Shown here: positions 1 to 64,000 of the stretch, piece by piece
How positions within the stretch are numbered: position 1 is the first letter of the stretch
Layout of the letters: each line of letters starts with the position of its first letter
Origin: Pseudogemmatithrix spongiicola
GTDB taxonomy: Bacteria; Gemmatimonadota; Gemmatimonadetes; Gemmatimonadales; Gemmatimonadaceae
Assembly (NCBI RefSeq): GCF_030623445.1
Contig: NZ_CP130613.1
Coordinates: 1,426,001 to 1,490,000 of the forward strand
Direction: 5' to 3'
DNA: 64,000 nucleotides
Made by a program: the position numbers and the translations under genes
Notes under the pieces: model-generated
The model's input: the letters and a program-made list of their open reading frames with translations, nothing else
Databases searched by the model: none
What the model was told of the DNA's origin: nothing

Positions 1-849
1 CCCATCGTCTGCGAACTCGCCCGCGAGCAGGGCTCCCTCACCGTCGGCATCGTCACCAAGCCCTTCCTCTTCGAAGGCCGCAAGCGCATGCGCCAGGCCG
101 ACGAGGGCATCGCCGAGATGGCCAAGCACGTGGACACGATGATCGTCGTGCCCAACGAGCGCCTGCTCGCCGTGGTCGGCAAGGGCATCCCGTTCCAGGA
201 CGCGCTCAAGAAGGCCGATGAAGTGCTGCTGCAGGCCACGGGCGGCATCTCGGGCATCATCACGAAGGCCGGCTTGGTGAACGTGGACTTCGCCGACGTG
301 CGCACGGTCATGAAGGACGGCGGCTCGGCGATCATGGGCACCGGCATCGGTCGCGGCGAGAATCGCGCCGTGGACGCGGCGCGCATGGCGATCGAGAGCC
401 CGCTGCTCGACAACGTGTCGATCGGCGGGGCGCGTGGCGTACTCATCAACATCACGTCGGGCCTCGACGCGACGCTCGATGAAGTCACGGCGATCGCCAA
501 CGTGGTCAAGGAAGCCGTGGGCGAGGAGGCCGAGATCATCTTCGGCGCCGTGCCGGAACCGGCCATGCAGGGCGAGGTCCGCGTCACGGTCATCGCGACG
601 GGCTTCAGCAAGCGCGCCGCCTCGCAGCCGCCGGTCATCGGCAGCCGCGCGTCGTCGAGCGGCACGCCGGTGATTCCGCTCGACCCCGCGGCGCGTGCGC
701 CGCGCCCGGTCGCGCCGGGCTCGCCCGCGTCGCCTGCCGCCGGCGGCAACGCCGTTCCCGCCGCGCGGCCCCGTCCGTCGTCGGCGCGCCCGTTGGAGGA
801 TCTCAGCGACCTCGAGATCCCGACGTTCATTCGGAGACAGATGGATTGA
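1..849 (+). CDS. ftsZ: Cell division protein FtsZ, C-terminal part (5' end outside window)
   Basis: Tubulin-like GTPase that forms the division ring at midcell. The reading frame is open from base 1, so the N-terminal GTP-binding half with the GGGTGTG signature lies upstream of the window. What is visible: the end of the nucleotide-binding domain with the VTKPFLFEGRKR stretch, the catalytic T7-loop region NVDFADVR near base 280, the C-terminal domain, a Pro/Ala-rich linker of about 70 residues, and the conserved tail DLEIPTFIRRQMD that in this family binds FtsA/ZipA-type partners. The stop overlaps the TTG start of the next gene, so the two are probably co-transcribed. Identification is secure; only the length is unknown. 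Confidence 0.97.
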   Translation, partial: PIVCELAREQGSLTVGIVTKPFLFEGRKRMRQADEGIAEMAKHVDTMIVVPNERLLAVVGKGIPFQDALKKADEVLLQATGGISGIITKAGLVNVDFADVRTVMKDGGSAIMGTGIGRGENRAVDAARMAIESPLLDNVSIGGARGVLINITSGLDATLDEVTAIANVVKEAVGEEAEIIFGAVPEPAMQGEVRVTVIATGFSKRAASQPPVIGSRASSSGTPVIPLDPAARAPRPVAPGSPASPAAGGNAVPAARPRPSSARPLEDLSDLEIPTFIRRQMD

Positions 850-2102
850 GCCCGCGCGCGACGCGGCTCCTCTTCGGCGCGGTGGTCGCGGGGCTCGCGA
901 TCGCCGCGTTGCGCCTGCCCACCCCGAAGTTCGGCGACCCGCGCGTGCTCTTCGGCGACATGGCCGCGCCCGACCTGCAGCCGTGGACGCAGCACGACAC
1001 GCTGGGGCGCGGGGAGACCCTCACGGGGCTGCTCGCCCGCCGTGGGCTCTCGAACACCGAGGCGTCGAATGTCGTCCGCGCGACGCCGCTGAATCCGCGC
1101 CGCATCCCGGCGGGCATGCCCGTCGAGCTGCGCGGCGACACCACCGACAGCCGTCCGCAGGAAATCCGCTTCCGCCTCGCCGTGGACCGCATCATGCGCG
1201 TCGCCCGCAGCGGCGACAGCTGGGCGGCCACCGAAGAAGTGCTCCCCTGGACGGTGGATACGGTGCTGCTGCGTGGCACCGTGCGTGAGCACCTCTATCA
1301 GGCCATCGGCGAAGGCTCGGATTCGCTGCTCGCGGGCCGCGCCCGCGACGAACTCGCCTGGGCGATCGCCGACATCTACGAGTACAAGATCGACATGTCG
1401 CGCGAGCTGCAGCAGGGCGACCAGGTGCGCGCGCTGTTCGAACGCCACATCGCGCCGGACGGCACGATGAAGATCGGCACGGTGATCGCCGCCGGCCTGC
1501 AGCGCGCGGGCACGGAGATCCAGGCGTATCGCATGGTCCAGCCCGACGGGCGCGTCCGCTACTACGACGAGCGCGGCCGCTCGCTGGCCGCGACCTTCCT
1601 GCGCGCGCCGCTGCAGTTCCGCCGCATCTCCAGCAACTTCGGCCGCCGTCGGCACCCGATCCTCGGGACCATGCGCGCCCACCAGGGCATGGACTACGCC
1701 GCCAACGCGGGCACGCCGGTGCGCGCGATCGGTGACGGCACGGTGATCTTCGCCGGCACCCGCGGCGGCTACGGCAACGTGGTCGAGCTGCGTCACATCA
1801 ACGGCATGGTGACGCGCTACGCGCATCTGCGTGGATTCGCCAAGGGCATCCGGCGCGGCGCACGCGTGTCGATCGGCGAGGAAATCGCCTACGTGGGCTC
1901 CACGGGCCTCTCGACGGCGCCGCACCTGCATTTCGAGGTGCTGATCGGCGGCGTGCATCGCGACCCGCGGCGAGCCCTCGCCACGGCCGAGGCCGGTCCC
2001 GCGCTCACCGGCAGCGCGTTCGCGCAGTTCGAGGCCGTGCGCGACGGTGTGAGCTTCGCGCTCGAGCAGCCGGCCGGCATCGTCCGCGCACTCGGCAACT
2101 GA
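846..2102 (+). CDS. M23 (LytM-type) murein endopeptidase, membrane-anchored
   Basis: 418 residues, starting at a TTG that overlaps the ftsZ stop. An N-terminal hydrophobic segment (about residues 6-24) should act as signal anchor. A LysM/OapA-like region follows (LGRGETLTGLLARRGL). The C-terminal M23 domain carries the zinc ligands H279 and D283 (HQGMD) and H360-L-H362 (HLHFEV). Such enzymes cut peptide cross-bridges of peptidoglycan in the periplasm, or act as inactive LytM activators of amidases. Here the metal site looks complete, so an active enzyme is likely. Position directly behind ftsZ suggests a role in septal wall splitting (inference). Confidence 0.9.
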   Translation: MSPRATRLLFGAVVAGLAIAALRLPTPKFGDPRVLFGDMAAPDLQPWTQHDTLGRGETLTGLLARRGLSNTEASNVVRATPLNPRRIPAGMPVELRGDTTDSRPQEIRFRLAVDRIMRVARSGDSWAATEEVLPWTVDTVLLRGTVREHLYQAIGEGSDSLLAGRARDELAWAIADIYEYKIDMSRELQQGDQVRALFERHIAPDGTMKIGTVIAAGLQRAGTEIQAYRMVQPDGRVRYYDERGRSLAATFLRAPLQFRRISSNFGRRRHPILGTMRAHQGMDYAANAGTPVRAIGDGTVIFAGTRGGYGNVVELRHINGMVTRYAHLRGFAKGIRRGARVSIGEEIAYVGSTGLSTAPHLHFEVLIGGVHRDPRRALATAEAGPALTGSAFAQFEAVRDGVSFALEQPAGIVRALGN

Positions 2103-2107
2103 CGCCG

Positions 2108-2123
2108 GCCGCGTTCGCGCGGC
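2108..2123 (+). other. Short UUCG-tetraloop hairpin after the M23 gene
   Basis: A perfect 6-bp GC stem closed by a TTCG tetraloop sits just after the stop of the peptidase gene. There is no T-run behind it, so it is not a classical intrinsic terminator. It may stabilise the 3' end of the mRNA or be chance in GC-rich DNA. Confidence 0.35.
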
Positions 2124-2160
2124 GCAGGGCGTGCGGCTCCTGCATCGTCGACAAGCCGAC

Positions 2161-2166
2161 TAGACT
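2161..2166 (+). promoter_or_regulatory. TANNNT -10 box (TAGACT) 6 nt before the vWA gene
   Basis: TAGACT is followed by exactly six bases and then the GTG start at 2173. This spacing would put the transcription start at or next to the start codon, giving a leaderless mRNA. The same arrangement recurs before asnS, miaB, recO and the barrel gene at 9445. No clear -35 box is seen. Confidence 0.5.
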
Positions 2167-2172
2167 TCCAGC

Positions 2173-3753
2173 GTGCTGACTTGGGCCATTGCCATTGCCC
2201 TCGGCGCCGCGGTGGCGGCGCTGGGCTACATCGGAACGCGGCCGATGCCTCGGGGCCTCCTGGCGCTGCGTGCGCTGGGCGCCACGCTGGTGGCCGCGCT
2301 GCTCCTGAACGCGCCCCTGGCCCCGCCACGGCCCTTGGCGCCGTGGGTGGCCCTCGATGCCTCGGCGTCCTGGGGGACTGATACCGCCCGCTGGAGCCGA
2401 GCGCGGGCGACGGCGGACTCGGTGCTGTCCGCGGGGGCGGACTCGCTGCTGCTTTTCGGCAACGCCGTTCGCTCGGCCGCGCTGCTGCCGGAGCGGCCCA
2501 CCGACCCGGCCTCGCGGATCGGCGACCTCGTCGAATTGGCGCGTGCGCAGGGTCGGCCCGTCATCGTGGTCACCGATGGCGCCCTCGACGACGCCGAGCG
2601 CCTGACCGAGCTCCCGCAGGGCTCCGCCGTGTTGCGACCGGCACCCGAGACTTCAGCGGATGTCGGGCTGGCGCCACTCGAGCCACCCGCCGGCGCATTG
2701 ATCGGCGACACGGTCGAACTGCCCGTGCTGCTGCGCGCCAATGCCCTCGCGGGCGATGTGCGCGAGCGGACACTGACGCTGCGCCTCGGCGGCCGGGAGC
2801 TGCTGCGTCAAGCCGTCGACGCGCCCGACGCCGGTGGCGAGCGCGAGCTGCGGCTGCGGTTCGTCGTGCCGGCCCTCGAAGGCGAGCAGCCCTTGCTGCT
2901 GGCCCTCGACGGGGCCGACGCGCGCGCGGACAACGATTCGATCCGCAGCACGCTGAGCATCTCCGGCGCGGCGTCGGTCGCGTTGATTTCCACGGCGCCA
3001 GACCAAGACGCGCGCTTTGCCCTGGCCTTGCTGCGCCAGACGCAGCGCGGGGCCGTGCGCGGCTACTGGCGCGTCGCGCCCGGACAGTGGCGTGAAGGGG
3101 ACGCCCTGCGGCCCGTGGGCGAAGACGTCGTGCGGCGCGCGCTGGGCACCGCCTCGCTCGTGATGCTGCACGGCGACACGACGTACTTCGGGCCGGCACG
3201 GAGCCGGGCCCGCGGCGCGCTGGTGCTCATGCCGAGCGTGGGCAGCAGCGAGGAGTACTACGCGACGGGGGCCGGCGACTCGCCGCTGCGGGCGGCGCTA
3301 ACCGACCTCCCGTTCGAGGAACTGCCGCCGTTGCGCGTGGGTCCCTCGGCCCGCGGCGGCTTGCCAGCGCTGCTCGTCCGCCGGGCGCGGCGCAGCGATG
3401 AACGCGCCGTCGTCACCCTGCGCGAGGGAACGCCGCGCACCGTGACGGTCACTGCCGGCGGATTCTGGCGCTGGCGCACGCGCGGCGGGCGCGCGGCGCA
3501 GTCTTTCGACGCCATGTGGGGCAGTATATTCGACTGGGTGGCGGCGACGACGGCCCCGCGGCGTAGCGAGGCGTCGTCCACGGCGCTCAGCCGAGAGATC
3601 ATGCCGCGTCCGCTCGTCCCTGCCGGAGCGGTCGGCAGCGCGCCCGCGCGTGACCTCTCGCCGCGCGCCCGTGAGGCCTGGTGGCTCGCGGCGCTCGCCC
3701 TTCTCGCCTTCAGCGCGGAATGGATCCTGCGCCGAAGGATCGGCTGGCGCTGA
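2173..3753 (+). CDS. Membrane protein with von Willebrand factor A-like domain
   Basis: 526 residues from a GTG start. Two hydrophobic stretches lie near residues 4-20 and 28-46. They are followed by a MIDAS-type motif D62-A-S-A-S66 and later IVVTDGALDD, the two metal-site signatures of vWA domains. The middle part is beta-rich and the C-terminus has one more membrane helix (about residues 500-517) ending in basic residues. This layout (TM, vWA, TM) resembles BatA/BatB-type and related proteins that present a ligand-binding vWA domain in the periplasm. No precise family or partner is recognisable, and no MoxR-type ATPase is adjacent. A metal-dependent protein-binding role is inferred from the motifs. 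Confidence 0.7.
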   Translation: MLTWAIAIALGAAVAALGYIGTRPMPRGLLALRALGATLVAALLLNAPLAPPRPLAPWVALDASASWGTDTARWSRARATADSVLSAGADSLLLFGNAVRSAALLPERPTDPASRIGDLVELARAQGRPVIVVTDGALDDAERLTELPQGSAVLRPAPETSADVGLAPLEPPAGALIGDTVELPVLLRANALAGDVRERTLTLRLGGRELLRQAVDAPDAGGERELRLRFVVPALEGEQPLLLALDGADARADNDSIRSTLSISGAASVALISTAPDQDARFALALLRQTQRGAVRGYWRVAPGQWREGDALRPVGEDVVRRALGTASLVMLHGDTTYFGPARSRARGALVLMPSVGSSEEYYATGAGDSPLRAALTDLPFEELPPLRVGPSARGGLPALLVRRARRSDERAVVTLREGTPRTVTVTAGGFWRWRTRGGRAAQSFDAMWGSIFDWVAATTAPRRSEASSTALSREIMPRPLVPAGAVGSAPARDLSPRAREAWWLAALALLAFSAEWILRRRIGWR

Positions 3754-3785
3754 CGCCGTCGACCGCGCCTATCCTTTCGTCCTGA

Positions 3786-4703
3786 ATGGCTCTCAACCTG
3801 CTCGGCAAGCGCTCCCTGTGGCAGCGCATCAAGGACATCGCGCTCACCGACGTCGGCGTGCTCGCGCGCGGCGGCGTGGATGGCCTGACGCTCGAACGCC
3901 TGGAGCAGACGCTGCTCGAGGCGGACTTGGGCGTGCCCGTCACCATGCGCCTCGTCGAGGAGATCCGCGGTCGCGCCGCCAAGGGCAAGCTCAAGTCTCC
4001 GGACGACTTCCGAGCGGCCCTCGTCGAGTTGATCGGGGACGCCCTACGCGTCGGCAATGCGGACGCATCGCTGCGATTCGCGCCGGCGAAGCCGACCGTG
4101 ATCCTCGTGCTCGGCGTGAACGGAGCGGGGAAGACCACCAGCATCGGCAAGCTCGCCGCGCGCCTGCGCCGCGAGGGCAAGTCGGTGCTGCTCGGCGCCG
4201 GCGACACCTTCCGCGCGGGCGCCATTGACCAGCTCAAGGTGTGGGCGGAACGCACCGGTGCGGAGTTCGTGGGTGCACAGCCGGGTGCTGACCCGGCGGC
4301 GGTGGCGTTCCAGAGCATCGACGCCGGCATCGCGCGGGGCGTGGACGTCATCATCATCGATACCGCCGGCCGCCTGCATACCAGCCACGCGCTGATGGAC
4401 GAGCTCAAGAAGGTGCAACGCGTCGTCGCCAAGCGGCTCGACGGCGCGCCGCACGAGGCGCTGCTGGTGCTCGACGGCACGGTGGGGCAGAACGCGGTGC
4501 AGCAGGCCAAGCAGTTCTCCGAGGCGGTGCCACTGACGGGGCTGATCGTGACGAAGCTCGATGGCACCGCACGCGGCGGCGTGGTGGTCGCCGTGCACGA
4601 GGCGGTCAACGTGCCGGTGAAGTTCCTCGGTTTGGGCGAGCAAGCGACGGATCTCGAACCCTTCGACGCGACGACGTTCGCTGCGGAGCTGCTCGCGGGA
4701 TGA
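3786..4703 (+). CDS. ftsY: Signal recognition particle receptor FtsY
   Basis: 305 residues. It has an N domain followed by an SRP-type GTPase G domain with P-loop GVNGAGKTT (about residues 110-118), the DTFRAGAIDQL stretch, the DTAGR motif and the TKLDGTARGG motif. It docks ribosome-nascent-chain-SRP complexes to SecYEG at the inner membrane. The long acidic A domain of the E. coli protein is absent, as in many bacteria, and the short form starts almost directly with the N domain. A TATCCT box at 3770-3775 could be its -10 element. The stop overlaps the recG start. Confidence 0.97.
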   Translation: MALNLLGKRSLWQRIKDIALTDVGVLARGGVDGLTLERLEQTLLEADLGVPVTMRLVEEIRGRAAKGKLKSPDDFRAALVELIGDALRVGNADASLRFAPAKPTVILVLGVNGAGKTTSIGKLAARLRREGKSVLLGAGDTFRAGAIDQLKVWAERTGAEFVGAQPGADPAAVAFQSIDAGIARGVDVIIIDTAGRLHTSHALMDELKKVQRVVAKRLDGAPHEALLVLDGTVGQNAVQQAKQFSEAVPLTGLIVTKLDGTARGGVVVAVHEAVNVPVKFLGLGEQATDLEPFDATTFAAELLAG

Positions 4704-6796
4704 CCCCCGCCGCCGCAGGCCCGCGGCGCACGCTCGAGACGCCGGTGGAGTTCCTCACCGGCGTGGGCCCCCGCCGCGCCGAGGCGCTGCGCCGACTCAA
4801 CATCTTCACCGCGCGGGACCTGCTCTTTCACATCCCGTTCCGCTACGAGGATGCGAGCACCGTCACGCCGATTGCCCGGCTGCGCGTGGGCGACGACGCG
4901 TCCGTCATCGGCACGGTGGTGTCGAAGGGCATCCTGCCGACGCGGAAAGGACTGCGGATCTTCCAAGCGGTCGTGCAGGATGCCTCGGGCATGATTGAGG
5001 TGAGCTGGCCGGGGCAACCGTGGCTGGACCGCGCCATCAACAAGGGCGATCAGCTGCTGCTCACCGGTCCGGTGCGCTTTTACCACGGCCGCCAGTTCGC
5101 CCCGCGTGAGTTCGTCAACCTCGGGCCCGACGGCGACGCAACCTCCGCGGGGCGTGTGCTCGCCGTGTACCGCGCCACGGAAGGGCTGAGCTTCAAGCTC
5201 ATCCGCCAGCTCATCGAGAAGCATCTCGACGCGCTGCTGCCGCAGGTGCAGGAATATCTTCCCACGGCGCTGCTCGCCGAGGCCGGCGTGCCGGCACTCC
5301 CGGAGGCCCTGCGCGCGCTGCACCGGCCCACGTCCGTGGCGGACGCGCTGCGCGCGCGCGGGCGATTGGCCTACGAGGAGCTGTTGTTCGTGCACCTCTT
5401 GCAGCGGCGCGCGCACGACCTCGCCAAGCAAGCGCGCGATGGCATCCGCTTCGTGAACAAGAAGGACCTCACCTCGCGCTTCCGCGAGGTGCTGCCCTTC
5501 GAACTGACGAAGGCGCAGGTACGCGCCGTGCGCGAGATCGTGGCCGATATGTGCGCGCCGGCGCGTATGCACCGCCTGCTGCAAGGCGATGTCGGATCGG
5601 GCAAGACCGTGGTCGCCGTGTTCGCCGCGCTGCTCGCGCTGGAGAACGGCTACCAAGTGGCCGTCATGGCGCCGACGGAACTGCTCGCCGAACAGCACGC
5701 GCGTACCTTCGACCGCCTGCTGGCCCCGCTCGGCATCGTCCCCGCGCTCATCACCGGCAGCCGCAGTGCCAAGGAGCGGAAGCTCGCGGCGACGCGCCTC
5801 GAGAGCGGGGAGCCGCTGATCGCCATCGGCACGCATGCGCTGCAGGTCGAGGGCACGACCTTCGCCAAGCTGGGCTTGGCAGTCATCGACGAACAGCATC
5901 GCTTCGGCGTGGAGCACCGGCGCGCGCTGGTGGAGCGCGGGCGGAAGGGGGAGAAGCCCGATGTGCTCTTGATGAGTGCCACGCCGATCCCGCGATCGCT
6001 GGCGCTGACGATGTACGGTGACCTCGACGTGAGCATCCTCGACGAGCGGCCGCCGGGCCGCCAGCCGGTCACCACCGCGCTGCGGCCGGAGAACGGGCGC
6101 GCTCGCGTGTTGGCGTTCATCAATCGGCAGCTCGACGAGGGGCGGCAGGCCTACTTGGTCTATCCGCTCATCGAGGAGTCGGAGAAGGTGGCGCTGAAAG
6201 CGGCGACGAAGGCCTTCGAGGAACTCGTCGCCGGCCCCTTCGCCGGGCGCCGGCTCGCGCTGCTGCACGGCCGCATGAAGCCCGAGGAGAAGGACCAGGT
6301 GATGCGCGCCTTCCGGGATGGCCAGCTCGATGTGCTCGTCGCGACGACGGTGATCGAAGTCGGCATCGACGTGCCGAATGCGACGGTGATGGTCGTCGAG
6401 CACCCAGAGCGCTTCGGCCTGTCGCAGCTGCACCAATTGCGCGGGCGCGTGGGCCGCGGGGCCGCCGAGAGCTTCTGCATCCTGCTCGGGGACGTGGGCG
6501 AGGAAGTCGCCGAGCGGCTGCGGCCGTTCCTCGAGACGGAGGATGGCTTCGCGATTGCGCGGGCCGACTTGGAGCAGCGCGGCATGGGCGACCTGTTTGG
6601 CGAGCGGCAGAGCGGCGTGCCGATGTTCAAGGTGGCCGACCCGCTGCGCGACGAGGAGCTGGGCGAGCTGGCGCGGGGCGGGGCCGCCGCGCTGCTCGCG
6701 CAGGATCCCGAGCTGAAGGCACCGCAGCATCAGGGCATGCAGTTGGTGCTGCGCCGCCAGTACGGGCGCGCGCTCGAACTGTTCCGGGTGGGCTGA
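4700..6796 (+). CDS. recG: ATP-dependent DNA helicase RecG
   Basis: 698 residues, a usual length for RecG. An N-terminal wedge/OB domain binds branched DNA. The helicase core follows with Walker A GDVGSGKT (residues 296-303), the DEQH box (397-400), SATPIPRS, and the C-terminal helicase motifs ending in QLRGRVGRG. It remodels stalled replication forks and migrates Holliday junctions. The ATG overlaps the TGA of ftsY (ATGA), so the two genes are translationally coupled. Confidence 0.97.
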   Translation: MTPAAAGPRRTLETPVEFLTGVGPRRAEALRRLNIFTARDLLFHIPFRYEDASTVTPIARLRVGDDASVIGTVVSKGILPTRKGLRIFQAVVQDASGMIEVSWPGQPWLDRAINKGDQLLLTGPVRFYHGRQFAPREFVNLGPDGDATSAGRVLAVYRATEGLSFKLIRQLIEKHLDALLPQVQEYLPTALLAEAGVPALPEALRALHRPTSVADALRARGRLAYEELLFVHLLQRRAHDLAKQARDGIRFVNKKDLTSRFREVLPFELTKAQVRAVREIVADMCAPARMHRLLQGDVGSGKTVVAVFAALLALENGYQVAVMAPTELLAEQHARTFDRLLAPLGIVPALITGSRSAKERKLAATRLESGEPLIAIGTHALQVEGTTFAKLGLAVIDEQHRFGVEHRRALVERGRKGEKPDVLLMSATPIPRSLALTMYGDLDVSILDERPPGRQPVTTALRPENGRARVLAFINRQLDEGRQAYLVYPLIEESEKVALKAATKAFEELVAGPFAGRRLALLHGRMKPEEKDQVMRAFRDGQLDVLVATTVIEVGIDVPNATVMVVEHPERFGLSQLHQLRGRVGRGAAESFCILLGDVGEEVAERLRPFLETEDGFAIARADLEQRGMGDLFGERQSGVPMFKVADPLRDEELGELARGGAAALLAQDPELKAPQHQGMQLVLRRQYGRALELFRVG

Positions 6797-6837
6797 GGCC
6801 TACTGGCGCCGCCGCGGTCCTCGGGGCACACTCAGGT

Positions 6838-8889
6838 ATGTCCGCCACGGCCGAGTCGCCTTCCGCGCGCACGCCACTGACGCGCCGGGCGCCGTGGCGT
6901 TGGGGCGGCGTCGCCATGGCTGTCGGGCTGGCGGCGGCCCTGGCCTTCGATGCGTGGTACGGGCGCCACCTCGAAATGGAAGCGCGCGTCGCCGTCCAGC
7001 GCGCCATGGGGCCGACCGCGGCGGCGCTGCGCACGGCGGTCGCCCATCGCGTGGCCCAACTCAACGGATTGCACTCGTTCGTCGAATCGCAGCCCAGCCG
7101 TGCGCGGCTCGACGCGACGTTCCAGACGTTCGCGGGCGGGGTTGCGTCCAGTACCCAGGGCGTGCGCACGCTGCAGCTCGTGGAGGACGGCGTCATCGTC
7201 GCGACCTGGCCGTTGGCCGGCAACGAACGGGCGCTGGGCTACAACCTGCTGCGCGACTCGCGACCGGAGGTTCCCGACGGCGTCCGGCGCGCGATGGCCA
7301 CCGACTCGATCGTCATCACCGGGCCCATCGCGCTCGTGCAGGGTGGGGAGGGACTGCTCGTGCGCCGGCGGCTCACGCCACGGCCGGGCTTCCCCGACCT
7401 CGTGGCCGTGATTCTCGATGTGCCGTCCATCGTCCTCGAGGCGGGCATCCCGAACGCGGCCAGCGGCCTGCACCTCGAGGTGCGCGACCGCGCCGGCCAC
7501 TGGTTCGGTGGCGATACGCTGTCGGCCGACGCGACGCCCGAGTCCATACGCATCCCGGTTCCCGATGGCGACTGGACCCTGCGCGGCGCCCCGGTGGCCG
7601 GGTGGGCGGCCTATTCGGCGCCGCAGCGCCTGGCTGCCCGGGCGGCGGGCGCCGCCGTCGTGATTGCGCTGGCGCTGCTCGGCGCATTGTTCGGGCTGCG
7701 ACAAGCGCGCATGCAGGACGCCATCACGTCGCGGACCGCACGGCTGGGCGTCGCCTTGCGCGCCGGCCGCATGGGCACCTGGGAGCTCGACGTCCTCGCC
7801 GACCGCATGACGTTCGACGAGAACGGGGCCGCGATCGTCGGGCGACCGTTGGCCGAGGTGGACGGTCCGCTCGAGAAGTTCTTCCACATGATTCACCCCG
7901 AGGACGCCGCGTTCGTGGCACGCGTATTTCTCGAGATCCTCAAGTCGGATCGGCCCGAGTACACGCTTGAGCATCGTGTCCTGCTGCCCGACGGATCGGA
8001 GCGCTGGGTGCTGGTCATCGGTGAGATCGAGCGCGGCTCGCAGGGGCAGGCGGTGCGGGCGCACGGCATCATTTCCGACGCCTCCGACCGCCGTGCCATC
8101 GAGGCGCGGGCACGCCACATGGAACGCGTGGAGACGATCGGCACCATGGCGGGCGGGGTGGCGCACGACTTCAACAACCTGCTGACGGCGATGACCTCGT
8201 TCGTCGAGCTGGCGCGCGATGGACTCGGCAGCCCAGAACCGAATTCAAGCCTCGCCATGGTCCGCGACGATCTGGAGGAGGCGTTGAAGGTGTCCTCGCG
8301 GGCCAAGGGGCTCACGGCCCAACTGCTCGCGTTCAGCCGCGGGGCCGCCTCCGAACCACGCGCGGCAGACCTCGGCACCACCCTCCACGAAATGGAACCG
8401 TTGCTGCGCCGCCTCCTGGGGCAGCGCATCACGCTGGATGTGCAGGTGGCGGCGGGAACGCCGGGTGTGTGGATCGACCCGTCGCAGTTCACGCAGGTGG
8501 TGCTGAACCTCGTCGTGAACGCCCGGGACGCGATCCAGGGACGTGGAGACATCGCGATTCGGTTGCGGCGTATCCAGTCGTCGGAGGATCGTCCTGCGCG
8601 CGCGCCGACCGGGGAGTGGGTGCTGCTGCAGGTCCGGGACAGCGGCCGCGGCATGTCGCCGGAGGTCATGCAGCGGGTGTTCGAACCCTACTTCACGACC
8701 AAGGAAGAATCCCGCGGCACGGGTCTCGGGCTCGCCGTGGTGATGGGCGTCGTGCGTGCCGCGGGTGGGCACGCGCTCGTCGAGAGCGAGGTCGGGCGGG
8801 GGACGGCGTTCTGGATCTTCCTGCCCGCGCTGGACGCGCAGGGACGGCGGGTCAGTCCGCCAGCAGGTACGCCGACACGTACGGCTTGA
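6838..8889 (+). CDS. Membrane sensor histidine kinase (CHASE-like, PAS, HisKA, HATPase)
   Basis: 683 residues. A first membrane helix (about residues 22-38) and a second (about 265-287) bracket a periplasmic region resembling a CHASE domain. A PAS domain (about 300-410) and a HisKA domain follow, with the H box AGGVAHDFNNLLTA and phospho-acceptor H443. The HATPase domain has the N box LNLVVNARDAI, DSGRGM, the F box and GTGLGLAVV. There is no receiver domain and no response regulator next door, so the partner is unknown. The 3' end overlaps the convergent SET gene by 38 bp. The CHASE assignment rests on topology and some residues, and is less sure than the kinase core. Confidence 0.9.
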   Translation: MSATAESPSARTPLTRRAPWRWGGVAMAVGLAAALAFDAWYGRHLEMEARVAVQRAMGPTAAALRTAVAHRVAQLNGLHSFVESQPSRARLDATFQTFAGGVASSTQGVRTLQLVEDGVIVATWPLAGNERALGYNLLRDSRPEVPDGVRRAMATDSIVITGPIALVQGGEGLLVRRRLTPRPGFPDLVAVILDVPSIVLEAGIPNAASGLHLEVRDRAGHWFGGDTLSADATPESIRIPVPDGDWTLRGAPVAGWAAYSAPQRLAARAAGAAVVIALALLGALFGLRQARMQDAITSRTARLGVALRAGRMGTWELDVLADRMTFDENGAAIVGRPLAEVDGPLEKFFHMIHPEDAAFVARVFLEILKSDRPEYTLEHRVLLPDGSERWVLVIGEIERGSQGQAVRAHGIISDASDRRAIEARARHMERVETIGTMAGGVAHDFNNLLTAMTSFVELARDGLGSPEPNSSLAMVRDDLEEALKVSSRAKGLTAQLLAFSRGAASEPRAADLGTTLHEMEPLLRRLLGQRITLDVQVAAGTPGVWIDPSQFTQVVLNLVVNARDAIQGRGDIAIRLRRIQSSEDRPARAPTGEWVLLQVRDSGRGMSPEVMQRVFEPYFTTKEESRGTGLGLAVVMGVVRAAGGHALVESEVGRGTAFWIFLPALDAQGRRVSPPAGTPTRTA

Positions 8890-9442
8890 TGCGCTCGCGC
8901 CGTTCCGGACTGAGCGCGGCGTAGCCCGACACGCGTCCGACGCAGCTCGCCGCCCCGCAATGGCAATCGAAGGGTTCCGCCATCGCCTGCTCGGTGGCGT
9001 TGTAGTCGAACGTCACGCCGTCGCCAACGGCGATGTCGCGGAGGGCGACCACGGCCAAGCCCCGCACCCACGCGCTGGGGTCACAGGAGTGGTTGAGGTA
9101 CATCCAATAGCGTTCGCGGACGCGCGCGTCGTCGGTCGGGAGGTCGTCGGAGTCCAGGTGCATCTCCGGGCCGACTTGGATCGAGTACCGGGTGGCGACC
9201 CGCGTCTCGCGCCCAACCAAGGTGAAGATCACGCTGCCGGCGGCGATCGGCGCGGTCGCCACCAAGCGTCGCTGGGTCGGTTCGACCAAGACGCCGACCG
9301 CCGCACAGGATGTTACCAACAGGGTTCCAGCGGGGTACTGCGAGGGCGACGTGTGCTCAGTCGCGCGAATCGGCGTGGCGGACACGGGCTGGAAGCTGAT
9401 GGGCCACGCGTTGTTTCGCCACTCCCCCTCGTTATCATCCAC
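8852..9442 (-). CDS. SET-domain protein (putative lysine methyltransferase)
   Basis: Up to 196 residues. The SET core is recognisable: an opening strand (RRLVATAPIAAGSVIFTL), the YLNHSCDPSAW motif that helps bind S-adenosylmethionine and forms the pseudoknot, GDGVTFDYNATE, and a cysteine-containing post-SET tail CHCGAASCVG. This family transfers methyl groups to lysines of proteins; bacterial targets are mostly unknown. The first about 45 residues look non-conserved. The GTG at 9442 leaves only 2 bp to the divergent gene and lies inside that gene's promoter box, so a later start, for example TTG near codon 43, is plausible. Confidence 0.8.
   Translation of the reverse strand: MDDNEGEWRNNAWPISFQPVSATPIRATEHTSPSQYPAGTLLVTSCAAVGVLVEPTQRRLVATAPIAAGSVIFTLVGRETRVATRYSIQVGPEMHLDSDDLPTDDARVRERYWMYLNHSCDPSAWVRGLAVVALRDIAVGDGVTFDYNATEQAMAEPFDCHCGAASCVGRVSGYAALSPERRERIKPYVSAYLLAD
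9433..9438 (+). promoter_or_regulatory. TANNNT -10 box (TATCAT) with possible -35, before the barrel gene
   Basis: TATCAT is followed by six bases (CCACGG) and the ATG at 9445. A TTGTTT at 9411-9416 lies 16 bp upstream as possible -35. The geometry predicts a leaderless or near-leaderless transcript. Confidence 0.5.
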
Positions 9443-9444
9443 GG

Positions 9445-10062
9445 ATGCGCCTGCTTCTCGTGTTGTTGATGGCCGTCGCGATGCCGGCGGCCGCTCAAGT
9501 CGAATGGCTGCCGGTGCCCGAGGACGCGCCGGTGCGCAACGATCGCCGGCCCGCCGTGGGCGAGTGGCACTTCGGGCTGGACATCGGATTCGCGAACTTC
9601 ATTCCCGGGGTCTTCAAGGAGCGCGGCACGCGCTTCGTGGTCTTCGGCGAGCGCCAGGTGCACCGGTGGGCGGCGCTGCAGCTGGATGGCAACTGTTCGC
9701 GCGGCCAAGAGCGCCGTCTGCCCGGTGTCCCGCAGCAGTTCGTCAGTCTCTGCGCGGGTGTGGCCAGCGCCGTGGTGCCGTTCGAGCTGCACCCGAAGCT
9801 CTGGCCGTACGTACGCGCGGGCTACGGTATCGCCCTCTGGGACGAAGAGGCGCGCGAAGGCTTCTATAACGTGGAAGAGATAGCCCCCACCTGGGTGCTG
9901 GCCGCCGGCTTCCGCTCGTACCTTGGTGCCGAGCAGCGCGTCGGCCTGCGACTCGACGTGCAGCGCCAGGAAACCTCCTTGCGCGACCTGCGCGTCCCGC
10001 ACTGGAGCTTCGGACTCGGACTGAGCATGCGTTTCCCGCGCGGGTTCACGCTCGAGGACTGA
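9445..10062 (+). CDS. Small secreted protein, probable outer-membrane beta-barrel
   Basis: 205 residues with a clear signal peptide (MRLLLVLLMAVAMPAAAQ, cut after AAA or AAQ). The mature part alternates hydrophobic and polar residues in strand-like blocks (HFGLDIGFANF, YVRAGYGIALW, TWVLAAGFRSYLG, HWSFGLGLSM), as in small 8-strand outer-membrane barrels. Two cysteines could form a disulfide. No specific family is recognised. It stands alone behind its own promoter box. Confidence 0.65.
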   Translation: MRLLLVLLMAVAMPAAAQVEWLPVPEDAPVRNDRRPAVGEWHFGLDIGFANFIPGVFKERGTRFVVFGERQVHRWAALQLDGNCSRGQERRLPGVPQQFVSLCAGVASAVVPFELHPKLWPYVRAGYGIALWDEEAREGFYNVEEIAPTWVLAAGFRSYLGAEQRVGLRLDVQRQETSLRDLRVPHWSFGLGLSMRFPRGFTLED

Positions 10063-10096
10063 CCGCGCCCGCCTTTCCCATCCCGTTGGCGCTCCG

Positions 10097-10102
10097 TAGC
10101 TT
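10097..10102 (+). promoter_or_regulatory. TANNNT -10 box (TAGCTT) 6 nt before asnS
   Basis: TAGCTT, six bases (ACAGGG), then ATG at 10109. This is the same geometry as at 2161, 9433, 28441 and 60551. A leaderless asnS-deoC-ALDH transcript is predicted. Confidence 0.5.
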
Positions 10103-10108
10103 ACAGGG

Positions 10109-11416
10109 ATGACTCGCACCACCGAACCGACTCGAATTTCCAGCCTCCCGGGCCTCGTGGGACAGCAGGCCACCGTCAGCGGCTGGGTCACGCATACCCG
10201 CAGTTCCGGCAAGGTCGCTTTCGTCACGATGCGCGACGGCACGGGCATTCTCCAATGCGTGGTCGTGAAGCCGCAGGTGAGCGCCGAGACCTGGGAGGCC
10301 TTCCAGCAACTCACGCTGGAGTGCTCGTTCAGCGTGAGCGGTGAGGTCAAGGCCGATGCGCGTGCGCCGGGCGGTGTGGAGCTTGGCGTCACGGAGCTCC
10401 GACTCATCGGACCGAGCGCACTGGATTATCCGATCCAGCCCAAGGAGCACGGCGTCGACTTCCTGCTCGACAATCGCCACTTCTGGCTGCGCACGCCGCG
10501 CCAGGTGGCGATCATGCGCATCCGCAACGAGATCGAGCAGGCGATTCACGACTTCTTCTACGAGCGCGGTTTCCTGCGCACCGACACGCCGATCCTCACG
10601 GCGGCGATCGGCGAGCGTTCGGGACTGTTCGCCACGGAGTACTTCGACGAAGGCAACGCCTACCTCGCGCAGACGGGGCAGCTCTACGGCGAGGCGCTCG
10701 CTGCGGCCTTCGGCAAGATCTACACCTTCGGGCCTACGTTCCGCGCCGAGAAGAGCAAGACGCGCCGCCACCTCACCGAGTTCTGGATGATCGAACCCGA
10801 GGTGGCCTTCAACGACACGCATGCGAACATGGACCTGCAGGAGGACTTCGTGTCCTTCCTCGTGCAGCGCGTGCTCGAGCGGCAGATGCCGGCGCTCAAG
10901 GAACTGGAGCGCGACGTCAGCAAGCTGGAGAAGGTGAAGGCGCCGTTCCCGCGCATCGACTACACCGACGCCGTCGCGACCCTCCAGAAGAAGGGCAGCG
11001 CGGTGCAGTGGGGTGAGGACCTGGGCGCCGAGGATGAAGCGCTGCTCGTCGAGGACTACGAGACGCCGATCTTCATCTGCAACTACCCGAAGGAAGCCAA
11101 GGCCTTCTATATGAAGGAGAATCCGGCCGATCCGCGGACCGTGCTCTGCGACGACATGCTCGCGCCGGAGGGCTACGGCGAGATCATCGGCGGTTCGCAG
11201 CGCGAAGACGATTACGACAAGCTGCTCCACCGCATCAAGGAAGAGCACCTGCCGCTCGAGGCGTATTCGTGGTACCTCGACCTGCGGAAGTACGGCACGT
11301 TCGTGCACTCGGGCTTCGGGCTCGGGCTCGAGCGCACCATCGCGTGGATCTGCGGCACGCCGCACATCCGCGAGTGCATCCCGTTCCCGCGTCTGATGAC
11401 GCGTCTGCACCCGTGA
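10109..11416 (+). CDS. asnS: Asparaginyl-tRNA synthetase
   Basis: 435 residues. An N-terminal OB-fold anticodon-binding domain (VSGWVTHTRSSGKVAFVTMRD) is followed by a class II catalytic core with motif 2 (GPTFRAEKSKTRRHLTEFWM) and motif 3 (GFGLGLERTIAWICG). The set of residues around motif 2 (AEKSKTRRHLTEFWMIEPE) fits AsnRS rather than AspRS. It charges tRNA-Asn directly. The stop is overlapped by the GTG of deoC. Confidence 0.96.
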   Translation: MTRTTEPTRISSLPGLVGQQATVSGWVTHTRSSGKVAFVTMRDGTGILQCVVVKPQVSAETWEAFQQLTLECSFSVSGEVKADARAPGGVELGVTELRLIGPSALDYPIQPKEHGVDFLLDNRHFWLRTPRQVAIMRIRNEIEQAIHDFFYERGFLRTDTPILTAAIGERSGLFATEYFDEGNAYLAQTGQLYGEALAAAFGKIYTFGPTFRAEKSKTRRHLTEFWMIEPEVAFNDTHANMDLQEDFVSFLVQRVLERQMPALKELERDVSKLEKVKAPFPRIDYTDAVATLQKKGSAVQWGEDLGAEDEALLVEDYETPIFICNYPKEAKAFYMKENPADPRTVLCDDMLAPEGYGEIIGGSQREDDYDKLLHRIKEEHLPLEAYSWYLDLRKYGTFVHSGFGLGLERTIAWICGTPHIRECIPFPRLMTRLHP

Positions 11417-12375
11417 GCGCCTCAGAGCTCCCGCGCAATCCGGGCGGTCCGCTCGACCTCGACGTCGTGCGGGCCATCCGCGTCAACAAGAGCGCTGCCG
11501 AACGTCGGTCGGCGACGATTCCCACGCGCCGGACGGTCAAGAAGCAGTGGCAGGCCGCCTGGCTGCTCAAGGCCATCACGCTGATGGACCTCACTACGCT
11601 CTCGGGTGACGATACGGCGAGCAACGTGAGGCGGCTCTGCGCCAAGGCGCGGCGTCCGCTGCGCGATGATCTCATCGACGCTTTGGGTGTGGCCGAGCTC
11701 AACATCACGGTCGGCGCCGTCTGCGTGTACCACCAGTGGGTGGCCACGGCCGTCGAGGCGCTCGAGGGCTCGGGCATTCCCGTCGCGGCGGTGAGCACGG
11801 GCTTTCCAGCCGGCCTGTCGCCGTTCAAGCAGCGCGTGGAGGAGATCCACGAGAGCGTGAAGGCGGGTGCGAAGGAGATCGACATCGTCATCACGCGCCG
11901 TCATGTGCTTACCGGCGACTGGCAGGCGCTGTACGACGAGGTGAAGGCCTTCCGTGAGGCCTGCGGGGAGGCGCATCTCAAGGCGATCCTCGCCACAGGT
12001 GAACTCGCGACGCTGACGAACGTCGCGCGCGCGAGCTGGGTGGCCATGCAGGCGGGCGCCGACTTCATCAAGACCAGCACCGGCAAGGAAGGCACGAACG
12101 CCACGCTGCCGTTCTCGCTGGTCATGACGCGGCAGATCCGCGAGTATGAGCGTGCGACGGGCTACAAGGTCGGGTACAAGCCCGCCGGCGGCATTCGCAC
12201 GGCCAAGCAGGCACTCGAGTACCTGATGTTGATGAAGGAAGAGCTGGGCGATCGCTGGCTCCAGCCCGATCTCTTCCGCTTCGGCGCGAGTTCGTTGCTC
12301 ACCGATATCGAGCGCCAGCTCGAGCACCACGTCACGGGCCGTTATGCGGCGGCCCATCGCCATCCGATGCCATGA
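11413..12375 (+). CDS. deoC: Deoxyribose-phosphate aldolase
   Basis: 320 residues from the GTG that overlaps the asnS stop. It cleaves 2-deoxyribose 5-phosphate to glyceraldehyde 3-phosphate and acetaldehyde. The Schiff-base lysine is K220 in DFIKTSTGKEG, the second lysine is K256 in YKPAGGIRT, and the proton-relay aspartate is D157 in EIDIVIT. At this length it belongs to the longer DeoC branch also found in animals and some bacteria, with an N-terminal extension before TLSGDD. The downstream ALDH overlaps its stop and could remove the acetaldehyde. Confidence 0.95.
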   Translation: MSASELPRNPGGPLDLDVVRAIRVNKSAAERRSATIPTRRTVKKQWQAAWLLKAITLMDLTTLSGDDTASNVRRLCAKARRPLRDDLIDALGVAELNITVGAVCVYHQWVATAVEALEGSGIPVAAVSTGFPAGLSPFKQRVEEIHESVKAGAKEIDIVITRRHVLTGDWQALYDEVKAFREACGEAHLKAILATGELATLTNVARASWVAMQAGADFIKTSTGKEGTNATLPFSLVMTRQIREYERATGYKVGYKPAGGIRTAKQALEYLMLMKEELGDRWLQPDLFRFGASSLLTDIERQLEHHVTGRYAAAHRHPMP

Positions 12376-14765
12376 CCAGCGTTGCCGAGATCTTCAAGAC
12401 CATGGACTACGGCCCGGCGCCGGAGAGCGACGCCGAGGCGCGCGCGTGGCTGGCCAAGCATGGCGCCAAGTTCGGGCATTTCGTGAATGGCGCGTGGACC
12501 AAGCCGGGCGCGACGTTCGACGTCATCGACCCCAGCACGACCGACCTGCTCGCCAAGGTCACGCAGGGCAGCACGAAGGACGTAGACGCCGCCGTCGCCG
12601 CCGCACGCAAGGCGCAGCGCAGCTGGGGCAAGCTCAGCGGGCATCAGCGCGCGAAGCACCTGTACGCGCTGGCGCGCATGGTGCAGAAGCACTCACGCCT
12701 CTTTGCCGTCGTCGAGTCGATGGACAACGGCAAGAGCATCCGCGAGACCCGCGATCTCGACATCCCGCTCGTGGCGCGGCACTTCTACCATCACGCCGGC
12801 TGGGCGCAGCTCTTCGAGCAGGAGTTCGCAGGCTACGGTCCGGTGGGCGTGGTCGGGCAGATCATCCCGTGGAACTTCCCGTTGCTCATGCTGGCGTGGA
12901 AGGTCGCGCCGGCGCTGGCCGCGGGGAACACGGTCGTGCTGAAGCCGGCGGAGTTCACGCCGCTGAGCGCATTGCTGTTCGCCGAGTTGGCGCACGAGGC
13001 CGGACTGCCGCCGGGTGTGCTCAACATCATCACCGGCGACGGCAAGACCGGCGCGGCGTTGGTCGAGCACAAGGACGTCGACAAGATCGCGTTCACGGGC
13101 TCGACGGAAGTCGGCAAGATCATCCGTCGCGCCACTGCCGGCAGCGGCAAGAAGCTCTCGCTCGAGCTGGGCGGGAAGTCGCCGTTCATCGTGTACGAGG
13201 ACGCCGACCTCGACGCCGTGGTCGAGGGCGTGGTCGACGCCATCTGGTTCAACCAGGGGCAGGTCTGCTGTGCGGGCTCCCGCCTGTTGGTGCAGGAAGG
13301 CATCCACGACCGCCTCATCGAGAAGATTCGCGCGCGCATGGAGAAGCTCCGTGTCGGCAAGCCGCTCGACAAGGCAGTGGATATGGGGGCAATCGTCGCG
13401 CCGGAGCAGCTCGAGCGCATCACGGCGCTGGTGAAGCAGGGCGCGGATGAAGGGGCCACCATGTGGCAGCCGAGCTGGAGCGTGCCGAAGAAGGGCTGCT
13501 TCTATCCGCCGACGCTGTTCACGAACGTCGAACCCGCGAGCACGATCGCGCAGGTGGAGATCTTCGGGCCCGTCCTGGTCGCCATGACCTTCCGCACGCC
13601 CGAGGAGTCGGTCGCGTTGGCCAACAACACACCCTACGGCCTCGCGGCCAGCGTGTGGAGCGAGAACATCAATCTCGCCTTGGACATCGCGCCGAAGCTC
13701 AAGGCGGGCGTGGTGTGGATCAATGCGACCAACCTCTTCGACGCCGCGGCGGGCTTCGGCGGGTACCGGGAATCCGGGTTCGGGCGCGAGGGCGGGCGTG
13801 AAGGGATGTACGAGTACTGCAGTAGGAAGTCGGGAGTTGGCAGTGGGAAGCGTACGGCAACTGCCGCGCGTACGCGGGCAGTTCCCTCTCAACTCACAAC
13901 TCCCAACTCACAACTGCCGTCCGTCGATCGCACCCCAAAGTTGTTCATCGGCGGCAAGCAGGCTCGCCCCGACAGCGGCTATTCGCGCATCGTCGTGAAC
14001 CCGAAGGGCCAGCGCATCGGCGAGGTGGGCGAGGGCAACCGCAAGGATATCCGCAACGCCGTCGAGGCCGCGCAGGCGGCGGCGAAGGGGTGGAGCAAGT
14101 CCACGGGCCACCTGCGCGCGCAGATTCTGTACTACATCGGCGAGAACCTCGCCGCCCGCGGTGACGAGTTCGCGGCGCGGCTCCGCGCGCAGACCGGTGC
14201 GACCGCGGCGCAAGCCAAGGCGGAAGTCGAGGCCTCCGTCGCGCGGCTGTTCAGCTACGCCGCCTGGGCCGACAAGTGGGACGGGGCGGTGCACAACGTG
14301 CCGATCCGCGGCGTGGCGCTGCAGATGAACGAGCCGATCGGCGTGGTTGCCGTCGCGGCGCCCAGCGAGGCACCGCTGCTCGGCTTTGTGTCGGCCGTCG
14401 CGCCGCCTGTGGCGACCGGCAATGCCGTCGTCGCCGTGCCCAGCGAGCCGCATCCGCTCTCGGCGACCGACCTCTACACGGTGCTCGAGAGCTCCGACCT
14501 GCCGGCCGGCGTCATCAACATCGTCACCGGCGCCAAGGATGTGCTGGCCAAGACCTTGGCCGAGCACGACGACGTCGAGGGCATCTGGTACTGGGGCACG
14601 CGCGAGGGCGTGAAGGCCGTCGAGCTGGCCAGCGCGCACAACATGAAGCGCACCTGGTGCCACGCCGACGCGATCGAATGGTCGAACGTGGCCGAAGGCG
14701 AAGGCCGCGAGTTCCTGCGCGAAGCGACGCAGGTGAAGAACATCTGGATTCCGTACGGGGAGTAA
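12372..14765 (+). CDS. Two-domain aldehyde dehydrogenase, ALDH16 type
   Basis: 797 residues. Residues 1 to about 485 form a full ALDH domain with NAD-binding IPWNFPLL, LELGGKSP and a catalytic Cys at 299 or 300 (NQGQVCCAGSR). Residues about 520-797 form a second, shortened ALDH-like domain that lacks the catalytic cysteine motif. This organisation is that of ALDH16; animal members lost the active Cys while bacterial ones keep it, as here. The ATG overlaps the deoC stop. Oxidation of the acetaldehyde from DeoC is a likely role but not proven. The linker at about 13828-13925 is low-complexity and derived from a repeat-like sequence (see the repeat entry). Confidence 0.9.
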   Translation: MTSVAEIFKTMDYGPAPESDAEARAWLAKHGAKFGHFVNGAWTKPGATFDVIDPSTTDLLAKVTQGSTKDVDAAVAAARKAQRSWGKLSGHQRAKHLYALARMVQKHSRLFAVVESMDNGKSIRETRDLDIPLVARHFYHHAGWAQLFEQEFAGYGPVGVVGQIIPWNFPLLMLAWKVAPALAAGNTVVLKPAEFTPLSALLFAELAHEAGLPPGVLNIITGDGKTGAALVEHKDVDKIAFTGSTEVGKIIRRATAGSGKKLSLELGGKSPFIVYEDADLDAVVEGVVDAIWFNQGQVCCAGSRLLVQEGIHDRLIEKIRARMEKLRVGKPLDKAVDMGAIVAPEQLERITALVKQGADEGATMWQPSWSVPKKGCFYPPTLFTNVEPASTIAQVEIFGPVLVAMTFRTPEESVALANNTPYGLAASVWSENINLALDIAPKLKAGVVWINATNLFDAAAGFGGYRESGFGREGGREGMYEYCSRKSGVGSGKRTATAARTRAVPSQLTTPNSQLPSVDRTPKLFIGGKQARPDSGYSRIVVNPKGQRIGEVGEGNRKDIRNAVEAAQAAAKGWSKSTGHLRAQILYYIGENLAARGDEFAARLRAQTGATAAQAKAEVEASVARLFSYAAWADKWDGAVHNVPIRGVALQMNEPIGVVAVAAPSEAPLLGFVSAVAPPVATGNAVVAVPSEPHPLSATDLYTVLESSDLPAGVINIVTGAKDVLAKTLAEHDDVEGIWYWGTREGVKAVELASAHNMKRTWCHADAIEWSNVAEGEGREFLREATQVKNIWIPYGE
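13827..13918. repeat. Repeat-like inverted sequence inside the ALDH gene linker
   Basis: The left part contains GGGAGTTGGCAGTGGGAAG. The right part contains AACTCACAAC, TCCCAACT and CACAACTGCC, which is its imperfect reverse complement. Between them AACTGCC and GGCAGTT pair around a GCGCGTACGCG core. Such GGGAGTTG/CAACTCCC runs look like intergenic repeats rather than coding sequence, yet here they are translated in frame as a Ser/Thr/Gln-rich linker between the two ALDH domains. Confidence 0.6.
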
Positions 14766-14771
14766 CCGCTC

Positions 14772-14894
14772 TCACCACGAAGGCACGAAGGGAGCCGCGA
14801 CAGTCGTTCGGCCCCGCAACCCTGGAAGCAGCAATGCTTCTTGGGATTGCGGGGCCGAAAGTGCTTCACGAGCCCCTTCGTGCCTTCGTGGTGA
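14772..14894. repeat. Palindromic repeat element, copy A (perfect 21-bp arms)
   Basis: Bases 14772-14792 and 14874-14894 are perfect reverse complements (arm begins TCACCACGAAGGCACGAAGG). Nested inside is a second hairpin (14807-14859). The arm shares its sequence with copy B at 38998-39138, so this is a dispersed family. Similar CACGAAGGCACGAAG arms are common between genes in several phyla. Here the element fills the gap between two convergent genes. No transposase or RAYT gene is in the window. Confidence 0.85.
14807..14859. terminator. Strong nested hairpin between convergent genes
   Basis: A perfect 13-bp stem (14807-14819 with 14847-14859) encloses a 6-bp stem GAAGCA/TGCTTC closed by a GCAA tetraloop. 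It lies between the 3' ends of the ALDH16 (+) and LVIVD (-) genes. It ends in AAA on + and AAC/TTT-poor sequence on -, so it lacks a long T-run. It may still work as a bidirectional terminator or mRNA end stabiliser. Confidence 0.5.
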
Positions 14895-14906
14895 ACGCCG
14901 TCGCGG

Positions 14907-16709
14907 TTAGCGCGTCGCCCCCGCGAGATCGCGCAGCGCCTGGTTCAGCAACCGCAGACGCTCCGGATCGCGCGACCGCTGCACCAACGGCTGCACCATG
15001 TTCGCCACCATCACCAGCTGCTGCCGCCGCTGCGCGCCGCTGGCGCGCTCGGCGCCGTCGATGCCGTTGCGGATCTCACCGAGGAGCTGCGCCGGCAGCG
15101 CGTTCCCGCGCGCCAGCTGGTCGACATAGCTGCGCACCACCGGGAACGCCGCCGGCCACACCAGCTTCGGCTGGCTCTGCGGATTGTACTCCTCCATCGT
15201 CACCAGCTTCGCCGCCGCGAGTTCGTTGGCGGTCAGGTGCTCGCTGGGCAGCACCTCGAGGATGTCGAGGCCACGCGCCATCTCGGCCGAGTAGATGAGG
15301 CCGTTGTACCAGTACGCGCCCCAGGAGCCCGCGATCGTGCCGCGGCCACGCGCCTGACCCTCGACCGGCGCGTCGTCCACCGGGCCGCGGTCGAAGTACG
15401 CGATCTCGACCGGCTTGTCCGGGTCCGTGAAGTCGATGATGTTCACGCCGCCCTGGTACCACCCCTGCACCATGATGTCACGGCCCGGCACGGGAATCAG
15501 GCCGCCGTTGTGCGACACGCAGTTCTCCTGCGCGCCCTGCGCCGTCGGGATCTTGAAGTACGCGTGCTGCGTAAGCTTGCGGTCCGCACCGATCACGAGC
15601 GTGGTGTTGCCACCCATCTCCAGCGGATGCATGGCCTGGCAGTTGGGCGAGGTGCCGCCGCCCCACTCGTCGGTGAACACGATCTTCTTGCCGTCGTTGC
15701 TGAACACGGCCGTGTGCCACAGCGAAAAGTTCGTGTCCGCGACGGCGTCGAGGCGCACGGGGCGCTCGGGGTTGCTGATGTCGACCAGCAGGCCGTAGCT
15801 CGCGCAGGCGCCGGCGAGCAGGTTCATCGCCGGATACGCGGTCACGTCGTGGCAGTTGCGCGGGCCGTTCATCGCCATCTGCGCCATCTCCGCGCTGTCA
15901 GCGCCGGTCACGGCACGGGCAGCACGCGCACGGCCGCCGCGGGCCGGGGCAGGGCCCAAGCCGGTGAAGATGCGCGCGCCGGTCACCACTTCAGCGTCCT
16001 GCGGACGGGCCAGCGGCACCTTGATCACGTCCAGGCGATACAGCGAGTTGGACTCGTCCGCCGGATCGGAGCCGTTGCGGCAGCCCGCGAGCTCGCTGGC
16101 CGGACGCGCGCCCTGGTTGCCCGAGACGTAGATGTACACGACGCCGCGGTCCGTCGGGTGCGGAATCACCGTGTGCGTGTGCGAGCCCTTGCAGGTCTGC
16201 ACGTTCTTGATGAAGCGCGGCGCCCGGGGATTGCTCACGTCATAGATGCGCACGCCCGCCATGTGGTCCTGCGGGTTCTGCACGCCGCCCTTCGCGCAGT
16301 CGTTGCGGTTGCCCGCGCCCTCGGCGGAGACGAAGAGCAGGTTGCCGACGACGCTCGGGTCGCCCTGCGACGTGATGCACTCGACCGTGCTCAGAACCTG
16401 CGGCCGCGCCGGGTTCGACACATCATAGATGACGAAGCCCGCGAAGTTGCCTTGGTAGACCAAGTTGCCGCGGAAGGCGAGGTCGGAGTTCACGAACGTG
16501 AGGCCGCGGATGGAATCCAGCGCCGCCGGCTTCGGTGCGGTGGCAATGAGCCGCATCCCCTGGATCGCGATGCCGGCGTCATGCAGGCCCGGCTTCAGGT
16601 TGTTGCGCGGATCCGTCGCGCTGGGGTAGGTCTGCGCCGCCAGCGAAGAGCCAAGGGGCGCAGCCGCGACCGTCAGCGCGGTCAGGGACGCAAGGGCAAG
16701 CACACGCAT
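14907..16709 (-). CDS. Secreted LVIVD-repeat (beta-propeller-like) protein
   Basis: 600 residues. The start chosen is ATG at 16709, with GGAG about 9 bases upstream; the signal peptide MRVLALASLTALTVAAAP ends near SLAAQ. The body holds LVIVD-type repeats such as GFVIYDVSNPARPQVLS, GVRIYDVSNPRAPRFIK, GLLVDISNPERPVRLD and INIIDFTDPDKPVEIA, which form blades of a propeller-like fold. Two CN-rich motifs and HTHTVIPHP may bind metal. A longer reading frame to 16760 exists but would place the signal peptide internally. DUF305 lies immediately upstream (23-bp gap), so the two are probably co-transcribed. The function is unknown. Confidence 0.8.
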   Translation of the reverse strand: MRVLALASLTALTVAAAPLGSSLAAQTYPSATDPRNNLKPGLHDAGIAIQGMRLIATAPKPAALDSIRGLTFVNSDLAFRGNLVYQGNFAGFVIYDVSNPARPQVLSTVECITSQGDPSVVGNLLFVSAEGAGNRNDCAKGGVQNPQDHMAGVRIYDVSNPRAPRFIKNVQTCKGSHTHTVIPHPTDRGVVYIYVSGNQGARPASELAGCRNGSDPADESNSLYRLDVIKVPLARPQDAEVVTGARIFTGLGPAPARGGRARAARAVTGADSAEMAQMAMNGPRNCHDVTAYPAMNLLAGACASYGLLVDISNPERPVRLDAVADTNFSLWHTAVFSNDGKKIVFTDEWGGGTSPNCQAMHPLEMGGNTTLVIGADRKLTQHAYFKIPTAQGAQENCVSHNGGLIPVPGRDIMVQGWYQGGVNIIDFTDPDKPVEIAYFDRGPVDDAPVEGQARGRGTIAGSWGAYWYNGLIYSAEMARGLDILEVLPSEHLTANELAAAKLVTMEEYNPQSQPKLVWPAAFPVVRSYVDQLARGNALPAQLLGEIRNGIDGAERASGAQRRQQLVMVANMVQPLVQRSRDPERLRLLNQALRDLAGATR

Positions 16710-16732
16710 CGAGGGATACTCCGGGGTAGGGG

Positions 16733-17401
16733 TCATCGCAGCTCCGCCAGCATCTGCCACATCAGTTCGATCTCGGCTTGTTGCGCGGCCTCAATCTCGT
16801 TCGCGAGCACGTTGATATCGACTTCCTGGCCGGCGCCCGGGCTCCGCAGCAGCTCGGTCACCATCTGGATCGCACCTTCGTGGTGCTTGATCATCAGCTG
16901 CAGGAACAACCGGTCGAAGTCGCGGCCTCGCGCGGCGCCGAGCTGCTCGAGCTGGGCGGCCGTGAGCATGCCAGGCATCGACATGCGGCGCCACGACTCG
17001 GTGTCCGGCGCGTGCTGGCCGTAGTCCACGAGCCAGCCCTGCATGAGGGCGATCTCGCCGGCCTGCGAGAGGTCGATCTTGTGCGCGAGCTTGAGCACGC
17101 GGTCACTGGCGCCCGCGGCCTCGGCCATGCGCGTCATGTACACGGCCTGCGCGTGATGGCCGATCATCATCTGCATGAAGCGCACGTCGGCTTCGGTGAC
17201 CAGCGAGCCCTGCGGCAAACTCACCGGCGGCAGGTCATGCATCACGTGGCCGGCGTGCTCGTCGGCCTCCATATCGTGGCCCGCGTGCTCGTCCGCTTCG
17301 GCGGCGGGCGATGGCTCGGGCGCAGCCGGCACCGTCGACGGGGCGGGGCAGGCCGTGAGCGCGGCGAGAGCGAACAGGGGCAGGAGACGTCGCATGGGCA
17401 T
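16733..17401 (-). CDS. DUF305 four-helix lipoprotein
   Basis: 222 residues if started at ATG 17401 (a second ATG lies at 17395). The signal peptide LLPLFALAALTACPAPS contains a lipobox-like LTAC. The DUF305 domain shows its His/Met-rich helices: FMQMMIGHHAQAVYMTRMAE and RLFLQLMIKHHEGAIQMV. Members form ferritin-like helical bundles and are often linked to copper handling in the periplasm, but biochemical roles are poorly known. A His/Glu/Asp-rich stretch (EADEHAGHDMEADEHAGH) between signal and domain may bind metal. It is the first gene of a pair with the LVIVD protein. Confidence 0.85.
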   Translation of the reverse strand: MPMRRLLPLFALAALTACPAPSTVPAAPEPSPAAEADEHAGHDMEADEHAGHVMHDLPPVSLPQGSLVTEADVRFMQMMIGHHAQAVYMTRMAEAAGASDRVLKLAHKIDLSQAGEIALMQGWLVDYGQHAPDTESWRRMSMPGMLTAAQLEQLGAARGRDFDRLFLQLMIKHHEGAIQMVTELLRSPGAGQEVDINVLANEIEAAQQAEIELMWQMLAELR

Positions 17402-17480
17402 CGAGGGAATCTGTATCAGAACGCAGGGCGGCGCCGCGCCGTTGGGGCCGGGGCAGCGCCGCTCACGCGGCGGCGCGACC

Positions 17481-18026
17481 TCACACGTCGAGGGCACCGC
17501 GGAATCCGCGCGCCCCATAGTAGGACTGCGCGCCGTTGTGATACGTGAACACCTGGTCGTAGCGGCGGTCACAGAACAGGGCGCCGCCGAGCCGGCGAAT
17601 CTCCGGCGGCGTGAGGATCCAGCTCGAGGTCTTGAGGTCGAACGCACCGAGCGTCTGCAGCGCGCGGTACTCGGTCTCCGTCAGCACGCGGATGCCGATC
17701 TTCGCGGCGACCTCCAGGGCCGAGCTCTTGGGCTTGGCTTCCTTGCGTGCGTCGAGCGCGGCGCGGTCGTAGCAGAGGCTGCGTCGGCCGCTCGGGCTCT
17801 CCGCCGCGCAGTCGGTGAAGGTGATGCGTCCGCTCTTCCTGTCCACGGCGGTCACGTCGGGCTCGCCGCCCGTGTCTTCCATGGCCTGCAGGACCTTGAG
17901 CGCACCGGCGTTTGCGTCGAGGCGCGCGCGCACCGTCTCCCACTCCACTCCACGATGCCGCTCGGGATGCGCCGCGAATCGCTGTGCGAGGGTGTCGAGC
18001 AATCCAGACCCGCCTTTCTTCGGCAT
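17481..18026 (-). CDS. DUF4256 family protein
   Basis: 181 residues, starting at ATG 18026 with GGAGG 8 bases upstream. The whole sequence fits the DUF4256 family: LLDTLAQRFAAHPERH, GVEWETVRARL, TGGEPDVTAVD, CAAESPSGRRSLCYDR, SSWILTPPEIRRLGGALFCDRR and HNGAQSYYGARGFRG. No signal peptide or membrane segment, so it is cytosolic. The family has no known function. A longer in-frame opening to 18668 runs antisense of nothing useful and over the M24 gene, so it was not used. It lies 5 bp from the end of the M24 gene and may share its transcript. Confidence 0.85.
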   Translation of the reverse strand: MPKKGGSGLLDTLAQRFAAHPERHRGVEWETVRARLDANAGALKVLQAMEDTGGEPDVTAVDRKSGRITFTDCAAESPSGRRSLCYDRAALDARKEAKPKSSALEVAAKIGIRVLTETEYRALQTLGAFDLKTSSWILTPPEIRRLGGALFCDRRYDQVFTYHNGAQSYYGARGFRGALDV

Positions 18027-18031
18027 GCGGA

Positions 18032-19444
18032 CTACCTCCGCGAAGGAATCAGGTAAAATGCCTCCTGTCGCGGCCGGAAGAACCGATAGCCTTCCGGCGT
18101 GAGGTAGGCACAGTCCTCCATCATGACAAACACCTTCTTGCCGCCCCACTCGGGCACCGCCGTGGCGGTGTTGAGCTCGATCGAGATGTACGAACCGTCG
18201 CGCAGCTGCAGCGCCGCATCGTTGCGGTCCGTGCGCAGCGAGGACCGGAAATCGATGGACGCGCCGAGCGCGTGGCCTTGGGCGCCGAGGGGATGCGAGT
18301 AGATCATGGCTTCGATGCCGCGCTCGCGCATCTCGGCCATCGTCGCGTTGAACACCTCGCCCCCCGTACGGCCCGGCCGCGCATGCCGCTGCATCAGGGC
18401 GTCCTGCAGGGTGTTCGTATTGCGCAGCGCCTGCTTCAGGCCTGCCGGGGCGTCGGTTTCGCCCGGCTTCAGCACGTAGGCCATCTTCTGCCAGTCGGTG
18501 TCGAAGCCCATGTAGCTGATGCCGAAGTCGATGTGTACGAGGTCGCCGGGTTGGATGACGACGTTCTCGAGCGCCACGGCGAGGAACCCGCGCGAGGTCG
18601 CGTTCTCGCCCTCGGCGCGCTGGACACGCAAGTCGGGCTGGAACCAGGTGCGCACGCCCGCGCTCCACAGGAGGTCATACAGCGCGCGCCGTACGTCGCC
18701 CACCGTCGTCACGCCTGGGGTGATGACTTCCGGCGAGAGCGCGCGGCGCACGATCTCCTCGGTGACGCGCACGGCGCTGCGGTAGTGCTCCAGCTCCTCG
18801 GGGAGTCGCGTGTCGAGCAGTTCCGTCGTCAACGGCGCCGCACTCACGAAACGCGCGACGGCCTCAGGCCCCATCGCCTCGGCGATGAGTTGGTACGCCT
18901 CGTAGCCAAGCGTACGCGTCTGGCCGCGACCGCCGCCAATGCCCAGCGCGATGGTCTTGGGCTGATAGCGCGTCCAGAGGTTCCGGAGCGTCGCCGCCGG
19001 CGGCAGGGGCTCGTCGCTCGGCGCGTCGAAGAACCGCGCGAGGTTCTCCTCGGTGTAGCCCGTGATGGCGAAATTCTTGAGGCCCTCGTCACCGGCGTCG
19101 ACGAAGACGAAGATGTCACGGTTGCCGGTGTAGGGCCGCGGCGGGGCGATCTGCGGCACCACGGGATTGTCGTGGAACTCCTCGTTGACGACGATCCACA
19201 TCGCGACATCGTGGCGGCGCATCATCGGGAGCAGCAACGCGTGCCGCTTCGCGAGCCACTGCTCGCGGACGGCGAGCTGTGCGGACCACGGCAGCAGGTC
19301 GCGCGCGGACTCGACGGTGAAGCGGCGGCCTTGGGTCAGCGATGTCGACGCGGCGGTCGACGTCGGCTGCGCGGCGGACGCGAGCGGCAGCAGCGCGGTG
19401 AGCGCGAGGGCCGGGATGACGGAGCGGGAGCGGGGCAGGGGCAT
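18032..19444 (-). CDS. Secreted M24 metallopeptidase (Xaa-Pro aminopeptidase-like)
   Basis: 470 residues with signal peptide (cut near ASAAQP). An N-terminal creatinase-like domain is followed by the pita-bread M24 domain. Metal ligands are visible: Asp in HIDFG, Asp in DTDWQ, His in HPLGAQGH, Glu in SIELNT and Glu in MMEDCAYL. It should remove N-terminal residues next to proline in the periplasm or outside the cell, with two divalent metals. The exact substrate cannot be read from sequence. The next gene on this strand (DUF4256) follows after 5 bp. Confidence 0.9.
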
Positions 19445-19470
19445 CTGGGCAAGCTGCGCTCCCCCAAGCG

Positions 19471-19950
19471 TTACCGCAACGGCGGCCCCACGCGTGTGAA
19501 GACCTCGCGGTACTCGGTTGGCGCACCGTTCTCGCGGACGATTGCGTCGCCGGCGACGCGATACGTCTGCAAGCAGAGCACATACGGATTCAGGCAGACG
19601 CCGGCCGTGACGACTTCAGCCCGCAACGTGCGGTCGTCGATGCGGTAGGTCAGCTCGATCGTGCGCGGCCCGACCGTCGGCGCATCCGGCGGCGGCGTGA
19701 TCCACGACGACACGCCAGATAACACGCCGCTGCCATCGGCGCGCAGGGTGAGCGTGTCGTGGACGGCCAGCGTGTACTGCTGCGGCGTGCCCGCGACGGC
19801 AAACTGGAATCGCAGGCCACCCGGTGGAGCAAACACATACGTGCCGGCCACGTCGGAGGGGCTGAGCGGTGACTCGCACGCCGCCAACGCCAGCATGCCG
19901 AGCACGGCCAGACGGCGGAGAACACCCGCATCCGCGAAATGGGAGAGCAT
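19471..19950 (-). CDS. Small lipoprotein of unknown function
   Basis: 159 residues from ATG 19950, preceded by GGAG at good spacing. The N-terminus has a hydrophobic stretch and lipobox LAAC with the modified Cys at position 25, followed by [15 protein letters not shown]. The mature part looks like a small lipocalin-type beta domain ([36 protein letters not shown]). No known family is recognised. The upstream 127 bp to tgt show no clear promoter. Confidence 0.65.
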
Positions 19951-20077
19951 ACGGAAGACTCCAGACACAGGAGAGACGATTCCAACCTGAGCTTCGTGTA
20001 CCCTCAGCGCCAGCCCGAGGTTGCGAGGCATTGCGTCGGTGGGTGTGCTCGCTGGACACGTTCCGACGGATCGCGGC

Positions 20078-22125
<2,048 letters not shown>

Positions 22126-22173
22126 CGCGTTTTGGGGTCCCGTAATCTTGAGGCTTCCGATGCCCACGCAATC

Positions 22174-22179
22174 TAGTCT
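22174..22179 (+). promoter_or_regulatory. TANNNT -10 box (TAGTCT) 7 nt before alr
   Basis: TAGTCT followed by seven bases and ATG 22187. This supports the second ATG as the real alr start in a leaderless transcript. A competing TAATCT box at 22143-22148 with GAGG would serve the earlier ATG at 22160. Confidence 0.4.
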
Positions 22180-22186
22180 GGACGCG

Positions 22187-23254
22187 ATGCCACGCGCTTG
22201 GGTCGAGGTGGACCTCGCGGCACTTGTCCGCAATGCGAGGGCCCTCGCCGCGCACGCGCGCGCGCAGCTCATCCCCATGATCAAGGCGGACGCCTACGGC
22301 CTCGGGGCCGTGCCCGTCGTCGGGGCGCTGGAGCAGGTTGCGCCCTACGCGTACGGCGTCAGCTCGATCATCGAGGGCGAGGAACTTCGCGGTGCCGGCA
22401 TCGCGCGCCCGATCATCGTCTTCACGCCGACGCTGCCGGACGACTTGGCGCGACTGCGTGCCGCCGGGCTCACGCCTACGCTGGCATCGGTGCAGGGCAT
22501 CCAAGCATGGCAGGCCTTGGGCGGCGGCGACTGGCATCTCGCCGTCGAGACGGGCATGCATCGCGCCGGAATCGCGTGGCACCGCGTCGGCGAGCTGGCG
22601 GAGGCCATGCGCGGGTGTCCGCCGTCGGGCGCATTCACGCATTTCCACTCGGCCGAGGCGGATGATGGCTCCGTCGCGGTGCAGGAGGGGCGGTTCCGTG
22701 CGGCGTTGGCGGCCATGCCGACGGTGCCGCCGTTGCTGCATTGCGACAACTCCGCGGCGGTGGTCCGTCGCTCGCCCTCGCCGTGGCCCTGCGTGCGGCC
22801 GGGCGCCTTCCTGTACGGCATCGGCAGCGGGGCCACGGCAGCTCGGCACCCGGAGCCCGTCGTGCACCTGCGCGCGAAGGTCATGGAGCTGCGCGACATC
22901 GCAGCGGGCGAGGGCGTGAGCTACCACCAGACGTGGACGGCGCCGGGGCCGCGGCGCATCGCAACCGTCGCCGTGGGGTACGGTGACGGATATCGGCGGC
23001 ACCTGAGCAACGTCGGGCGGGCGCTGTTCCGCGGCCGCGAGGTCCCGGTGGTCGGGATCGTCACCATGGACATGACGATGTGCGACGTCACCGGGCTCGA
23101 CGTGCGGGCCGGCGACGTGCTGACGCTGCTCGGCCGGGACGGCGAGGCCGTGATCGGGGTCGAGCAACTGGCGTCATGGGGACAGGTCTTTTCGTATGAG
23201 TTGATTGCGGGGCTGCGCCAGCGGCTCCAACGGGTCTACACCGGAGCGGAGTGA
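22187..23254 (+). CDS. alr: Alanine racemase
   Basis: 355 residues from ATG 22187. ATG 22160 would add nine residues and has a GAGG, but homologues begin with the equivalent of PRAWVEVDLAAL. A PLP-dependent fold-type III enzyme that makes D-alanine for peptidoglycan. The PLP lysine is K33 in MIKADAYGLGA. The C-terminal domain carries the second-base tyrosine region GEGVSYHQTW. The VEVDL, HFHSAEA and CDNSAA motifs are present. It leads a coupled run alr-deoB-cdd-lipoprotein-barrel, each overlapping the next by 1-4 bp. Confidence 0.94.
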   Translation: MPRAWVEVDLAALVRNARALAAHARAQLIPMIKADAYGLGAVPVVGALEQVAPYAYGVSSIIEGEELRGAGIARPIIVFTPTLPDDLARLRAAGLTPTLASVQGIQAWQALGGGDWHLAVETGMHRAGIAWHRVGELAEAMRGCPPSGAFTHFHSAEADDGSVAVQEGRFRAALAAMPTVPPLLHCDNSAAVVRRSPSPWPCVRPGAFLYGIGSGATAARHPEPVVHLRAKVMELRDIAAGEGVSYHQTWTAPGPRRIATVAVGYGDGYRRHLSNVGRALFRGREVPVVGIVTMDMTMCDVTGLDVRAGDVLTLLGRDGEAVIGVEQLASWGQVFSYELIAGLRQRLQRVYTGAE

Positions 23255-24420
23255 TGGCACGACGGGCAGTGATCCTCGTGTTGGACGGCGTGGGCATCGG
23301 GGCCGCGCACGATGTCGCGGCGTACGGCGACGAAGGCTCCGACACGCTCGGCAACCTCGCCCGCGCCGTCGGCGGGCTGCGCCTGCCGAACCTCGGCGCG
23401 GCCGGCCTCGGCAACATCGCGCCGCTCGAGGGTCTGCCGCCGAGTCCCGCGCCGCATGGCGCGTGGGGGCTGATGGAGCCGCGGTCCGCGGGAAAGGACA
23501 GCACGACCGGCCACTGGGAGATTGCCGGTGTGCATCTCGCGCAGCCGTTTCCCACGTACCCGCAGGGATTCCCGCCGGAGGTCCTCGAGGAGTTCGCGCG
23601 GCGCACCGGGCGCGGCGTCATCGGCAACGTGGTCGGCAGCGGTACGAAAGTGCTGGAGGACTTCGGCGCCGAGCACCAGGCGACGGGGAAGTGGATCGTG
23701 TACACGAGCGCGGACTCGGTGTTTCAGGTCGCGGCGCACGAGGAGACGATTCCGCTCGCGGAGCTCTATGCCGCCTGCGAGACCGCGCGCGCCATGTTGG
23801 TGGCCCCGCACAATCCGAGCCGCGTGATCGCACGTCCGTTCGTCGGAACGCCGGGCGCGTGGCAGCGCACCAAGAACCGCGCGGATTACTCCATCGCCCC
23901 GCCGGAAGACACGTTGCTCGACGCGCTGATGGCGGCGGGCATCCCGCGCACGGGCGTCGGGAAGGTCGATGACCTGTTCGCCCGCCGCGGGCTCGAGGGT
24001 GGCCACACCTCGGGGAACGCCGAGGGCATCGCGAAGATCCGCGAGTGGCTCGCGCACGGGCCCAATGGGTTGTTGTTCGCCAACCTTGTAGATTTCGACC
24101 AGGCCTACGGGCACCGGAACGACGTTCCGGGGTTCCATCAGGCACTGCGCGACTTCGATGCCGCGCTGCCTGACCTCATCGCCGCCCTCCGCGAGGACGA
24201 CCTGCTCTTCATCACCGCCGACCACGGCAACGACCCGACCACGCCGTCCACGGACCACAGCCGGGAGAACGTCCCGCTGCTGGCGCTCGGGCGGCGCGTG
24301 CGCCCGCAGGCCTTGGGCGCTCGGTCGACGTTCTCCGACCTAGGCGCCACGGTGGCCGAGTGGCTGGGCGTGAGCTTCCGCGGGCGCGGGACCTCGTTCT
24401 GCACGTCGCTGGTCGGATGA
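23254..24420 (+). CDS. deoB: Phosphopentomutase
   Basis: 388 residues from the ATG that shares its A with the alr stop; an in-frame GTG directly before (23251) would add one residue. An alkaline-phosphatase-fold enzyme with two metals that interconverts (deoxy)ribose 1- and 5-phosphates. Motifs: ILVLDGVGIGAA, the phospho-Thr region SAGKDSTTGHWEIAG, VDFDQAYGHRND, FITADHGNDPTTPSTDHSREN. Together with deoC at 11.4 kb and cdd next door it serves deoxynucleoside catabolism. Confidence 0.96.
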   Translation: MARRAVILVLDGVGIGAAHDVAAYGDEGSDTLGNLARAVGGLRLPNLGAAGLGNIAPLEGLPPSPAPHGAWGLMEPRSAGKDSTTGHWEIAGVHLAQPFPTYPQGFPPEVLEEFARRTGRGVIGNVVGSGTKVLEDFGAEHQATGKWIVYTSADSVFQVAAHEETIPLAELYAACETARAMLVAPHNPSRVIARPFVGTPGAWQRTKNRADYSIAPPEDTLLDALMAAGIPRTGVGKVDDLFARRGLEGGHTSGNAEGIAKIREWLAHGPNGLLFANLVDFDQAYGHRNDVPGFHQALRDFDAALPDLIAALREDDLLFITADHGNDPTTPSTDHSRENVPLLALGRRVRPQALGARSTFSDLGATVAEWLGVSFRGRGTSFCTSLVG

Positions 24421-24827
24421 GTCTCTCGGCGGCGCAGGAACACGTCCTCACGGACCGCGCGCGTGCCGCCAAGGCCCGCGCGTACGCCCCCTATTCCAAG
24501 TTCCACGTCGGTGCGGCACTGCTCTGCGCCGACGGTTCGATCATTGACGGCTGCAACGTCGAGAATGCCTCGTATCCCGCCGGGACCTGTGCGGAACGCG
24601 TGGCGCTCGGTGCGGCCGTCGTCGCCGGACACCGGGAATTCACGGCGGTCGCCATCGCGACCGACGCCCCGGAGGCGACGCCTCCCTGTGGGATCTGCCG
24701 GCAGGCGCTTGCGGAGTTTGCGCCCGGCATCGCGGTGGTGGCGATCGACGCCTCCGGCCGCGTCACGCGCTGGTCGCTCGACGGCCTGCTGCCGAATCCC
24801 TTCACGCCCGCTTCGCTCCATCCCTGA
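24417..24827 (+). CDS. cdd: Cytidine deaminase
   Basis: 136 residues from ATG 24417, which overlaps the deoB stop. A zinc hydrolase converting (deoxy)cytidine to (deoxy)uridine. Motifs: YAPYSKFHVGAALL, NVENASYPAGTCAERVA with the Cys ligand and catalytic Glu, and PPCGICRQAL with two Cys ligands. This is the short homotetrameric type with three Cys ligands. Confidence 0.96.
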   Translation: MSLSAAQEHVLTDRARAAKARAYAPYSKFHVGAALLCADGSIIDGCNVENASYPAGTCAERVALGAAVVAGHREFTAVAIATDAPEATPPCGICRQALAEFAPGIAVVAIDASGRVTRWSLDGLLPNPFTPASLHP

Positions 24828-26134
24828 TGTCGCGTACTTCCCGCTGGATCGCTTTGCTCGCCTTTCCGCTCGTCGCGGCCCTCGGCGCCTGTACCGAGGA
24901 CCTGCAGACGGGTGGGACCTGCCCGGTGCTCTGCCCGGGGCAGGACATCGTCATCCGCGACACGGTCCTCGAGGGCATCATCGTCCTCGACACCAACCTC
25001 GTCGGGTTCCCCTTCCAGGGGAGCGAGGATCCGCTGGTGCTCGCGGCGTGGACTGATACGCTGGACATCCGGGTCGTCGCGCGATTCGACTCGCTGACCC
25101 GCCAGTTCCAGCAGGTGAACGGCGACGCGCCGTCGGAGATCCTCAAGCTCGACTCGGCGTACGTGACGCTGCGGCTCTCGGCCACCGAGATCGCGACGCC
25201 ACCGCAGTGGTTCATCGACGTCTACGACGTGTTCGAGCCCACGGTCGTGGATACGCTGCCGCTGCAGTCGATTCCGCTGTTCACGCCGTCGCGCTTGGTC
25301 GGGACCTACCAAGGTGACACGGCGTTCACCGACACGCTGCGCATCCGGATCCCGATCGACACCACATACCTGCGCCAGGTGCTGGCCACGCCCGATCGGC
25401 GCGTGCGCCTGGGCTTCCAGGTGCGGGCCGCGCAGCGCGTGCAGTTGCGCGTGGCGCCGACCGACCTCGGCAGCGGCCCGACGCTCGCCTACGTGGCCGC
25501 GGCGGTGGACACCGTCCCCGAGCCTGATACCATCGTCCGCACGCGGTTCAGCAATCCCGGCAACTCGCTCACCCCGGCCGTGCCGCCCGCGCTGGCCGCC
25601 GACCTCACCGACTACCACATCGTGGTGCAGGCCCCGAGCAAGCTTGCGCCCAACACCATGACGGTAGGTGGTCTCCCGGGCTCGCGCGTCTACCTCCGCT
25701 TCGCCCTCCCCGCGTGGGTGACGGACTCCGTCGGCGTGCTGCGTGCGCAGTTGCAGCTCGTACAGGATCCGGTTTCTGGCGTGGCCGCGGACGATTCGGT
25801 CCGCCTCGACGGACACCTGGTCGTCGCGAACAGCGGCGTCCTCTCGCTGCACCGTGCGGCGACGCTGCTGAGCCCCGCGGGCGTGTTTCTCGCCAGCAAG
25901 TGGATCACGCCCTCGCGCTCGGACACCGTGCGGCTCAACGTGAACAACCTGCTCCGCCAGTGGAATACGGCGAACCCGGCGCGCGCAGAGCCCACCGCGC
26001 TCATCCTGCGCTCGAACCTCGAGGGCGGCACGGCGGCGGCGTTGCGCTTCCACTCGACCGCCGCGACGGATCCAGGGCTGCGGCCGAAGCTCCTGCTCAC
26101 CTACACGCCGGGTTCCGTCCTGGGGCAACCGTGA
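24827..26134 (+). CDS. Lipoprotein with extracellular beta-sandwich (DNRLRE-like) domain
   Basis: 435 residues. Signal peptide with lipobox LGAC, followed by TEDLQTGGTCPVLCPGQDI with two further cysteines. The second half has features of DNRLRE-type surface domains: VYLRFALPAWVTDSVGVLRAQLQL, LNVNNLLRQWN and LKLLLTYTP-like ending (RPKLLLTYTP). Secreted or outer-membrane anchored; function unknown. Its stop overlaps the start of the barrel protein, suggesting that the two act together at the outer membrane (inference). Confidence 0.65.
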   Translation: MSRTSRWIALLAFPLVAALGACTEDLQTGGTCPVLCPGQDIVIRDTVLEGIIVLDTNLVGFPFQGSEDPLVLAAWTDTLDIRVVARFDSLTRQFQQVNGDAPSEILKLDSAYVTLRLSATEIATPPQWFIDVYDVFEPTVVDTLPLQSIPLFTPSRLVGTYQGDTAFTDTLRIRIPIDTTYLRQVLATPDRRVRLGFQVRAAQRVQLRVAPTDLGSGPTLAYVAAAVDTVPEPDTIVRTRFSNPGNSLTPAVPPALAADLTDYHIVVQAPSKLAPNTMTVGGLPGSRVYLRFALPAWVTDSVGVLRAQLQLVQDPVSGVAADDSVRLDGHLVVANSGVLSLHRAATLLSPAGVFLASKWITPSRSDTVRLNVNNLLRQWNTANPARAEPTALILRSNLEGGTAAALRFHSTAATDPGLRPKLLLTYTPGSVLGQP

Positions 26135-27264
26135 TGACGCGTCTCGTGCAGATCCTCGCGCTCAGCGCGCTCGTGGGTGCGGCCAGCCGCGCCGGCGCCC
26201 AGGGCAGCATCGGGGCGCAGGGCTTGGGCTATCCCGTCGGCGGGCTCTCGGGCGCGGCGGCCGCGCTCGGCGGGGCCAATGCGGAGCTCGACCCGAACTC
26301 GTCGGTGAATCCGGCGGCCATCACGCGCGCGAACCGGTTCTCGATCATGCTGCGCTTCGAGCCCGAGATGCGCGAGACGACCGTCGGGTCGCAGCGCGCC
26401 TACGCCAATCTCGTGCGCTTTCCGGGCTTCCAGGCGACCGGCGGGTACGGGCGCTGGGTGGGCGCGATCGGCATCTCGCCGATGCTCGACCGCACCTGGC
26501 GGAACCAGATCTCCGACACGCTGGTGGTGAGTGGCGTCCCGACGGAATCGCAGTTGCAGGTGAGCAGCGATGGCGCGATGAACGACGCGCGGGTCGCCCT
26601 CGGGTACGTGATCTCGCCGCGGGTGCAGGTGGGGGCTGCGGTCCATGCGGTGGTCGGCGAGAACCGCACGTTCTTCCAGCGCGTGTTTCCCGACACGTCG
26701 GGCGTGCAGGGGATCTCGCAGACGAACTCGTTCGGGTTCGCCGGGAGCGCGTACTCGGTCGGCGTGGTCGCGGAAGTGTTGACGGACCTCGTGCTCTCGG
26801 CGTCTACGAAGTTCGGCGGCGACCTCACGATGGAGCTTGAGGGCAGCGAGCTCACCACCGCGAAAGTGCCGTCGCGCACGGGCGTCGGCCTCGCCTATTT
26901 CGGGATCCGCGGCATCACGGCGCATGTGCGCGCCGACCAAGTGCGCTGGACGGACCTCGAAGGCTTGAGCGGCAGCGCTTCGGCGGTGTTCGATGGCACC
27001 GAACTCGCGGCAGGCCTCGAGGCGCTTGGACCGACGCTCTTCGGCGCCAACATGCTGCTGCGCGCCGGCCTGCGGGACCGCACGCTGCCGTTCGGCGTGA
27101 ACGGGGAGCAGGTGCGCGAGAACGGATTTGCCTTCGGCCTCGGACTGCCGCTGGCGCGCGGGCGCACGCAGATCGACCTCGGCGCGCAGCGCCTGCGGCG
27201 CAGCTCGCCGGGCGCGCAGGAGAACAGCTGGTTCCTCTCGCTCGGGTTCGGCATCCGGCCCTGA
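26134..27264 (+). CDS. Predicted outer-membrane beta-barrel protein
   Basis: 376 residues from ATG 26134, overlapping the upstream stop; a longer frame from 25714 is a shadow of the lipoprotein gene. Signal peptide MTRLVQILALSALVGAASRAGAQ. The plug-like N-terminus GLGYPVGGLSGAAAALGGANAELDPNSSVNPAAI resembles FadL/PorV-type barrels, followed by many amphipathic strands and a final strand WFLSLGFGIRP. It could be a transport channel or a scaffold for the adjoining lipoprotein. The exact family is uncertain. Confidence 0.65.
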   Translation: MTRLVQILALSALVGAASRAGAQGSIGAQGLGYPVGGLSGAAAALGGANAELDPNSSVNPAAITRANRFSIMLRFEPEMRETTVGSQRAYANLVRFPGFQATGGYGRWVGAIGISPMLDRTWRNQISDTLVVSGVPTESQLQVSSDGAMNDARVALGYVISPRVQVGAAVHAVVGENRTFFQRVFPDTSGVQGISQTNSFGFAGSAYSVGVVAEVLTDLVLSASTKFGGDLTMELEGSELTTAKVPSRTGVGLAYFGIRGITAHVRADQVRWTDLEGLSGSASAVFDGTELAAGLEALGPTLFGANMLLRAGLRDRTLPFGVNGEQVRENGFAFGLGLPLARGRTQIDLGAQRLRRSSPGAQENSWFLSLGFGIRP

Positions 27265-27267
27265 GGC

Positions 27268-28422
27268 ATGGAGACCGCGGCCTGCGTCCTGGTGGCCGAT
27301 GACGTCGAGGCCAACATCGAGCTGTTGACGGACCAGCTCGCGCCGCTGGGGCTGCGCATCGTCCGCGCCATGGACGCCCCGTCGGCGCTCGCGCAGGCCA
27401 TGGAGATCCGGCCGGACCTCTGCATCCTCGACGCCTCGATGCCCGCAGGCGGACTCGGTGTGCCCGACCGCGAGGCGGGCTTCGAGGTGTGCCGGCGGCT
27501 CAAGCGCGACCCGCGCACCGCCCGCATCCCGGTGATCTTCGTGTCGGCGCTCAACGACGCCAGCGACCGCCTCAAGGCCATCGAGAGCGGCGGCGACGAC
27601 TTCCTCATCAAGCCGCACAACCGCCACGTGCTCGGTGCGCGCGTCCGCTCGCTGCTCAAGCTCAAGGGCGCCACGGACGCGCTCGAGGAATCGCTGCGTC
27701 GCCTGCGCGAGGTGCAGAAGGCCCGCGACGACCTCACGCGCATGGTCGTCCACGATCTCAAGACGCCGCTCACCTCCATGCTCGCCACGCTCGAGATGCT
27801 GCGCGACGGCGACTTCGGCGCGGTGCCCGAGGGGCCGGCGCGCGCACTCAGCGACGTCGAGGGCAAGGCCGAGGACCTGCTCGGCCTGATTCACAACCTG
27901 CTCGACGTGACGCGCGCCGCAGAGAAGCCGCTGGCGCTGGCGATGGAGCCCATCGCGCCCTTGGCGTTCCTCTCCGAACTCGAGTACGACTGGGCGCTGC
28001 GCTTCCGCCAGGAGCAGACCACGGCGCGCGTCGAGGTGGCTGACGACGCGCCGGTCTTCCAGGCGGACAAGGCCATTCTCAAGCGCGTGTTCTCGAACCT
28101 CATCCAGAACGCCATCACGCATTCGCCGATGCCGGTGACCCTCGACCTCGCCGCGCGCCGCGACGGTACCGGCATCGTGTTCACCGTTGCCGATGACGGT
28201 CCCGGCATCCCCGAGGAGTACCAGGAGACGATTTTCGCGGCGTTCACGCAGCTCAGCGTGCCCAACGCGCCCCGCGTGTTTTCGAGCGGACTCGGGCTCG
28301 CCTTCTGCCGCGTGGCGGTGGAGGACCACGGCGGCCGCATCGCCGTCGCGAGCGTCGAGGGGCAGGGCAGCACGTTCTCCATCTGGCTGCCGGTAGAGCC
28401 GCCCACGGTCGGCAAGGCCTGA
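27268..28422 (+). CDS. Response regulator-histidine kinase hybrid (REC-HisKA-HATPase)
   Basis: 384 residues, with GAGG five bases before ATG. The REC domain comes first, with phospho-acceptor D55 in LCILDASMP, then Lys in DDFLIKPHN. A linker coiled-coil is followed by the HisKA H box MVVHDLKTPLTSML (H162) and a HATPase with NLIQNAITHS, DDGPGIPEEYQ and GLGLAFCRVAVEDHGG. There is no membrane segment, so it is a cytosolic sensor that probably receives phosphate from another kinase through REC. No cognate output regulator is adjacent. Confidence 0.92.
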   Translation: METAACVLVADDVEANIELLTDQLAPLGLRIVRAMDAPSALAQAMEIRPDLCILDASMPAGGLGVPDREAGFEVCRRLKRDPRTARIPVIFVSALNDASDRLKAIESGGDDFLIKPHNRHVLGARVRSLLKLKGATDALEESLRRLREVQKARDDLTRMVVHDLKTPLTSMLATLEMLRDGDFGAVPEGPARALSDVEGKAEDLLGLIHNLLDVTRAAEKPLALAMEPIAPLAFLSELEYDWALRFRQEQTTARVEVADDAPVFQADKAILKRVFSNLIQNAITHSPMPVTLDLAARRDGTGIVFTVADDGPGIPEEYQETIFAAFTQLSVPNAPRVFSSGLGLAFCRVAVEDHGGRIAVASVEGQGSTFSIWLPVEPPTVGKA

Positions 28423-28440
28423 CGGGCGTCCTCGTCCGTG

Positions 28441-28446
28441 TAGATT
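28441..28446 (+). promoter_or_regulatory. TANNNT -10 box (TAGATT) 6 nt before miaB
   Basis: TAGATT, six bases (TCCGCC), ATG 28453. A CTGACG at 28419-28424 lies 16 bp upstream as possible -35. Predicts a leaderless miaB mRNA. Confidence 0.55.
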
Positions 28447-28452
28447 TCCGCC

Positions 28453-29793
28453 ATGCATAAGTCCGCCCCGACCGTCTATATCGAGACCTACGGCTGCCAG
28501 ATGAACGTCAGCGATTCCGAGCTGATGTACGGGCGGCTCGAGGCCGAAGGCTACGTGTCGGTGGATTCGCCGATCGGCGCGGACGTCGTACTCGTCAATA
28601 CCTGCGCGATCCGCGACAACGCCGAGCAGCGCGTGCTGGGGCGCCTCGGCGAGTTGCGGCGCGACCTCAAGGCCGGTGCGGTCCTCGGCGTGACGGGTTG
28701 CATGGCCCAGCGCCTCGGGCCCCGCCTGCTGGAGACCGATACCCGCGTGCAGCTCGTGGTCGGGCCGGATGGCTACCGCTCGCTGCCGTCGCTCATCGAT
28801 GGCGCGCGCCACGGCGAACGCTTCAGCGCCACGGACTTCGATCTCGAAGAGCATTACGAGGACTTCACCGCCCGCCGCTTCGATGGCGTGAAGGCGTGGA
28901 TTCCCGTGCAGCGTGGCTGCGATTATCGCTGCACCTATTGCATCGTGCCGACGACCCGCGGCCCCGAGCGCTCGCGCAAGCTCGCCGATGTGGTACGCGA
29001 GACCGCCGAGGTGGCGCAGCGCGGCATCACCGAGGTGGTGTTGCTGGGCCAGACGGTGAACTCGTACCACGACGGCTCGCACGACTTCGCCGACTTGCTG
29101 CGCGCGGTGGGCCGCGTGGACGGCATCCGTCGCGTGCGCTACACCAGCCCGCATCCGAACGACTTCTCGGACCGCGTGATCGCCGCGATGGCCGAGACGC
29201 CGACGGTCTGCGAGCACGTGCACCTGCCGATGCAGTCGGGCTCGACGTCGATGCTGAAGCGCATGCTGCGCCGCTACTCGCGCGAGGAGTACCTCGACTG
29301 CGTCGCGCGCCTGCGCGCGGCGATGCCGGGCCTCGGCCTGACCACCGACATCATCGTCGGATTCCCCGGCGAAACCGACGAAGAATTCGCTGACACGCTC
29401 TCGCTCTGCCGCGAGGTGCGCTTCGACGACGCCTTCACGTTCAAGTTCTCGCCGCGCGAAGGTACGCCGGCGACGCGCATGCCGGCGGAGTGGACGATTC
29501 CCGAGGCGGTGGTGGACGCGCGCTACACGGAGCTGCTCAACACCATCCGCAGTATCTCGCGCGAGAAGAACCTGGGCCGGCTCGGCGAGCGCATGGAGGT
29601 CATGGTCGAGAAGGAGGCCCGCAAGGGCGGCGAGCTGATGCAGGCCCGCTCGCGGGACTTCAAGACCGTGCTCGTCCCCGGTGGGCCGGAGCTCATCGGG
29701 CGCTACCTGACGGTGGAGCTCACGGGGACCACCGGCGCCACATTCACCGGGACGCCGGTGCAGGAGCGCGCGCCGCTGCCGATGGCGAGCTGA
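28453..29793 (+). CDS. miaB: tRNA-2-methylthio-N6-dimethylallyladenosine synthase
   Basis: 446 residues. Radical-SAM methylthiotransferase that adds a methylthio group to i6A37 of tRNAs. The N-terminal UPF0004 domain has its cluster cysteines (YGCQMN, NTCAIRDNA, VTGCMAQ), the radical SAM motif is CDYRCTYCIVP, and a C-terminal TRAM domain starts near residue 375. The length and DFTARRFDGVKAW region match MiaB rather than RimO or MtaB. Confidence 0.95.
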   Translation: MHKSAPTVYIETYGCQMNVSDSELMYGRLEAEGYVSVDSPIGADVVLVNTCAIRDNAEQRVLGRLGELRRDLKAGAVLGVTGCMAQRLGPRLLETDTRVQLVVGPDGYRSLPSLIDGARHGERFSATDFDLEEHYEDFTARRFDGVKAWIPVQRGCDYRCTYCIVPTTRGPERSRKLADVVRETAEVAQRGITEVVLLGQTVNSYHDGSHDFADLLRAVGRVDGIRRVRYTSPHPNDFSDRVIAAMAETPTVCEHVHLPMQSGSTSMLKRMLRRYSREEYLDCVARLRAAMPGLGLTTDIIVGFPGETDEEFADTLSLCREVRFDDAFTFKFSPREGTPATRMPAEWTIPEAVVDARYTELLNTIRSISREKNLGRLGERMEVMVEKEARKGGELMQARSRDFKTVLVPGGPELIGRYLTVELTGTTGATFTGTPVQERAPLPMAS

Positions 29794-29832
29794 ACGATTC
29801 GGTAACGCGCCGCGCGATCGCGGTGCGGCCAT

Positions 29833-29866
29833 GAGGCATCGCGGCAGCATGCTGCCCCGATGCCTC
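29833..29866 (+). promoter_or_regulatory. 34-nt near-perfect palindrome covering the comEC start codon
   Basis: Bases 29833-29849 pair with 29850-29866 at 16 of 17 positions (the only mismatch is C29842/C29857). The ATG of comEC at 29860-29862 lies in the right arm. In RNA the start codon would be buried in a hairpin; in DNA it could be an operator for a dimeric regulator. It could also help to end the miaB transcript, though there is no T-run. Confidence 0.6.
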
Positions 29867-32109
29867 TCGTGCTTCAGGCGGCGTTGGCGTGGGCGGCGGG
29901 CACCGCCCTCGGGTTGAGCCGTGTGCAGGCCGGCGTGGTGTTCGGCGCGGCACTGCTCCTCGGCGTCTGGCTCGTCTGGCGCGTCATCGCGCTGCCCGGC
30001 GATCGCATGGAGCGTCTCGAAGGGACTGCCGGGCTCGCACTGCTCTTCGCGGTCGCGCTCGGCGTCGGAGCCGATCTCGCGCGCCGGGATGCGCACTGCG
30101 AGGCGACGGCTCGCACCGCGCGGTCGTGGCGCGTGCAGCTGCGGCGCGAGGCGGTGCCCGGCGGCTTCGCCACCGGCCTCATTGCTGACGCCGGCTGCCA
30201 CGTGCGGGTCGCGATTGCGGTGCGCGTGGGCAACGCGGTGGCCGGCAGCGTGGTGCGCGTGACCCGCGCCGAGGCCAGTGTCGGCGAGCGCGGCCTCCTC
30301 CTGCGCGACGCGGTGCTCGAGCCGGCGAGTCCGCCCAGCGCGCTGCATCGCTGGCGCAACCGCGTCTCGGCCGCGATTGACCGCCGCTTCGGTGCGGATG
30401 CTGGGTTAGCGAAGGCCCTGCTGATTGCCGACACCGACGGGCTCACGCCGGACCTGCGCGATCGCTACGCCGACGCGGGCTTGGTGCACATCCTCTCGAT
30501 CTCCGGGCTGCACGTCGGGATCATTGGCGCGGCGCTGTTGTTGTTCGTCGAAGCCGCACGACTTCCGGCGACGGCAGGGCGCATCGGCGCGGTGCTGGTC
30601 GTGGGCATCTACGTGCTCGCCATCGGCGCGCCCGCGGCGGCCGTGCGCAGCGCGGCGCTGTTCACCGCGGTGACCGCCACCCGGCTGCTGCAGCGACCCA
30701 CCTCTCCCTGGGCGACGTACGCAATCGCGGCGCTGGTACCGCTCGCGCAGCCGCGCACGGCGCTCGACCTCGGCTGGCAGTTGAGCGTCAGTGGCTACGC
30801 CGGACTCATCGCCGCAGGGCGACTCGCGCGGCGATCGCGCTGGACGGGCTGGCGCGGCGCCCTGCTGCGCGAGCTCATGGCCGGAGCGCTCACTACCGCA
30901 GCCACGGCGCCCCTGGTGGCCTGGCACTTCGGGCGGCTCAGCCTGGTCGCGATCGTCTCGAATCTCGGCGCCGGCCCGGTGGTCGCCGTGCTGCAGCCGA
31001 CGTTGTTCCTCGCCATGCTTGCCCCGGGCGACGCGCTCGGGCGTTTCGTCGCCGACGCCGCCCGACCGATGCTGCGTGCGCTGGATGCCGTCGCCGCACT
31101 CGCGGCCGCCGTGCCGGGCGGCGCGGTGGACGTCGCCCCGACGCTCGCGATGGTCACGGTCGCGTCATGCACCGCCGCACTCGTGATCGTCGCGGCCGTC
31201 GCACGGCACTGGGGACCGTGGGCGATCGCGGCCGGCGCGGGCATCGCCGTGATGGCCTGGGCGCCGGATGTGCCGACGCGGAGTACGGGGCGTCTCGAAG
31301 TGCATGTGCTCGACGTGGGGCAGGGCGATGCGATCGCACTGCGCACGCCGGCTGGGCGCTGGGTGCTGGTGGACGCGGGCCGCAGCTGGAGCTCCGGCGA
31401 CGCCGGACGCACCACGATCATTCCCTACCTGCGTCGCCGCGGCGGCGTCCTCGCGCTGTTCGTGCTCACGCATCCGCATGCAGACCATGTGGGCGGCGCC
31501 GCCAGCGTCATCGAGGCCCTGAGGCCCGCACTTGTCCGCGACGCGGCCTTCGTCGCGGCAAGTCCCGCCTACGCCGCCATGCTCGCCAGCGCGCGACGGC
31601 GCGGCGGGCAATGGTCGCGTGTCGTGCCAGGGGAGCGAGTGTCGTTGGATGGCGTCGCGCTCACGTTCCTCGCGCCGGATTCCGCATGGACCGCCGGCCT
31701 CGACGACCCCAACGAAGCCAGCACGATCCTGCGTGTCGAGTATGGCGCCCGCAGCCTGCTCCTCACCGGCGACGCGGAGGCGGGGCTGGAGCAATGGCTG
31801 CTTGGGCACGCAATCGAGCAACTCGACGTCGACCTGCTGAAGGTCGCCCATCATGGCTCGAGCACCAGCTCCACGCCGGCCTTCCTGGATGCGGTGTCTC
31901 CTCGACTCGGCCTCGTCTCCGTCGGCCGCGACAACAGCTACGGCCATCCCAGCCCCGACGTCATGCGCCGGCTCCTCGACGCCGGTGCGACCGTGCTGCG
32001 CACCGACCAGCTGGGCACGCTCGTCCTCCGCACCGACGGACAGGTCTGGGAGGCCGAGGTGGCAGGGCAGCGCTGGCCACTCCGCGACGAGCCCGCGCCA
32101 TTGCCCTAG
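29860..32109 (+). CDS. comEC: DNA uptake channel protein ComEC/Rec2
   Basis: 749 residues. Hydrophobic helices at the N-terminus, a DUF4131-like segment, the Competence domain with many membrane helices (KALLIADTDGLTPDLRDRYADAGLVHILSIS is its signature region), and a C-terminal metallo-beta-lactamase domain with LDVGQGDAI, LTHPHADHVGG, LLLTGDAE and KVAHHGSSTS. It moves single-stranded DNA across the inner membrane during transformation; the MBL domain may degrade the other strand. The start at 29860 is inside a palindrome; the next possible start is a GTG at 29869. Confidence 0.93.
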   Translation: MPLVLQAALAWAAGTALGLSRVQAGVVFGAALLLGVWLVWRVIALPGDRMERLEGTAGLALLFAVALGVGADLARRDAHCEATARTARSWRVQLRREAVPGGFATGLIADAGCHVRVAIAVRVGNAVAGSVVRVTRAEASVGERGLLLRDAVLEPASPPSALHRWRNRVSAAIDRRFGADAGLAKALLIADTDGLTPDLRDRYADAGLVHILSISGLHVGIIGAALLLFVEAARLPATAGRIGAVLVVGIYVLAIGAPAAAVRSAALFTAVTATRLLQRPTSPWATYAIAALVPLAQPRTALDLGWQLSVSGYAGLIAAGRLARRSRWTGWRGALLRELMAGALTTAATAPLVAWHFGRLSLVAIVSNLGAGPVVAVLQPTLFLAMLAPGDALGRFVADAARPMLRALDAVAALAAAVPGGAVDVAPTLAMVTVASCTAALVIVAAVARHWGPWAIAAGAGIAVMAWAPDVPTRSTGRLEVHVLDVGQGDAIALRTPAGRWVLVDAGRSWSSGDAGRTTIIPYLRRRGGVLALFVLTHPHADHVGGAASVIEALRPALVRDAAFVAASPAYAAMLASARRRGGQWSRVVPGERVSLDGVALTFLAPDSAWTAGLDDPNEASTILRVEYGARSLLLTGDAEAGLEQWLLGHAIEQLDVDLLKVAHHGSSTSSTPAFLDAVSPRLGLVSVGRDNSYGHPSPDVMRRLLDAGATVLRTDQLGTLVLRTDGQVWEAEVAGQRWPLRDEPAPLP

Positions 32110-32135
32110 CTGCACGGAAGCGAGAGCTTTCGCGA

Positions 32136-33142
32136 ATGGTCAAACACACCGATACCAGCGTCGTCACCATCGATCGCTACATCATCGAGCAGGAGCGCAA
32201 CTACCCGGACGCCACGGGTGAGCTCTCTGGCATCCTCTACGACCTCGCGTTGGCCTCCAAGATGATCGCCAACAAGGTGCGCTTGGCCGGTCTCGTGGAC
32301 ATCCTCGGCGCCGAGGGCACCGAGAACGTGCAGGGCGAGGTGCAGCAGAAGCTGGACGTCATCGCCGACAACATCATCATCAAGGCGCTCGACCACGGTG
32401 GTCGCCTTTGCGCCATGGCGTCGGAGGAGCAGGAACAGCTCATCCCCATCCCGACGCAGTTCAAGCGCGGCAAGTACCTGCTGCTCTTCGATCCGCTCGA
32501 CGGCTCGTCGAACATCGATGTCAACGTACCGGTGGGCACGATCTTCTCGGTGCTCAAGAAGGTCACGCCCGGCGAAGACGGCACGATGGCCGACGCGTTG
32601 CAGCCGGGCGTGAAGCAGGTGGCGGCCGGCTATGTGATCTACGGCTCGAGCACGATGCTCGTGTACAGCACGGGCCACGGCGTGCACGGCTTCACGCTCG
32701 ATCCCTCGATCGGCGAGTTCCTGCTGTCGCACCCGGACATGAAGATTCCCGAGCATGGGCGCTACCTATCGGTGAATGACGCCTACGAACAGATCTGGCC
32801 CGAGAACGTGCGCGCGTTGATGCGGCGCTATCGCGGCCTGGATGGCCAGCGCAAGGCAATGAACGTGCGCTACGTCGGCTCGCTGGTGGCGGACTTCCAT
32901 CGCAACCTGCTCGGCGGCGGCCTGTTCGCGTATCCGGCGAACCAGAAGAGCCCCGAGGGCAAGCTGCGGCTGCTGTACGAGTGCAATCCACTCGCCTTCA
33001 TCTGCGAGCAGGCGGGCGGCGCGGCCATCGACGGCACGCAGCGCATCCTCGACGTGCAGCCCACGTCGCTGCACCAGCGCACGCCGTACTACGTCGGCTC
33101 CAAGGCCGACGTGGCGATCGCCGCCGAGATGTTGGCGAAGGG

Positions 33143-33146
<4 letters not shown>
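32136..33146 (+). CDS. fbp: Fructose-1,6-bisphosphatase, class I
   Basis: 336 residues from ATG 32136; an open frame far upstream is a comEC shadow. Gluconeogenic phosphatase with the metal/active-site motif [24 protein letters not shown], plus [12 protein letters not shown] and the C-terminal [20 protein letters not shown]. Class I is inferred from these motifs. The TGA is overlapped by the GTG of the mutase gene. Confidence 0.96.
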
Positions 33147-34777
<1,631 letters not shown>

Positions 34778-34816
34778 GCCGTTGACCGCGCAGGTGCGCG
34801 CCCCGAGTTTGCTGGC

Positions 34817-35860
34817 GTGTACTCCACCTGCACCTTCTGCCACGCGCCGCTGGGCCGCAACGAGGTCCTCGAGCACTTTCCCGTCGGGAAGCGCGTGGCC
34901 GTGGATCAGGCGCGCGGCCGCTTGTGGGCGGTGTGCCCCAGCTGCCGCCAGTGGAACCTGTCGCCCCTCGAGACGCGCTGGGAGGCGATCGAGGAAGGCG
35001 AGAAGCTGTACCGCGATTCCAAGCTGCGCGTGGCGACGGAGCAGATCGGCCTCGCCAAGTTGCGCGACGGCACGGAGCTCATTCGCATCGGCGAACCGCT
35101 GCGCCCAGAGTTCGCCGCGTGGCGGTACGGTACGCGCTTCCGCTCGCGGCGGCTGCGCACGCTGGCGGGCTTCGCCACGGTGACCGTCCTCGGAGGCGTT
35201 GCCGCGGCGGGCCCCGCGCTCGGCATCGGTCTCGCGTCAGCCGCGCTATTGCCGTACCACTTCTACACCATGTACGGCAACGCCCGTCGAGCGCGGCAGA
35301 TCGTGCTGCACGCGGCGGACGACCAAGGGCCGCTCTCGTTGACGCGCTCGCACCTGGCCAGCGCAAAAGTCGTGCACGCACCGGATGCGCCTCAGGGATG
35401 GGCCCTCAGGGTCTACCGCCACCGCGGCGCACTCGCGCTCGGCAAGTGGGGGCCATTCACGGGCTGGTGGGACGGGGCATCCGATCTCGTGGGTGCGTCG
35501 GCGCTCGCCGTGGCACGGCTGGCGATGCCGGAAGTGAATCGCGAGGGCGCGGCCGATAGCATCGTGCGCGAGGCGACGACCTTGCTTGAGGCGGGGACGC
35601 CGGTCGAGACGCTGCTGCGCGAGCGGGCCGCGACCACGATTGCGGGCGACCGAGAGAGTTTTCTCGTGAGGGCGCCGGCGCCGCTTCGACTCGCACTCGA
35701 AATGGGCCTCCATGAGGAATCCGAACGACGAGCCCTCGAGGGCGAACTGCAGTCGCTGGAGGCCCGCTGGCGAGAGGCCGAGGAGATCGCGGCAATCGCA
35801 GACTCGCTGACCCTGTCTGAAAGGGTCTTCCGTACGCTTGATCGACTCCGGGAATCCTGA
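34817..35860 (+). CDS. Zinc-ribbon membrane protein, paralogue 1 of a tandem pair
   Basis: 347 residues from GTG, matched to the start of its neighbour. N-terminal zinc ribbon with C5-x2-C8 and C40-x2-C43, a conserved block up to about residue 108, a hydrophobic hairpin (about 112-150) and a C-terminal helical tail with coiled-coil pattern (ESERRALEGELQSLEARWREAEE). No known family recognised. It overlaps the second copy by one base. A role as membrane-bound adaptor is only a guess. Confidence 0.75.
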   Translation: MYSTCTFCHAPLGRNEVLEHFPVGKRVAVDQARGRLWAVCPSCRQWNLSPLETRWEAIEEGEKLYRDSKLRVATEQIGLAKLRDGTELIRIGEPLRPEFAAWRYGTRFRSRRLRTLAGFATVTVLGGVAAAGPALGIGLASAALLPYHFYTMYGNARRARQIVLHAADDQGPLSLTRSHLASAKVVHAPDAPQGWALRVYRHRGALALGKWGPFTGWWDGASDLVGASALAVARLAMPEVNREGAADSIVREATTLLEAGTPVETLLRERAATTIAGDRESFLVRAPAPLRLALEMGLHEESERRALEGELQSLEARWREAEEIAAIADSLTLSERVFRTLDRLRES

Positions 35861-36936
35861 TGTACTCGACCTGTACCTTCTGCCACGCACCCCTCGGTCG
35901 CAACGAAGCGCTGGAGCACTTTCCCGTGGGCGGCCGCGTGGCCTTCGACCAAGCCCGCGGTCGCCTCTGGGCGGTGTGTCCCAACTGCCGGCAGTGGAAC
36001 CTCTCGCCCCTCGAGACGCGATGGGAGGCGATCGAGGAAGGCGAGCGGCTCTATCGCGACACCAAGCTGCGTGTCGCGACCGATCATATCGGCCTCGCCA
36101 AGCTGCGCGACGGCACGGAGCTCATTCGCATCGGCGAGCCGCTGCGCCCGGAATTCGCCGCGTGGCGGTACGGCGAGCGCTTCACGCGACGCTACCGCAA
36201 GGCGTGGATGATCGGTGTCGGTGGCGTCGCGGTCGCGGGGGGCTGGCTGCTCGCGGGTCCTGCCCTTGGCATCGCGTTCGGCAGCATCTCGACGCTGCCC
36301 CTCAATGCGTATACGACCATCAAGGGCGCCTACGATGACCGGAAGGTCGTCGTGCGACACGAGGACGACACCGGGCCGTTCATGGTGACGCGCTCGCAGG
36401 TGCGGGCCACCCGCATCGTGCGCGACGCGTCGTCCGCGCTCGGCTGGAGCATCGAGGTGCAGGGGCGGCCCGGCGTACCCGATGCCCGCGGGCTTGGACC
36501 CTCGCGCACCTTGCTGGGCAAGGATGGGGCCCGTGACGCACCGCGCATCATCGATGGGCCCGCCGCACTCCAGGCGATGCGCGCCATCCTCCCGGAGGTC
36601 AATCGGAACGGCGGTCGCAGCGCGACCGTGGCCGAGGCCGTGAAGGCGTTGGAAGCGATCGGCGGCCCGGAGCGCATGTTCCTCGATGGACTCAAGCCGT
36701 CGAGCCTCTCCAAGCAGCCCGGCCGTTCGTGGGAGCTTGGCGAGACCGACGCGCATCTGCGCCTCGCCCTCGAGATGGCCGCGCACGAGGAGACGGAGCG
36801 CCGAGCGCTCGAAGGCGAACTGGCAGCGCTCGAAGCCGTCTGGCGTGAGGCCGAAGAGATTGCGGCCATCGCCGACGGACTGACGCTTCCGACACGCGTG
36901 GCGCTGCGCCTTGAACGCCTCCTCAAGGACCGCTAA
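35860..36936 (+). CDS. Zinc-ribbon membrane protein, paralogue 2 of a tandem pair
   Basis: 358 residues, starting in the TGATG overlap with paralogue 1. The first about 108 residues differ from paralogue 1 at only about nine positions, including the same four cysteines. The membrane segment (about 118-150) and the middle region (SSALGWSIEVQGRPGVPDARG) have diverged strongly. The C-terminal helical tail (EETERRALEGELAALEAVWREAEEIAAIAD) is again conserved. The pattern suggests a recent duplication, or gene conversion of the N-terminal part. Function unknown. Confidence 0.75.
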   Translation: MYSTCTFCHAPLGRNEALEHFPVGGRVAFDQARGRLWAVCPNCRQWNLSPLETRWEAIEEGERLYRDTKLRVATDHIGLAKLRDGTELIRIGEPLRPEFAAWRYGERFTRRYRKAWMIGVGGVAVAGGWLLAGPALGIAFGSISTLPLNAYTTIKGAYDDRKVVVRHEDDTGPFMVTRSQVRATRIVRDASSALGWSIEVQGRPGVPDARGLGPSRTLLGKDGARDAPRIIDGPAALQAMRAILPEVNRNGGRSATVAEAVKALEAIGGPERMFLDGLKPSSLSKQPGRSWELGETDAHLRLALEMAAHEETERRALEGELAALEAVWREAEEIAAIADGLTLPTRVALRLERLLKDR

Positions 36937-36940
36937 GTTT

Positions 36941-36966
36941 AACAGGCTACACACCTTACGCCTGTT
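36941..36966 (+). other. Small hairpin upstream of the FmdB-type gene
   Basis: AACAGGC (36941-36947) and GCCTGTT (36960-36966) are perfect 7-bp arms with a 12-nt loop, ending 7 bases before the ATG at 36974. A TAAGTT box at 36934-36939 overlaps the upstream stop and may be a -10 element, which would place this hairpin in the 5' leader. It may block or position the ribosome-binding region; no Shine-Dalgarno is visible. Confidence 0.4.
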
Positions 36967-36973
36967 CCGCCCC

Positions 36974-37318
36974 ATGCCGACCTACGAGTACCGCTGCCCC
37001 GAAGGGCACGAGTCCGAGGACTTCGTCCTCAAGATCAGCGATGCCAAGCCTGAGATCCCCTGCGCCACCTGCGGCGCCGTGGCCTCGCGCCGCATGAGCG
37101 CGGGCTCGGGGCTGCTCTTCAAGGGCTCGGGCTTCTACATCACGGACTACGGCAAGGACGGCAAGAAGGACCTGCGCGAGAAGCAGCAGAAGGCGGCCGC
37201 GAAGCCGGCAGACAGCGCGGGGGCTGCGGCCCCAGCGTCGGCCGGCGCTGCGCCGGCAGCGGCGCCTTCGGCATCGACCCCGAGCAGCGGCAGCAGCGGC
37301 ACGAGCTCGGCCTCGTGA
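36974..37318 (+). CDS. FmdB-type zinc-ribbon protein
   Basis: 114 residues from MPTYEYRCPEGHE at ATG 36974. The typical FmdB/CxxC domain is followed by an Ala/Pro/Ser-rich disordered tail of about 45 residues. The usual first CxxC is reduced here: one Cys in YRCPEGHE, and CATC in the second knuckle, with GHE replacing the second Cys (His may ligate). Small putative regulatory proteins of unknown target. The stop overlaps the GTG of argS. Confidence 0.88.
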   Translation: MPTYEYRCPEGHESEDFVLKISDAKPEIPCATCGAVASRRMSAGSGLLFKGSGFYITDYGKDGKKDLREKQQKAAAKPADSAGAAAPASAGAAPAAAPSASTPSSGSSGTSSAS

Positions 37319-38958
37319 CCGCACTCGAACCGCTCCGCGACGCGCTCGTGCGCGCCGCCGTCGCCCTCGGCGCGCCAGCAGATACCAAGGTCCACCTCGA
37401 GCGCCCGCGCGATCCCGCGCACGGGGATTGGGCCACGAACCTCGCGATGACGCTGGCGAAGCCGCTCGGCAAGAAGCCGCGCGACATCGCCGACGCGCTG
37501 GTCGCCACGCTCGACCGCAAGGCGGCGGGCGTCTCCGACATCTCGGTTGCGGGTCCGGGTTTCATCAACATCCGTCTGGACACCGCGGATCTCGCAGCGG
37601 GCGTCGCGAAGATCCTCGCGGCCGGCGAGACCTGGGGACGCGGCACGGCGGGGGCAGGGAAGCCCGTCGTCGTCGAGTTCGTCTCGGCGAATCCGACGGG
37701 CCCCCTGCATGTGGGCCACGGCCGCCAAGCCGCGCTCGGCGATGCCATCGCGGCGCTGCTCGCCTCGCAGGGCTGGAAGGTGCAGCGCGAGTTCTACTAC
37801 AACGACGCCGGCGTGCAGATCGCGAACCTCGCGCGCTCCGTGCAGGCGCGCCTGCAGGAGTTCGCCGGCGACTCCGTGGTGATTCCCGAGGGCGGCTATC
37901 ACGGCGAGTACATCCGCGAGATCGCGTCGCGCTACGCGACGGAGTTTCCCGACGACCGTCGCGGGCACGATCTCGAGCAGGTGCGCCAGGTCGCGGTCCG
38001 CGAGTTGCGGAAGGAGCAGGACCTCGACCTCCGCGCCTTCGGCGTGCAGTTCGATGTCTACTACCTCGAGAGCTCGCTGTACACGGACGGGTTGGTCGAG
38101 AAGACGGTCGCGCAGTTGCAGGCCAGCGGCCACACCTTCGAAGAGGGTGGGGCACTTTGGCTGCGCAGCACCGAGTTCGGCGACGACAAGGACCGCGTGA
38201 TGCGGAAGTCGGATGGCACGTACACGTACTTCGTGCCCGACGTCGCGTATCACGTGACGAAGTTCCAGCGCGGCTTCACGCGGGCCATCAACGTGCAGGG
38301 CGCCGACCATCACGGCACCACGGCCCGCGTCCGCGCGGGGCTGCAGGCGCTGGAGATGGGCATCCCGCAGGGGTATCCGGAGTACGTGCTGCACCAGATG
38401 GTCACGGTGATGCGCAGCGGCGAGGAGGTGAAGATCTCCAAGCGTGCCGGCAGCTACGTGACGGTGCGCGACCTCATCGACGAAGTCGGTCGCGACGCGG
38501 TGCGCTACTTCTTCCTCATGCGGAAGGGCGACAGCCAGCTGGTGTTCGACGTGGATCTCGCGCGCTCGCAGAGCGAGGAGAACCCGGTCTACTACATCCA
38601 GATGGCCCACGCGCGCGTCTGCGGCATCTTCCGCGTCGGCGAGATCCAGCAGGACCGCATCACGGGCGAGGGCGTCAACTGGGCCGTGATCGATACGCCC
38701 GAAGAGCGCGAACTCGTGAAGGCGATCCTCGACTGGCCGGCCTTCGTGGCGGGCGCCGCCGAGAACCTCGAGCCGCACCGCATCGCGAATTGGCTGCTCG
38801 AAACGGCGCGGCTCGTGCACACCTGGTACCACAAGCACCACGTCCTCGGAGAGGCGCCGGAGGTCATGCAGGCCCGGCTCGCCCTCGCCAAGGCCGTGCG
38901 CATCACCCTCGCCAACGGGCTCGGCCTGCTCGGCATCGCCGCGCCCGAGCGGATGTAG
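37315..38958 (+). CDS. argS: Arginyl-tRNA synthetase
   Basis: 547 residues from GTG 37315. Class I synthetase with the N-terminal ArgRS Add1 domain, HIGH-type motif in PTGPLHVGHGRQAALGDAI, the ADHHGTTARVRAG stretch, a degenerate KMSKS (VKISKRAG) and the C-terminal DALR domain ending FLLGIAAPERM-like (GLGLLGIAAPERM). It needs tRNA-Arg to activate arginine. The palindromic repeat copy B begins 40 bp downstream. Confidence 0.97.
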   Translation: MTALEPLRDALVRAAVALGAPADTKVHLERPRDPAHGDWATNLAMTLAKPLGKKPRDIADALVATLDRKAAGVSDISVAGPGFINIRLDTADLAAGVAKILAAGETWGRGTAGAGKPVVVEFVSANPTGPLHVGHGRQAALGDAIAALLASQGWKVQREFYYNDAGVQIANLARSVQARLQEFAGDSVVIPEGGYHGEYIREIASRYATEFPDDRRGHDLEQVRQVAVRELRKEQDLDLRAFGVQFDVYYLESSLYTDGLVEKTVAQLQASGHTFEEGGALWLRSTEFGDDKDRVMRKSDGTYTYFVPDVAYHVTKFQRGFTRAINVQGADHHGTTARVRAGLQALEMGIPQGYPEYVLHQMVTVMRSGEEVKISKRAGSYVTVRDLIDEVGRDAVRYFFLMRKGDSQLVFDVDLARSQSEENPVYYIQMAHARVCGIFRVGEIQQDRITGEGVNWAVIDTPEERELVKAILDWPAFVAGAAENLEPHRIANWLLETARLVHTWYHKHHVLGEAPEVMQARLALAKAVRITLANGLGLLGIAAPERM

Positions 38959-38997
38959 TAAGCGGATGTAGTAACTAGTCGTATTCTTGAACGGAAA

Positions 38998-39138
38998 TCA
39001 CCACGAAGGCACGAAGACACGAAGGAATGGCGACCGTCGCGCCGTCCCGCTTCCGTTGTGTGTTTTTCAGAGAAGCTGTTTGTTGCTGTTCCAGCGCACC
39101 GAGACAGTACCCTTCGTGTCTTCGTGCCTTCGTGGTGA
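38998..39138. repeat. Palindromic repeat element, copy B (perfect 28-bp arms)
   Basis: Bases 38998-39025 and 39111-39138 are perfect reverse complements. The arm contains three CACGAAG units (CACGAAGGCACGAAGACACGAAGG with four more bases in front). Copy A has the same arm minus one unit and a different core. The core here is AT-richer than the surroundings (GTGTGTTTTTCAGAG). It occupies the only sizeable gap between argS and the PfkB gene; nothing else is seen in 38959-39175. Confidence 0.88.
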
Positions 39139-39175
39139 AAGCAGTTGCCCGTGCCATCCCACACTCGAGATCTAG

Positions 39176-40093
39176 ATGAGCGTGCTTGTCGTCGGTTCCG
39201 TCGCCCTCGATTCCGTCGAGACTCCATTCGGCAAGGCCGATGAAGTCCTCGGCGGCTCCGCCAACTACTTCGCCGCCTCGGCGTCGCATCAGACGCCCGT
39301 GCAGCTCGTCGGCGTCGTCGGCAGCGACTACCCGATGGAGAAGCTCGAGCCGCTGAAGGCGCGCGGCATCGACTTCGCCGGACTCGAGACTGCGCAGGGC
39401 GAGTCCTTCCGCTGGCGCGGGCGGTATCGCCACGACCTCAACTCCGCCGAGACGCTCGAGACGCGCCTCGGGGTGTTCTCGCACTTCCGCCCGAAGATCC
39501 CCGCGCAGTTCCGCAGCGCCGACTTCGTGTTCCTGGCGAACATCGACCCGCGCCTCCAGCTCGAAGTCCTCGGCCAGGTCGAGCGCCCCAAGCTCGTCGC
39601 CTGCGATACCATGAACTTCTGGATCGAGTCGCGCCGCGCCGACTTGCTCGAGCTCATCGGCAAGGTCGACCTGATCACGCTCAACGACGGCGAGGCGCGC
39701 CAGCTCACCGAGAAGGCCAACCTCGTGCACGCGGCCAAGTGGATCCTCGACCGCGGCCCGAAGACGGTGCTCATCAAGAAGGGTGAGCACGGCGCCTTCA
39801 TGTTCACGCAGTCGAGCGTCTTCTTCGCGCCGGCGTATCCGCTCGAGAGCGTGTTCGACCCCACGGGCGCGGGCGACTCGTTCGCCGGCGGCTTCATGGG
39901 CTGGCTCGCCCGCACGGGCGACCTGAGCGAGGCGAACATGCGCCGGGCCGTCATCGTCGGTTCGGCCATGGGCTCCTTCGTCGTCGAAGGCTTCTCGCTC
40001 AAGCGGCTGCTCGAGATCTCGCGCGAGGACATCGAGAAGCGCGTCGCCGATTTCCACCAGCTGGTGACCTTCGACCAGGCCCTGAACGCGTGA
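39176..40093 (+). CDS. PfkB-family carbohydrate/nucleoside kinase
   Basis: 305 residues. Ribokinase fold with N-terminal GGSANYFA and the C-terminal PfkB signature DPTGAGDSFAGGFMG, where the Asp is the catalytic base. The other signature region is KTVLIKKGEHGAFMF. The substrate is open: adenosine, ribose and other sugars are possible. Position in front of purM (GTG overlap) suggests purine or ribose metabolism, but this is weak evidence. Confidence 0.88.
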   Translation: MSVLVVGSVALDSVETPFGKADEVLGGSANYFAASASHQTPVQLVGVVGSDYPMEKLEPLKARGIDFAGLETAQGESFRWRGRYRHDLNSAETLETRLGVFSHFRPKIPAQFRSADFVFLANIDPRLQLEVLGQVERPKLVACDTMNFWIESRRADLLELIGKVDLITLNDGEARQLTEKANLVHAAKWILDRGPKTVLIKKGEHGAFMFTQSSVFFAPAYPLESVFDPTGAGDSFAGGFMGWLARTGDLSEANMRRAVIVGSAMGSFVVEGFSLKRLLEISREDIEKRVADFHQLVTFDQALNA

Positions 40094-41124
40094 GCGCCGA
40101 CGAGAAGCTGACCTACGCGAGCGCCGGCGTCGACATCGACGCCGCGGACGACTCCAAACACCGCATCAAGAAGCTCGTCGAGAGCACCTTCACGGCGGGC
40201 GCACGCGGCGCGTTTGGCGGCTTCGGCGGCATGTTCCGCGTGCCCGAGGGCGCCAAGAAGCCGCTGCTCGTCGCCAGCGCCGACGGCGTGGGCACGAAGA
40301 TCAAGACCGCCATCGAGGCCGATCGCCACGACACCATCGGGCACTGCCTCGTCAACCACTGCGTCAACGACATCCTGGTGCAGGGGGCGAAGCCGCTGTT
40401 CTTCCTCGACTATGTCGCCTTCGGCAAGCTGATTCCCAGCGTCGTCGAGGGCGTCGTGGCCGGCGTGAGCGCGGGATGCCGGGAGAACGGCGCGTCGCTC
40501 ATCGGCGGTGAGACGGCCGAGATGCCGGGCGTGTACACGCCGCCCGACTATGACCTCGCGGGCTTCATCGTGGGCTGGGTGGAAGAGGACCAGGTGATCA
40601 CCAGCGCCGGCGTGAAGGACGGCGATGTGCTGGTGGGGCTCGGCAGCACAGGCCTGCACACGAATGGCTACTCGTTGGCGCGCCGCATCGTCGCCGAGCG
40701 ACTCAAGCTCGGGCCGCACGACGTGTTCCCGGAGCACGGCGGCAAGTCGGTCGCCGACGTGATGCTCGCCGTGCACCGCTCGTACCTGCCGATCCTCGGC
40801 GGCGCGCTCGGACGCATCCACGCGATGGCACACATCACCGGTGGGGGAATCCCCGGCAATCTCGATCGGGCGCTGCCGTCACATTGTGATGCAGTCGTCG
40901 ACACGACGAGCTGGGAGATTCCAGCCTTGTTCCGGGTACTCGAAGAGGCGGGCCAGGTGGATCGTGCCGAGATGTACCGCGCCTTCAACATGGGCGTCGG
41001 CATGATTGTGATTACCGACACAGCTGGCGCGTCCTATATACGCGACCTTGCGTCGCAGGCCGGGGTCGCCAACTGGACCATCGGCCACATCCGTCCCGGC
41101 ACGGGGCGGGTTCACCTCGTTTAA
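40090..41124 (+). CDS. purM: Phosphoribosylformylglycinamidine cyclo-ligase (AIR synthetase)
   Basis: 344 residues from the GTG overlapping the PfkB stop. ATP-dependent ring closure of FGAM to AIR in purine synthesis. Motifs: YASAGVDIDAAD, LVASADGVGTKIKTA, HCLVNHCVNDILVQGAKPLFFLDY-like region (two blocks), GGETAEMPGVY, HITGGGIPGNLDRALP, FNMGVGMIVI. No other pur genes are near. Confidence 0.96.
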   Translation: MSADEKLTYASAGVDIDAADDSKHRIKKLVESTFTAGARGAFGGFGGMFRVPEGAKKPLLVASADGVGTKIKTAIEADRHDTIGHCLVNHCVNDILVQGAKPLFFLDYVAFGKLIPSVVEGVVAGVSAGCRENGASLIGGETAEMPGVYTPPDYDLAGFIVGWVEEDQVITSAGVKDGDVLVGLGSTGLHTNGYSLARRIVAERLKLGPHDVFPEHGGKSVADVMLAVHRSYLPILGGALGRIHAMAHITGGGIPGNLDRALPSHCDAVVDTTSWEIPALFRVLEEAGQVDRAEMYRAFNMGVGMIVITDTAGASYIRDLASQAGVANWTIGHIRPGTGRVHLV

Positions 41125-41143
41125 CGCCTGGAGCGTTCTCGGT

Positions 41144-42103
41144 ATGCGTCGTCTCATGGTCGTTTCGGCTGTCGCGCTGACCGTCGCCTTCACCCCGTCG
41201 CGGGCCTCCGCCCAGACCTGCTCGAATCCCTCGCAGATCGGGGATGCCTGCGCGGTCGCCAGCGACTTCTTCCGCTACATGGCGCCGCAGTTCGGCACGG
41301 CCATCGCCGGCGGTAGCCACACCCTTGGCATCGGCACCAACCTCGGGGGCTTCCCGCACTTCGCCGTCGCGCTGCGCGCGAACGCGGTCCTCGGCAACTT
41401 CCCGACGATCGACAACGTGCAGCTCGGTGCGGCCAACCCGCGCAACTTCGCGGTCGAAGACGGCGGCGCCGCGATGGTCACGGCGGACTTCGCGCTGGGC
41501 CTCACCAAGGGCTTCAACGTCGGCGTCACCCGCATCGGCGGCATCGACCTGATCGGTGGCGTCACCTACGTCCCGACGCTCGAAGAGGACAACTTCACGC
41601 TCACGCCGCAGTCGAACGTCTCGGTCGGCCTCGGTGCCCGCGTCGGCCTCTTGCAGCAGTCGGCGCTGATTCCGGGCGTCGCGTTCTCGTACATGAAGCG
41701 TGACCTGCCGACGGTGGATCTCACCTCCAGTGCGGACGACGGCAGCACCTTCGATCTCAACGACTTCTCGATCAAGACGTCGTCATGGCGCCTCTCGGCC
41801 CAGAAGAACCTGCTCCTGTTCCAGCTCGGCGCCGGCATCGGTGGCGACACCTATGACTTCTCGACGGCGGCGACGGTGAACGTCGTGGACGGTCCGCTCT
41901 CCGCGACCGGCAGCTTCTCGGACAAGGCCTCGATGAGCCGCACGACGATGTACGGCTCGCTCGGCCTCAACCTGTTCCTCGTCAAGGTCGTGATCGAAGG
42001 CGGCCAGGTGTCGGGCGGCAGCATCGCCACGCAGAACACCTTCGACACGCCCGCGGACGAGAAGCGCCTCTACGCCAACGTCGGCCTCCGCATCAGCTTC
42101 TGA
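41144..42103 (+). CDS. Secreted beta-barrel protein of unknown function
   Basis: 319 residues from ATG 41144 with GGAG upstream. Signal peptide MRRLMVVSAVALTVAFTPSRASA. Two cysteines near the mature N-terminus (TCSNPSQIGDACAVA) could form a disulfide. The rest alternates in strands and ends with the barrel-type terminal phenylalanine (LRISF), a signal for insertion by the BAM complex. GGFPHFAVALRANAV and FNVGVTRIGGIDLIGG resemble porin-like strands. No firm family match. Confidence 0.7.
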   Translation: MRRLMVVSAVALTVAFTPSRASAQTCSNPSQIGDACAVASDFFRYMAPQFGTAIAGGSHTLGIGTNLGGFPHFAVALRANAVLGNFPTIDNVQLGAANPRNFAVEDGGAAMVTADFALGLTKGFNVGVTRIGGIDLIGGVTYVPTLEEDNFTLTPQSNVSVGLGARVGLLQQSALIPGVAFSYMKRDLPTVDLTSSADDGSTFDLNDFSIKTSSWRLSAQKNLLLFQLGAGIGGDTYDFSTAATVNVVDGPLSATGSFSDKASMSRTTMYGSLGLNLFLVKVVIEGGQVSGGSIATQNTFDTPADEKRLYANVGLRISF

Positions 42104-42117
42104 GCTCGACGGCTTCC

Positions 42118-43215
42118 ATGACTCCAGCGGACGCCGCGCAGGACGCGGCCTTCATGCGCCGCGCGCTCGACCTGGCGCGGCGCGGCTGGGGCCAGACGGC
42201 GCCGAACCCCATGGTCGGCGCCGTTGTCGTTCGCGACGGCGAAGTCATCGCGGAAGGCTTTCACGCGCGCTTTGGGGGGCCGCACGCCGAGGCCGCCGCG
42301 CTTGCGGCGCTGCCGAAGAAGGGTGCGCGCGACGCCGTCGTGTACGTCACGCTCGAACCGTGCGCGCATCACGGCAAGACGCCGCCCTGTGCCGACGCCC
42401 TGATCAAGGCGAAGGTGCGCCGCGTCGTCATCGCCTGCACGGATCCGAATCCGGTGGCGGCGGGCGGCATCGTGAAGCTGCGAAGCGCCGGTATCGAGGT
42501 CGATGTGGGCATCGAGCAACAGGCCGCCGAGGAGCTCAACGCGCCGTTTCTCCGCGCGGCGAGGCGCCGCGACCGTCCCTTCATCACGCTCAAGCTCGCG
42601 CTCTCGGCAGAGGGAGCGATCGCGCGGGCGGACGGCCGCCAGCAGTGGCTCACGGGCCCCCAGGCCAAGCGGGAGGTGCACCGCCTGCGCGCCGGGGCGG
42701 ATGCCATCCTGGTCGGCATTGGCACGGTGTTGGCCGACGATCCCGCGCTCACCGTGCGCGAGTGGCCGGAACCGCGCGTCGCGCCGTGGCGCTTGGTCCT
42801 CGACCGGCGCGCTCGCTTGCCTCTGACGAGCCAGCTCGTGAAGACGGCGCGGGAGGTGGCGGTGGGCGTACTGGCTGAGCGCCCGGACCCGTCGACGATG
42901 GCGGCACTCACGGCGGCGGGGGTGGAGGTGAGCGTCGCGCCCGATCTCGGGGGACACCTGCGGGCCCTCCGCAGCCGGGGCGTCCAGCACATCCTCGCCG
43001 AGCCCGGCGACCGTGTGGCCACGGCCCTGCTGGAGGGCGGATTCGTGGACCGCCTGATTATCTTTCGGACGTCGGTCCCGCTGGGGCCTGACACCCTCGC
43101 CGCGGTCGGGAAGGTCCTGCCGCCGGTCGAGGGGGGCGCGGGGTGGTCGGTGCTCGCCGAACAGGATCTCGGCGCGGACCGCATGACCATCTACCGGAAC
43201 GACGCGCCTCGCTGA
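42118..43215 (+). CDS. ribD: Riboflavin biosynthesis deaminase/reductase
   Basis: 365 residues. The N-terminal zinc deaminase has HAEAAAL and PCAHHGKTPPCADALI. The C-terminal NADPH-dependent pyrimidine reductase has LKLALSAEGAIA and the DAILVGIGTVLADDP motif. It performs the second and third steps after GTP opening. First gene of the riboflavin set. No FMN riboswitch fits in the 14-nt gap upstream. Confidence 0.96.
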   Translation: MTPADAAQDAAFMRRALDLARRGWGQTAPNPMVGAVVVRDGEVIAEGFHARFGGPHAEAAALAALPKKGARDAVVYVTLEPCAHHGKTPPCADALIKAKVRRVVIACTDPNPVAAGGIVKLRSAGIEVDVGIEQQAAEELNAPFLRAARRRDRPFITLKLALSAEGAIARADGRQQWLTGPQAKREVHRLRAGADAILVGIGTVLADDPALTVREWPEPRVAPWRLVLDRRARLPLTSQLVKTAREVAVGVLAERPDPSTMAALTAAGVEVSVAPDLGGHLRALRSRGVQHILAEPGDRVATALLEGGFVDRLIIFRTSVPLGPDTLAAVGKVLPPVEGGAGWSVLAEQDLGADRMTIYRNDAPR

Positions 43216-43234
43216 TTCCACCCTCGCGGCGCCG

Positions 43235-43831
43235 ATGTTCACTGGTCTCATCACAGCGGTTGGCGAAGTCACGGCGGTCTCCCAGACGGAGGCCGGCCGC
43301 GAACTCGTGATTGCCGCGCGGTACGAGGGGCTCACGCTGGGCGAGAGCATCGCGTGCAGCGGGGTGTGCCTCACGGTGCGCGACTTCGCAGCCGGGCAGT
43401 TCACGGTGGGCGCCGTGGTGACCACGCTCGACCGCACGCACATCGGTGCGTGGCGTGTGGGGACCAAGCTGAACCTCGAGCGTGCGATGGCCCTCGGCGA
43501 TCGCCTCGGCGGCCACATCGTCCAGGGGCATGTGGACGGCGTCGGCGTGGTGGAGCGCGCCGAGCGGCGGGACGATGCGTGGATCGTCGATGTGCGCGTG
43601 CCCGACGACATCGACGAACTGCTCGTGCCGCGCGGCTCGATCGCCGTGGATGGCGTGAGCCTCACCGTCGTCGAACTGCCGGCGCCGAATCTCATGCGGC
43701 TCAGCATCATCGAACACACGATGCGCCACACCACCCTCGGGAGCCTGCGCGCGGGCCACCGGGTTCATCTGGAAGGCGACATCCTTGCCAAGCACCTCAA
43801 GCGCCTCGCGGCGCCCTTACTCAAGAGTTGA
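43235..43831 (+). CDS. ribE: Riboflavin synthase, alpha subunit
   Basis: 198 residues made of two similar lumazine-binding barrels (MFTGLITAVGEV with GESIACSGVCLTV, and HIVQGHVDGVGVV with GSIAVDGVSLTVV). It dismutates two 6,7-dimethyl-8-ribityllumazine molecules to riboflavin. Placed between ribD and ribBA with 19-bp and 4-bp gaps. Confidence 0.96.
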   Translation: MFTGLITAVGEVTAVSQTEAGRELVIAARYEGLTLGESIACSGVCLTVRDFAAGQFTVGAVVTTLDRTHIGAWRVGTKLNLERAMALGDRLGGHIVQGHVDGVGVVERAERRDDAWIVDVRVPDDIDELLVPRGSIAVDGVSLTVVELPAPNLMRLSIIEHTMRHTTLGSLRAGHRVHLEGDILAKHLKRLAAPLLKS

Positions 43832-43835
43832 GCAT

Positions 43836-45035
43836 ATGTTCGGGACGATCGAACAGGCCATCGCCGATCTGCAGGACGGCAAGTTCGTCGTCGTCGCAGA
43901 CGACGAGGATCGCGAGAACGAAGGCGACCTCATCGGCGCGGCGGAGCACATCACGCCGGCGATGGTCAATTTCCTCATGCAGGCCAAGGGCATGATCTGC
44001 GTCGCGCTGAGTCCCGCGCGCGTCGAGGCCCTGAACCTCGAGATGATGGGCTCGGAGAACACCGACGCGCTGCGCACGGCGTACACGGTGACCGTGGATG
44101 CGGCGGCGCGCCACGGCGTCACGACGGGCATCAGTGCCAGCGACCAAGCCACGACCATCCGCCTGCTGGCCGATCCGGCGAGCGCGCCGAGCGACCTGCG
44201 CCGGCCCGGCCACGTGCATCCGCTCCGGGCGCGCGAAGGCGGCGTGCTCCAGCGCGTCGGCCACACCGAGGCCGCCGTGGACCTCATGCGCCTGGCCGGC
44301 CTGCAGCCCGCCGGCGTCATCTGCGAGATCCTCAAGGCGGATGGCTCCACCGCGAAGCGTCCGGACCTCGAGGCCTTCGCCAAGGAACACGGGCTGACGT
44401 TCATCACCGTCGCGCAGCTCGTCGCGTACCGGCTGCAGCATGAGCGCCTCGTGCATCGCGAAGCCGAGGCCCGCCTGCCGACCGAGTTCGGCGAGTTCCG
44501 GCTGGTCGGCTACCGCAACGACGTCGACGCGCGTGAGCATGTGGCGCTGGTCTACGGCGACGTCGACGCCGGCGAGAACGTCCTCGTGCGCATGCACTCG
44601 AAGTGCCTCACCGGCGACACCTTCCACTCGCTGCGCTGCGATTGCCATTGGCAGCTGCACGAGGCCATGCGCCTCGTCGTCGAAGCGGGCAAGGGCGTCA
44701 TCGTGTACCTCGACCAGGAAGGCCGCGGCATCGGGCTGCTCAACAAGCTCAAGGCCTATCAGCTGCAGGACGAAGGCGCGGACACCGTCGAGGCGAACGA
44801 GCGGCTGGGCTTCGCGCCGGACCTGCGCAACTACGGCATCGGCGCGCAGATCCTGCTCGACCTCGGGCTCAAGTCGATCCGTCCGATCACGAACAATCCC
44901 AAGAAGCTCGTCGGGCTCGAAGGCTATGGCCTCGCCCTCGGCGAACGCGTGCCGATCATCTCGCCGACGAACGGCGAGAACGCCGAATATCTCGAGACCA
45001 AGCGCACGAAGCTCGGTCACCTGCGGGCGGTCTGA
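43836..45035 (+). CDS. ribBA: Bifunctional DHBP synthase / GTP cyclohydrolase II
   Basis: 399 residues from ATG 43836; an earlier in-frame ATG lies inside ribE. The N-terminal RibB half (to about residue 200) has DDEDRENEGDL and RPGHVHPLRAREGGVLQR, and makes the four-carbon unit from ribulose 5-phosphate. The C-terminal RibA half has zinc cysteines in SKCLTGDTFHSLRCDCHWQL and the catalytic region YLDQEGRGIGLLNK. Both active sites look complete. Confidence 0.96.
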   Translation: MFGTIEQAIADLQDGKFVVVADDEDRENEGDLIGAAEHITPAMVNFLMQAKGMICVALSPARVEALNLEMMGSENTDALRTAYTVTVDAAARHGVTTGISASDQATTIRLLADPASAPSDLRRPGHVHPLRAREGGVLQRVGHTEAAVDLMRLAGLQPAGVICEILKADGSTAKRPDLEAFAKEHGLTFITVAQLVAYRLQHERLVHREAEARLPTEFGEFRLVGYRNDVDAREHVALVYGDVDAGENVLVRMHSKCLTGDTFHSLRCDCHWQLHEAMRLVVEAGKGVIVYLDQEGRGIGLLNKLKAYQLQDEGADTVEANERLGFAPDLRNYGIGAQILLDLGLKSIRPITNNPKKLVGLEGYGLALGERVPIISPTNGENAEYLETKRTKLGHLRAV

Positions 45036-45520
45036 TGGCCGAGTTCATCGGAGTGCCGAGCGCCGAGGGCCGGCGCGTCGTCATCGTCGCCAGCCGCTTC
45101 AACGAGCACATCACGCAGAAGCTCGCCGACGGCGCGCTGGATTGCTGCCTCAAGCACGGGGGCCGGCTCGAGGACGTCGACCAGATCTGGGTGCCCGGCG
45201 CCTGGGAACTGCCGCCGGCGGTCATGAAGGCGCTGCAGACGGAGCGCTATGATTGCGTCGTCGCCGTCGGCGCCGTCGTGCGCGGCGAAACGCCGCACTT
45301 CGACTTCGTCGCCGGGGAAGCGAACCGCGGGCTCGCGCTGCTGCAGGGCGAGTTCGGCGTGCCCATCGGCCTCGGTCTGCTCACCACCGACACCATGCAG
45401 CAGGCGGAGGACCGGGCCGGCGGTGTGCATGGCAACAAGGGCTGGGACGCGGCGCTGGCGGCGCTCGAGATGGCCGATCTGTTCGGTCGCCTCGACCTCA
45501 TGAACGACGCGGAGGGCTGA
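45035..45520 (+). CDS. ribH: 6,7-dimethyl-8-ribityllumazine synthase
   Basis: 161 residues from ATG 45035 (overlap with the ribBA stop). Motifs: VVIVASRFNEHITQKL, WVPGAWELPPAVM, AVGAVVRGETPHFDFVA with the catalytic His, GLLTTDTMQQAEDRAG. Forms the icosahedral or pentameric lumazine synthase. The stop overlaps the nusB start. Confidence 0.96.
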   Translation: MAEFIGVPSAEGRRVVIVASRFNEHITQKLADGALDCCLKHGGRLEDVDQIWVPGAWELPPAVMKALQTERYDCVVAVGAVVRGETPHFDFVAGEANRGLALLQGEFGVPIGLGLLTTDTMQQAEDRAGGVHGNKGWDAALAALEMADLFGRLDLMNDAEG

Positions 45521-45939
45521 TGGCGCGCATCGAGACGCGCGGCCGCGCCCGCGCCCTGCAGGCGCTCTACGCCTGGGACGTCCGCAAGGACGACGTGCCG
45601 TTGCCGAGGGTTGCGCAACTGGTGTGGGACGACCTCGGCACGGCGCCGGAGGAGCGCGCCTTTGCGCATGCGCTCATTCAGCTCATCGACGCCGATCGCG
45701 CGAACATGGACGCCGAGCTCTCCGAGGTCACGACCAACTGGCGGCTCGAGCGCTTGGGCCACATCGAACGCTGCGTGCTGCGCCTTGGCGCCGCCGAGTT
45801 GACGCAGGGCGGGACGCCGCCGCGCGTCGTGATCCAAGAATGCGTGCGGCTCGCCGAGCGCTTCGGGTCGGGCCAGAGCGCGCGCTTCGTGAACGGCGTG
45901 CTCGATGCCTTGGCCCGCAGGATGGGCCGGCTGTCTTGA
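45520..45939 (+). CDS. nusB: Transcription antitermination factor NusB
   Basis: 139 residues from ATG 45520. All-helical NusB fold with RGRARALQALYAWD, NWRLERLGHIERCVLRLGAAEL and ECVRLAERFGSGQSARFVNGVLD. It binds boxA RNA with NusE and keeps polymerase processive on rRNA operons. ribH-nusB is a widespread bacterial gene pair. Confidence 0.96.
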   Translation: MARIETRGRARALQALYAWDVRKDDVPLPRVAQLVWDDLGTAPEERAFAHALIQLIDADRANMDAELSEVTTNWRLERLGHIERCVLRLGAAELTQGGTPPRVVIQECVRLAERFGSGQSARFVNGVLDALARRMGRLS

Positions 45940-47051
45940 AGATCTGCGCGGTCAACTGGCAGGACCTCGAGAATCCGCTGGGTGGGGGCGCCGAAACGCA
46001 CCTGCATGAGATCCTCGAGCGTCTGGCGTCCTACGGCCATGAGGTCGTGTTGCTCTGCGGCGGCTGGCCCGGCTGTCCGCCGCGCGCCACGCGCCACGGC
46101 GTCGAGATCCATCGCGTGGGCACGCGGCAGACCTTCGCGCTGCTCGCCCGCGGGTACTGGGAGCGTGAACTCGCCGATCGCGGCTTCGATGTGCTGTACG
46201 AGGACATCAACAAGATGCCGCTGTTCACCACGCGGTGGAGCGGGCCGCAGCGCGTGGTCGTCGTGGTGCCGCACCTCTTCGGCGGCGCGGCATTCCAGGA
46301 GCTGAATCCCGTCCTCGCCGCGGCCGTGTGGCTGTCCGAGCGCCCGATTCCCTGGTTGTACCGTGGCGTGCCGTTCCAGGCGATCAGCGAGAGCACCGCG
46401 GACGACCTCGTGGCGCGTGGCATCCGTCGCGAGCTCGTGAAGGTCATCCCGCCGGGCGTCAGCTTCGACCACTACACGCCGGACGCGGCGGGTCGCGCCG
46501 CGACGCCGACGATCGCCTATCTCGGGCGGCTCAAGAAGTACAAAGGCGTGGATCTCGTCATCCGGGCGCTGGCCCAGATGCGGCACTCCGAGACCGTGCT
46601 CGAGATCGCCGGGGCGGGGGACTACCGGCCCGCCTTGGAGCGGCTGGTCGACTCGCTTGCCCTGCGCGAGCGCGTGCGTTTTCTTGGCTTTGTGACCGAA
46701 GCGGAAAAGCTGGCGCTCCTGCGTCGCGCCTGGGTCGTGTCGTTGGCCTCGCCCAAGGAGGGCTGGGGCCTCACGAACGTGGAAGCGGAGGCGTGTGGGA
46801 CGCCGGTCGTCGCGTCCAATTCGCCCGGCATCCGCGAGTCCGTGCGTGACGGCGACACGGGCTACTTGGTCCCGCACGGCGACATCGCCGCCATGGCCGC
46901 GGCGTACGATCGGCTCGCCGGCGATCCGGCACTGGTGGCATCGATGGGCGCGAAGGCACGGGCCTTCGCGGAATCCTTCACCTGGGAGCGCTGCGCCCGC
47001 GAGACGGACGCCCACTTGCGCTCGGTGATCACACCCGGAGGACGGACCTAG
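45936..47051 (+). CDS. Glycosyltransferase family 4
   Basis: 371 residues from the TTG that overlaps the nusB stop. GT-B fold: N-terminal domain with NPLGGGAETHLHEI, a nucleotide-sugar-binding C-terminal domain with YLGRLKKYKGVDLVI and the retaining E-x7-E motif (SPKEGWGLTNVEAEACGTPVV). It probably adds a sugar to a lipid or polysaccharide precursor at the inner membrane. Acceptor and donor are unknown. Odd place, between nusB and hpf. Confidence 0.9.
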   Translation: MKICAVNWQDLENPLGGGAETHLHEILERLASYGHEVVLLCGGWPGCPPRATRHGVEIHRVGTRQTFALLARGYWERELADRGFDVLYEDINKMPLFTTRWSGPQRVVVVVPHLFGGAAFQELNPVLAAAVWLSERPIPWLYRGVPFQAISESTADDLVARGIRRELVKVIPPGVSFDHYTPDAAGRAATPTIAYLGRLKKYKGVDLVIRALAQMRHSETVLEIAGAGDYRPALERLVDSLALRERVRFLGFVTEAEKLALLRRAWVVSLASPKEGWGLTNVEAEACGTPVVASNSPGIRESVRDGDTGYLVPHGDIAAMAAAYDRLAGDPALVASMGAKARAFAESFTWERCARETDAHLRSVITPGGRT

Positions 47052-47371
47052 TGGAAATCGTCATTCACGAGCATCACGCGGACATCTCGGAGTACATGCG
47101 CGTGCGCGCCTCGCGCGCGGTGGAACGCGCCGCCAAGCGCGTGCCGCGCATCGTGGAAGGCATCATCCGCTTCGAGCAGGATGGGGCGGCCCGTCGCGTC
47201 ACCGTCACGCTGCGTGCACCCAAGCACCACGACCTCGTCGGCAAGGGCGAGGGCAAGTTCTTCGGGCCTGCGCTGAACGCCGCAATCGCCAAGGTGAACG
47301 CCCAGGCCAGCCGCGAGAAGCGCTCGCACGGGCGCCAGGGTGGCAAGCGGCCCGCTCGCCTGCGCGACTGA
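47051..47371 (+). CDS. hpf: Ribosome hibernation-promoting factor, short form
   Basis: 106 residues from GTG 47051 overlapping the glycosyltransferase stop. One HPF/RaiA domain with basic surface and tail (REKRSHGRQGGKRPARLRD) and no C-terminal dimerisation domain, so it is a short HPF. It binds the decoding centre of idle 70S ribosomes. hpf next to hprK and PTS genes recalls the rpoN-hpf-ptsN neighbourhood of proteobacteria. Confidence 0.9.
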   Translation: MEIVIHEHHADISEYMRVRASRAVERAAKRVPRIVEGIIRFEQDGAARRVTVTLRAPKHHDLVGKGEGKFFGPALNAAIAKVNAQASREKRSHGRQGGKRPARLRD

Positions 47372-47374
47372 GCC

Positions 47375-48343
47375 ATGCTCACGCTGACCGTCGGCCAGCT
47401 CTATGAGCGGCTCAAGGATTCGCTGCAGCTCGAGCTGCTGGGGAGTCCCGACGGGTTGAATCGGCCCGTGCCCTGCGACGATGCGTCGGGGCCGGGCCTC
47501 GTGCTCGCGGGGTACACCGGGCGCTTCGTGCATGAGCGCCTGCAGGTGATGGGCGAGACCGAGGTCACCTACCTCAAGTCGCTCACCGCCGAGGAGCGGC
47601 ATCGCAACCTCACGGCTTACTTCAGCTACGACATCCCCTGCGTGATGATCACCAAGGGGCAGACGTTGCCGGAGGGGTTCGAGGAGCTCGCGACCAAAGC
47701 CGGCATCGCCATCCTCCGCTCGCGGCTCAAGACGCAGGAGTTCTACGCGAGGCTCGGGCCGTTCCTCGAGGACGCGTTCGCCCCGACTACCACCCTGCAC
47801 GGCTCGCTCGCCGATGTGTACGGCGTCGGCCTGCTGTTCACCGGCCAGAGCGGCATCGGAAAGTCGGAATGCGTGCTCGACCTCGTCGAGCGCGGGCACC
47901 GCCTCGTCGCCGACGACGTCGTCATTGCGCGCCGCAAGGGCGCCGACGTCATCCTCGGCTCCGGACATCCGCTGCAGCGCCACTTCATGGAGATCCGCGG
48001 CGTCGGGCTCATCGACGTGCGCGCCATCTTCGGCATCCGCGCCGTGCGGCAGCAGAAGCGCATCGAGGTGATCGTGAACCTGGTGGAGTGGAAGCAGGGC
48101 ATGACGGTGGAGCGCACCGGGCTCGACACGCAGACCACGACGATCCTCGACGTAGAGGTGCCGCGGATCTCGGTGCCGCTGAATCCCGGCAAGAACATCA
48201 CGGTGGTGGCCGAGGTTATCGCGATGAACCACTTGCTGCGGTACAGCGGCGAGGATCCGGCCCACACGTTCAACGAACGCCTGAAGGGGCACATGCGCGA
48301 GAAGGCCGACGTGCAGCGCTATCTGCTCGATGACGATGAGTGA
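47375..48343 (+). CDS. hprK: HPr kinase/phosphorylase
   Basis: 322 residues. The N-terminal domain is followed by the kinase domain with P-loop GQSGIGKSE (about 154-162), LVADDVV, and the HprK signature MEIRGVGLIDVRAIFG. It phosphorylates HPr on Ser46 with ATP or pyrophosphate and reverses this. The substrate residue is present in the HPr encoded 2.3 kb downstream in the same unit. Confidence 0.96.
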   Translation: MLTLTVGQLYERLKDSLQLELLGSPDGLNRPVPCDDASGPGLVLAGYTGRFVHERLQVMGETEVTYLKSLTAEERHRNLTAYFSYDIPCVMITKGQTLPEGFEELATKAGIAILRSRLKTQEFYARLGPFLEDAFAPTTTLHGSLADVYGVGLLFTGQSGIGKSECVLDLVERGHRLVADDVVIARRKGADVILGSGHPLQRHFMEIRGVGLIDVRAIFGIRAVRQQKRIEVIVNLVEWKQGMTVERTGLDTQTTTILDVEVPRISVPLNPGKNITVVAEVIAMNHLLRYSGEDPAHTFNERLKGHMREKADVQRYLLDDDE

Positions 48344-48713
48344 CGCCCCGCGCGCCGTCGTCGCCGGCCACGGCGAGTTCGCCGTCGGCTTGGTCTCCGC
48401 GGTCCAGCAGATCACCGGCCTCGGGCACCTGCTGACGCCGGTGAGCAACACGGGGCTCGCGCCGGCGGCCATCGATGCGGCGATCCGCGACGCGCTCGTC
48501 GCCACCGGCGCGCGTGTGGTGTTCACGGACCTTCCGGCCGGCAGCTGCACCGCCTGCGTGCGTCGGCTGCTCAAGGGAGCGCCGGATGTCACGCTCGTGA
48601 CCGGGGTGACGCTGCCGACGCTGCTCGCCTTCGTGATGGGCGCGAGCGTGGAGGATGCCGTCGCCAAGGGTCACGAAGCCCTCGGCCGCGTGGAGCCGCC
48701 GCGTGGCGCTTGA
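48336..48713 (+). CDS. PTS mannose-family component IIA
   Basis: 125 residues from ATG 48336 (ATG 48330 is also possible). IIA-Man fold with the phosphorylated His in VVAGHGEFAVGL (residue 12) and TDLPAGSCTACVRRL. Receives phosphate from HPr-His and passes it to IIB. The start lies inside the hprK end, and its end is overlapped by IIB by 11 bp. Confidence 0.93.
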   Translation: MSDAPRAVVAGHGEFAVGLVSAVQQITGLGHLLTPVSNTGLAPAAIDAAIRDALVATGARVVFTDLPAGSCTACVRRLLKGAPDVTLVTGVTLPTLLAFVMGASVEDAVAKGHEALGRVEPPRGA

Positions 48714-49194
48714 CTACTTCCGCATCGACGACCGCCTGATCCACGGGCAGGTGGTCGTCGGCTGGGGGCAGCCCTGCGAGCTCGGCTTCCTCGTCCTCGT
48801 GGACGACGCGGTGGTCGATTCCGAGTGGGAGCAGGAGCTGTACCGGATGGGCGTGCCGCCCGAGATGGACCTCTACTTCGACTCCGTCGAGAGCGCGGCG
48901 CGGCGCATTGCCGACTATCGCGCCGATGCGCGCGCCGGCATGCTGCTGGTCGGTGACATCGCGACCATCGCCGCACTGCAGGCGCGCGTGCCCGACATCC
49001 GCACCGTAACGATCGGTGGCATCCACCACAAGGAAGGCCGCGTGCCACGGCTGCGCTATGTCTTCCTCACGCCGACCGAGGAGCAGGAGTTGCGCGCCCT
49101 CGCCGACCGTGGCGTAACCGTCGTCGCGCAGGACCTTCCGACGGCCGCGCCGATTCCGCTTCCCGACGTGCTCGCTGGGGACGGAACCGGCTGA
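48703..49194 (+). CDS. PTS mannose/fructose/sorbose component IIB
   Basis: 163 residues from GTG 48703, inside the end of IIA. Active-site histidine H14 in FRIDDRLIHGQVVVGW. The rest matches IIB-Man/Sor (LVLVDDAVVDSEWEQELYRMG, VTIGGIHHKEG). Cytosolic phosphocarrier for the IIC/IID membrane pair. Its stop overlaps the IIC start. Confidence 0.93.
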   Translation: MALDYFRIDDRLIHGQVVVGWGQPCELGFLVLVDDAVVDSEWEQELYRMGVPPEMDLYFDSVESAARRIADYRADARAGMLLVGDIATIAALQARVPDIRTVTIGGIHHKEGRVPRLRYVFLTPTEEQELRALADRGVTVVAQDLPTAAPIPLPDVLAGDGTG

Positions 49195-49898
49195 TGCTGC
49201 CGGAGCTCGCCGTCGACTGGCTGCAGCTGCTGCCGCTGGCCGCGCTCGGTGCGGTACTGGGGCTCGACGTCGTCAGCTTCCCGCAGGCGATGCTTTCGCG
49301 GCCGATCGTCGCGAGCACGCTCGCCGGTGCCATGCTCGGCGAACCGTTGCGCGGCCTGTGGATCGGCGCCGCGTTGGAGTTCTTTGCGCTGGAGTCGATG
49401 CCGTTCGGCGCGTCGCGCTATCCGGAGTGGGGGTCGGCGGCGGTGGTCGGCGGTGCACTCTTCGCGATGACGCCGGACAACACGCCGGCGGGCATGACGC
49501 TGGCGGCACTGGCCGCGCTGGCGGCGGCGCAGGTTGGTGGCCTGTCGATGGTGGCCCTGCGGCAATGGAACGCGCGCCTCGCGCGCCGGCGGCAGGCGGC
49601 ACTCGCCCATGGGGACGGCCGCGCGGTGCTGACCCTGCAGATGGCCGGCATCGGCGCCGATTTCCTGCGCGGCGGCGCGCTCACGTTGCTCGCCCTCGCC
49701 GCGTTCTCGCCGTTGCGCGTGGCGATCCTCGCGACGTTCACGTTTCCGAACACGCTCTCGCGAGCCGTCGTCGTTTCCGTCGCCTCGGCCGTCGGGCTCG
49801 CGGCCATCTGGAAGGTGACCGCGACGACGCACGGCGCGCGCTGGTGGTTGCTGGTCGGCCTGATCATCGGCTTCGCGCTGGCGGGAGGGCTGGGATGA
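49194..49898 (+). CDS. PTS mannose-family membrane component IIC
   Basis: 234 residues, strongly hydrophobic with about six or seven membrane segments, and the IIC-sor pattern LGLDVVSFPQAMLSRPIVASTLAGAMLGEP followed by GLWIGAALEFFALESMPFGASRYPEWG. Somewhat shorter than E. coli ManY. With IID it forms the sugar channel. Confidence 0.9.
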   Translation: MLPELAVDWLQLLPLAALGAVLGLDVVSFPQAMLSRPIVASTLAGAMLGEPLRGLWIGAALEFFALESMPFGASRYPEWGSAAVVGGALFAMTPDNTPAGMTLAALAALAAAQVGGLSMVALRQWNARLARRRQAALAHGDGRAVLTLQMAGIGADFLRGGALTLLALAAFSPLRVAILATFTFPNTLSRAVVVSVASAVGLAAIWKVTATTHGARWWLLVGLIIGFALAGGLG

Positions 49899-50653
49899 CC
49901 ACACCGCCGCCGCTGCCCCTGCTCGTACGCGCCGAGATCCTGCTGCGGCTGCTCGGGATCCAGGGCGCGTGGAACTACGAGACGATGCTGGGGAACGGCA
50001 TCGCCTTCGCCATGGAGCCCGCGCTGCGTCGGTTGCCCGGCGGACGGGGCGGGGAAGCGTACCGCCAGGCGATCGCGCGGCACAGCGGCTACTTCAATGC
50101 GCACCCGTACCTCGCCTCGGTCGCAGTAGGTGCCTTGGCGCGGGCCGAGCTCGATGGAACCCCCGCGGCGCACATCGAGCGCTTTCGCGTTGCTGCGCCC
50201 GGTCCCCTCGGGTCCGTGGGCGATCGCCTCGTGTGGGCCGGCTGGCTCCCGCTGTGCTCGGCAGTGGCCCTCGTCGCCTTCGGCCTAGGCGCGTCGCCGT
50301 GGGGCGTGGTGGCGCTGTTCCTCGGGCTGTACAATCTGGGACACCTCGGCCTGCGCATCTGGGGCCTGCATGCGGGGTGGGCCCATGGCCTGCGGGTGGC
50401 CCAAGCGCTGGGCAACCCAGTGCTGCGCAACGGGCCGCCGCATGTGGCCCGCGCGCTGGCCTTGGTGGCGGGGATCGCGTTGCCGGTGGCGGCACAGAAG
50501 CTCCTCGGGGAGGGGCGGGTGTGGCTGGGCGGGGTCTTGGCCGCCGTCGCGCTCGGGGCTCTCCTCGTGAGCCGACTTCAAGGCAGATTTGAGGGGTGGC
50601 GCCTCGCCATCTACGTGCTCGCTGCCTTCCTTCTCTACTCCGTGGTGCGCTGA
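49895..50653 (+). CDS. PTS mannose-family membrane component IID
   Basis: 252 residues from ATG 49895 (overlap with IIC). IID pattern: LLRLLGIQGAWNYETMLGNGIAFAMEPALRRL, then HSGYFNAHPYLASVAVGA, and membrane helices in the C-terminal half ending in a hydrophobic helix. Motifs of IID-Man are clear, although it is shorter than ManZ (about 280). Confidence 0.9.
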   Translation: MTTPPPLPLLVRAEILLRLLGIQGAWNYETMLGNGIAFAMEPALRRLPGGRGGEAYRQAIARHSGYFNAHPYLASVAVGALARAELDGTPAAHIERFRVAAPGPLGSVGDRLVWAGWLPLCSAVALVAFGLGASPWGVVALFLGLYNLGHLGLRIWGLHAGWAHGLRVAQALGNPVLRNGPPHVARALALVAGIALPVAAQKLLGEGRVWLGGVLAAVALGALLVSRLQGRFEGWRLAIYVLAAFLLYSVVR

Positions 50654-50919
50654 TGCTGCAACGAGACGTCGAGGTCATGAACGCCAACGGGATCCACGCG
50701 CGCCCCGCGGCGGAGATCGTGAAGTGCGCAGGGAAGTACCGCGCGCACATCACGCTTGAGCGCGACGGCATGCAGGTGAACGGCAAGAGCATCATGGGCG
50801 TGATGATGCTCGCCGCCGAGTGCGGCGCGACGGTCACCATCAAGGCCGACGGGGACGATGCGGCGGCCGCGCTCGACGCGCTCGCCGAGCTCATCGCGTC
50901 GCGGTTCGGGGAGCACTGA
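50653..50919 (+). CDS. ptsH: Phosphocarrier protein HPr
   Basis: 88 residues from ATG 50653. Phospho-His at H15 in NANGIHARPAA and the regulatory Ser at position 46 in VNGKSIMGVMMLA, both at the classical positions. It is therefore a substrate of both EI and HPr kinase. Directly followed by ptsI. Confidence 0.96.
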   Translation: MLQRDVEVMNANGIHARPAAEIVKCAGKYRAHITLERDGMQVNGKSIMGVMMLAAECGATVTIKADGDDAAAALDALAELIASRFGEH

Positions 50920-50922
50920 TCG

Positions 50923-52689
50923 GTGCAGGCGGAGCTCACGGGCGTTCCGGCATCGCCGGGCATCGTCGTCGGTCCGGCGCACTTGCTGCGCTGGGAAGTG
51001 CCCGACGTCGACGCGCGCGTGCTGCTCGACGAGGAGATCGACGGCGAGATCGCCCGCTTTCGGGCCGCGGCGGCCAAGGCCATCGAGCGCCTGCGCGGCG
51101 TGAAGGCTCGCGCGGCGGAGAAGGCCGGCGAGGCCGAGTCAGCGATCTTCGACGTGCAGATCTCCATCCTCGAGGACGCGTCGCTGCGCGAGCAGGTCGA
51201 AGGCCTCGTGCAGCAGAACCTCGCGCCGGAGAAGGCCTTCGACATCGTGATGCTCGATTGGCGCGACCACTTCGGCCGCAGCACCAACCCGATGATGCGC
51301 GAACGCATCGGCGACCTGGTGGACGTGCACATCCGGTTGCTCACAGTGCTGCTCGACTTGCCCGATCACGATCCGGTGGACCTCGCGCCCGGCTCGAACG
51401 CCATCGTCGTCACGCACGACCTCACACCGTCGCTGACCATCCAGCTCGACCGCCGCGCGATCGCCGGCATCGCGACCGACGCGGGCACGCGCACCTCGCA
51501 CGTGGCCATCCTCGCGCGCTCGCTCGGCCTGCCGGCTGTCGTCGGCCTCATCAACGCGACGTCGCGCATCACGTCCGGCGAGCGGGTGATTCTCGACGGG
51601 ACCAACGGTCGCCTCATCGTGAAGCCGACCGCCGCCGAGCTCGCGCAGTTCGCCGATCGCGCGCGGCGCGAGGCGGAAGCGCAAAAGGAGCTGGCAGGAC
51701 TCGTCGGTAAGGAGGCGCTCACCAGCGATGGCGTCCACATCACGCTGCGCGCCAACGTGGACCTCCCGGAGGAGGCGGGTGCGGCCGCCAGCCACGGCGC
51801 CGAGGGCGTCGGCCTCATGCGCACGGAGTTCCTCGTCGTCGGCCGCACGGCCATGCCGACCGAGGACGAGCAGTACCGGGCCTATCGGAAGGTCGTCGAG
51901 GCATTCAAGGACCAACCGGTCGTGATCCGCACCTACGACGTCGGCGGCGACAAGCTGCCGGTCGGTGGATTCCCGCACGAGCCCAATCCCTTCCTCGGCT
52001 GGCGCGCCATCCGCATGTGCCTCGACGAGCCCGAGCTCTTCAAGGTGCAGCTCAAGGCGCTGATGCGCGCGGCCGTCCACGGCGACCTGCAGATCATGCT
52101 GCCACTCGTCGTGTCCGTCGAAGAGGTACGGCAGGCGCGCTACCTGCTCGAGGACGCCGCGGCCGAGCTGCGCGCGAAGGGTGTCGAGCACCGCGCCGAC
52201 GTACCGCTGGGCGTGATGGTCGAGACGCCCGCGGCGGCGGTCAGCGTCGATTCGTTCGTGAAGGACGTGAGCTTCCTGAGCATCGGCACCAACGACCTCG
52301 TGCAGTACACCTTGGCCGTGGACCGCGGCAATGCCTCGCTGGTCACGCGGTTCACGCCGCTGCATCCTGCGGTGCTGCGGCTGATCGCCCGCACCGTGGA
52401 GGTCGGCCACGCGGCGGGACTTTCCGTGAGCGTCTGCGGCGAGATGGCCTCGCAGCCGTTGATGGCGTACGCGCTCATCGGACTCGGGGTGCGGCAGCTC
52501 TCCGTGGCGGCGGTCGGCATCTCGGCCGTGAAGCGCATCGTGCGCGGCGTCAGCACCGAACGGGCCGCCGCGGCGGCGCAGGCCGCGTTGGCCGCGGCGA
52601 CGGCGCGCGAGGCGGCCGATATCCTCCGCCATGCCCTGCGTGCAGAGCTTGGCGACGAGCTGCTCGATGGCTTGCTCGGTCTCGGCTAG
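50923..52689 (+). CDS. ptsI: PTS enzyme I (phosphoenolpyruvate-protein phosphotransferase)
   Basis: 588 residues from GTG 50923. The N-terminal HPr-binding and phospho-His domain has the active-site H193 in [14 protein letters not shown]. The C-terminal PEP-binding barrel has [18 protein letters not shown], the catalytic Cys region [20 protein letters not shown] and [17 protein letters not shown]. Last gene of the long riboflavin-PTS run; two hairpins follow. Confidence 0.96.
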
Positions 52690-52706
52690 GCGCGTTAACC
52701 TTCCCG

Positions 52707-52756
52707 TATCGAGATAGCGCTCGATATCGGCCGGCCGCAGTGCCGGCCGTTTCCTT
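52707..52756 (+). terminator. Two stacked hairpins between ptsI and metK; second terminator-like
   Basis: Hairpin 1: TATCGAG (52707-52713) pairs with CTCGATA (52720-52726). Hairpin 2: CGGCCGGC (52728-52735) pairs with GCCGGCCG (52742-52749), followed by TTTCCTT. The second fits an intrinsic terminator for ptsI. Together they could also form a structured metK leader; no known SAM riboswitch consensus was recognised. Confidence 0.6.
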
Positions 52757-52781
52757 ACTACAGCCCAGCCCTTTTCTCCCG

Positions 52782-53960
52782 ATGCTGCACCGCCATCTGT
52801 TCACCTCGGAGTCCGTCTCCGAAGGTCATCCGGACAAGATCGCCGACCAGATCTCCGACGCGGTCCTCGATCAGCTCCTCGCCCAGGACGCGCGCTCGCG
52901 CGTGGCCTGCGAGACCATGGTCACGACCGGCCTCGCGACGATCTTCGGCGAAGTCACGACGAACGCCTGGGTGGACCTGCGCCAGGTCGTGCGCGACACG
53001 ATCAAGCAGATCGGGTACACGGAGTCGGGCATCGGCTTCGATGCCGACAGCTGCGGCGTGCTCAACGCACTCGGCCAGCAGTCGAACGACATCGCGATGG
53101 GCGTGGACACCGGCGGCGCGGGCGACCAGGGCATGATGTTCGGCTTCGCCTGCGATGAGACGCCGGAGCTCATGCCGCTGCCGATCACGCTGGCGCACAA
53201 GCTCGTGAAGCAGCTCGCCGACCGCCGCAAGGACGGCACGCTGCCTTGGCTGCGTCCCGACTCCAAGTCGCAGGTCTCGGTGGTCTACGAGGACGGCCGC
53301 CCGGTGGAAGTGGACACGGTGGTCATCTCCACGCAGCACGCGGACACGGTCAAGAACAAGACCATCCACGAGGCCGTGAAGCGCGACATCATCAACGAGA
53401 TCATCCCCGAGGAGCTGCGCAGCAAGAAGATGAAGCTGCACATCAACCCGACGGGGCGCTTCGTCATCGGCGGCCCGCACGGCGACGCAGGCCTCACGGG
53501 CCGCAAGATCATCGTCGACACCTACGGCGGCATGGGCCGCCACGGCGGTGGCGCCTTCTCGGGCAAGGATCCGTCCAAGGTCGATCGCTCGGCGGCCTAT
53601 GCCGCGCGCTGGGTGGCCAAGAACATCGTCGCCGCCAAGCTCGCCTCGAAGTGCGAGGTGCAGGTCGCCTACGCGATCGGTGTCGCCAAGCCGGTGTCCG
53701 TGATGGTCGACACCTTCGGCACGAACACCGTCGACGAGCGCTCGATCATGAAGGCGGTGAGCGAGGTCTTCGACCTCACGCCCAAGGGCATCATCGACGC
53801 GCTCGAGCTGCGCAAGCCGATCTACGGCCCCACCGCGGCCTACGGCCACTTCGGCCGGGAGCCCGAGAAGACCGTGCGTCTTGGCCAGAAGGTCACGCTC
53901 TTCACGTGGGAGCGGACCAACAAGGTGGCCGAGCTCAAGCGCGCGGTGCGCGCGGGCTGA
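52782..53960 (+). CDS. metK: S-adenosylmethionine synthetase
   Basis: 392 residues from ATG 52782; the upstream open frame is a ptsI shadow. Motifs: [46 protein letters not shown], the phosphate loop [21 protein letters not shown] and [16 protein letters not shown]. It makes SAM from methionine and ATP. No Shine-Dalgarno is visible (the leader ends TTCTCCCG). Confidence 0.97.
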
Positions 53961-53976
53961 GGCCCGGCCCATCGTC

Positions 53977-54471
53977 GTGATTGAAGTCAACGTCCAGCGG
54001 ATCGGCCTCGACGCGCAGTCGCAGGCCTTCGTCGTGATCCTCGAGGAGCGCGCGGGTGACCGCGCGCTTCCCATTTGGATCGGGCGGCCGGAGGCGGAGG
54101 CGATCGCGGCGCACCTGAATGACGTGAAGCGCGAGCGGCCGATGACGCATGACCTCGCGGCCTCGCTCATCACCGGCCTCGGCGGGCTCCTGCGCCGCGT
54201 GCAGATCACGCGCGTGGTGCAGGGAACGTTCCATGCCGAGCTCCATCTCAATCGCCACGGCAGCAACATCGTCGTGGACGCGCGTCCGTCGGACGCGATC
54301 GCCATCGCCTTGCGTGCGGGGGCGCCGATCTTCGTCGCCGAGGCGCTGTTCGACGGGGACGACGATGCGGACGCCGACGCGCCGGCCGACGGTGACCATC
54401 TTTCAGTCGAGGAGCTGCAGCGGCACCTGAGCCACCTGCGGCCCGAGGACTTCGGACGCTTTACGCCATGA
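53977..54471 (+). CDS. Bifunctional nuclease family protein (DUF151)
   Basis: 164 residues from GTG 53977. DUF151/BFN domain: LPIWIGRPEAEAIAAHLNDVKRERPMTHDL, HAELHLNRHGSNIVVDARPSDAIAIALR, ending with an acidic stretch and a C-terminal helix. Plant and bacterial members have been described as nucleases, but the biochemistry in bacteria is not settled. Overlaps the next gene by 4 bp. Confidence 0.88.
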   Translation: MIEVNVQRIGLDAQSQAFVVILEERAGDRALPIWIGRPEAEAIAAHLNDVKRERPMTHDLAASLITGLGGLLRRVQITRVVQGTFHAELHLNRHGSNIVVDARPSDAIAIALRAGAPIFVAEALFDGDDDADADAPADGDHLSVEELQRHLSHLRPEDFGRFTP

Positions 54472-55625
54472 CCGCACGCCGTCGCTTCGCGCTCCTACTC
54501 TCGCTCGCCGCGCTCGTGGCGATGCCGCTCGCCGCCCAGGGAACGCCGCGCGCGCTGGCCGGGACGGTGACGCGGCCGGGGGCGGGCAATCGGCAGCTTC
54601 CGGTGCCGGGTGTCTGGGTCGTGCTGCACCGCGTCGGCGTGGACGCGGCGAATCCCATCGACTCCATGCGCACGCGCGGCGACGGAACGTATGCCTTCGA
54701 GTACCGCGCGACCGGCGACACGAACGCCGTGTACTTCGTGAGCGCATCGCGCGGCGGCATCGCCTACTTCACGCCGCCGACGCGCGAAGCACGCGTGCGC
54801 GGCGGCATGGCCGACCTGCAAGTGTTCGACACGACGAGTGGACCGGTGCCGATCACCGTGCGCGGACGGCACGTCATCGTGACCGCGCCGGACACGGCGC
54901 AGCCCGTGCGTACCGTCATCGAAGTGTACGAACTCTCGAACGACAGCTCGCTGACGCGCGTGCCCGGGGCCGGACAGGTCGCGACCTTCGAGGCGCCGCT
55001 GCCCGCCGGCGTCACCGAGGTGATCGGCGGTCAGGGCGACATCTCGCCGGACGCCGTGCGCGCCGACGAAGGCCGCGTGCGCGTCTGGGCCCCGATCTCG
55101 CCGGGACTCAAGCAGTTCTCGTTCTCGTATGTGCTGCCGTTGAGCCAGACGGAGCTGTCGATCGCCCTGGAGCAGGACGTCCCGGTGATGGAGGTGCTCG
55201 TCGAGGACCCGCGCGGATCGGCCCTCGGTGCCGGATTGACCGAGGTGGACCCGGTGCAGGTCGACGGTCGCCCGTTCAAGCGTTTCCTGGCCCAAGACCT
55301 GAAGGCGCCGGCCACCGTGACGATCTCCGCGCCCGGCACGCAGGACTCCGGGTCGAGGACCCGCCTGTTGCTCATCGTCACCGCCGTCGGTGCGGCCATG
55401 TTGCTCGGCTTTGGCATGGCCATCATGCGGCGCGGCCCGGATGCGTTTGCGCGTCGCCGCGAGCCGACGCCGGAGGCGCTGGCGGCCGAGATCGCGGCCC
55501 TCGACGCGGCATACGACCAGCTTGCCGCACCGACCGAAGAGCAGAAAGCCGAGCACTACCTCAAGCGCGCGCAGTTGAAGGGGCGGTTGAGTGCCGTGCT
55601 TGCCAAGCGGGACGGGCTCGCGTAG
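54468..55625 (+). CDS. Secreted membrane protein with carboxypeptidase-regulatory-like domain
   Basis: 385 residues. Signal peptide (cut near LAAQG), then a beta-sandwich resembling carboxypeptidase-regulatory/CNA-B modules (GVWVVLHRVGVDAANPIDSMRTRGDGTYAFEY), another beta region, one membrane helix near residues 300-321, and a cytosolic coiled tail of about 45 residues (PEALAAEIAALDAAYDQLAAPT). The topology is extracytoplasmic sandwich, TM, coiled tail. Similar tails occur in CcmH/CycH-type and resA-like proteins, but no function can be assigned. The cobalamin riboswitch starts right after its stop. Confidence 0.6.
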   Translation: MTARRRFALLLSLAALVAMPLAAQGTPRALAGTVTRPGAGNRQLPVPGVWVVLHRVGVDAANPIDSMRTRGDGTYAFEYRATGDTNAVYFVSASRGGIAYFTPPTREARVRGGMADLQVFDTTSGPVPITVRGRHVIVTAPDTAQPVRTVIEVYELSNDSSLTRVPGAGQVATFEAPLPAGVTEVIGGQGDISPDAVRADEGRVRVWAPISPGLKQFSFSYVLPLSQTELSIALEQDVPVMEVLVEDPRGSALGAGLTEVDPVQVDGRPFKRFLAQDLKAPATVTISAPGTQDSGSRTRLLLIVTAVGAAMLLGFGMAIMRRGPDAFARRREPTPEALAAEIAALDAAYDQLAAPTEEQKAEHYLKRAQLKGRLSAVLAKRDGLA

Positions 55626-55626
55626 G

Positions 55627-55800
55627 ATTCCGTCCAACAACTGAAGGCGAACGCGGGACACGGAAGCCGGTGCAATGCCGGCGCGGCCCCGCCACTGTAT
55701 CGGGCATCAGCATTCGTCCACTCGAGCACAGCCACTGCGACTTGCGGGTCGCGGGAAGGTGAGTGAGACGGCCCGGAGCCAGGAGACGACCCACGTTCGC
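55627..55800 (+). promoter_or_regulatory. Cobalamin riboswitch (aptamer)
   Basis: The leader contains the conserved B12-box core GCCGGTGCAATGCCGG followed by GCGGCCCCGCCACTGT (about 55665-55698) and the later AGCCAGGAGAC (55778-55788), with GGGAAGG-GAGTGAGAC in between. These are the hallmark segments of the cobalamin aptamer. Binding of adenosylcobalamin normally shuts off the genes downstream, here btuFCDB. Borders are approximate. Confidence 0.92.
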
Positions 55801-55883
55801 GCCACATCGTCACCCTCGGGGGAGGGTCCGTGGCGTTCGCGTAGGTCCGCTGATCATCGACGGGCCGAGCTGACGTGCATCCG

Positions 55884-55909
55884 GGCTCCTTCCCATTGCG
55901 GAAGGAGCC
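55884..55909 (+). promoter_or_regulatory. Riboswitch expression platform: hairpin hiding the btuF ribosome-binding site
   Basis: GGCTCCTTCC (55884-55893) and GGAAGGAGCC (55900-55909) form a perfect 10-bp stem with a 6-nt loop. The right arm holds the Shine-Dalgarno GGAAGGAG (55900-55907), six bases before the GTG at 55914. This is a translational off-switch. A further hairpin ACCCTC/GAGGGT lies at 55812-55827, within an outer CGCCAC/GTGGCG pair. Confidence 0.8.
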
Positions 55910-55913
55910 TTTC

Positions 55914-56834
55914 GTGTTCTCGGACCCGGTTCGTCGGATCGCCACACTCGCGCTGCTGCTCGCTGCTTGCACGGGCCAGGAGCGCGCCGCGACGGGCGGG
56001 CCCGCGTTCTCGCACACGGTGATCGACGACTTCGGCGACACGTCGCGCTTCGCGCGGCCGGCACAGCGCGTCGTCTCGCTGAACCCCGTGACGACCGAGT
56101 TGCTGTTCGCCCTCGGTGTCGGGGATCGCGCCGTCGGGCGCACGACCTGGGACCTGTTCCCCGAGGCCGCGAAGGCCGTGCCCGACCTCGGCCCCGGCAT
56201 GGGGCCCAACGTCGAGGCCGTGATGGGCCAGCGGCCGGACCTGGTGCTGCTCTACGCCAGCGAGTCCAACCGCGCCGCGGTGCAGCAGCTGCGCGCCGCC
56301 GGCATCGCGACGCTCACGCATCGCACCGACAAGGTCGCCGACCTGCAGCGCGTGTTGCCCGTGATTGCCGCGGCACTGGGCGTGGATTCGCTCGGCCGCC
56401 TCGTCGCCGACTCGGTGCGCGCCTCCGTCGAGGCGGTGCGCGCGATGCCGCGCCCGGCGGAACCCGTGCGCGCGTTCTGGCACATCTGGGATGCGCCGAT
56501 CATGACGATCGGCGGCGGCAGCTACATGTCTGAGCTGTTGGAGATCGCCGGGGCGGTGAACGTCTTTGCCGACGCCGAGCAGCCGTCACCGGCCGTGTCG
56601 CTGGAGGAGATTGCGCGGCGCAATCCCGACGTGATCCTCGCGGGGCCCAACAACGCGCGCAAGTTGCGGGCGAATCCGCTCTGGCAGGCCGTGCCGGCGG
56701 TGCGCGCCGGTCGCATTCTCGTGATCGACACCACGGTGGTCGGGCGCCCCGGCGTGCGCATGGGCGAGGCCGCGCGCTTCCTGCGTCGCGCGCTGGTGGA
56801 TTCGTTCGCGAACATCGGCTCGGGCCTGCCGTGA
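55914..56834 (+). CDS. btuF: Cobalamin-binding lipoprotein of the B12 ABC importer
   Basis: 306 residues from GTG 55914, chosen because a strong Shine-Dalgarno precedes it; an upstream GTG at 55875 would place the riboswitch hairpin inside the coding region. Signal peptide with lipobox LLAAC, so it is membrane-tethered. Two-lobed metal-chelate-type binding protein: RVVSLNPVTTELLFALGVGDRAVG, RPDLVLLYASESN, HIWDAPIMTIGGGSYMSELLEIAGAVN. First gene of the riboswitch-controlled operon btuF-C-D-B. Confidence 0.92.
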   Translation: MFSDPVRRIATLALLLAACTGQERAATGGPAFSHTVIDDFGDTSRFARPAQRVVSLNPVTTELLFALGVGDRAVGRTTWDLFPEAAKAVPDLGPGMGPNVEAVMGQRPDLVLLYASESNRAAVQQLRAAGIATLTHRTDKVADLQRVLPVIAAALGVDSLGRLVADSVRASVEAVRAMPRPAEPVRAFWHIWDAPIMTIGGGSYMSELLEIAGAVNVFADAEQPSPAVSLEEIARRNPDVILAGPNNARKLRANPLWQAVPAVRAGRILVIDTTVVGRPGVRMGEAARFLRRALVDSFANIGSGLP

Positions 56835-57805
56835 GCCTGCGCCTTTGGCTGCTGCTGGTGGGCATTGTCATCGTCGCCGCGGTGGTGGCGGTGGCCGGCG
56901 GTGCCGTGCCGATCGCGGCCCTCGATGTGCTGCGCGCGCTCGTCGGGCAGGGAGACGCCACGCAAGTCGCCATCGTGCAGGACCTCCGGCTCCCGCGCAT
57001 TGCGCTCGGCATCACCGTCGGCGCGGGCTTGGCGGTGAGCGGTGCCGCGCTGCAGACCACGCTGCGTAATCCGCTCGCGGAGCCGTACCTGCTCGGCGTC
57101 TCCGGCGGGGCCGCGGCGGGCGCCGTCACGGCGGTCACGCTCGGCATCGCGTCCGCCGCGGTGCTGCCGCTGGCCGCATTCGCCGGCGCAGTCGCCGCGG
57201 TCGTCGTCGTGTTGCTGGTGGCGCGCGCCGTGGCCGGCCACGCCGACCCGCGCGTGCTGCTCATGGCTGGCGTCGTGGTCGGCGCGTTCTGCACCGCGCT
57301 CATCATGGTCGCCCTCGCCACGGCGCCGGAGAACACCGTGCGCGGTGCGCTGTGGTGGATGATGGGCTCCCTCGGTGACGCGCAGTGGCGTGGCGTACGC
57401 TGGGTCGCGCTCTACGTGGCGGTCGGCATCGGACTGCTCGTCCTGTGGGCGCGCGACATCGACGTGCTCGCCCTGGGCGAAGACGCGGCGGCCTCGTTGG
57501 GCCTCCCCGTCGAGCGCGTGACGCGCCGCGTCTACTTCGCGGCCTCGCTGCTCGCCGCAGCCACCGTGGCGGGCGCCGGACTCATCGGCTTCGTCGGCTT
57601 GATCGTACCCGCGATCGGCCGCGCGCTCGGAGCCCGCAACACGCGCGAGAGTCTGCTCGCCGCCGCACTCGTCGGCGCGGCACTGGTCGTGCTCGCCGAT
57701 CTCGCCGCCCGCACGCTGCTGCGCCCCGCGGAACTCCCGCTCGGCGCCGTGACTGCCCTCATCGGCGTGCCGTTCTTCCTCTGGCGCCTGCGGAGGATGC
57801 GATGA
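56831..57805 (+). CDS. btuC: B12 ABC importer, permease
   Basis: 324 residues from GTG 56831 (overlap). FecCD-family permease with about ten membrane helices: LRLPRIALGITVGAGLAVSGAALQT, NPLAEPYLLGVSGGAA, GLIGFVGLIVPAIGRALGA, LPLGAVTALIGVPFFLWRL. It forms the homodimeric channel. The B12 substrate is inferred from the riboswitch and btuB. Confidence 0.93.
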   Translation: MSLRLWLLLVGIVIVAAVVAVAGGAVPIAALDVLRALVGQGDATQVAIVQDLRLPRIALGITVGAGLAVSGAALQTTLRNPLAEPYLLGVSGGAAAGAVTAVTLGIASAAVLPLAAFAGAVAAVVVVLLVARAVAGHADPRVLLMAGVVVGAFCTALIMVALATAPENTVRGALWWMMGSLGDAQWRGVRWVALYVAVGIGLLVLWARDIDVLALGEDAAASLGLPVERVTRRVYFAASLLAAATVAGAGLIGFVGLIVPAIGRALGARNTRESLLAAALVGAALVVLADLAARTLLRPAELPLGAVTALIGVPFFLWRLRRMR

Positions 57806-58590
57806 TCCGCTTCACGGACGTGGTGATGCGCTATCCGCACGCGGCGGCGCCCGCCGTCGATGGCGTGAGTTTCGACGTGCCGCCCGGTCGCATCACGGCG
57901 GTCGTCGGCCCGAACGGCAGCGGCAAGAGCACCTTGGTGCGTGCCTTGCTTGGACGGTTGCCGCTCGAGCGCGGCGCCATTGCACTCGATGGCCGTGACC
58001 TCATGACGATGCCCCGTCGCGATGTCGCCACGCAGATGGCAGTCGTCGCGCAGCGCGAGGAGCCGGTCTTCCCGCTGCCGGTTCCCGAGTACATCGCGCT
58101 GGGGCGGCATCCGCACGGTGGACCGTTCTCGGGACGCAGCCCCGAGGACCGGGCGGCGATTGCGCGCGCCGTGCAGCGCGCCGACGTCGCGGCCTTCGCC
58201 GATCGCAGCACCGACCAGCTCTCGGGCGGCGAGTGGCAGCGCGTGCGCATCGCCCGGGCGCTCGCGCAGGGTGGGCGCAGCCTCGTGCTCGATGAGCCCA
58301 CCACGTTCCTCGATATCGCGCACGAGATGGCGGTGTTCGAACTGCTCGACGCGCTCGCGCGCGAAGGGCAGGGCATCCTGCTCGTCAGCCATCAGCTCAA
58401 TCTCGTGGCCCGCTTCGCGGACCACATCGTGTTGCTGCACCATGGGCGCATCGCCGCCGCCGGGACGCCGGCCGAGGTGATGCGCGGCGAAGTGCTCGAA
58501 CGCGTCTACGAGTGGCCACTCGTGGTCTCGCGCGATCCCGCCGTCGGCGCACCGGTGCTCGTACCGTTGCGCGGCCGGGGCACTCGCTAA
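57802..58590 (+). CDS. btuD: B12 ABC importer, ATPase
   Basis: 262 residues from ATG 57802 (overlap with btuC). ABC ATPase with Walker A GPNGSGKST, Q loop, signature QLSGGEWQRVRIARAL, Walker B LVLDEPTTFLD and H loop VSHQLNL. Drives import through BtuC. Confidence 0.94.
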   Translation: MIRFTDVVMRYPHAAAPAVDGVSFDVPPGRITAVVGPNGSGKSTLVRALLGRLPLERGAIALDGRDLMTMPRRDVATQMAVVAQREEPVFPLPVPEYIALGRHPHGGPFSGRSPEDRAAIARAVQRADVAAFADRSTDQLSGGEWQRVRIARALAQGGRSLVLDEPTTFLDIAHEMAVFELLDALAREGQGILLVSHQLNLVARFADHIVLLHHGRIAAAGTPAEVMRGEVLERVYEWPLVVSRDPAVGAPVLVPLRGRGTR

Positions 58591-58646
58591 CCAGTCCGCG
58601 ACCTCTCCGCCTCGTCTCCGTTTCCCCAACTTCCGGCACTCTTCCT

Positions 58647-60566
58647 GTGAAGCACGCCTTCCTTCTCCTCGCCGCACTACCCGGTCTCCTCACCGCGCAG
58701 GACTCGCTGCCCGCGACGGTCATCACCGCCACGCGGCTGCCCACGCCGATCAATGCCCAGACGGCCGCCGTCACGGTGCTCGATGCGCAACTGCTCCGCG
58801 CGGAGGGCGTCACGCACGTGGGCGACGCGCTGCGGCGTGTGCCAGGCATCGCGATGGCCCGCAGCTCCGGCATCGGCTCGCAGCACACCGTCTTCATGCG
58901 TGGCGGCCAGGGCAACTACGTGCGCGTGCTCGTGGACGGCGTGGCCATCAACGAACCCGGCGGCACCCTCGATCTCGGACGCCTCACGCTCGATGACGTC
59001 GAACGCATCGAGGTGGTGCGCGGCCCGGCCAGTGTGCTCTATGGCTCGGAGGCCGTGACGGGCGTCATCCAGATCATCACGCGCCGCGGCGCGGGGGCCG
59101 CTCGCCTCCGCAGCGAGTTCGGCGGCGGCTCCTTCGGCACCGTGCGCGGATCGCTCGGCGCCAGCGGGGCCCTCGGTCGTCTCGGATGGACGCTGCAGGG
59201 TGACCGCCACGCCATGGATGGCGTCCTCGATTTCAACAACGCGTATCGCAATGACGGCATCTCGGGCGCGCTCGACCTCGCGGCCGACGCGAAGACGGAC
59301 ATCCGTCTCACCGGACGCTTCAACAACTCGATGTACCAATACCCCACCGGTTCGGCCGGGACGCTCGTCGATCGCAACGCCGAGCGCACGGAGAATCGCG
59401 TGCTCGCGGGGCTCGACGTGGGGCGCCGGTGGACCGACCGCGTCGAAACGCGGGCGCAGTACACGTGGATGGACCTCCTGCCGCGCACGAACGACGGGCC
59501 GGACACCCCGGGCGACACGCTCGGCTTCTATGGCTTCTTCGCGCGCGGGGCGGTGAAGCGTCGCATGGCCGACGCGCGCACCACGCTGCGCGTGGGCGAT
59601 GCGCAGTTCCTCACGCTGGGCGCCGAGTGGGCTCGTGACCAGGAGCGCAGCACCTCGGTGAGTCAGTCGCAGTTCGGCGATTTCCCGGACACGCTCCGCG
59701 CCGCGCGCGAGAACAGGGCCCTCTACGCGCAAGCGCTCGGCGAGCGGGGACGCCTCAGCTACACGGTTGGCGCGCGACTCGACGAGAACTCGGCATTCGG
59801 CAGCTTCCGCACCGCGCGACTCGGGGCGGGCTGGCGCATCGCGGACGGGCTGCGCGTGCGCAGCTCCGCGGGGACGGCGTTCAAGGCGCCCAACTTCTTC
59901 GAGAACTTCGCGGGCGGCTTCACGGTCGGGAATCCCGACCTGCGTCCGGAGGAGTCGCGCTCGGCGGACCTCGGGATCGACGCGACGCTGGCGACGGGCG
60001 TGCGCCTCTCGATCACCGGCTTCGCGCAGCGCTTCAAGAACATGATCCAGTACAACGGCGCCGTGCCCTTCGGCTCGCCCAACTACGAGAACATCGTGGC
60101 GGCGAACGCCGGCGGCGTCGAGGCCGAGGTGACCTTGCCGAGCGTCGGCGGCGTCGAGACGCAGATCGGACACACGTGGACCAGCACGCGCGTCGCGCAG
60201 TCCGGCTTCGACACCACCGCGAGCGCGACCTTCGTGCGGGGCGGCAAGCTGCTCCGTCGGCCGGCCAACGTGACCACGCTGCAACTGCGCCGGGCGCTGG
60301 GCACGCAGGGCAACGTGTCGGCCGTGATCGTCCGCACCGGTGAACGCGAGGACCGCGACTTCGCGTCGTTCCCGGCTGGTGTCGTCGTGCTCGGCGGCTT
60401 CACCACCGTTGACCTTGCCGCCGACCTGCGGTTGCCGGGCCGCCTCGGCGAGACCGGCCGCCTCGTGCTCCGCGCGGATAATGTCACCGACGTGCAGTTC
60501 ACGCAGATCCAGGGCTTCCGGAGTCCGGGTCGCATCCTCTACGCGGGACTTAGATTGGAGCGGTGA
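58647..60566 (+). CDS. btuB: TonB-dependent outer-membrane receptor, BtuB type
   Basis: 639 residues from GTG 58647. Short signal peptide (LLLAALPGLLTAQ), TonB box region around ATVITATRL, plug domain with GDALRRVPGIAMARSSG, VRVLVDGVAINEPGG and VEVVRGP-like VERIEVVRGPASVLYGSEA, then a 22-strand barrel ending YAGLRLER. Vitamin B12 as substrate is inferred from the shared riboswitch operon; no second riboswitch lies in the 56-bp gap after btuD. Confidence 0.92.
   Translation: MKHAFLLLAALPGLLTAQDSLPATVITATRLPTPINAQTAAVTVLDAQLLRAEGVTHVGDALRRVPGIAMARSSGIGSQHTVFMRGGQGNYVRVLVDGVAINEPGGTLDLGRLTLDDVERIEVVRGPASVLYGSEAVTGVIQIITRRGAGAARLRSEFGGGSFGTVRGSLGASGALGRLGWTLQGDRHAMDGVLDFNNAYRNDGISGALDLAADAKTDIRLTGRFNNSMYQYPTGSAGTLVDRNAERTENRVLAGLDVGRRWTDRVETRAQYTWMDLLPRTNDGPDTPGDTLGFYGFFARGAVKRRMADARTTLRVGDAQFLTLGAEWARDQERSTSVSQSQFGDFPDTLRAARENRALYAQALGERGRLSYTVGARLDENSAFGSFRTARLGAGWRIADGLRVRSSAGTAFKAPNFFENFAGGFTVGNPDLRPEESRSADLGIDATLATGVRLSITGFAQRFKNMIQYNGAVPFGSPNYENIVAANAGGVEAEVTLPSVGGVETQIGHTWTSTRVAQSGFDTTASATFVRGGKLLRRPANVTTLQLRRALGTQGNVSAVIVRTGEREDRDFASFPAGVVVLGGFTTVDLAADLRLPGRLGETGRLVLRADNVTDVQFTQIQGFRSPGRILYAGLRLER
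60551..60556 (+). promoter_or_regulatory. TANNNT -10 box (TAGATT) 6 nt before recO, inside btuB
   Basis: TAGATT, six bases (GGAGCG), GTG 60563. It lies in the last codons of btuB and would let recO be transcribed separately from the B12-controlled operon. The GGAG between box and start could also act as ribosome-binding site for the btuB read-through transcript. Confidence 0.5.
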
Positions 60567-61306
60567 TCGAGACCGCGGCCATCGTCCTCCACGCCTTCGA
60601 CTACCGCGAGACGAGCCGGATCGTACGGCTCGCCACGCGGGAGTCCGGCGTGGTCTCGGCGATTGCCAAGGGCTCGCGGCGCCCCAAGAGCCGGTTCGGG
60701 CAAGGGCTCGACCTTTTCACCAGCGGCACGGCGCTGCTCGTGCTGCATCCCAGCCGGGATCTGCACACGCTTGCCGGCTTCGACGCCTCCCGTGCGAGGC
60801 CAGCGTTGGCCGGGTCCCTCGCGCGCTTCGGCGCCGCCGCGGCGCTGGCCGAGATCTGCCTGCGCTTCGGCACCGAAGCCACCGCGGGCGTGCATGACGC
60901 GCTCGCGGCAGGCTTCGACCGCGTCGCCATCAGTGCGGACGCCGAGGTCGCGGCCGCCACGATTGCCGCTGCGTGGCGGATCGTTGGGGAGCTTGGCTTC
61001 GCGCCCTCGCTCGAGAGCTGCGCGCTCTGTCAGCGCGACTTAACCGTCGACGAAGATGTGCGCTTCTCCCATCGCAGCGGCGGCGCGGTGTGCTCGACCT
61101 GTCGCACGCTCGTCCCCGGCGCGCGCAACCTCCCCGCCGCGGCGCGCGCCACACTGGTCGCGTGGATGGACAACCGGGAGATTCCCCTACACGACGCGCA
61201 GACGGCCAAGGCGCACCAGCGCTTGCTGCGTGAATTCCTCGAAGAGCACCTCGGCGATGGCCGTGCCTTCCCGGCATTCCAGGCCTGGGAGCGGCTGGGT
61301 TCCTGA
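60563..61306 (+). CDS. recO: DNA repair protein RecO
   Basis: 247 residues from GTG 60563 overlapping the btuB stop. The N-terminal OB fold starts TAAIVLHAFDYRETSRIVRL and a helical domain follows. The zinc knuckle has CALCQRDL and a second CSTC pair. RecO loads RecA on SSB-coated single-stranded DNA with RecR. The C-terminus ends in a helix typical of the family. Confidence 0.93.
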   Translation: MIETAAIVLHAFDYRETSRIVRLATRESGVVSAIAKGSRRPKSRFGQGLDLFTSGTALLVLHPSRDLHTLAGFDASRARPALAGSLARFGAAAALAEICLRFGTEATAGVHDALAAGFDRVAISADAEVAAATIAAAWRIVGELGFAPSLESCALCQRDLTVDEDVRFSHRSGGAVCSTCRTLVPGARNLPAAARATLVAWMDNREIPLHDAQTAKAHQRLLREFLEEHLGDGRAFPAFQAWERLGS

Positions 61307-61405
61307 GCACGCCCCTGCCGAAACGGCGTAACTTCTCAGGCGTAGGAGTTGCGAGAGCGTCGAAGTGAAACCGCCTCCTTGCGTACTCTCCGCCGATTCG
61401 AGCCC

Positions 61406-63991
61406 ATGCTGAAACCCGATCGCCTCACCGTAAAGTCCAGCGAAGCTATCACCGACGCGCTCGCGCTCGCGCGCCAGGCCGGCAACCCGCTGGTGCACGA
61501 CACGCACCTGCTCCTCGCCCTGCTCCAGCAGGACGAGGGCATCGTCGTTCCGATTCTCCAGAAGCTTGGCGTGGCGATTCCAGCGCTCACGCAGGCGGTC
61601 GAGCGGGAGATCGCACGCTACCCCAAGCAGAGCGACGCGCAGCCGTCGCTGGCGCGCGAAGTCAACGCCGTGCTCGATGCGGCGGAAGCCGAAGCCAAGA
61701 AGCTCGGCGACGAGTACATCTCCACCGAGCACCTACTGCTCGGCCTCGCCATCGCGAAGGGCTCGGAGAGCGCAAATCTCCTCAAGGCGCAGCGCGTTAC
61801 CAAGGACGGGCTCGAAGACGCCCTCGAACAGGTGCGCGGCGCGCATCGCGTGACCGACCAGACCCCGGAGAACCAGTACCAGGCGCTGCAGAAGTTCACG
61901 CGCGACCTCACGGAGGACGCGCGCAAGGGCAAGCTGGATCCGGTCATCGGTCGCGACGAAGAGGTGCGCCGCGTGATGCAGGTGCTCTCGCGCCGCACCA
62001 AGAACAACCCGGTGCTGATCGGCGAACCCGGCGTGGGCAAGACGGCCATCGCCGAGGGCTTGGCCCAGCGCATCGTGAACGGGGACGTCCCCGAGTCGTT
62101 GCGCAACAAGCGGTTGATCTCGCTGGACCTCGGGGCCTTGATCGCCGGCGCCAAGTTTCGCGGCGAGTTCGAGGAACGCCTGAAGGCCGTGCTCAAGGAG
62201 ATCACCGCCAGCGAAGGCAAGTTCGTGGTGTTCATCGACGAATTGCATACGCTGGTCGGCGCCGGCAAGGCCGAGGGCGCGATGGACGCCGGCAACATGC
62301 TCAAGCCCATGCTCGCCCGCGGCGAGCTGCGCGTCGTCGGCGCGACCACGCTGGATGAGTACCGGAAGCACGTCGAGAAGGACCCGGCGCTCGAGCGGCG
62401 CTTCCAGCCCGTGTTTGTCGGCGAGCCCACCGTGGAGAGCACCATCGCCATCCTGCGCGGCCTCAAGGAGCGCTACGAGTCGCATCACGGCGTGCGCATC
62501 ACGGATGGCGCGGTCGTCGCCGCGGCCACGCTCTCCAACCGCTACATCGGCGATCGCTTCCTGCCGGACAAGGCCATCGACCTCATGGACGAGGCCGCGT
62601 CGCGCATGCGCATCGAGATCGACTCGCTGCCGCAGGAGATCGACGAAGTCGAACGCAAGATCGTGCAGCTCGAGATCGAGCGGCAGGCCCTGGCGAAGGA
62701 AAAGGACGCCGCCAGCGTCGAGCGGCGCACGACCATCGAACAGCAGCTCGCGCAGCTCAAGGAGCAGAGCGCCGGCATGAAGGCGCAGTGGCAGCTCGAG
62801 AAGGACGCGCTCGGCGAGGTCGGTCGGATCAAGACCAAGATCGACGAGTCGCGTACGCAGGTCGAGCAGGCCACGCGCAGCGGCGATCTCCAGAAGGCCG
62901 CCGAGATCCAGTACGGGCAGATCCCGAAGCTCGAGTCCGAGCTGAAGGCCGTCGAGGCGCGGCTCGCCGAGCAGGCCGGGAAGGCGCGCTACTTGAAGGA
63001 GGAGGTCACCGCGGACGACATCGCCGAGATCGTGGCCCGGTGGACGGGCATCCCGGTCACCCGCATGCTCGAGGGCGAACGAGAACGCCTAGCCAAGCTC
63101 GACCGCGAGCTCGCGAAGCGCGTCATCGGCCAGGACGAGGCGGTGCAGGCGGTGGCGAATGCCGTGCGCCGCTCGCGTGCCGGATTGCAGGATCCGAACC
63201 GCCCGATCGGCTCGTTCATCTTCCTCGGCCCCACAGGCGTTGGCAAGACGGAGACCGCACGCGCGCTGGCGGAGTTCCTCTTCGACGACGAGCACGCGAT
63301 GGTGCGCATCGACATGTCGGAGTACATGGAGAAGCACGCCGTGTCGCGGTTGATCGGCGCCCCGCCGGGGTACGTCGGCTACGACGAGGGCGGCCAGCTC
63401 ACCGAGGCGGTACGCCGCCGGCCGTACAGCGTCGTGCTCTTCGATGAGATCGAGAAGGCGCATCCCGACGTGTTCAATATCCTCCTGCAGATCCTCGATG
63501 ACGGACGGCTCACCGATTCGCAGGGTCGCACGGTGGACTTCCGGAACGTCGTGATCATCATGACGAGCAACGTCGGCTCGAGCTGGATCCTCGAGAACGC
63601 CGGCGGCGACTGGGCCGTGGTCGAGACGCAGGTGACGGCGGCGCTGCGCCAGCAGTTCAAGCCGGAGTTCCTCAATCGCGTGGACGACATCGTCATCTTC
63701 CGTCCACTCGGTGAGGCGCAGATCGGCCACATCGTGGATCTGCAGTTGGCGCGCACGGCCAAGCTGTTGGCCGACCGCAAGATCACGCTCGAGCTTACGC
63801 CGGAGGCCAAGGCCTTCGTCGCGCATGAGGGCTACGAACCGGCATTCGGCGCGCGGCCGCTGAAGCGAGCCATCCAGCGGCTCGTGCAGAATCCGCTCGC
63901 CTTGGAGCTGCTCGAGGGCAAGTTCCACGACGGCGACCACATTCGCGCGACCGTGCGGGGCGACGCGCTCACGTTCGAGCGCGTCGCGTGA
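61406..63991 (+). CDS. clpB: Protein disaggregase ClpB
   Basis: 861 residues from ATG 61406; an upstream in-frame ATG at 61349 adds 19 unconserved residues. Clp N-domain, first AAA+ module with Walker [10 protein letters not shown] (from residue 206) and [12 protein letters not shown], the long coiled middle domain (about 405-525, [20 protein letters not shown]), and the second AAA+ module with GPTGVGKTE (from residue 608) and [18 protein letters not shown]. The middle domain separates ClpB from ClpA/C. No CIRCE or HAIR element is seen upstream; TACTCT at 61384-61389 may be a -10 box. Confidence 0.96.
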
Positions 63992-64000
63992 CGGGGCGCT

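Follow-up and report, generated by a model that had tools for sequence, protein, structure and literature searches.

The question raised by this locus is how a cobalamin aptamer acts on the genes that follow it, whether by ending transcription, by hiding the ribosome-binding site of the first gene, or by both. The reading that we favour, and hold to be rather probable, is a cobalamin OFF riboswitch with a dual expression platform and a P13-based antisequestor, which would control a B12 transport operon. In the window, by which we mean the whole stretch of 64,000 nt that was analysed (1426001-1490000), the cobalamin aptamer was the sole Rfam RNA family found, and it is the single RF00174 copy in the 3.26-Mb genome. 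An earlier note on this DNA had placed a cobalamin riboswitch before btuF, and the covariance-model search of the leader bears this out, with a match on the forward strand that spans the full model (1-189) and scores 71.3 bits against a gathering threshold of 31.5 (E 1.4e-15), and with a transport operon downstream. Judged from their domain matches, the genes 3′ of the aptamer are a btuF-btuC-btuD-btuB-type B12-uptake operon, B12 being the presumed substrate in view of the riboswitch and the gene order.

55637..55809, + strand: cobalamin aptamer (RF00174, 71.3 bits)
55647..55653, + strand: P1 5′ strand GCGAACG, pairing with CGTTCGC 55794-55800
55794..55800, + strand: P1 3′ strand CGTTCGC, pairing with GCGAACG 55647-55653
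55914..56834, + strand: btuF, periplasmic binding lipoprotein with a LAAC lipobox, start GTG 55914 (PF01497, 2.1e-32)
56831..57805, + strand: btuC-like permease (PF01032, FecCD, 7.5e-86)
57796..58590, + strand: btuD-like ATPase (PF00005, ABC, 8e-29)
58632..60566, + strand: btuB-like TonB-dependent receptor (PF00593, 3.7e-35; PF07715, 1.5e-25)

The riboswitch is adjoined upstream by a 385-aa ORF (54468-55625) without a Pfam match, whose 3′ end (...KRDGLA) is also found 5′ of the riboswitch in several congeners. A promoter match lies within the 3′ end of this ORF, and the first half of its -10 box is the TAG stop codon of the ORF.

55600..55628, + strand: sigma-70-like promoter TTGCCA-N17-TAGGAT (promoter scan and conservation)

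It is the sole promoter-like site between 55400 and 56000 (the mean in shuffled sequences is 0.0), and transcription would begin just 3′ of TAGGAT 55628. Across the order, TTG and TA...T boxes with 16-18 nt spacing stand 5′ of 45 of the 51 cobalamin riboswitches, where about 1% is expected by chance, and the spacing is exactly 17 nt in 43 of the 51. The other 6 loci do not follow this rule, and all four loci of the f3 family are among them. The conserved promoter 5′ of the cobalamin riboswitches of the order is one addition of the present analysis.

The earlier note had described a perfect 10-bp stem carrying the ribosome-binding site in its right arm and ending 4 nt before GTG 55914. We confirmed both points. 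The hairpin, hereafter hp2, consists of GGCTCCTTCC (55884-55893), the loop CATTGC and GGAAGGAGCC (55900-55909), which form ten Watson-Crick pairs with an energy of -18.9 kcal/mol.

55884..55909, + strand: hp2, sequestor/terminator hairpin, whose right arm holds the Shine-Dalgarno sequence GGAAGGAG at 55900-55907
55844..55866, + strand: variable mid hairpin, about GGTCCG...CGGGCC

Over the genus, the strongest hairpin in this segment has a mean energy of -19.0 kcal/mol; dinucleotide shuffles give -12.1 kcal/mol, and none of the 25 shuffles of this genome reached the native value. In the genus alignment, 92% of the hp2 cells are paired and three pairs have changes on both sides, while for the mid hairpin all 4 helix pairs have such changes. 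Taking P13 (described below), the mid hairpin and hp2 together, with the anti-P1 helix included in the scored structure, 93% of cells are paired across 15 congeners; 47 cells have changed on both sides, where shuffles give 20 and slid controls 5-14. A pairing of the aptamer core GGAGCC with GGCTCC of hp2 is possible in this genome, and it was rejected when swapping arms among genomes revealed no co-variation (p 0.23 in the genus, 0.59 in all).

What connects the aptamer to hp2? It had been suggested that B12 acts directly on the Shine-Dalgarno stem. The stem and the aptamer are indeed present, but this overlooked the P13-L13 hairpin, which lies directly 3′ of P1 and 50-85 nt upstream of hp2, and it is this hairpin just after the aptamer that would be the B12-coupled element. 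In the cobalamin riboswitch family, coupling is known to work through the L5-L13 kissing loop (PMC10653944).

55687..55691, + strand: L5 loop CCCCG, kissing partner of L13 (5 contiguous pairs with CGGGG)
55800..55835, + strand: P13-L13 hairpin, outer stem CGCCAC/GTGGCG, inner stem ACCCTC/GAGGGT, -18.1 kcal/mol
55817-55821, + strand: L13 CGGGG, the loop of P13

By sequence complementarity only, L5 and L13 can form 5 kissing pairs here and 3-5 in all 141 loci with a recognisable L5. A variable loop between CCACTG and CGGGAAGG had also been considered as L5, which would have left no kissing loop, and was dropped in favour of CCCCG on the basis of the L5 consensus UCCCG as quoted in PMC10653944. 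The outer stem of P13 is 99% paired and the inner stem 98.9% paired in the 15 congeners. Its core CCTCGNGGGAGG is nearly invariant, the exact pattern joined to the aptamer end being present in 148 of the 298 genomes of the phylum and the reversed control pattern in 0 of the 298. The named matches of this type of motif are mostly from Gemmatimonadota, to which the present genome is accordingly assigned. The same core after an aptamer end was also seen in loci labelled Acidobacteria, Deltaproteobacteria, Zixiibacteriota, Latescibacterota and Armatimonadetes (L068, L073, L087, L098, L099, L115, L126 and L132), with a terminator-like hairpin and a T-run following in L087 and L126; other matches such as L121, L128, L104 and L137 are apparently due to chance.

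The 3′ side of P13 has a second possible partner, since it can pair with the region that runs into the left arm of hp2.

55820..55836, + strand: P13 3′ side GGGAGGGTCCGTGGCGT, antisequestor strand, predicted to pair with 55873-55894
55873..55883, + strand: conserved ACGTGCATCCG, antisequestor partner, containing GTG 55875 (CGTGC invariant in 15 of 15)

The helix of the ACGTGCATCCG region with GGUGGCGU is 95% paired in the genus alignment. For the nascent RNA 55801-55897, folded without the aptamer, the minimum is -41.8 kcal/mol as against -37.1 kcal/mol with full P13 forced, so that the antisequestor is favoured by 4.7 kcal/mol in this genome; in this minimum fold of an RNA that ends short of the hp2 right arm, the P13 3′ side pairs with ACGUGCAUCCG and the hp2 left arm and not within P13. 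The antisequestor beats P13 in 15 of 15 congeners by 0.8-7.7 kcal/mol (this comparison gives -6.8 for the present genome owing to slightly different bounds and P13 constraint). RNAalifold found the pairing of the P13 3′ side unprompted when the alignment was cut before the right arm of hp2, and in truncated downstream RNAs of 31 genomes the hp2 left arm pairs mainly with the same strand. The arrangement thus resembles the P13-based antiterminator of the P. megaterium metE type, in that the strand is complementary and its alternative pairing beats P13, without independent covariation. Compensatory changes in the antisequestor do not exceed chance (96.4% of cells paired as against 95.8% in shuffles), in the genus its z score averages -1.3 (median p 0.10), only modestly stronger than shuffled sequence, and its core, limited to the hp2 left arm, is no stronger than shuffles. 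GGGAGGG/CCUUCCC as a stand-alone duplex is likewise not stronger than shuffles and was discarded. With an unconstrained aptamer added to the truncated RNA, aptamer sequence often takes the place of the P13 3′ side as partner of the hp2 left arm (0.75 in this genome). In these models the antisequestor pairing would account for the conservation of ACGTGCATC in an otherwise variable region. In each of the 15 congeners the conserved ACGUG also has a possible partner in CACGU of the P1 3′ strand (A1 columns 16-20 with 104-108, that is 55792-55796 with 55873-55877 of the window), giving an anti-P1 helix that is 100% paired with G-U changes only and would compete with P1; the P13 3′ side explains more of ACGTGCATC than this CACGU/ACGUG helix does.

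Once the transcript is complete, hp2 prevails by about 14 kcal/mol, and at equilibrium it forms regardless of the state of the aptamer. As the finished hp2 is so much more stable, the switching decision would have to be kinetic. With cobalamin bound, the aptamer and P1 would fold, L5 would kiss L13 and P13 would be locked, as expected from the known mechanism. Its 3′ side would then be occupied, leaving the left arm of hp2 to pair with the right arm once this is transcribed; hp2 would bury the Shine-Dalgarno sequence and, together with the T-rich tract behind it, may also release RNA polymerase. Without cobalamin, the unlocked P13 3′ side GGGAGGGUCCGUGGCGU would capture ACGUGCAUCCG and the hp2 left arm while the right arm is still to be made, and with hp2 delayed the polymerase would pass and ribosomes would initiate at GTG 55914.

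In two other readings hp2 would act on one process only.

55910..55917, + strand: T-rich tract TTTCGTGT, 5 of 8 T, also the spacer between the Shine-Dalgarno sequence and the start

That hp2 only hides the Shine-Dalgarno sequence, with the T-rich spacer having no effect on polymerase, is unlikely in our estimate, although the Shine-Dalgarno sequence is centred in the right arm at the correct spacing, the longest T-run is 3, and P13 itself serves as the ribosome-binding-site hairpin in the four f3 loci, G032, G033 L043, G049, G052 and G056 L011, where the gene starts right after it and control is translational. The earlier note had taken the missing long T-run as a reason for translational control alone; the observation is literally true of TTTCGTGT, but the tract is T-rich for a genome of 69% GC and the argument does not hold. 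At 85 ordinary Shine-Dalgarno starts in 464 kb of this genome (window included; 8 bases beginning 2 nt after the Shine-Dalgarno sequence), the mean is 1.8 T in 8 bases and only 1.2% of sites have at least 5. This richness is maintained across families, as 70 distinct hp2 hairpins have a mean of 5.0 T in 8 and many relatives have runs of 4-7. The terminator-like hairpins at gene 3′ ends in this genome are equally short-tailed (e.g. TTTCCGTT), though the set is small (18 among 257 gene ends, 7 among gene middles) and a minimum of 4 T was a condition of inclusion. In a GC-rich genome a short T-run alone is therefore a poor ground for calling a riboswitch translational. A simple, rather loose terminator scan reported hp2 alone in the region; its tail score is a middling 2.98 at a T-run of 3, where congeners reach 4.37. 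Termination at hp2 is hence plausible, the tract being conserved in the clade but weaker here than in several relatives. The converse view, that hp2 is a terminator whose right arm carries the Shine-Dalgarno sequence through crowding, is quite improbable: it draws on the same T-rich tract, on several f2 and ext relatives with long T-runs and a Shine-Dalgarno sequence badly placed for the start, and on Gram-negative cobalamin riboswitches often being transcriptionally active (PMC12121620), whereas the sequence is ideally placed here and fully paired in hp2, which makes occlusion automatic once hp2 forms.

A short frame in P13 offers one more reading, which we consider very improbable, namely that the SD-like GGGAGGG and GTG 55830 are translated and coupled to btuF as in Mycobacterium tuberculosis ppe2 (PMC11260477).

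55830..55844, + strand: mini-ORF GTG GCG TTC GCG TAG (MAFA*), after the SD-like GGGAGGG of P13

GTG codons following P13 are common across the order, and in several genomes it is from this codon that the gene truly starts. The frame has 4 codons here and 3 to more than 200 elsewhere, and it shares the btuF reading frame in 2 of 14 congeners; elsewhere GTGGC changes to GCGGG along with its pairing partner, whereby the start codon is lost and the stem is kept. No conserved short ORF was found in the relatives, with neither the frame nor the length of MAFA* kept, and a regulatory peptide was rejected as neither frame nor peptide is conserved, the mini-ORF probably being non-functional as a peptide here. 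MAFA* also occurs in G005.

The dual reading places the start of btuF directly after hp2, and the earlier note had likewise preferred GTG 55914 to GTG 55875, which is in frame 13 codons upstream. Comparison of the 15 congeners supports this choice. In 14 of them a start codon of the called frame lies within about 10 nt after hp2, and in the fifteenth (G009), empty in the automatic list of starts, a GTG directly after hp2 opens the lipoprotein frame. An in-frame start 5′ of hp2 is absent in 6 congeners. On inspection, 3 of the 15 have an in-frame, open GTG at the 55875 position (an automatic flag gave four, G006 having a different GTG), and in G011 the frame from this position hits a stop within hp2. 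Since the congener starts follow hp2 and a lipoprotein signal ending in LAAC follows GTG 55914, the latter appears the better supported start, so that the analysis backs one specific start codon for btuF. The conservation around GTG 55875 is probably due to pairing with the P13 3′ side and not to use as a start codon.

Both halves of the proposed mechanism have been published (PMC2258182, PMC10653944). Barrick & Breaker 2007 (PMC2258182) described dual transcription and translation attenuation, in which the ribosome-binding site lies in the 3′ side of a terminator adjoining the ORF, a class that includes AdoCbl riboswitches. Here the terminator-like stem ends at 55909, within 10 nt of GTG 55914, with the Shine-Dalgarno sequence (55900-55907) in its 3′ side, though the tail is weaker than that of a canonical terminator. 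The Priestia megaterium metE corrinoid riboswitch (PMC10653944) shares the L5-L13 kissing loop and a ligand that favours P13 and then the terminator. It is described as transcriptional, whereas the same hairpin here also buries the ribosome-binding site, and the mid hairpin is enclosed by a long predicted antisequestor. Escherichia coli btuB and env8HyCbl, as summarised in PMC10653944, have in common with this locus a cobalamin aptamer, a kissing loop and occlusion of the ribosome-binding site; in that summary P13 promotes the ribosome-binding-site hairpin and the model has no intrinsic terminator hairpin, unlike here. To go by the same summary, the f3 family and some other genomes of the order are nearer to that type than the present locus is. 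The M. tuberculosis ppe2 riboswitch with its uORF (PMC11260477) is similar in that the aptamer may be followed by a short ORF 5′ of the gene, one which here is unconserved as frame or peptide.

Unlike in the loci named above in which the gene starts right after P13, hp2 separates P13 from the gene in the genus to which the window belongs, and in most genomes of its family and of f2. It is possible, and we suggest it tentatively, that within one order a nearly invariant P13 acts either as a direct lock on the ribosome-binding site or as the controller of hp2 as terminator and lock, the platforms having interconverted while aptamer and P13 kept their place. If true, the order would offer a natural series in which dual control evolves from translational control, and its sister riboswitches, which share one P13 but have either of two types of platform, would be a practical system for testing expression-platform evolution. 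A search of a limited set of papers for cobalamin riboswitches with Gemmatimonadetes returned nothing beyond the Caldithrix abyssi genome paper, which is not proof of absence; what is new here is this member, the supported btuF start, the conserved promoter, and direct-P13 and dual platforms in one order. A second subtype (L033, L053, L056, L059, L032, L052) has the P13 outer stem CCCGC/GCGGG for GCCAC/GTGGC, with the GTG lost and the pairing kept, and several of these loci stand 5′ of btuB-like genes. At L052 (G024), two divergent cobalamin riboswitches lie back to back on both strands, one toward a btuB-like and the other toward a btuF-like gene.
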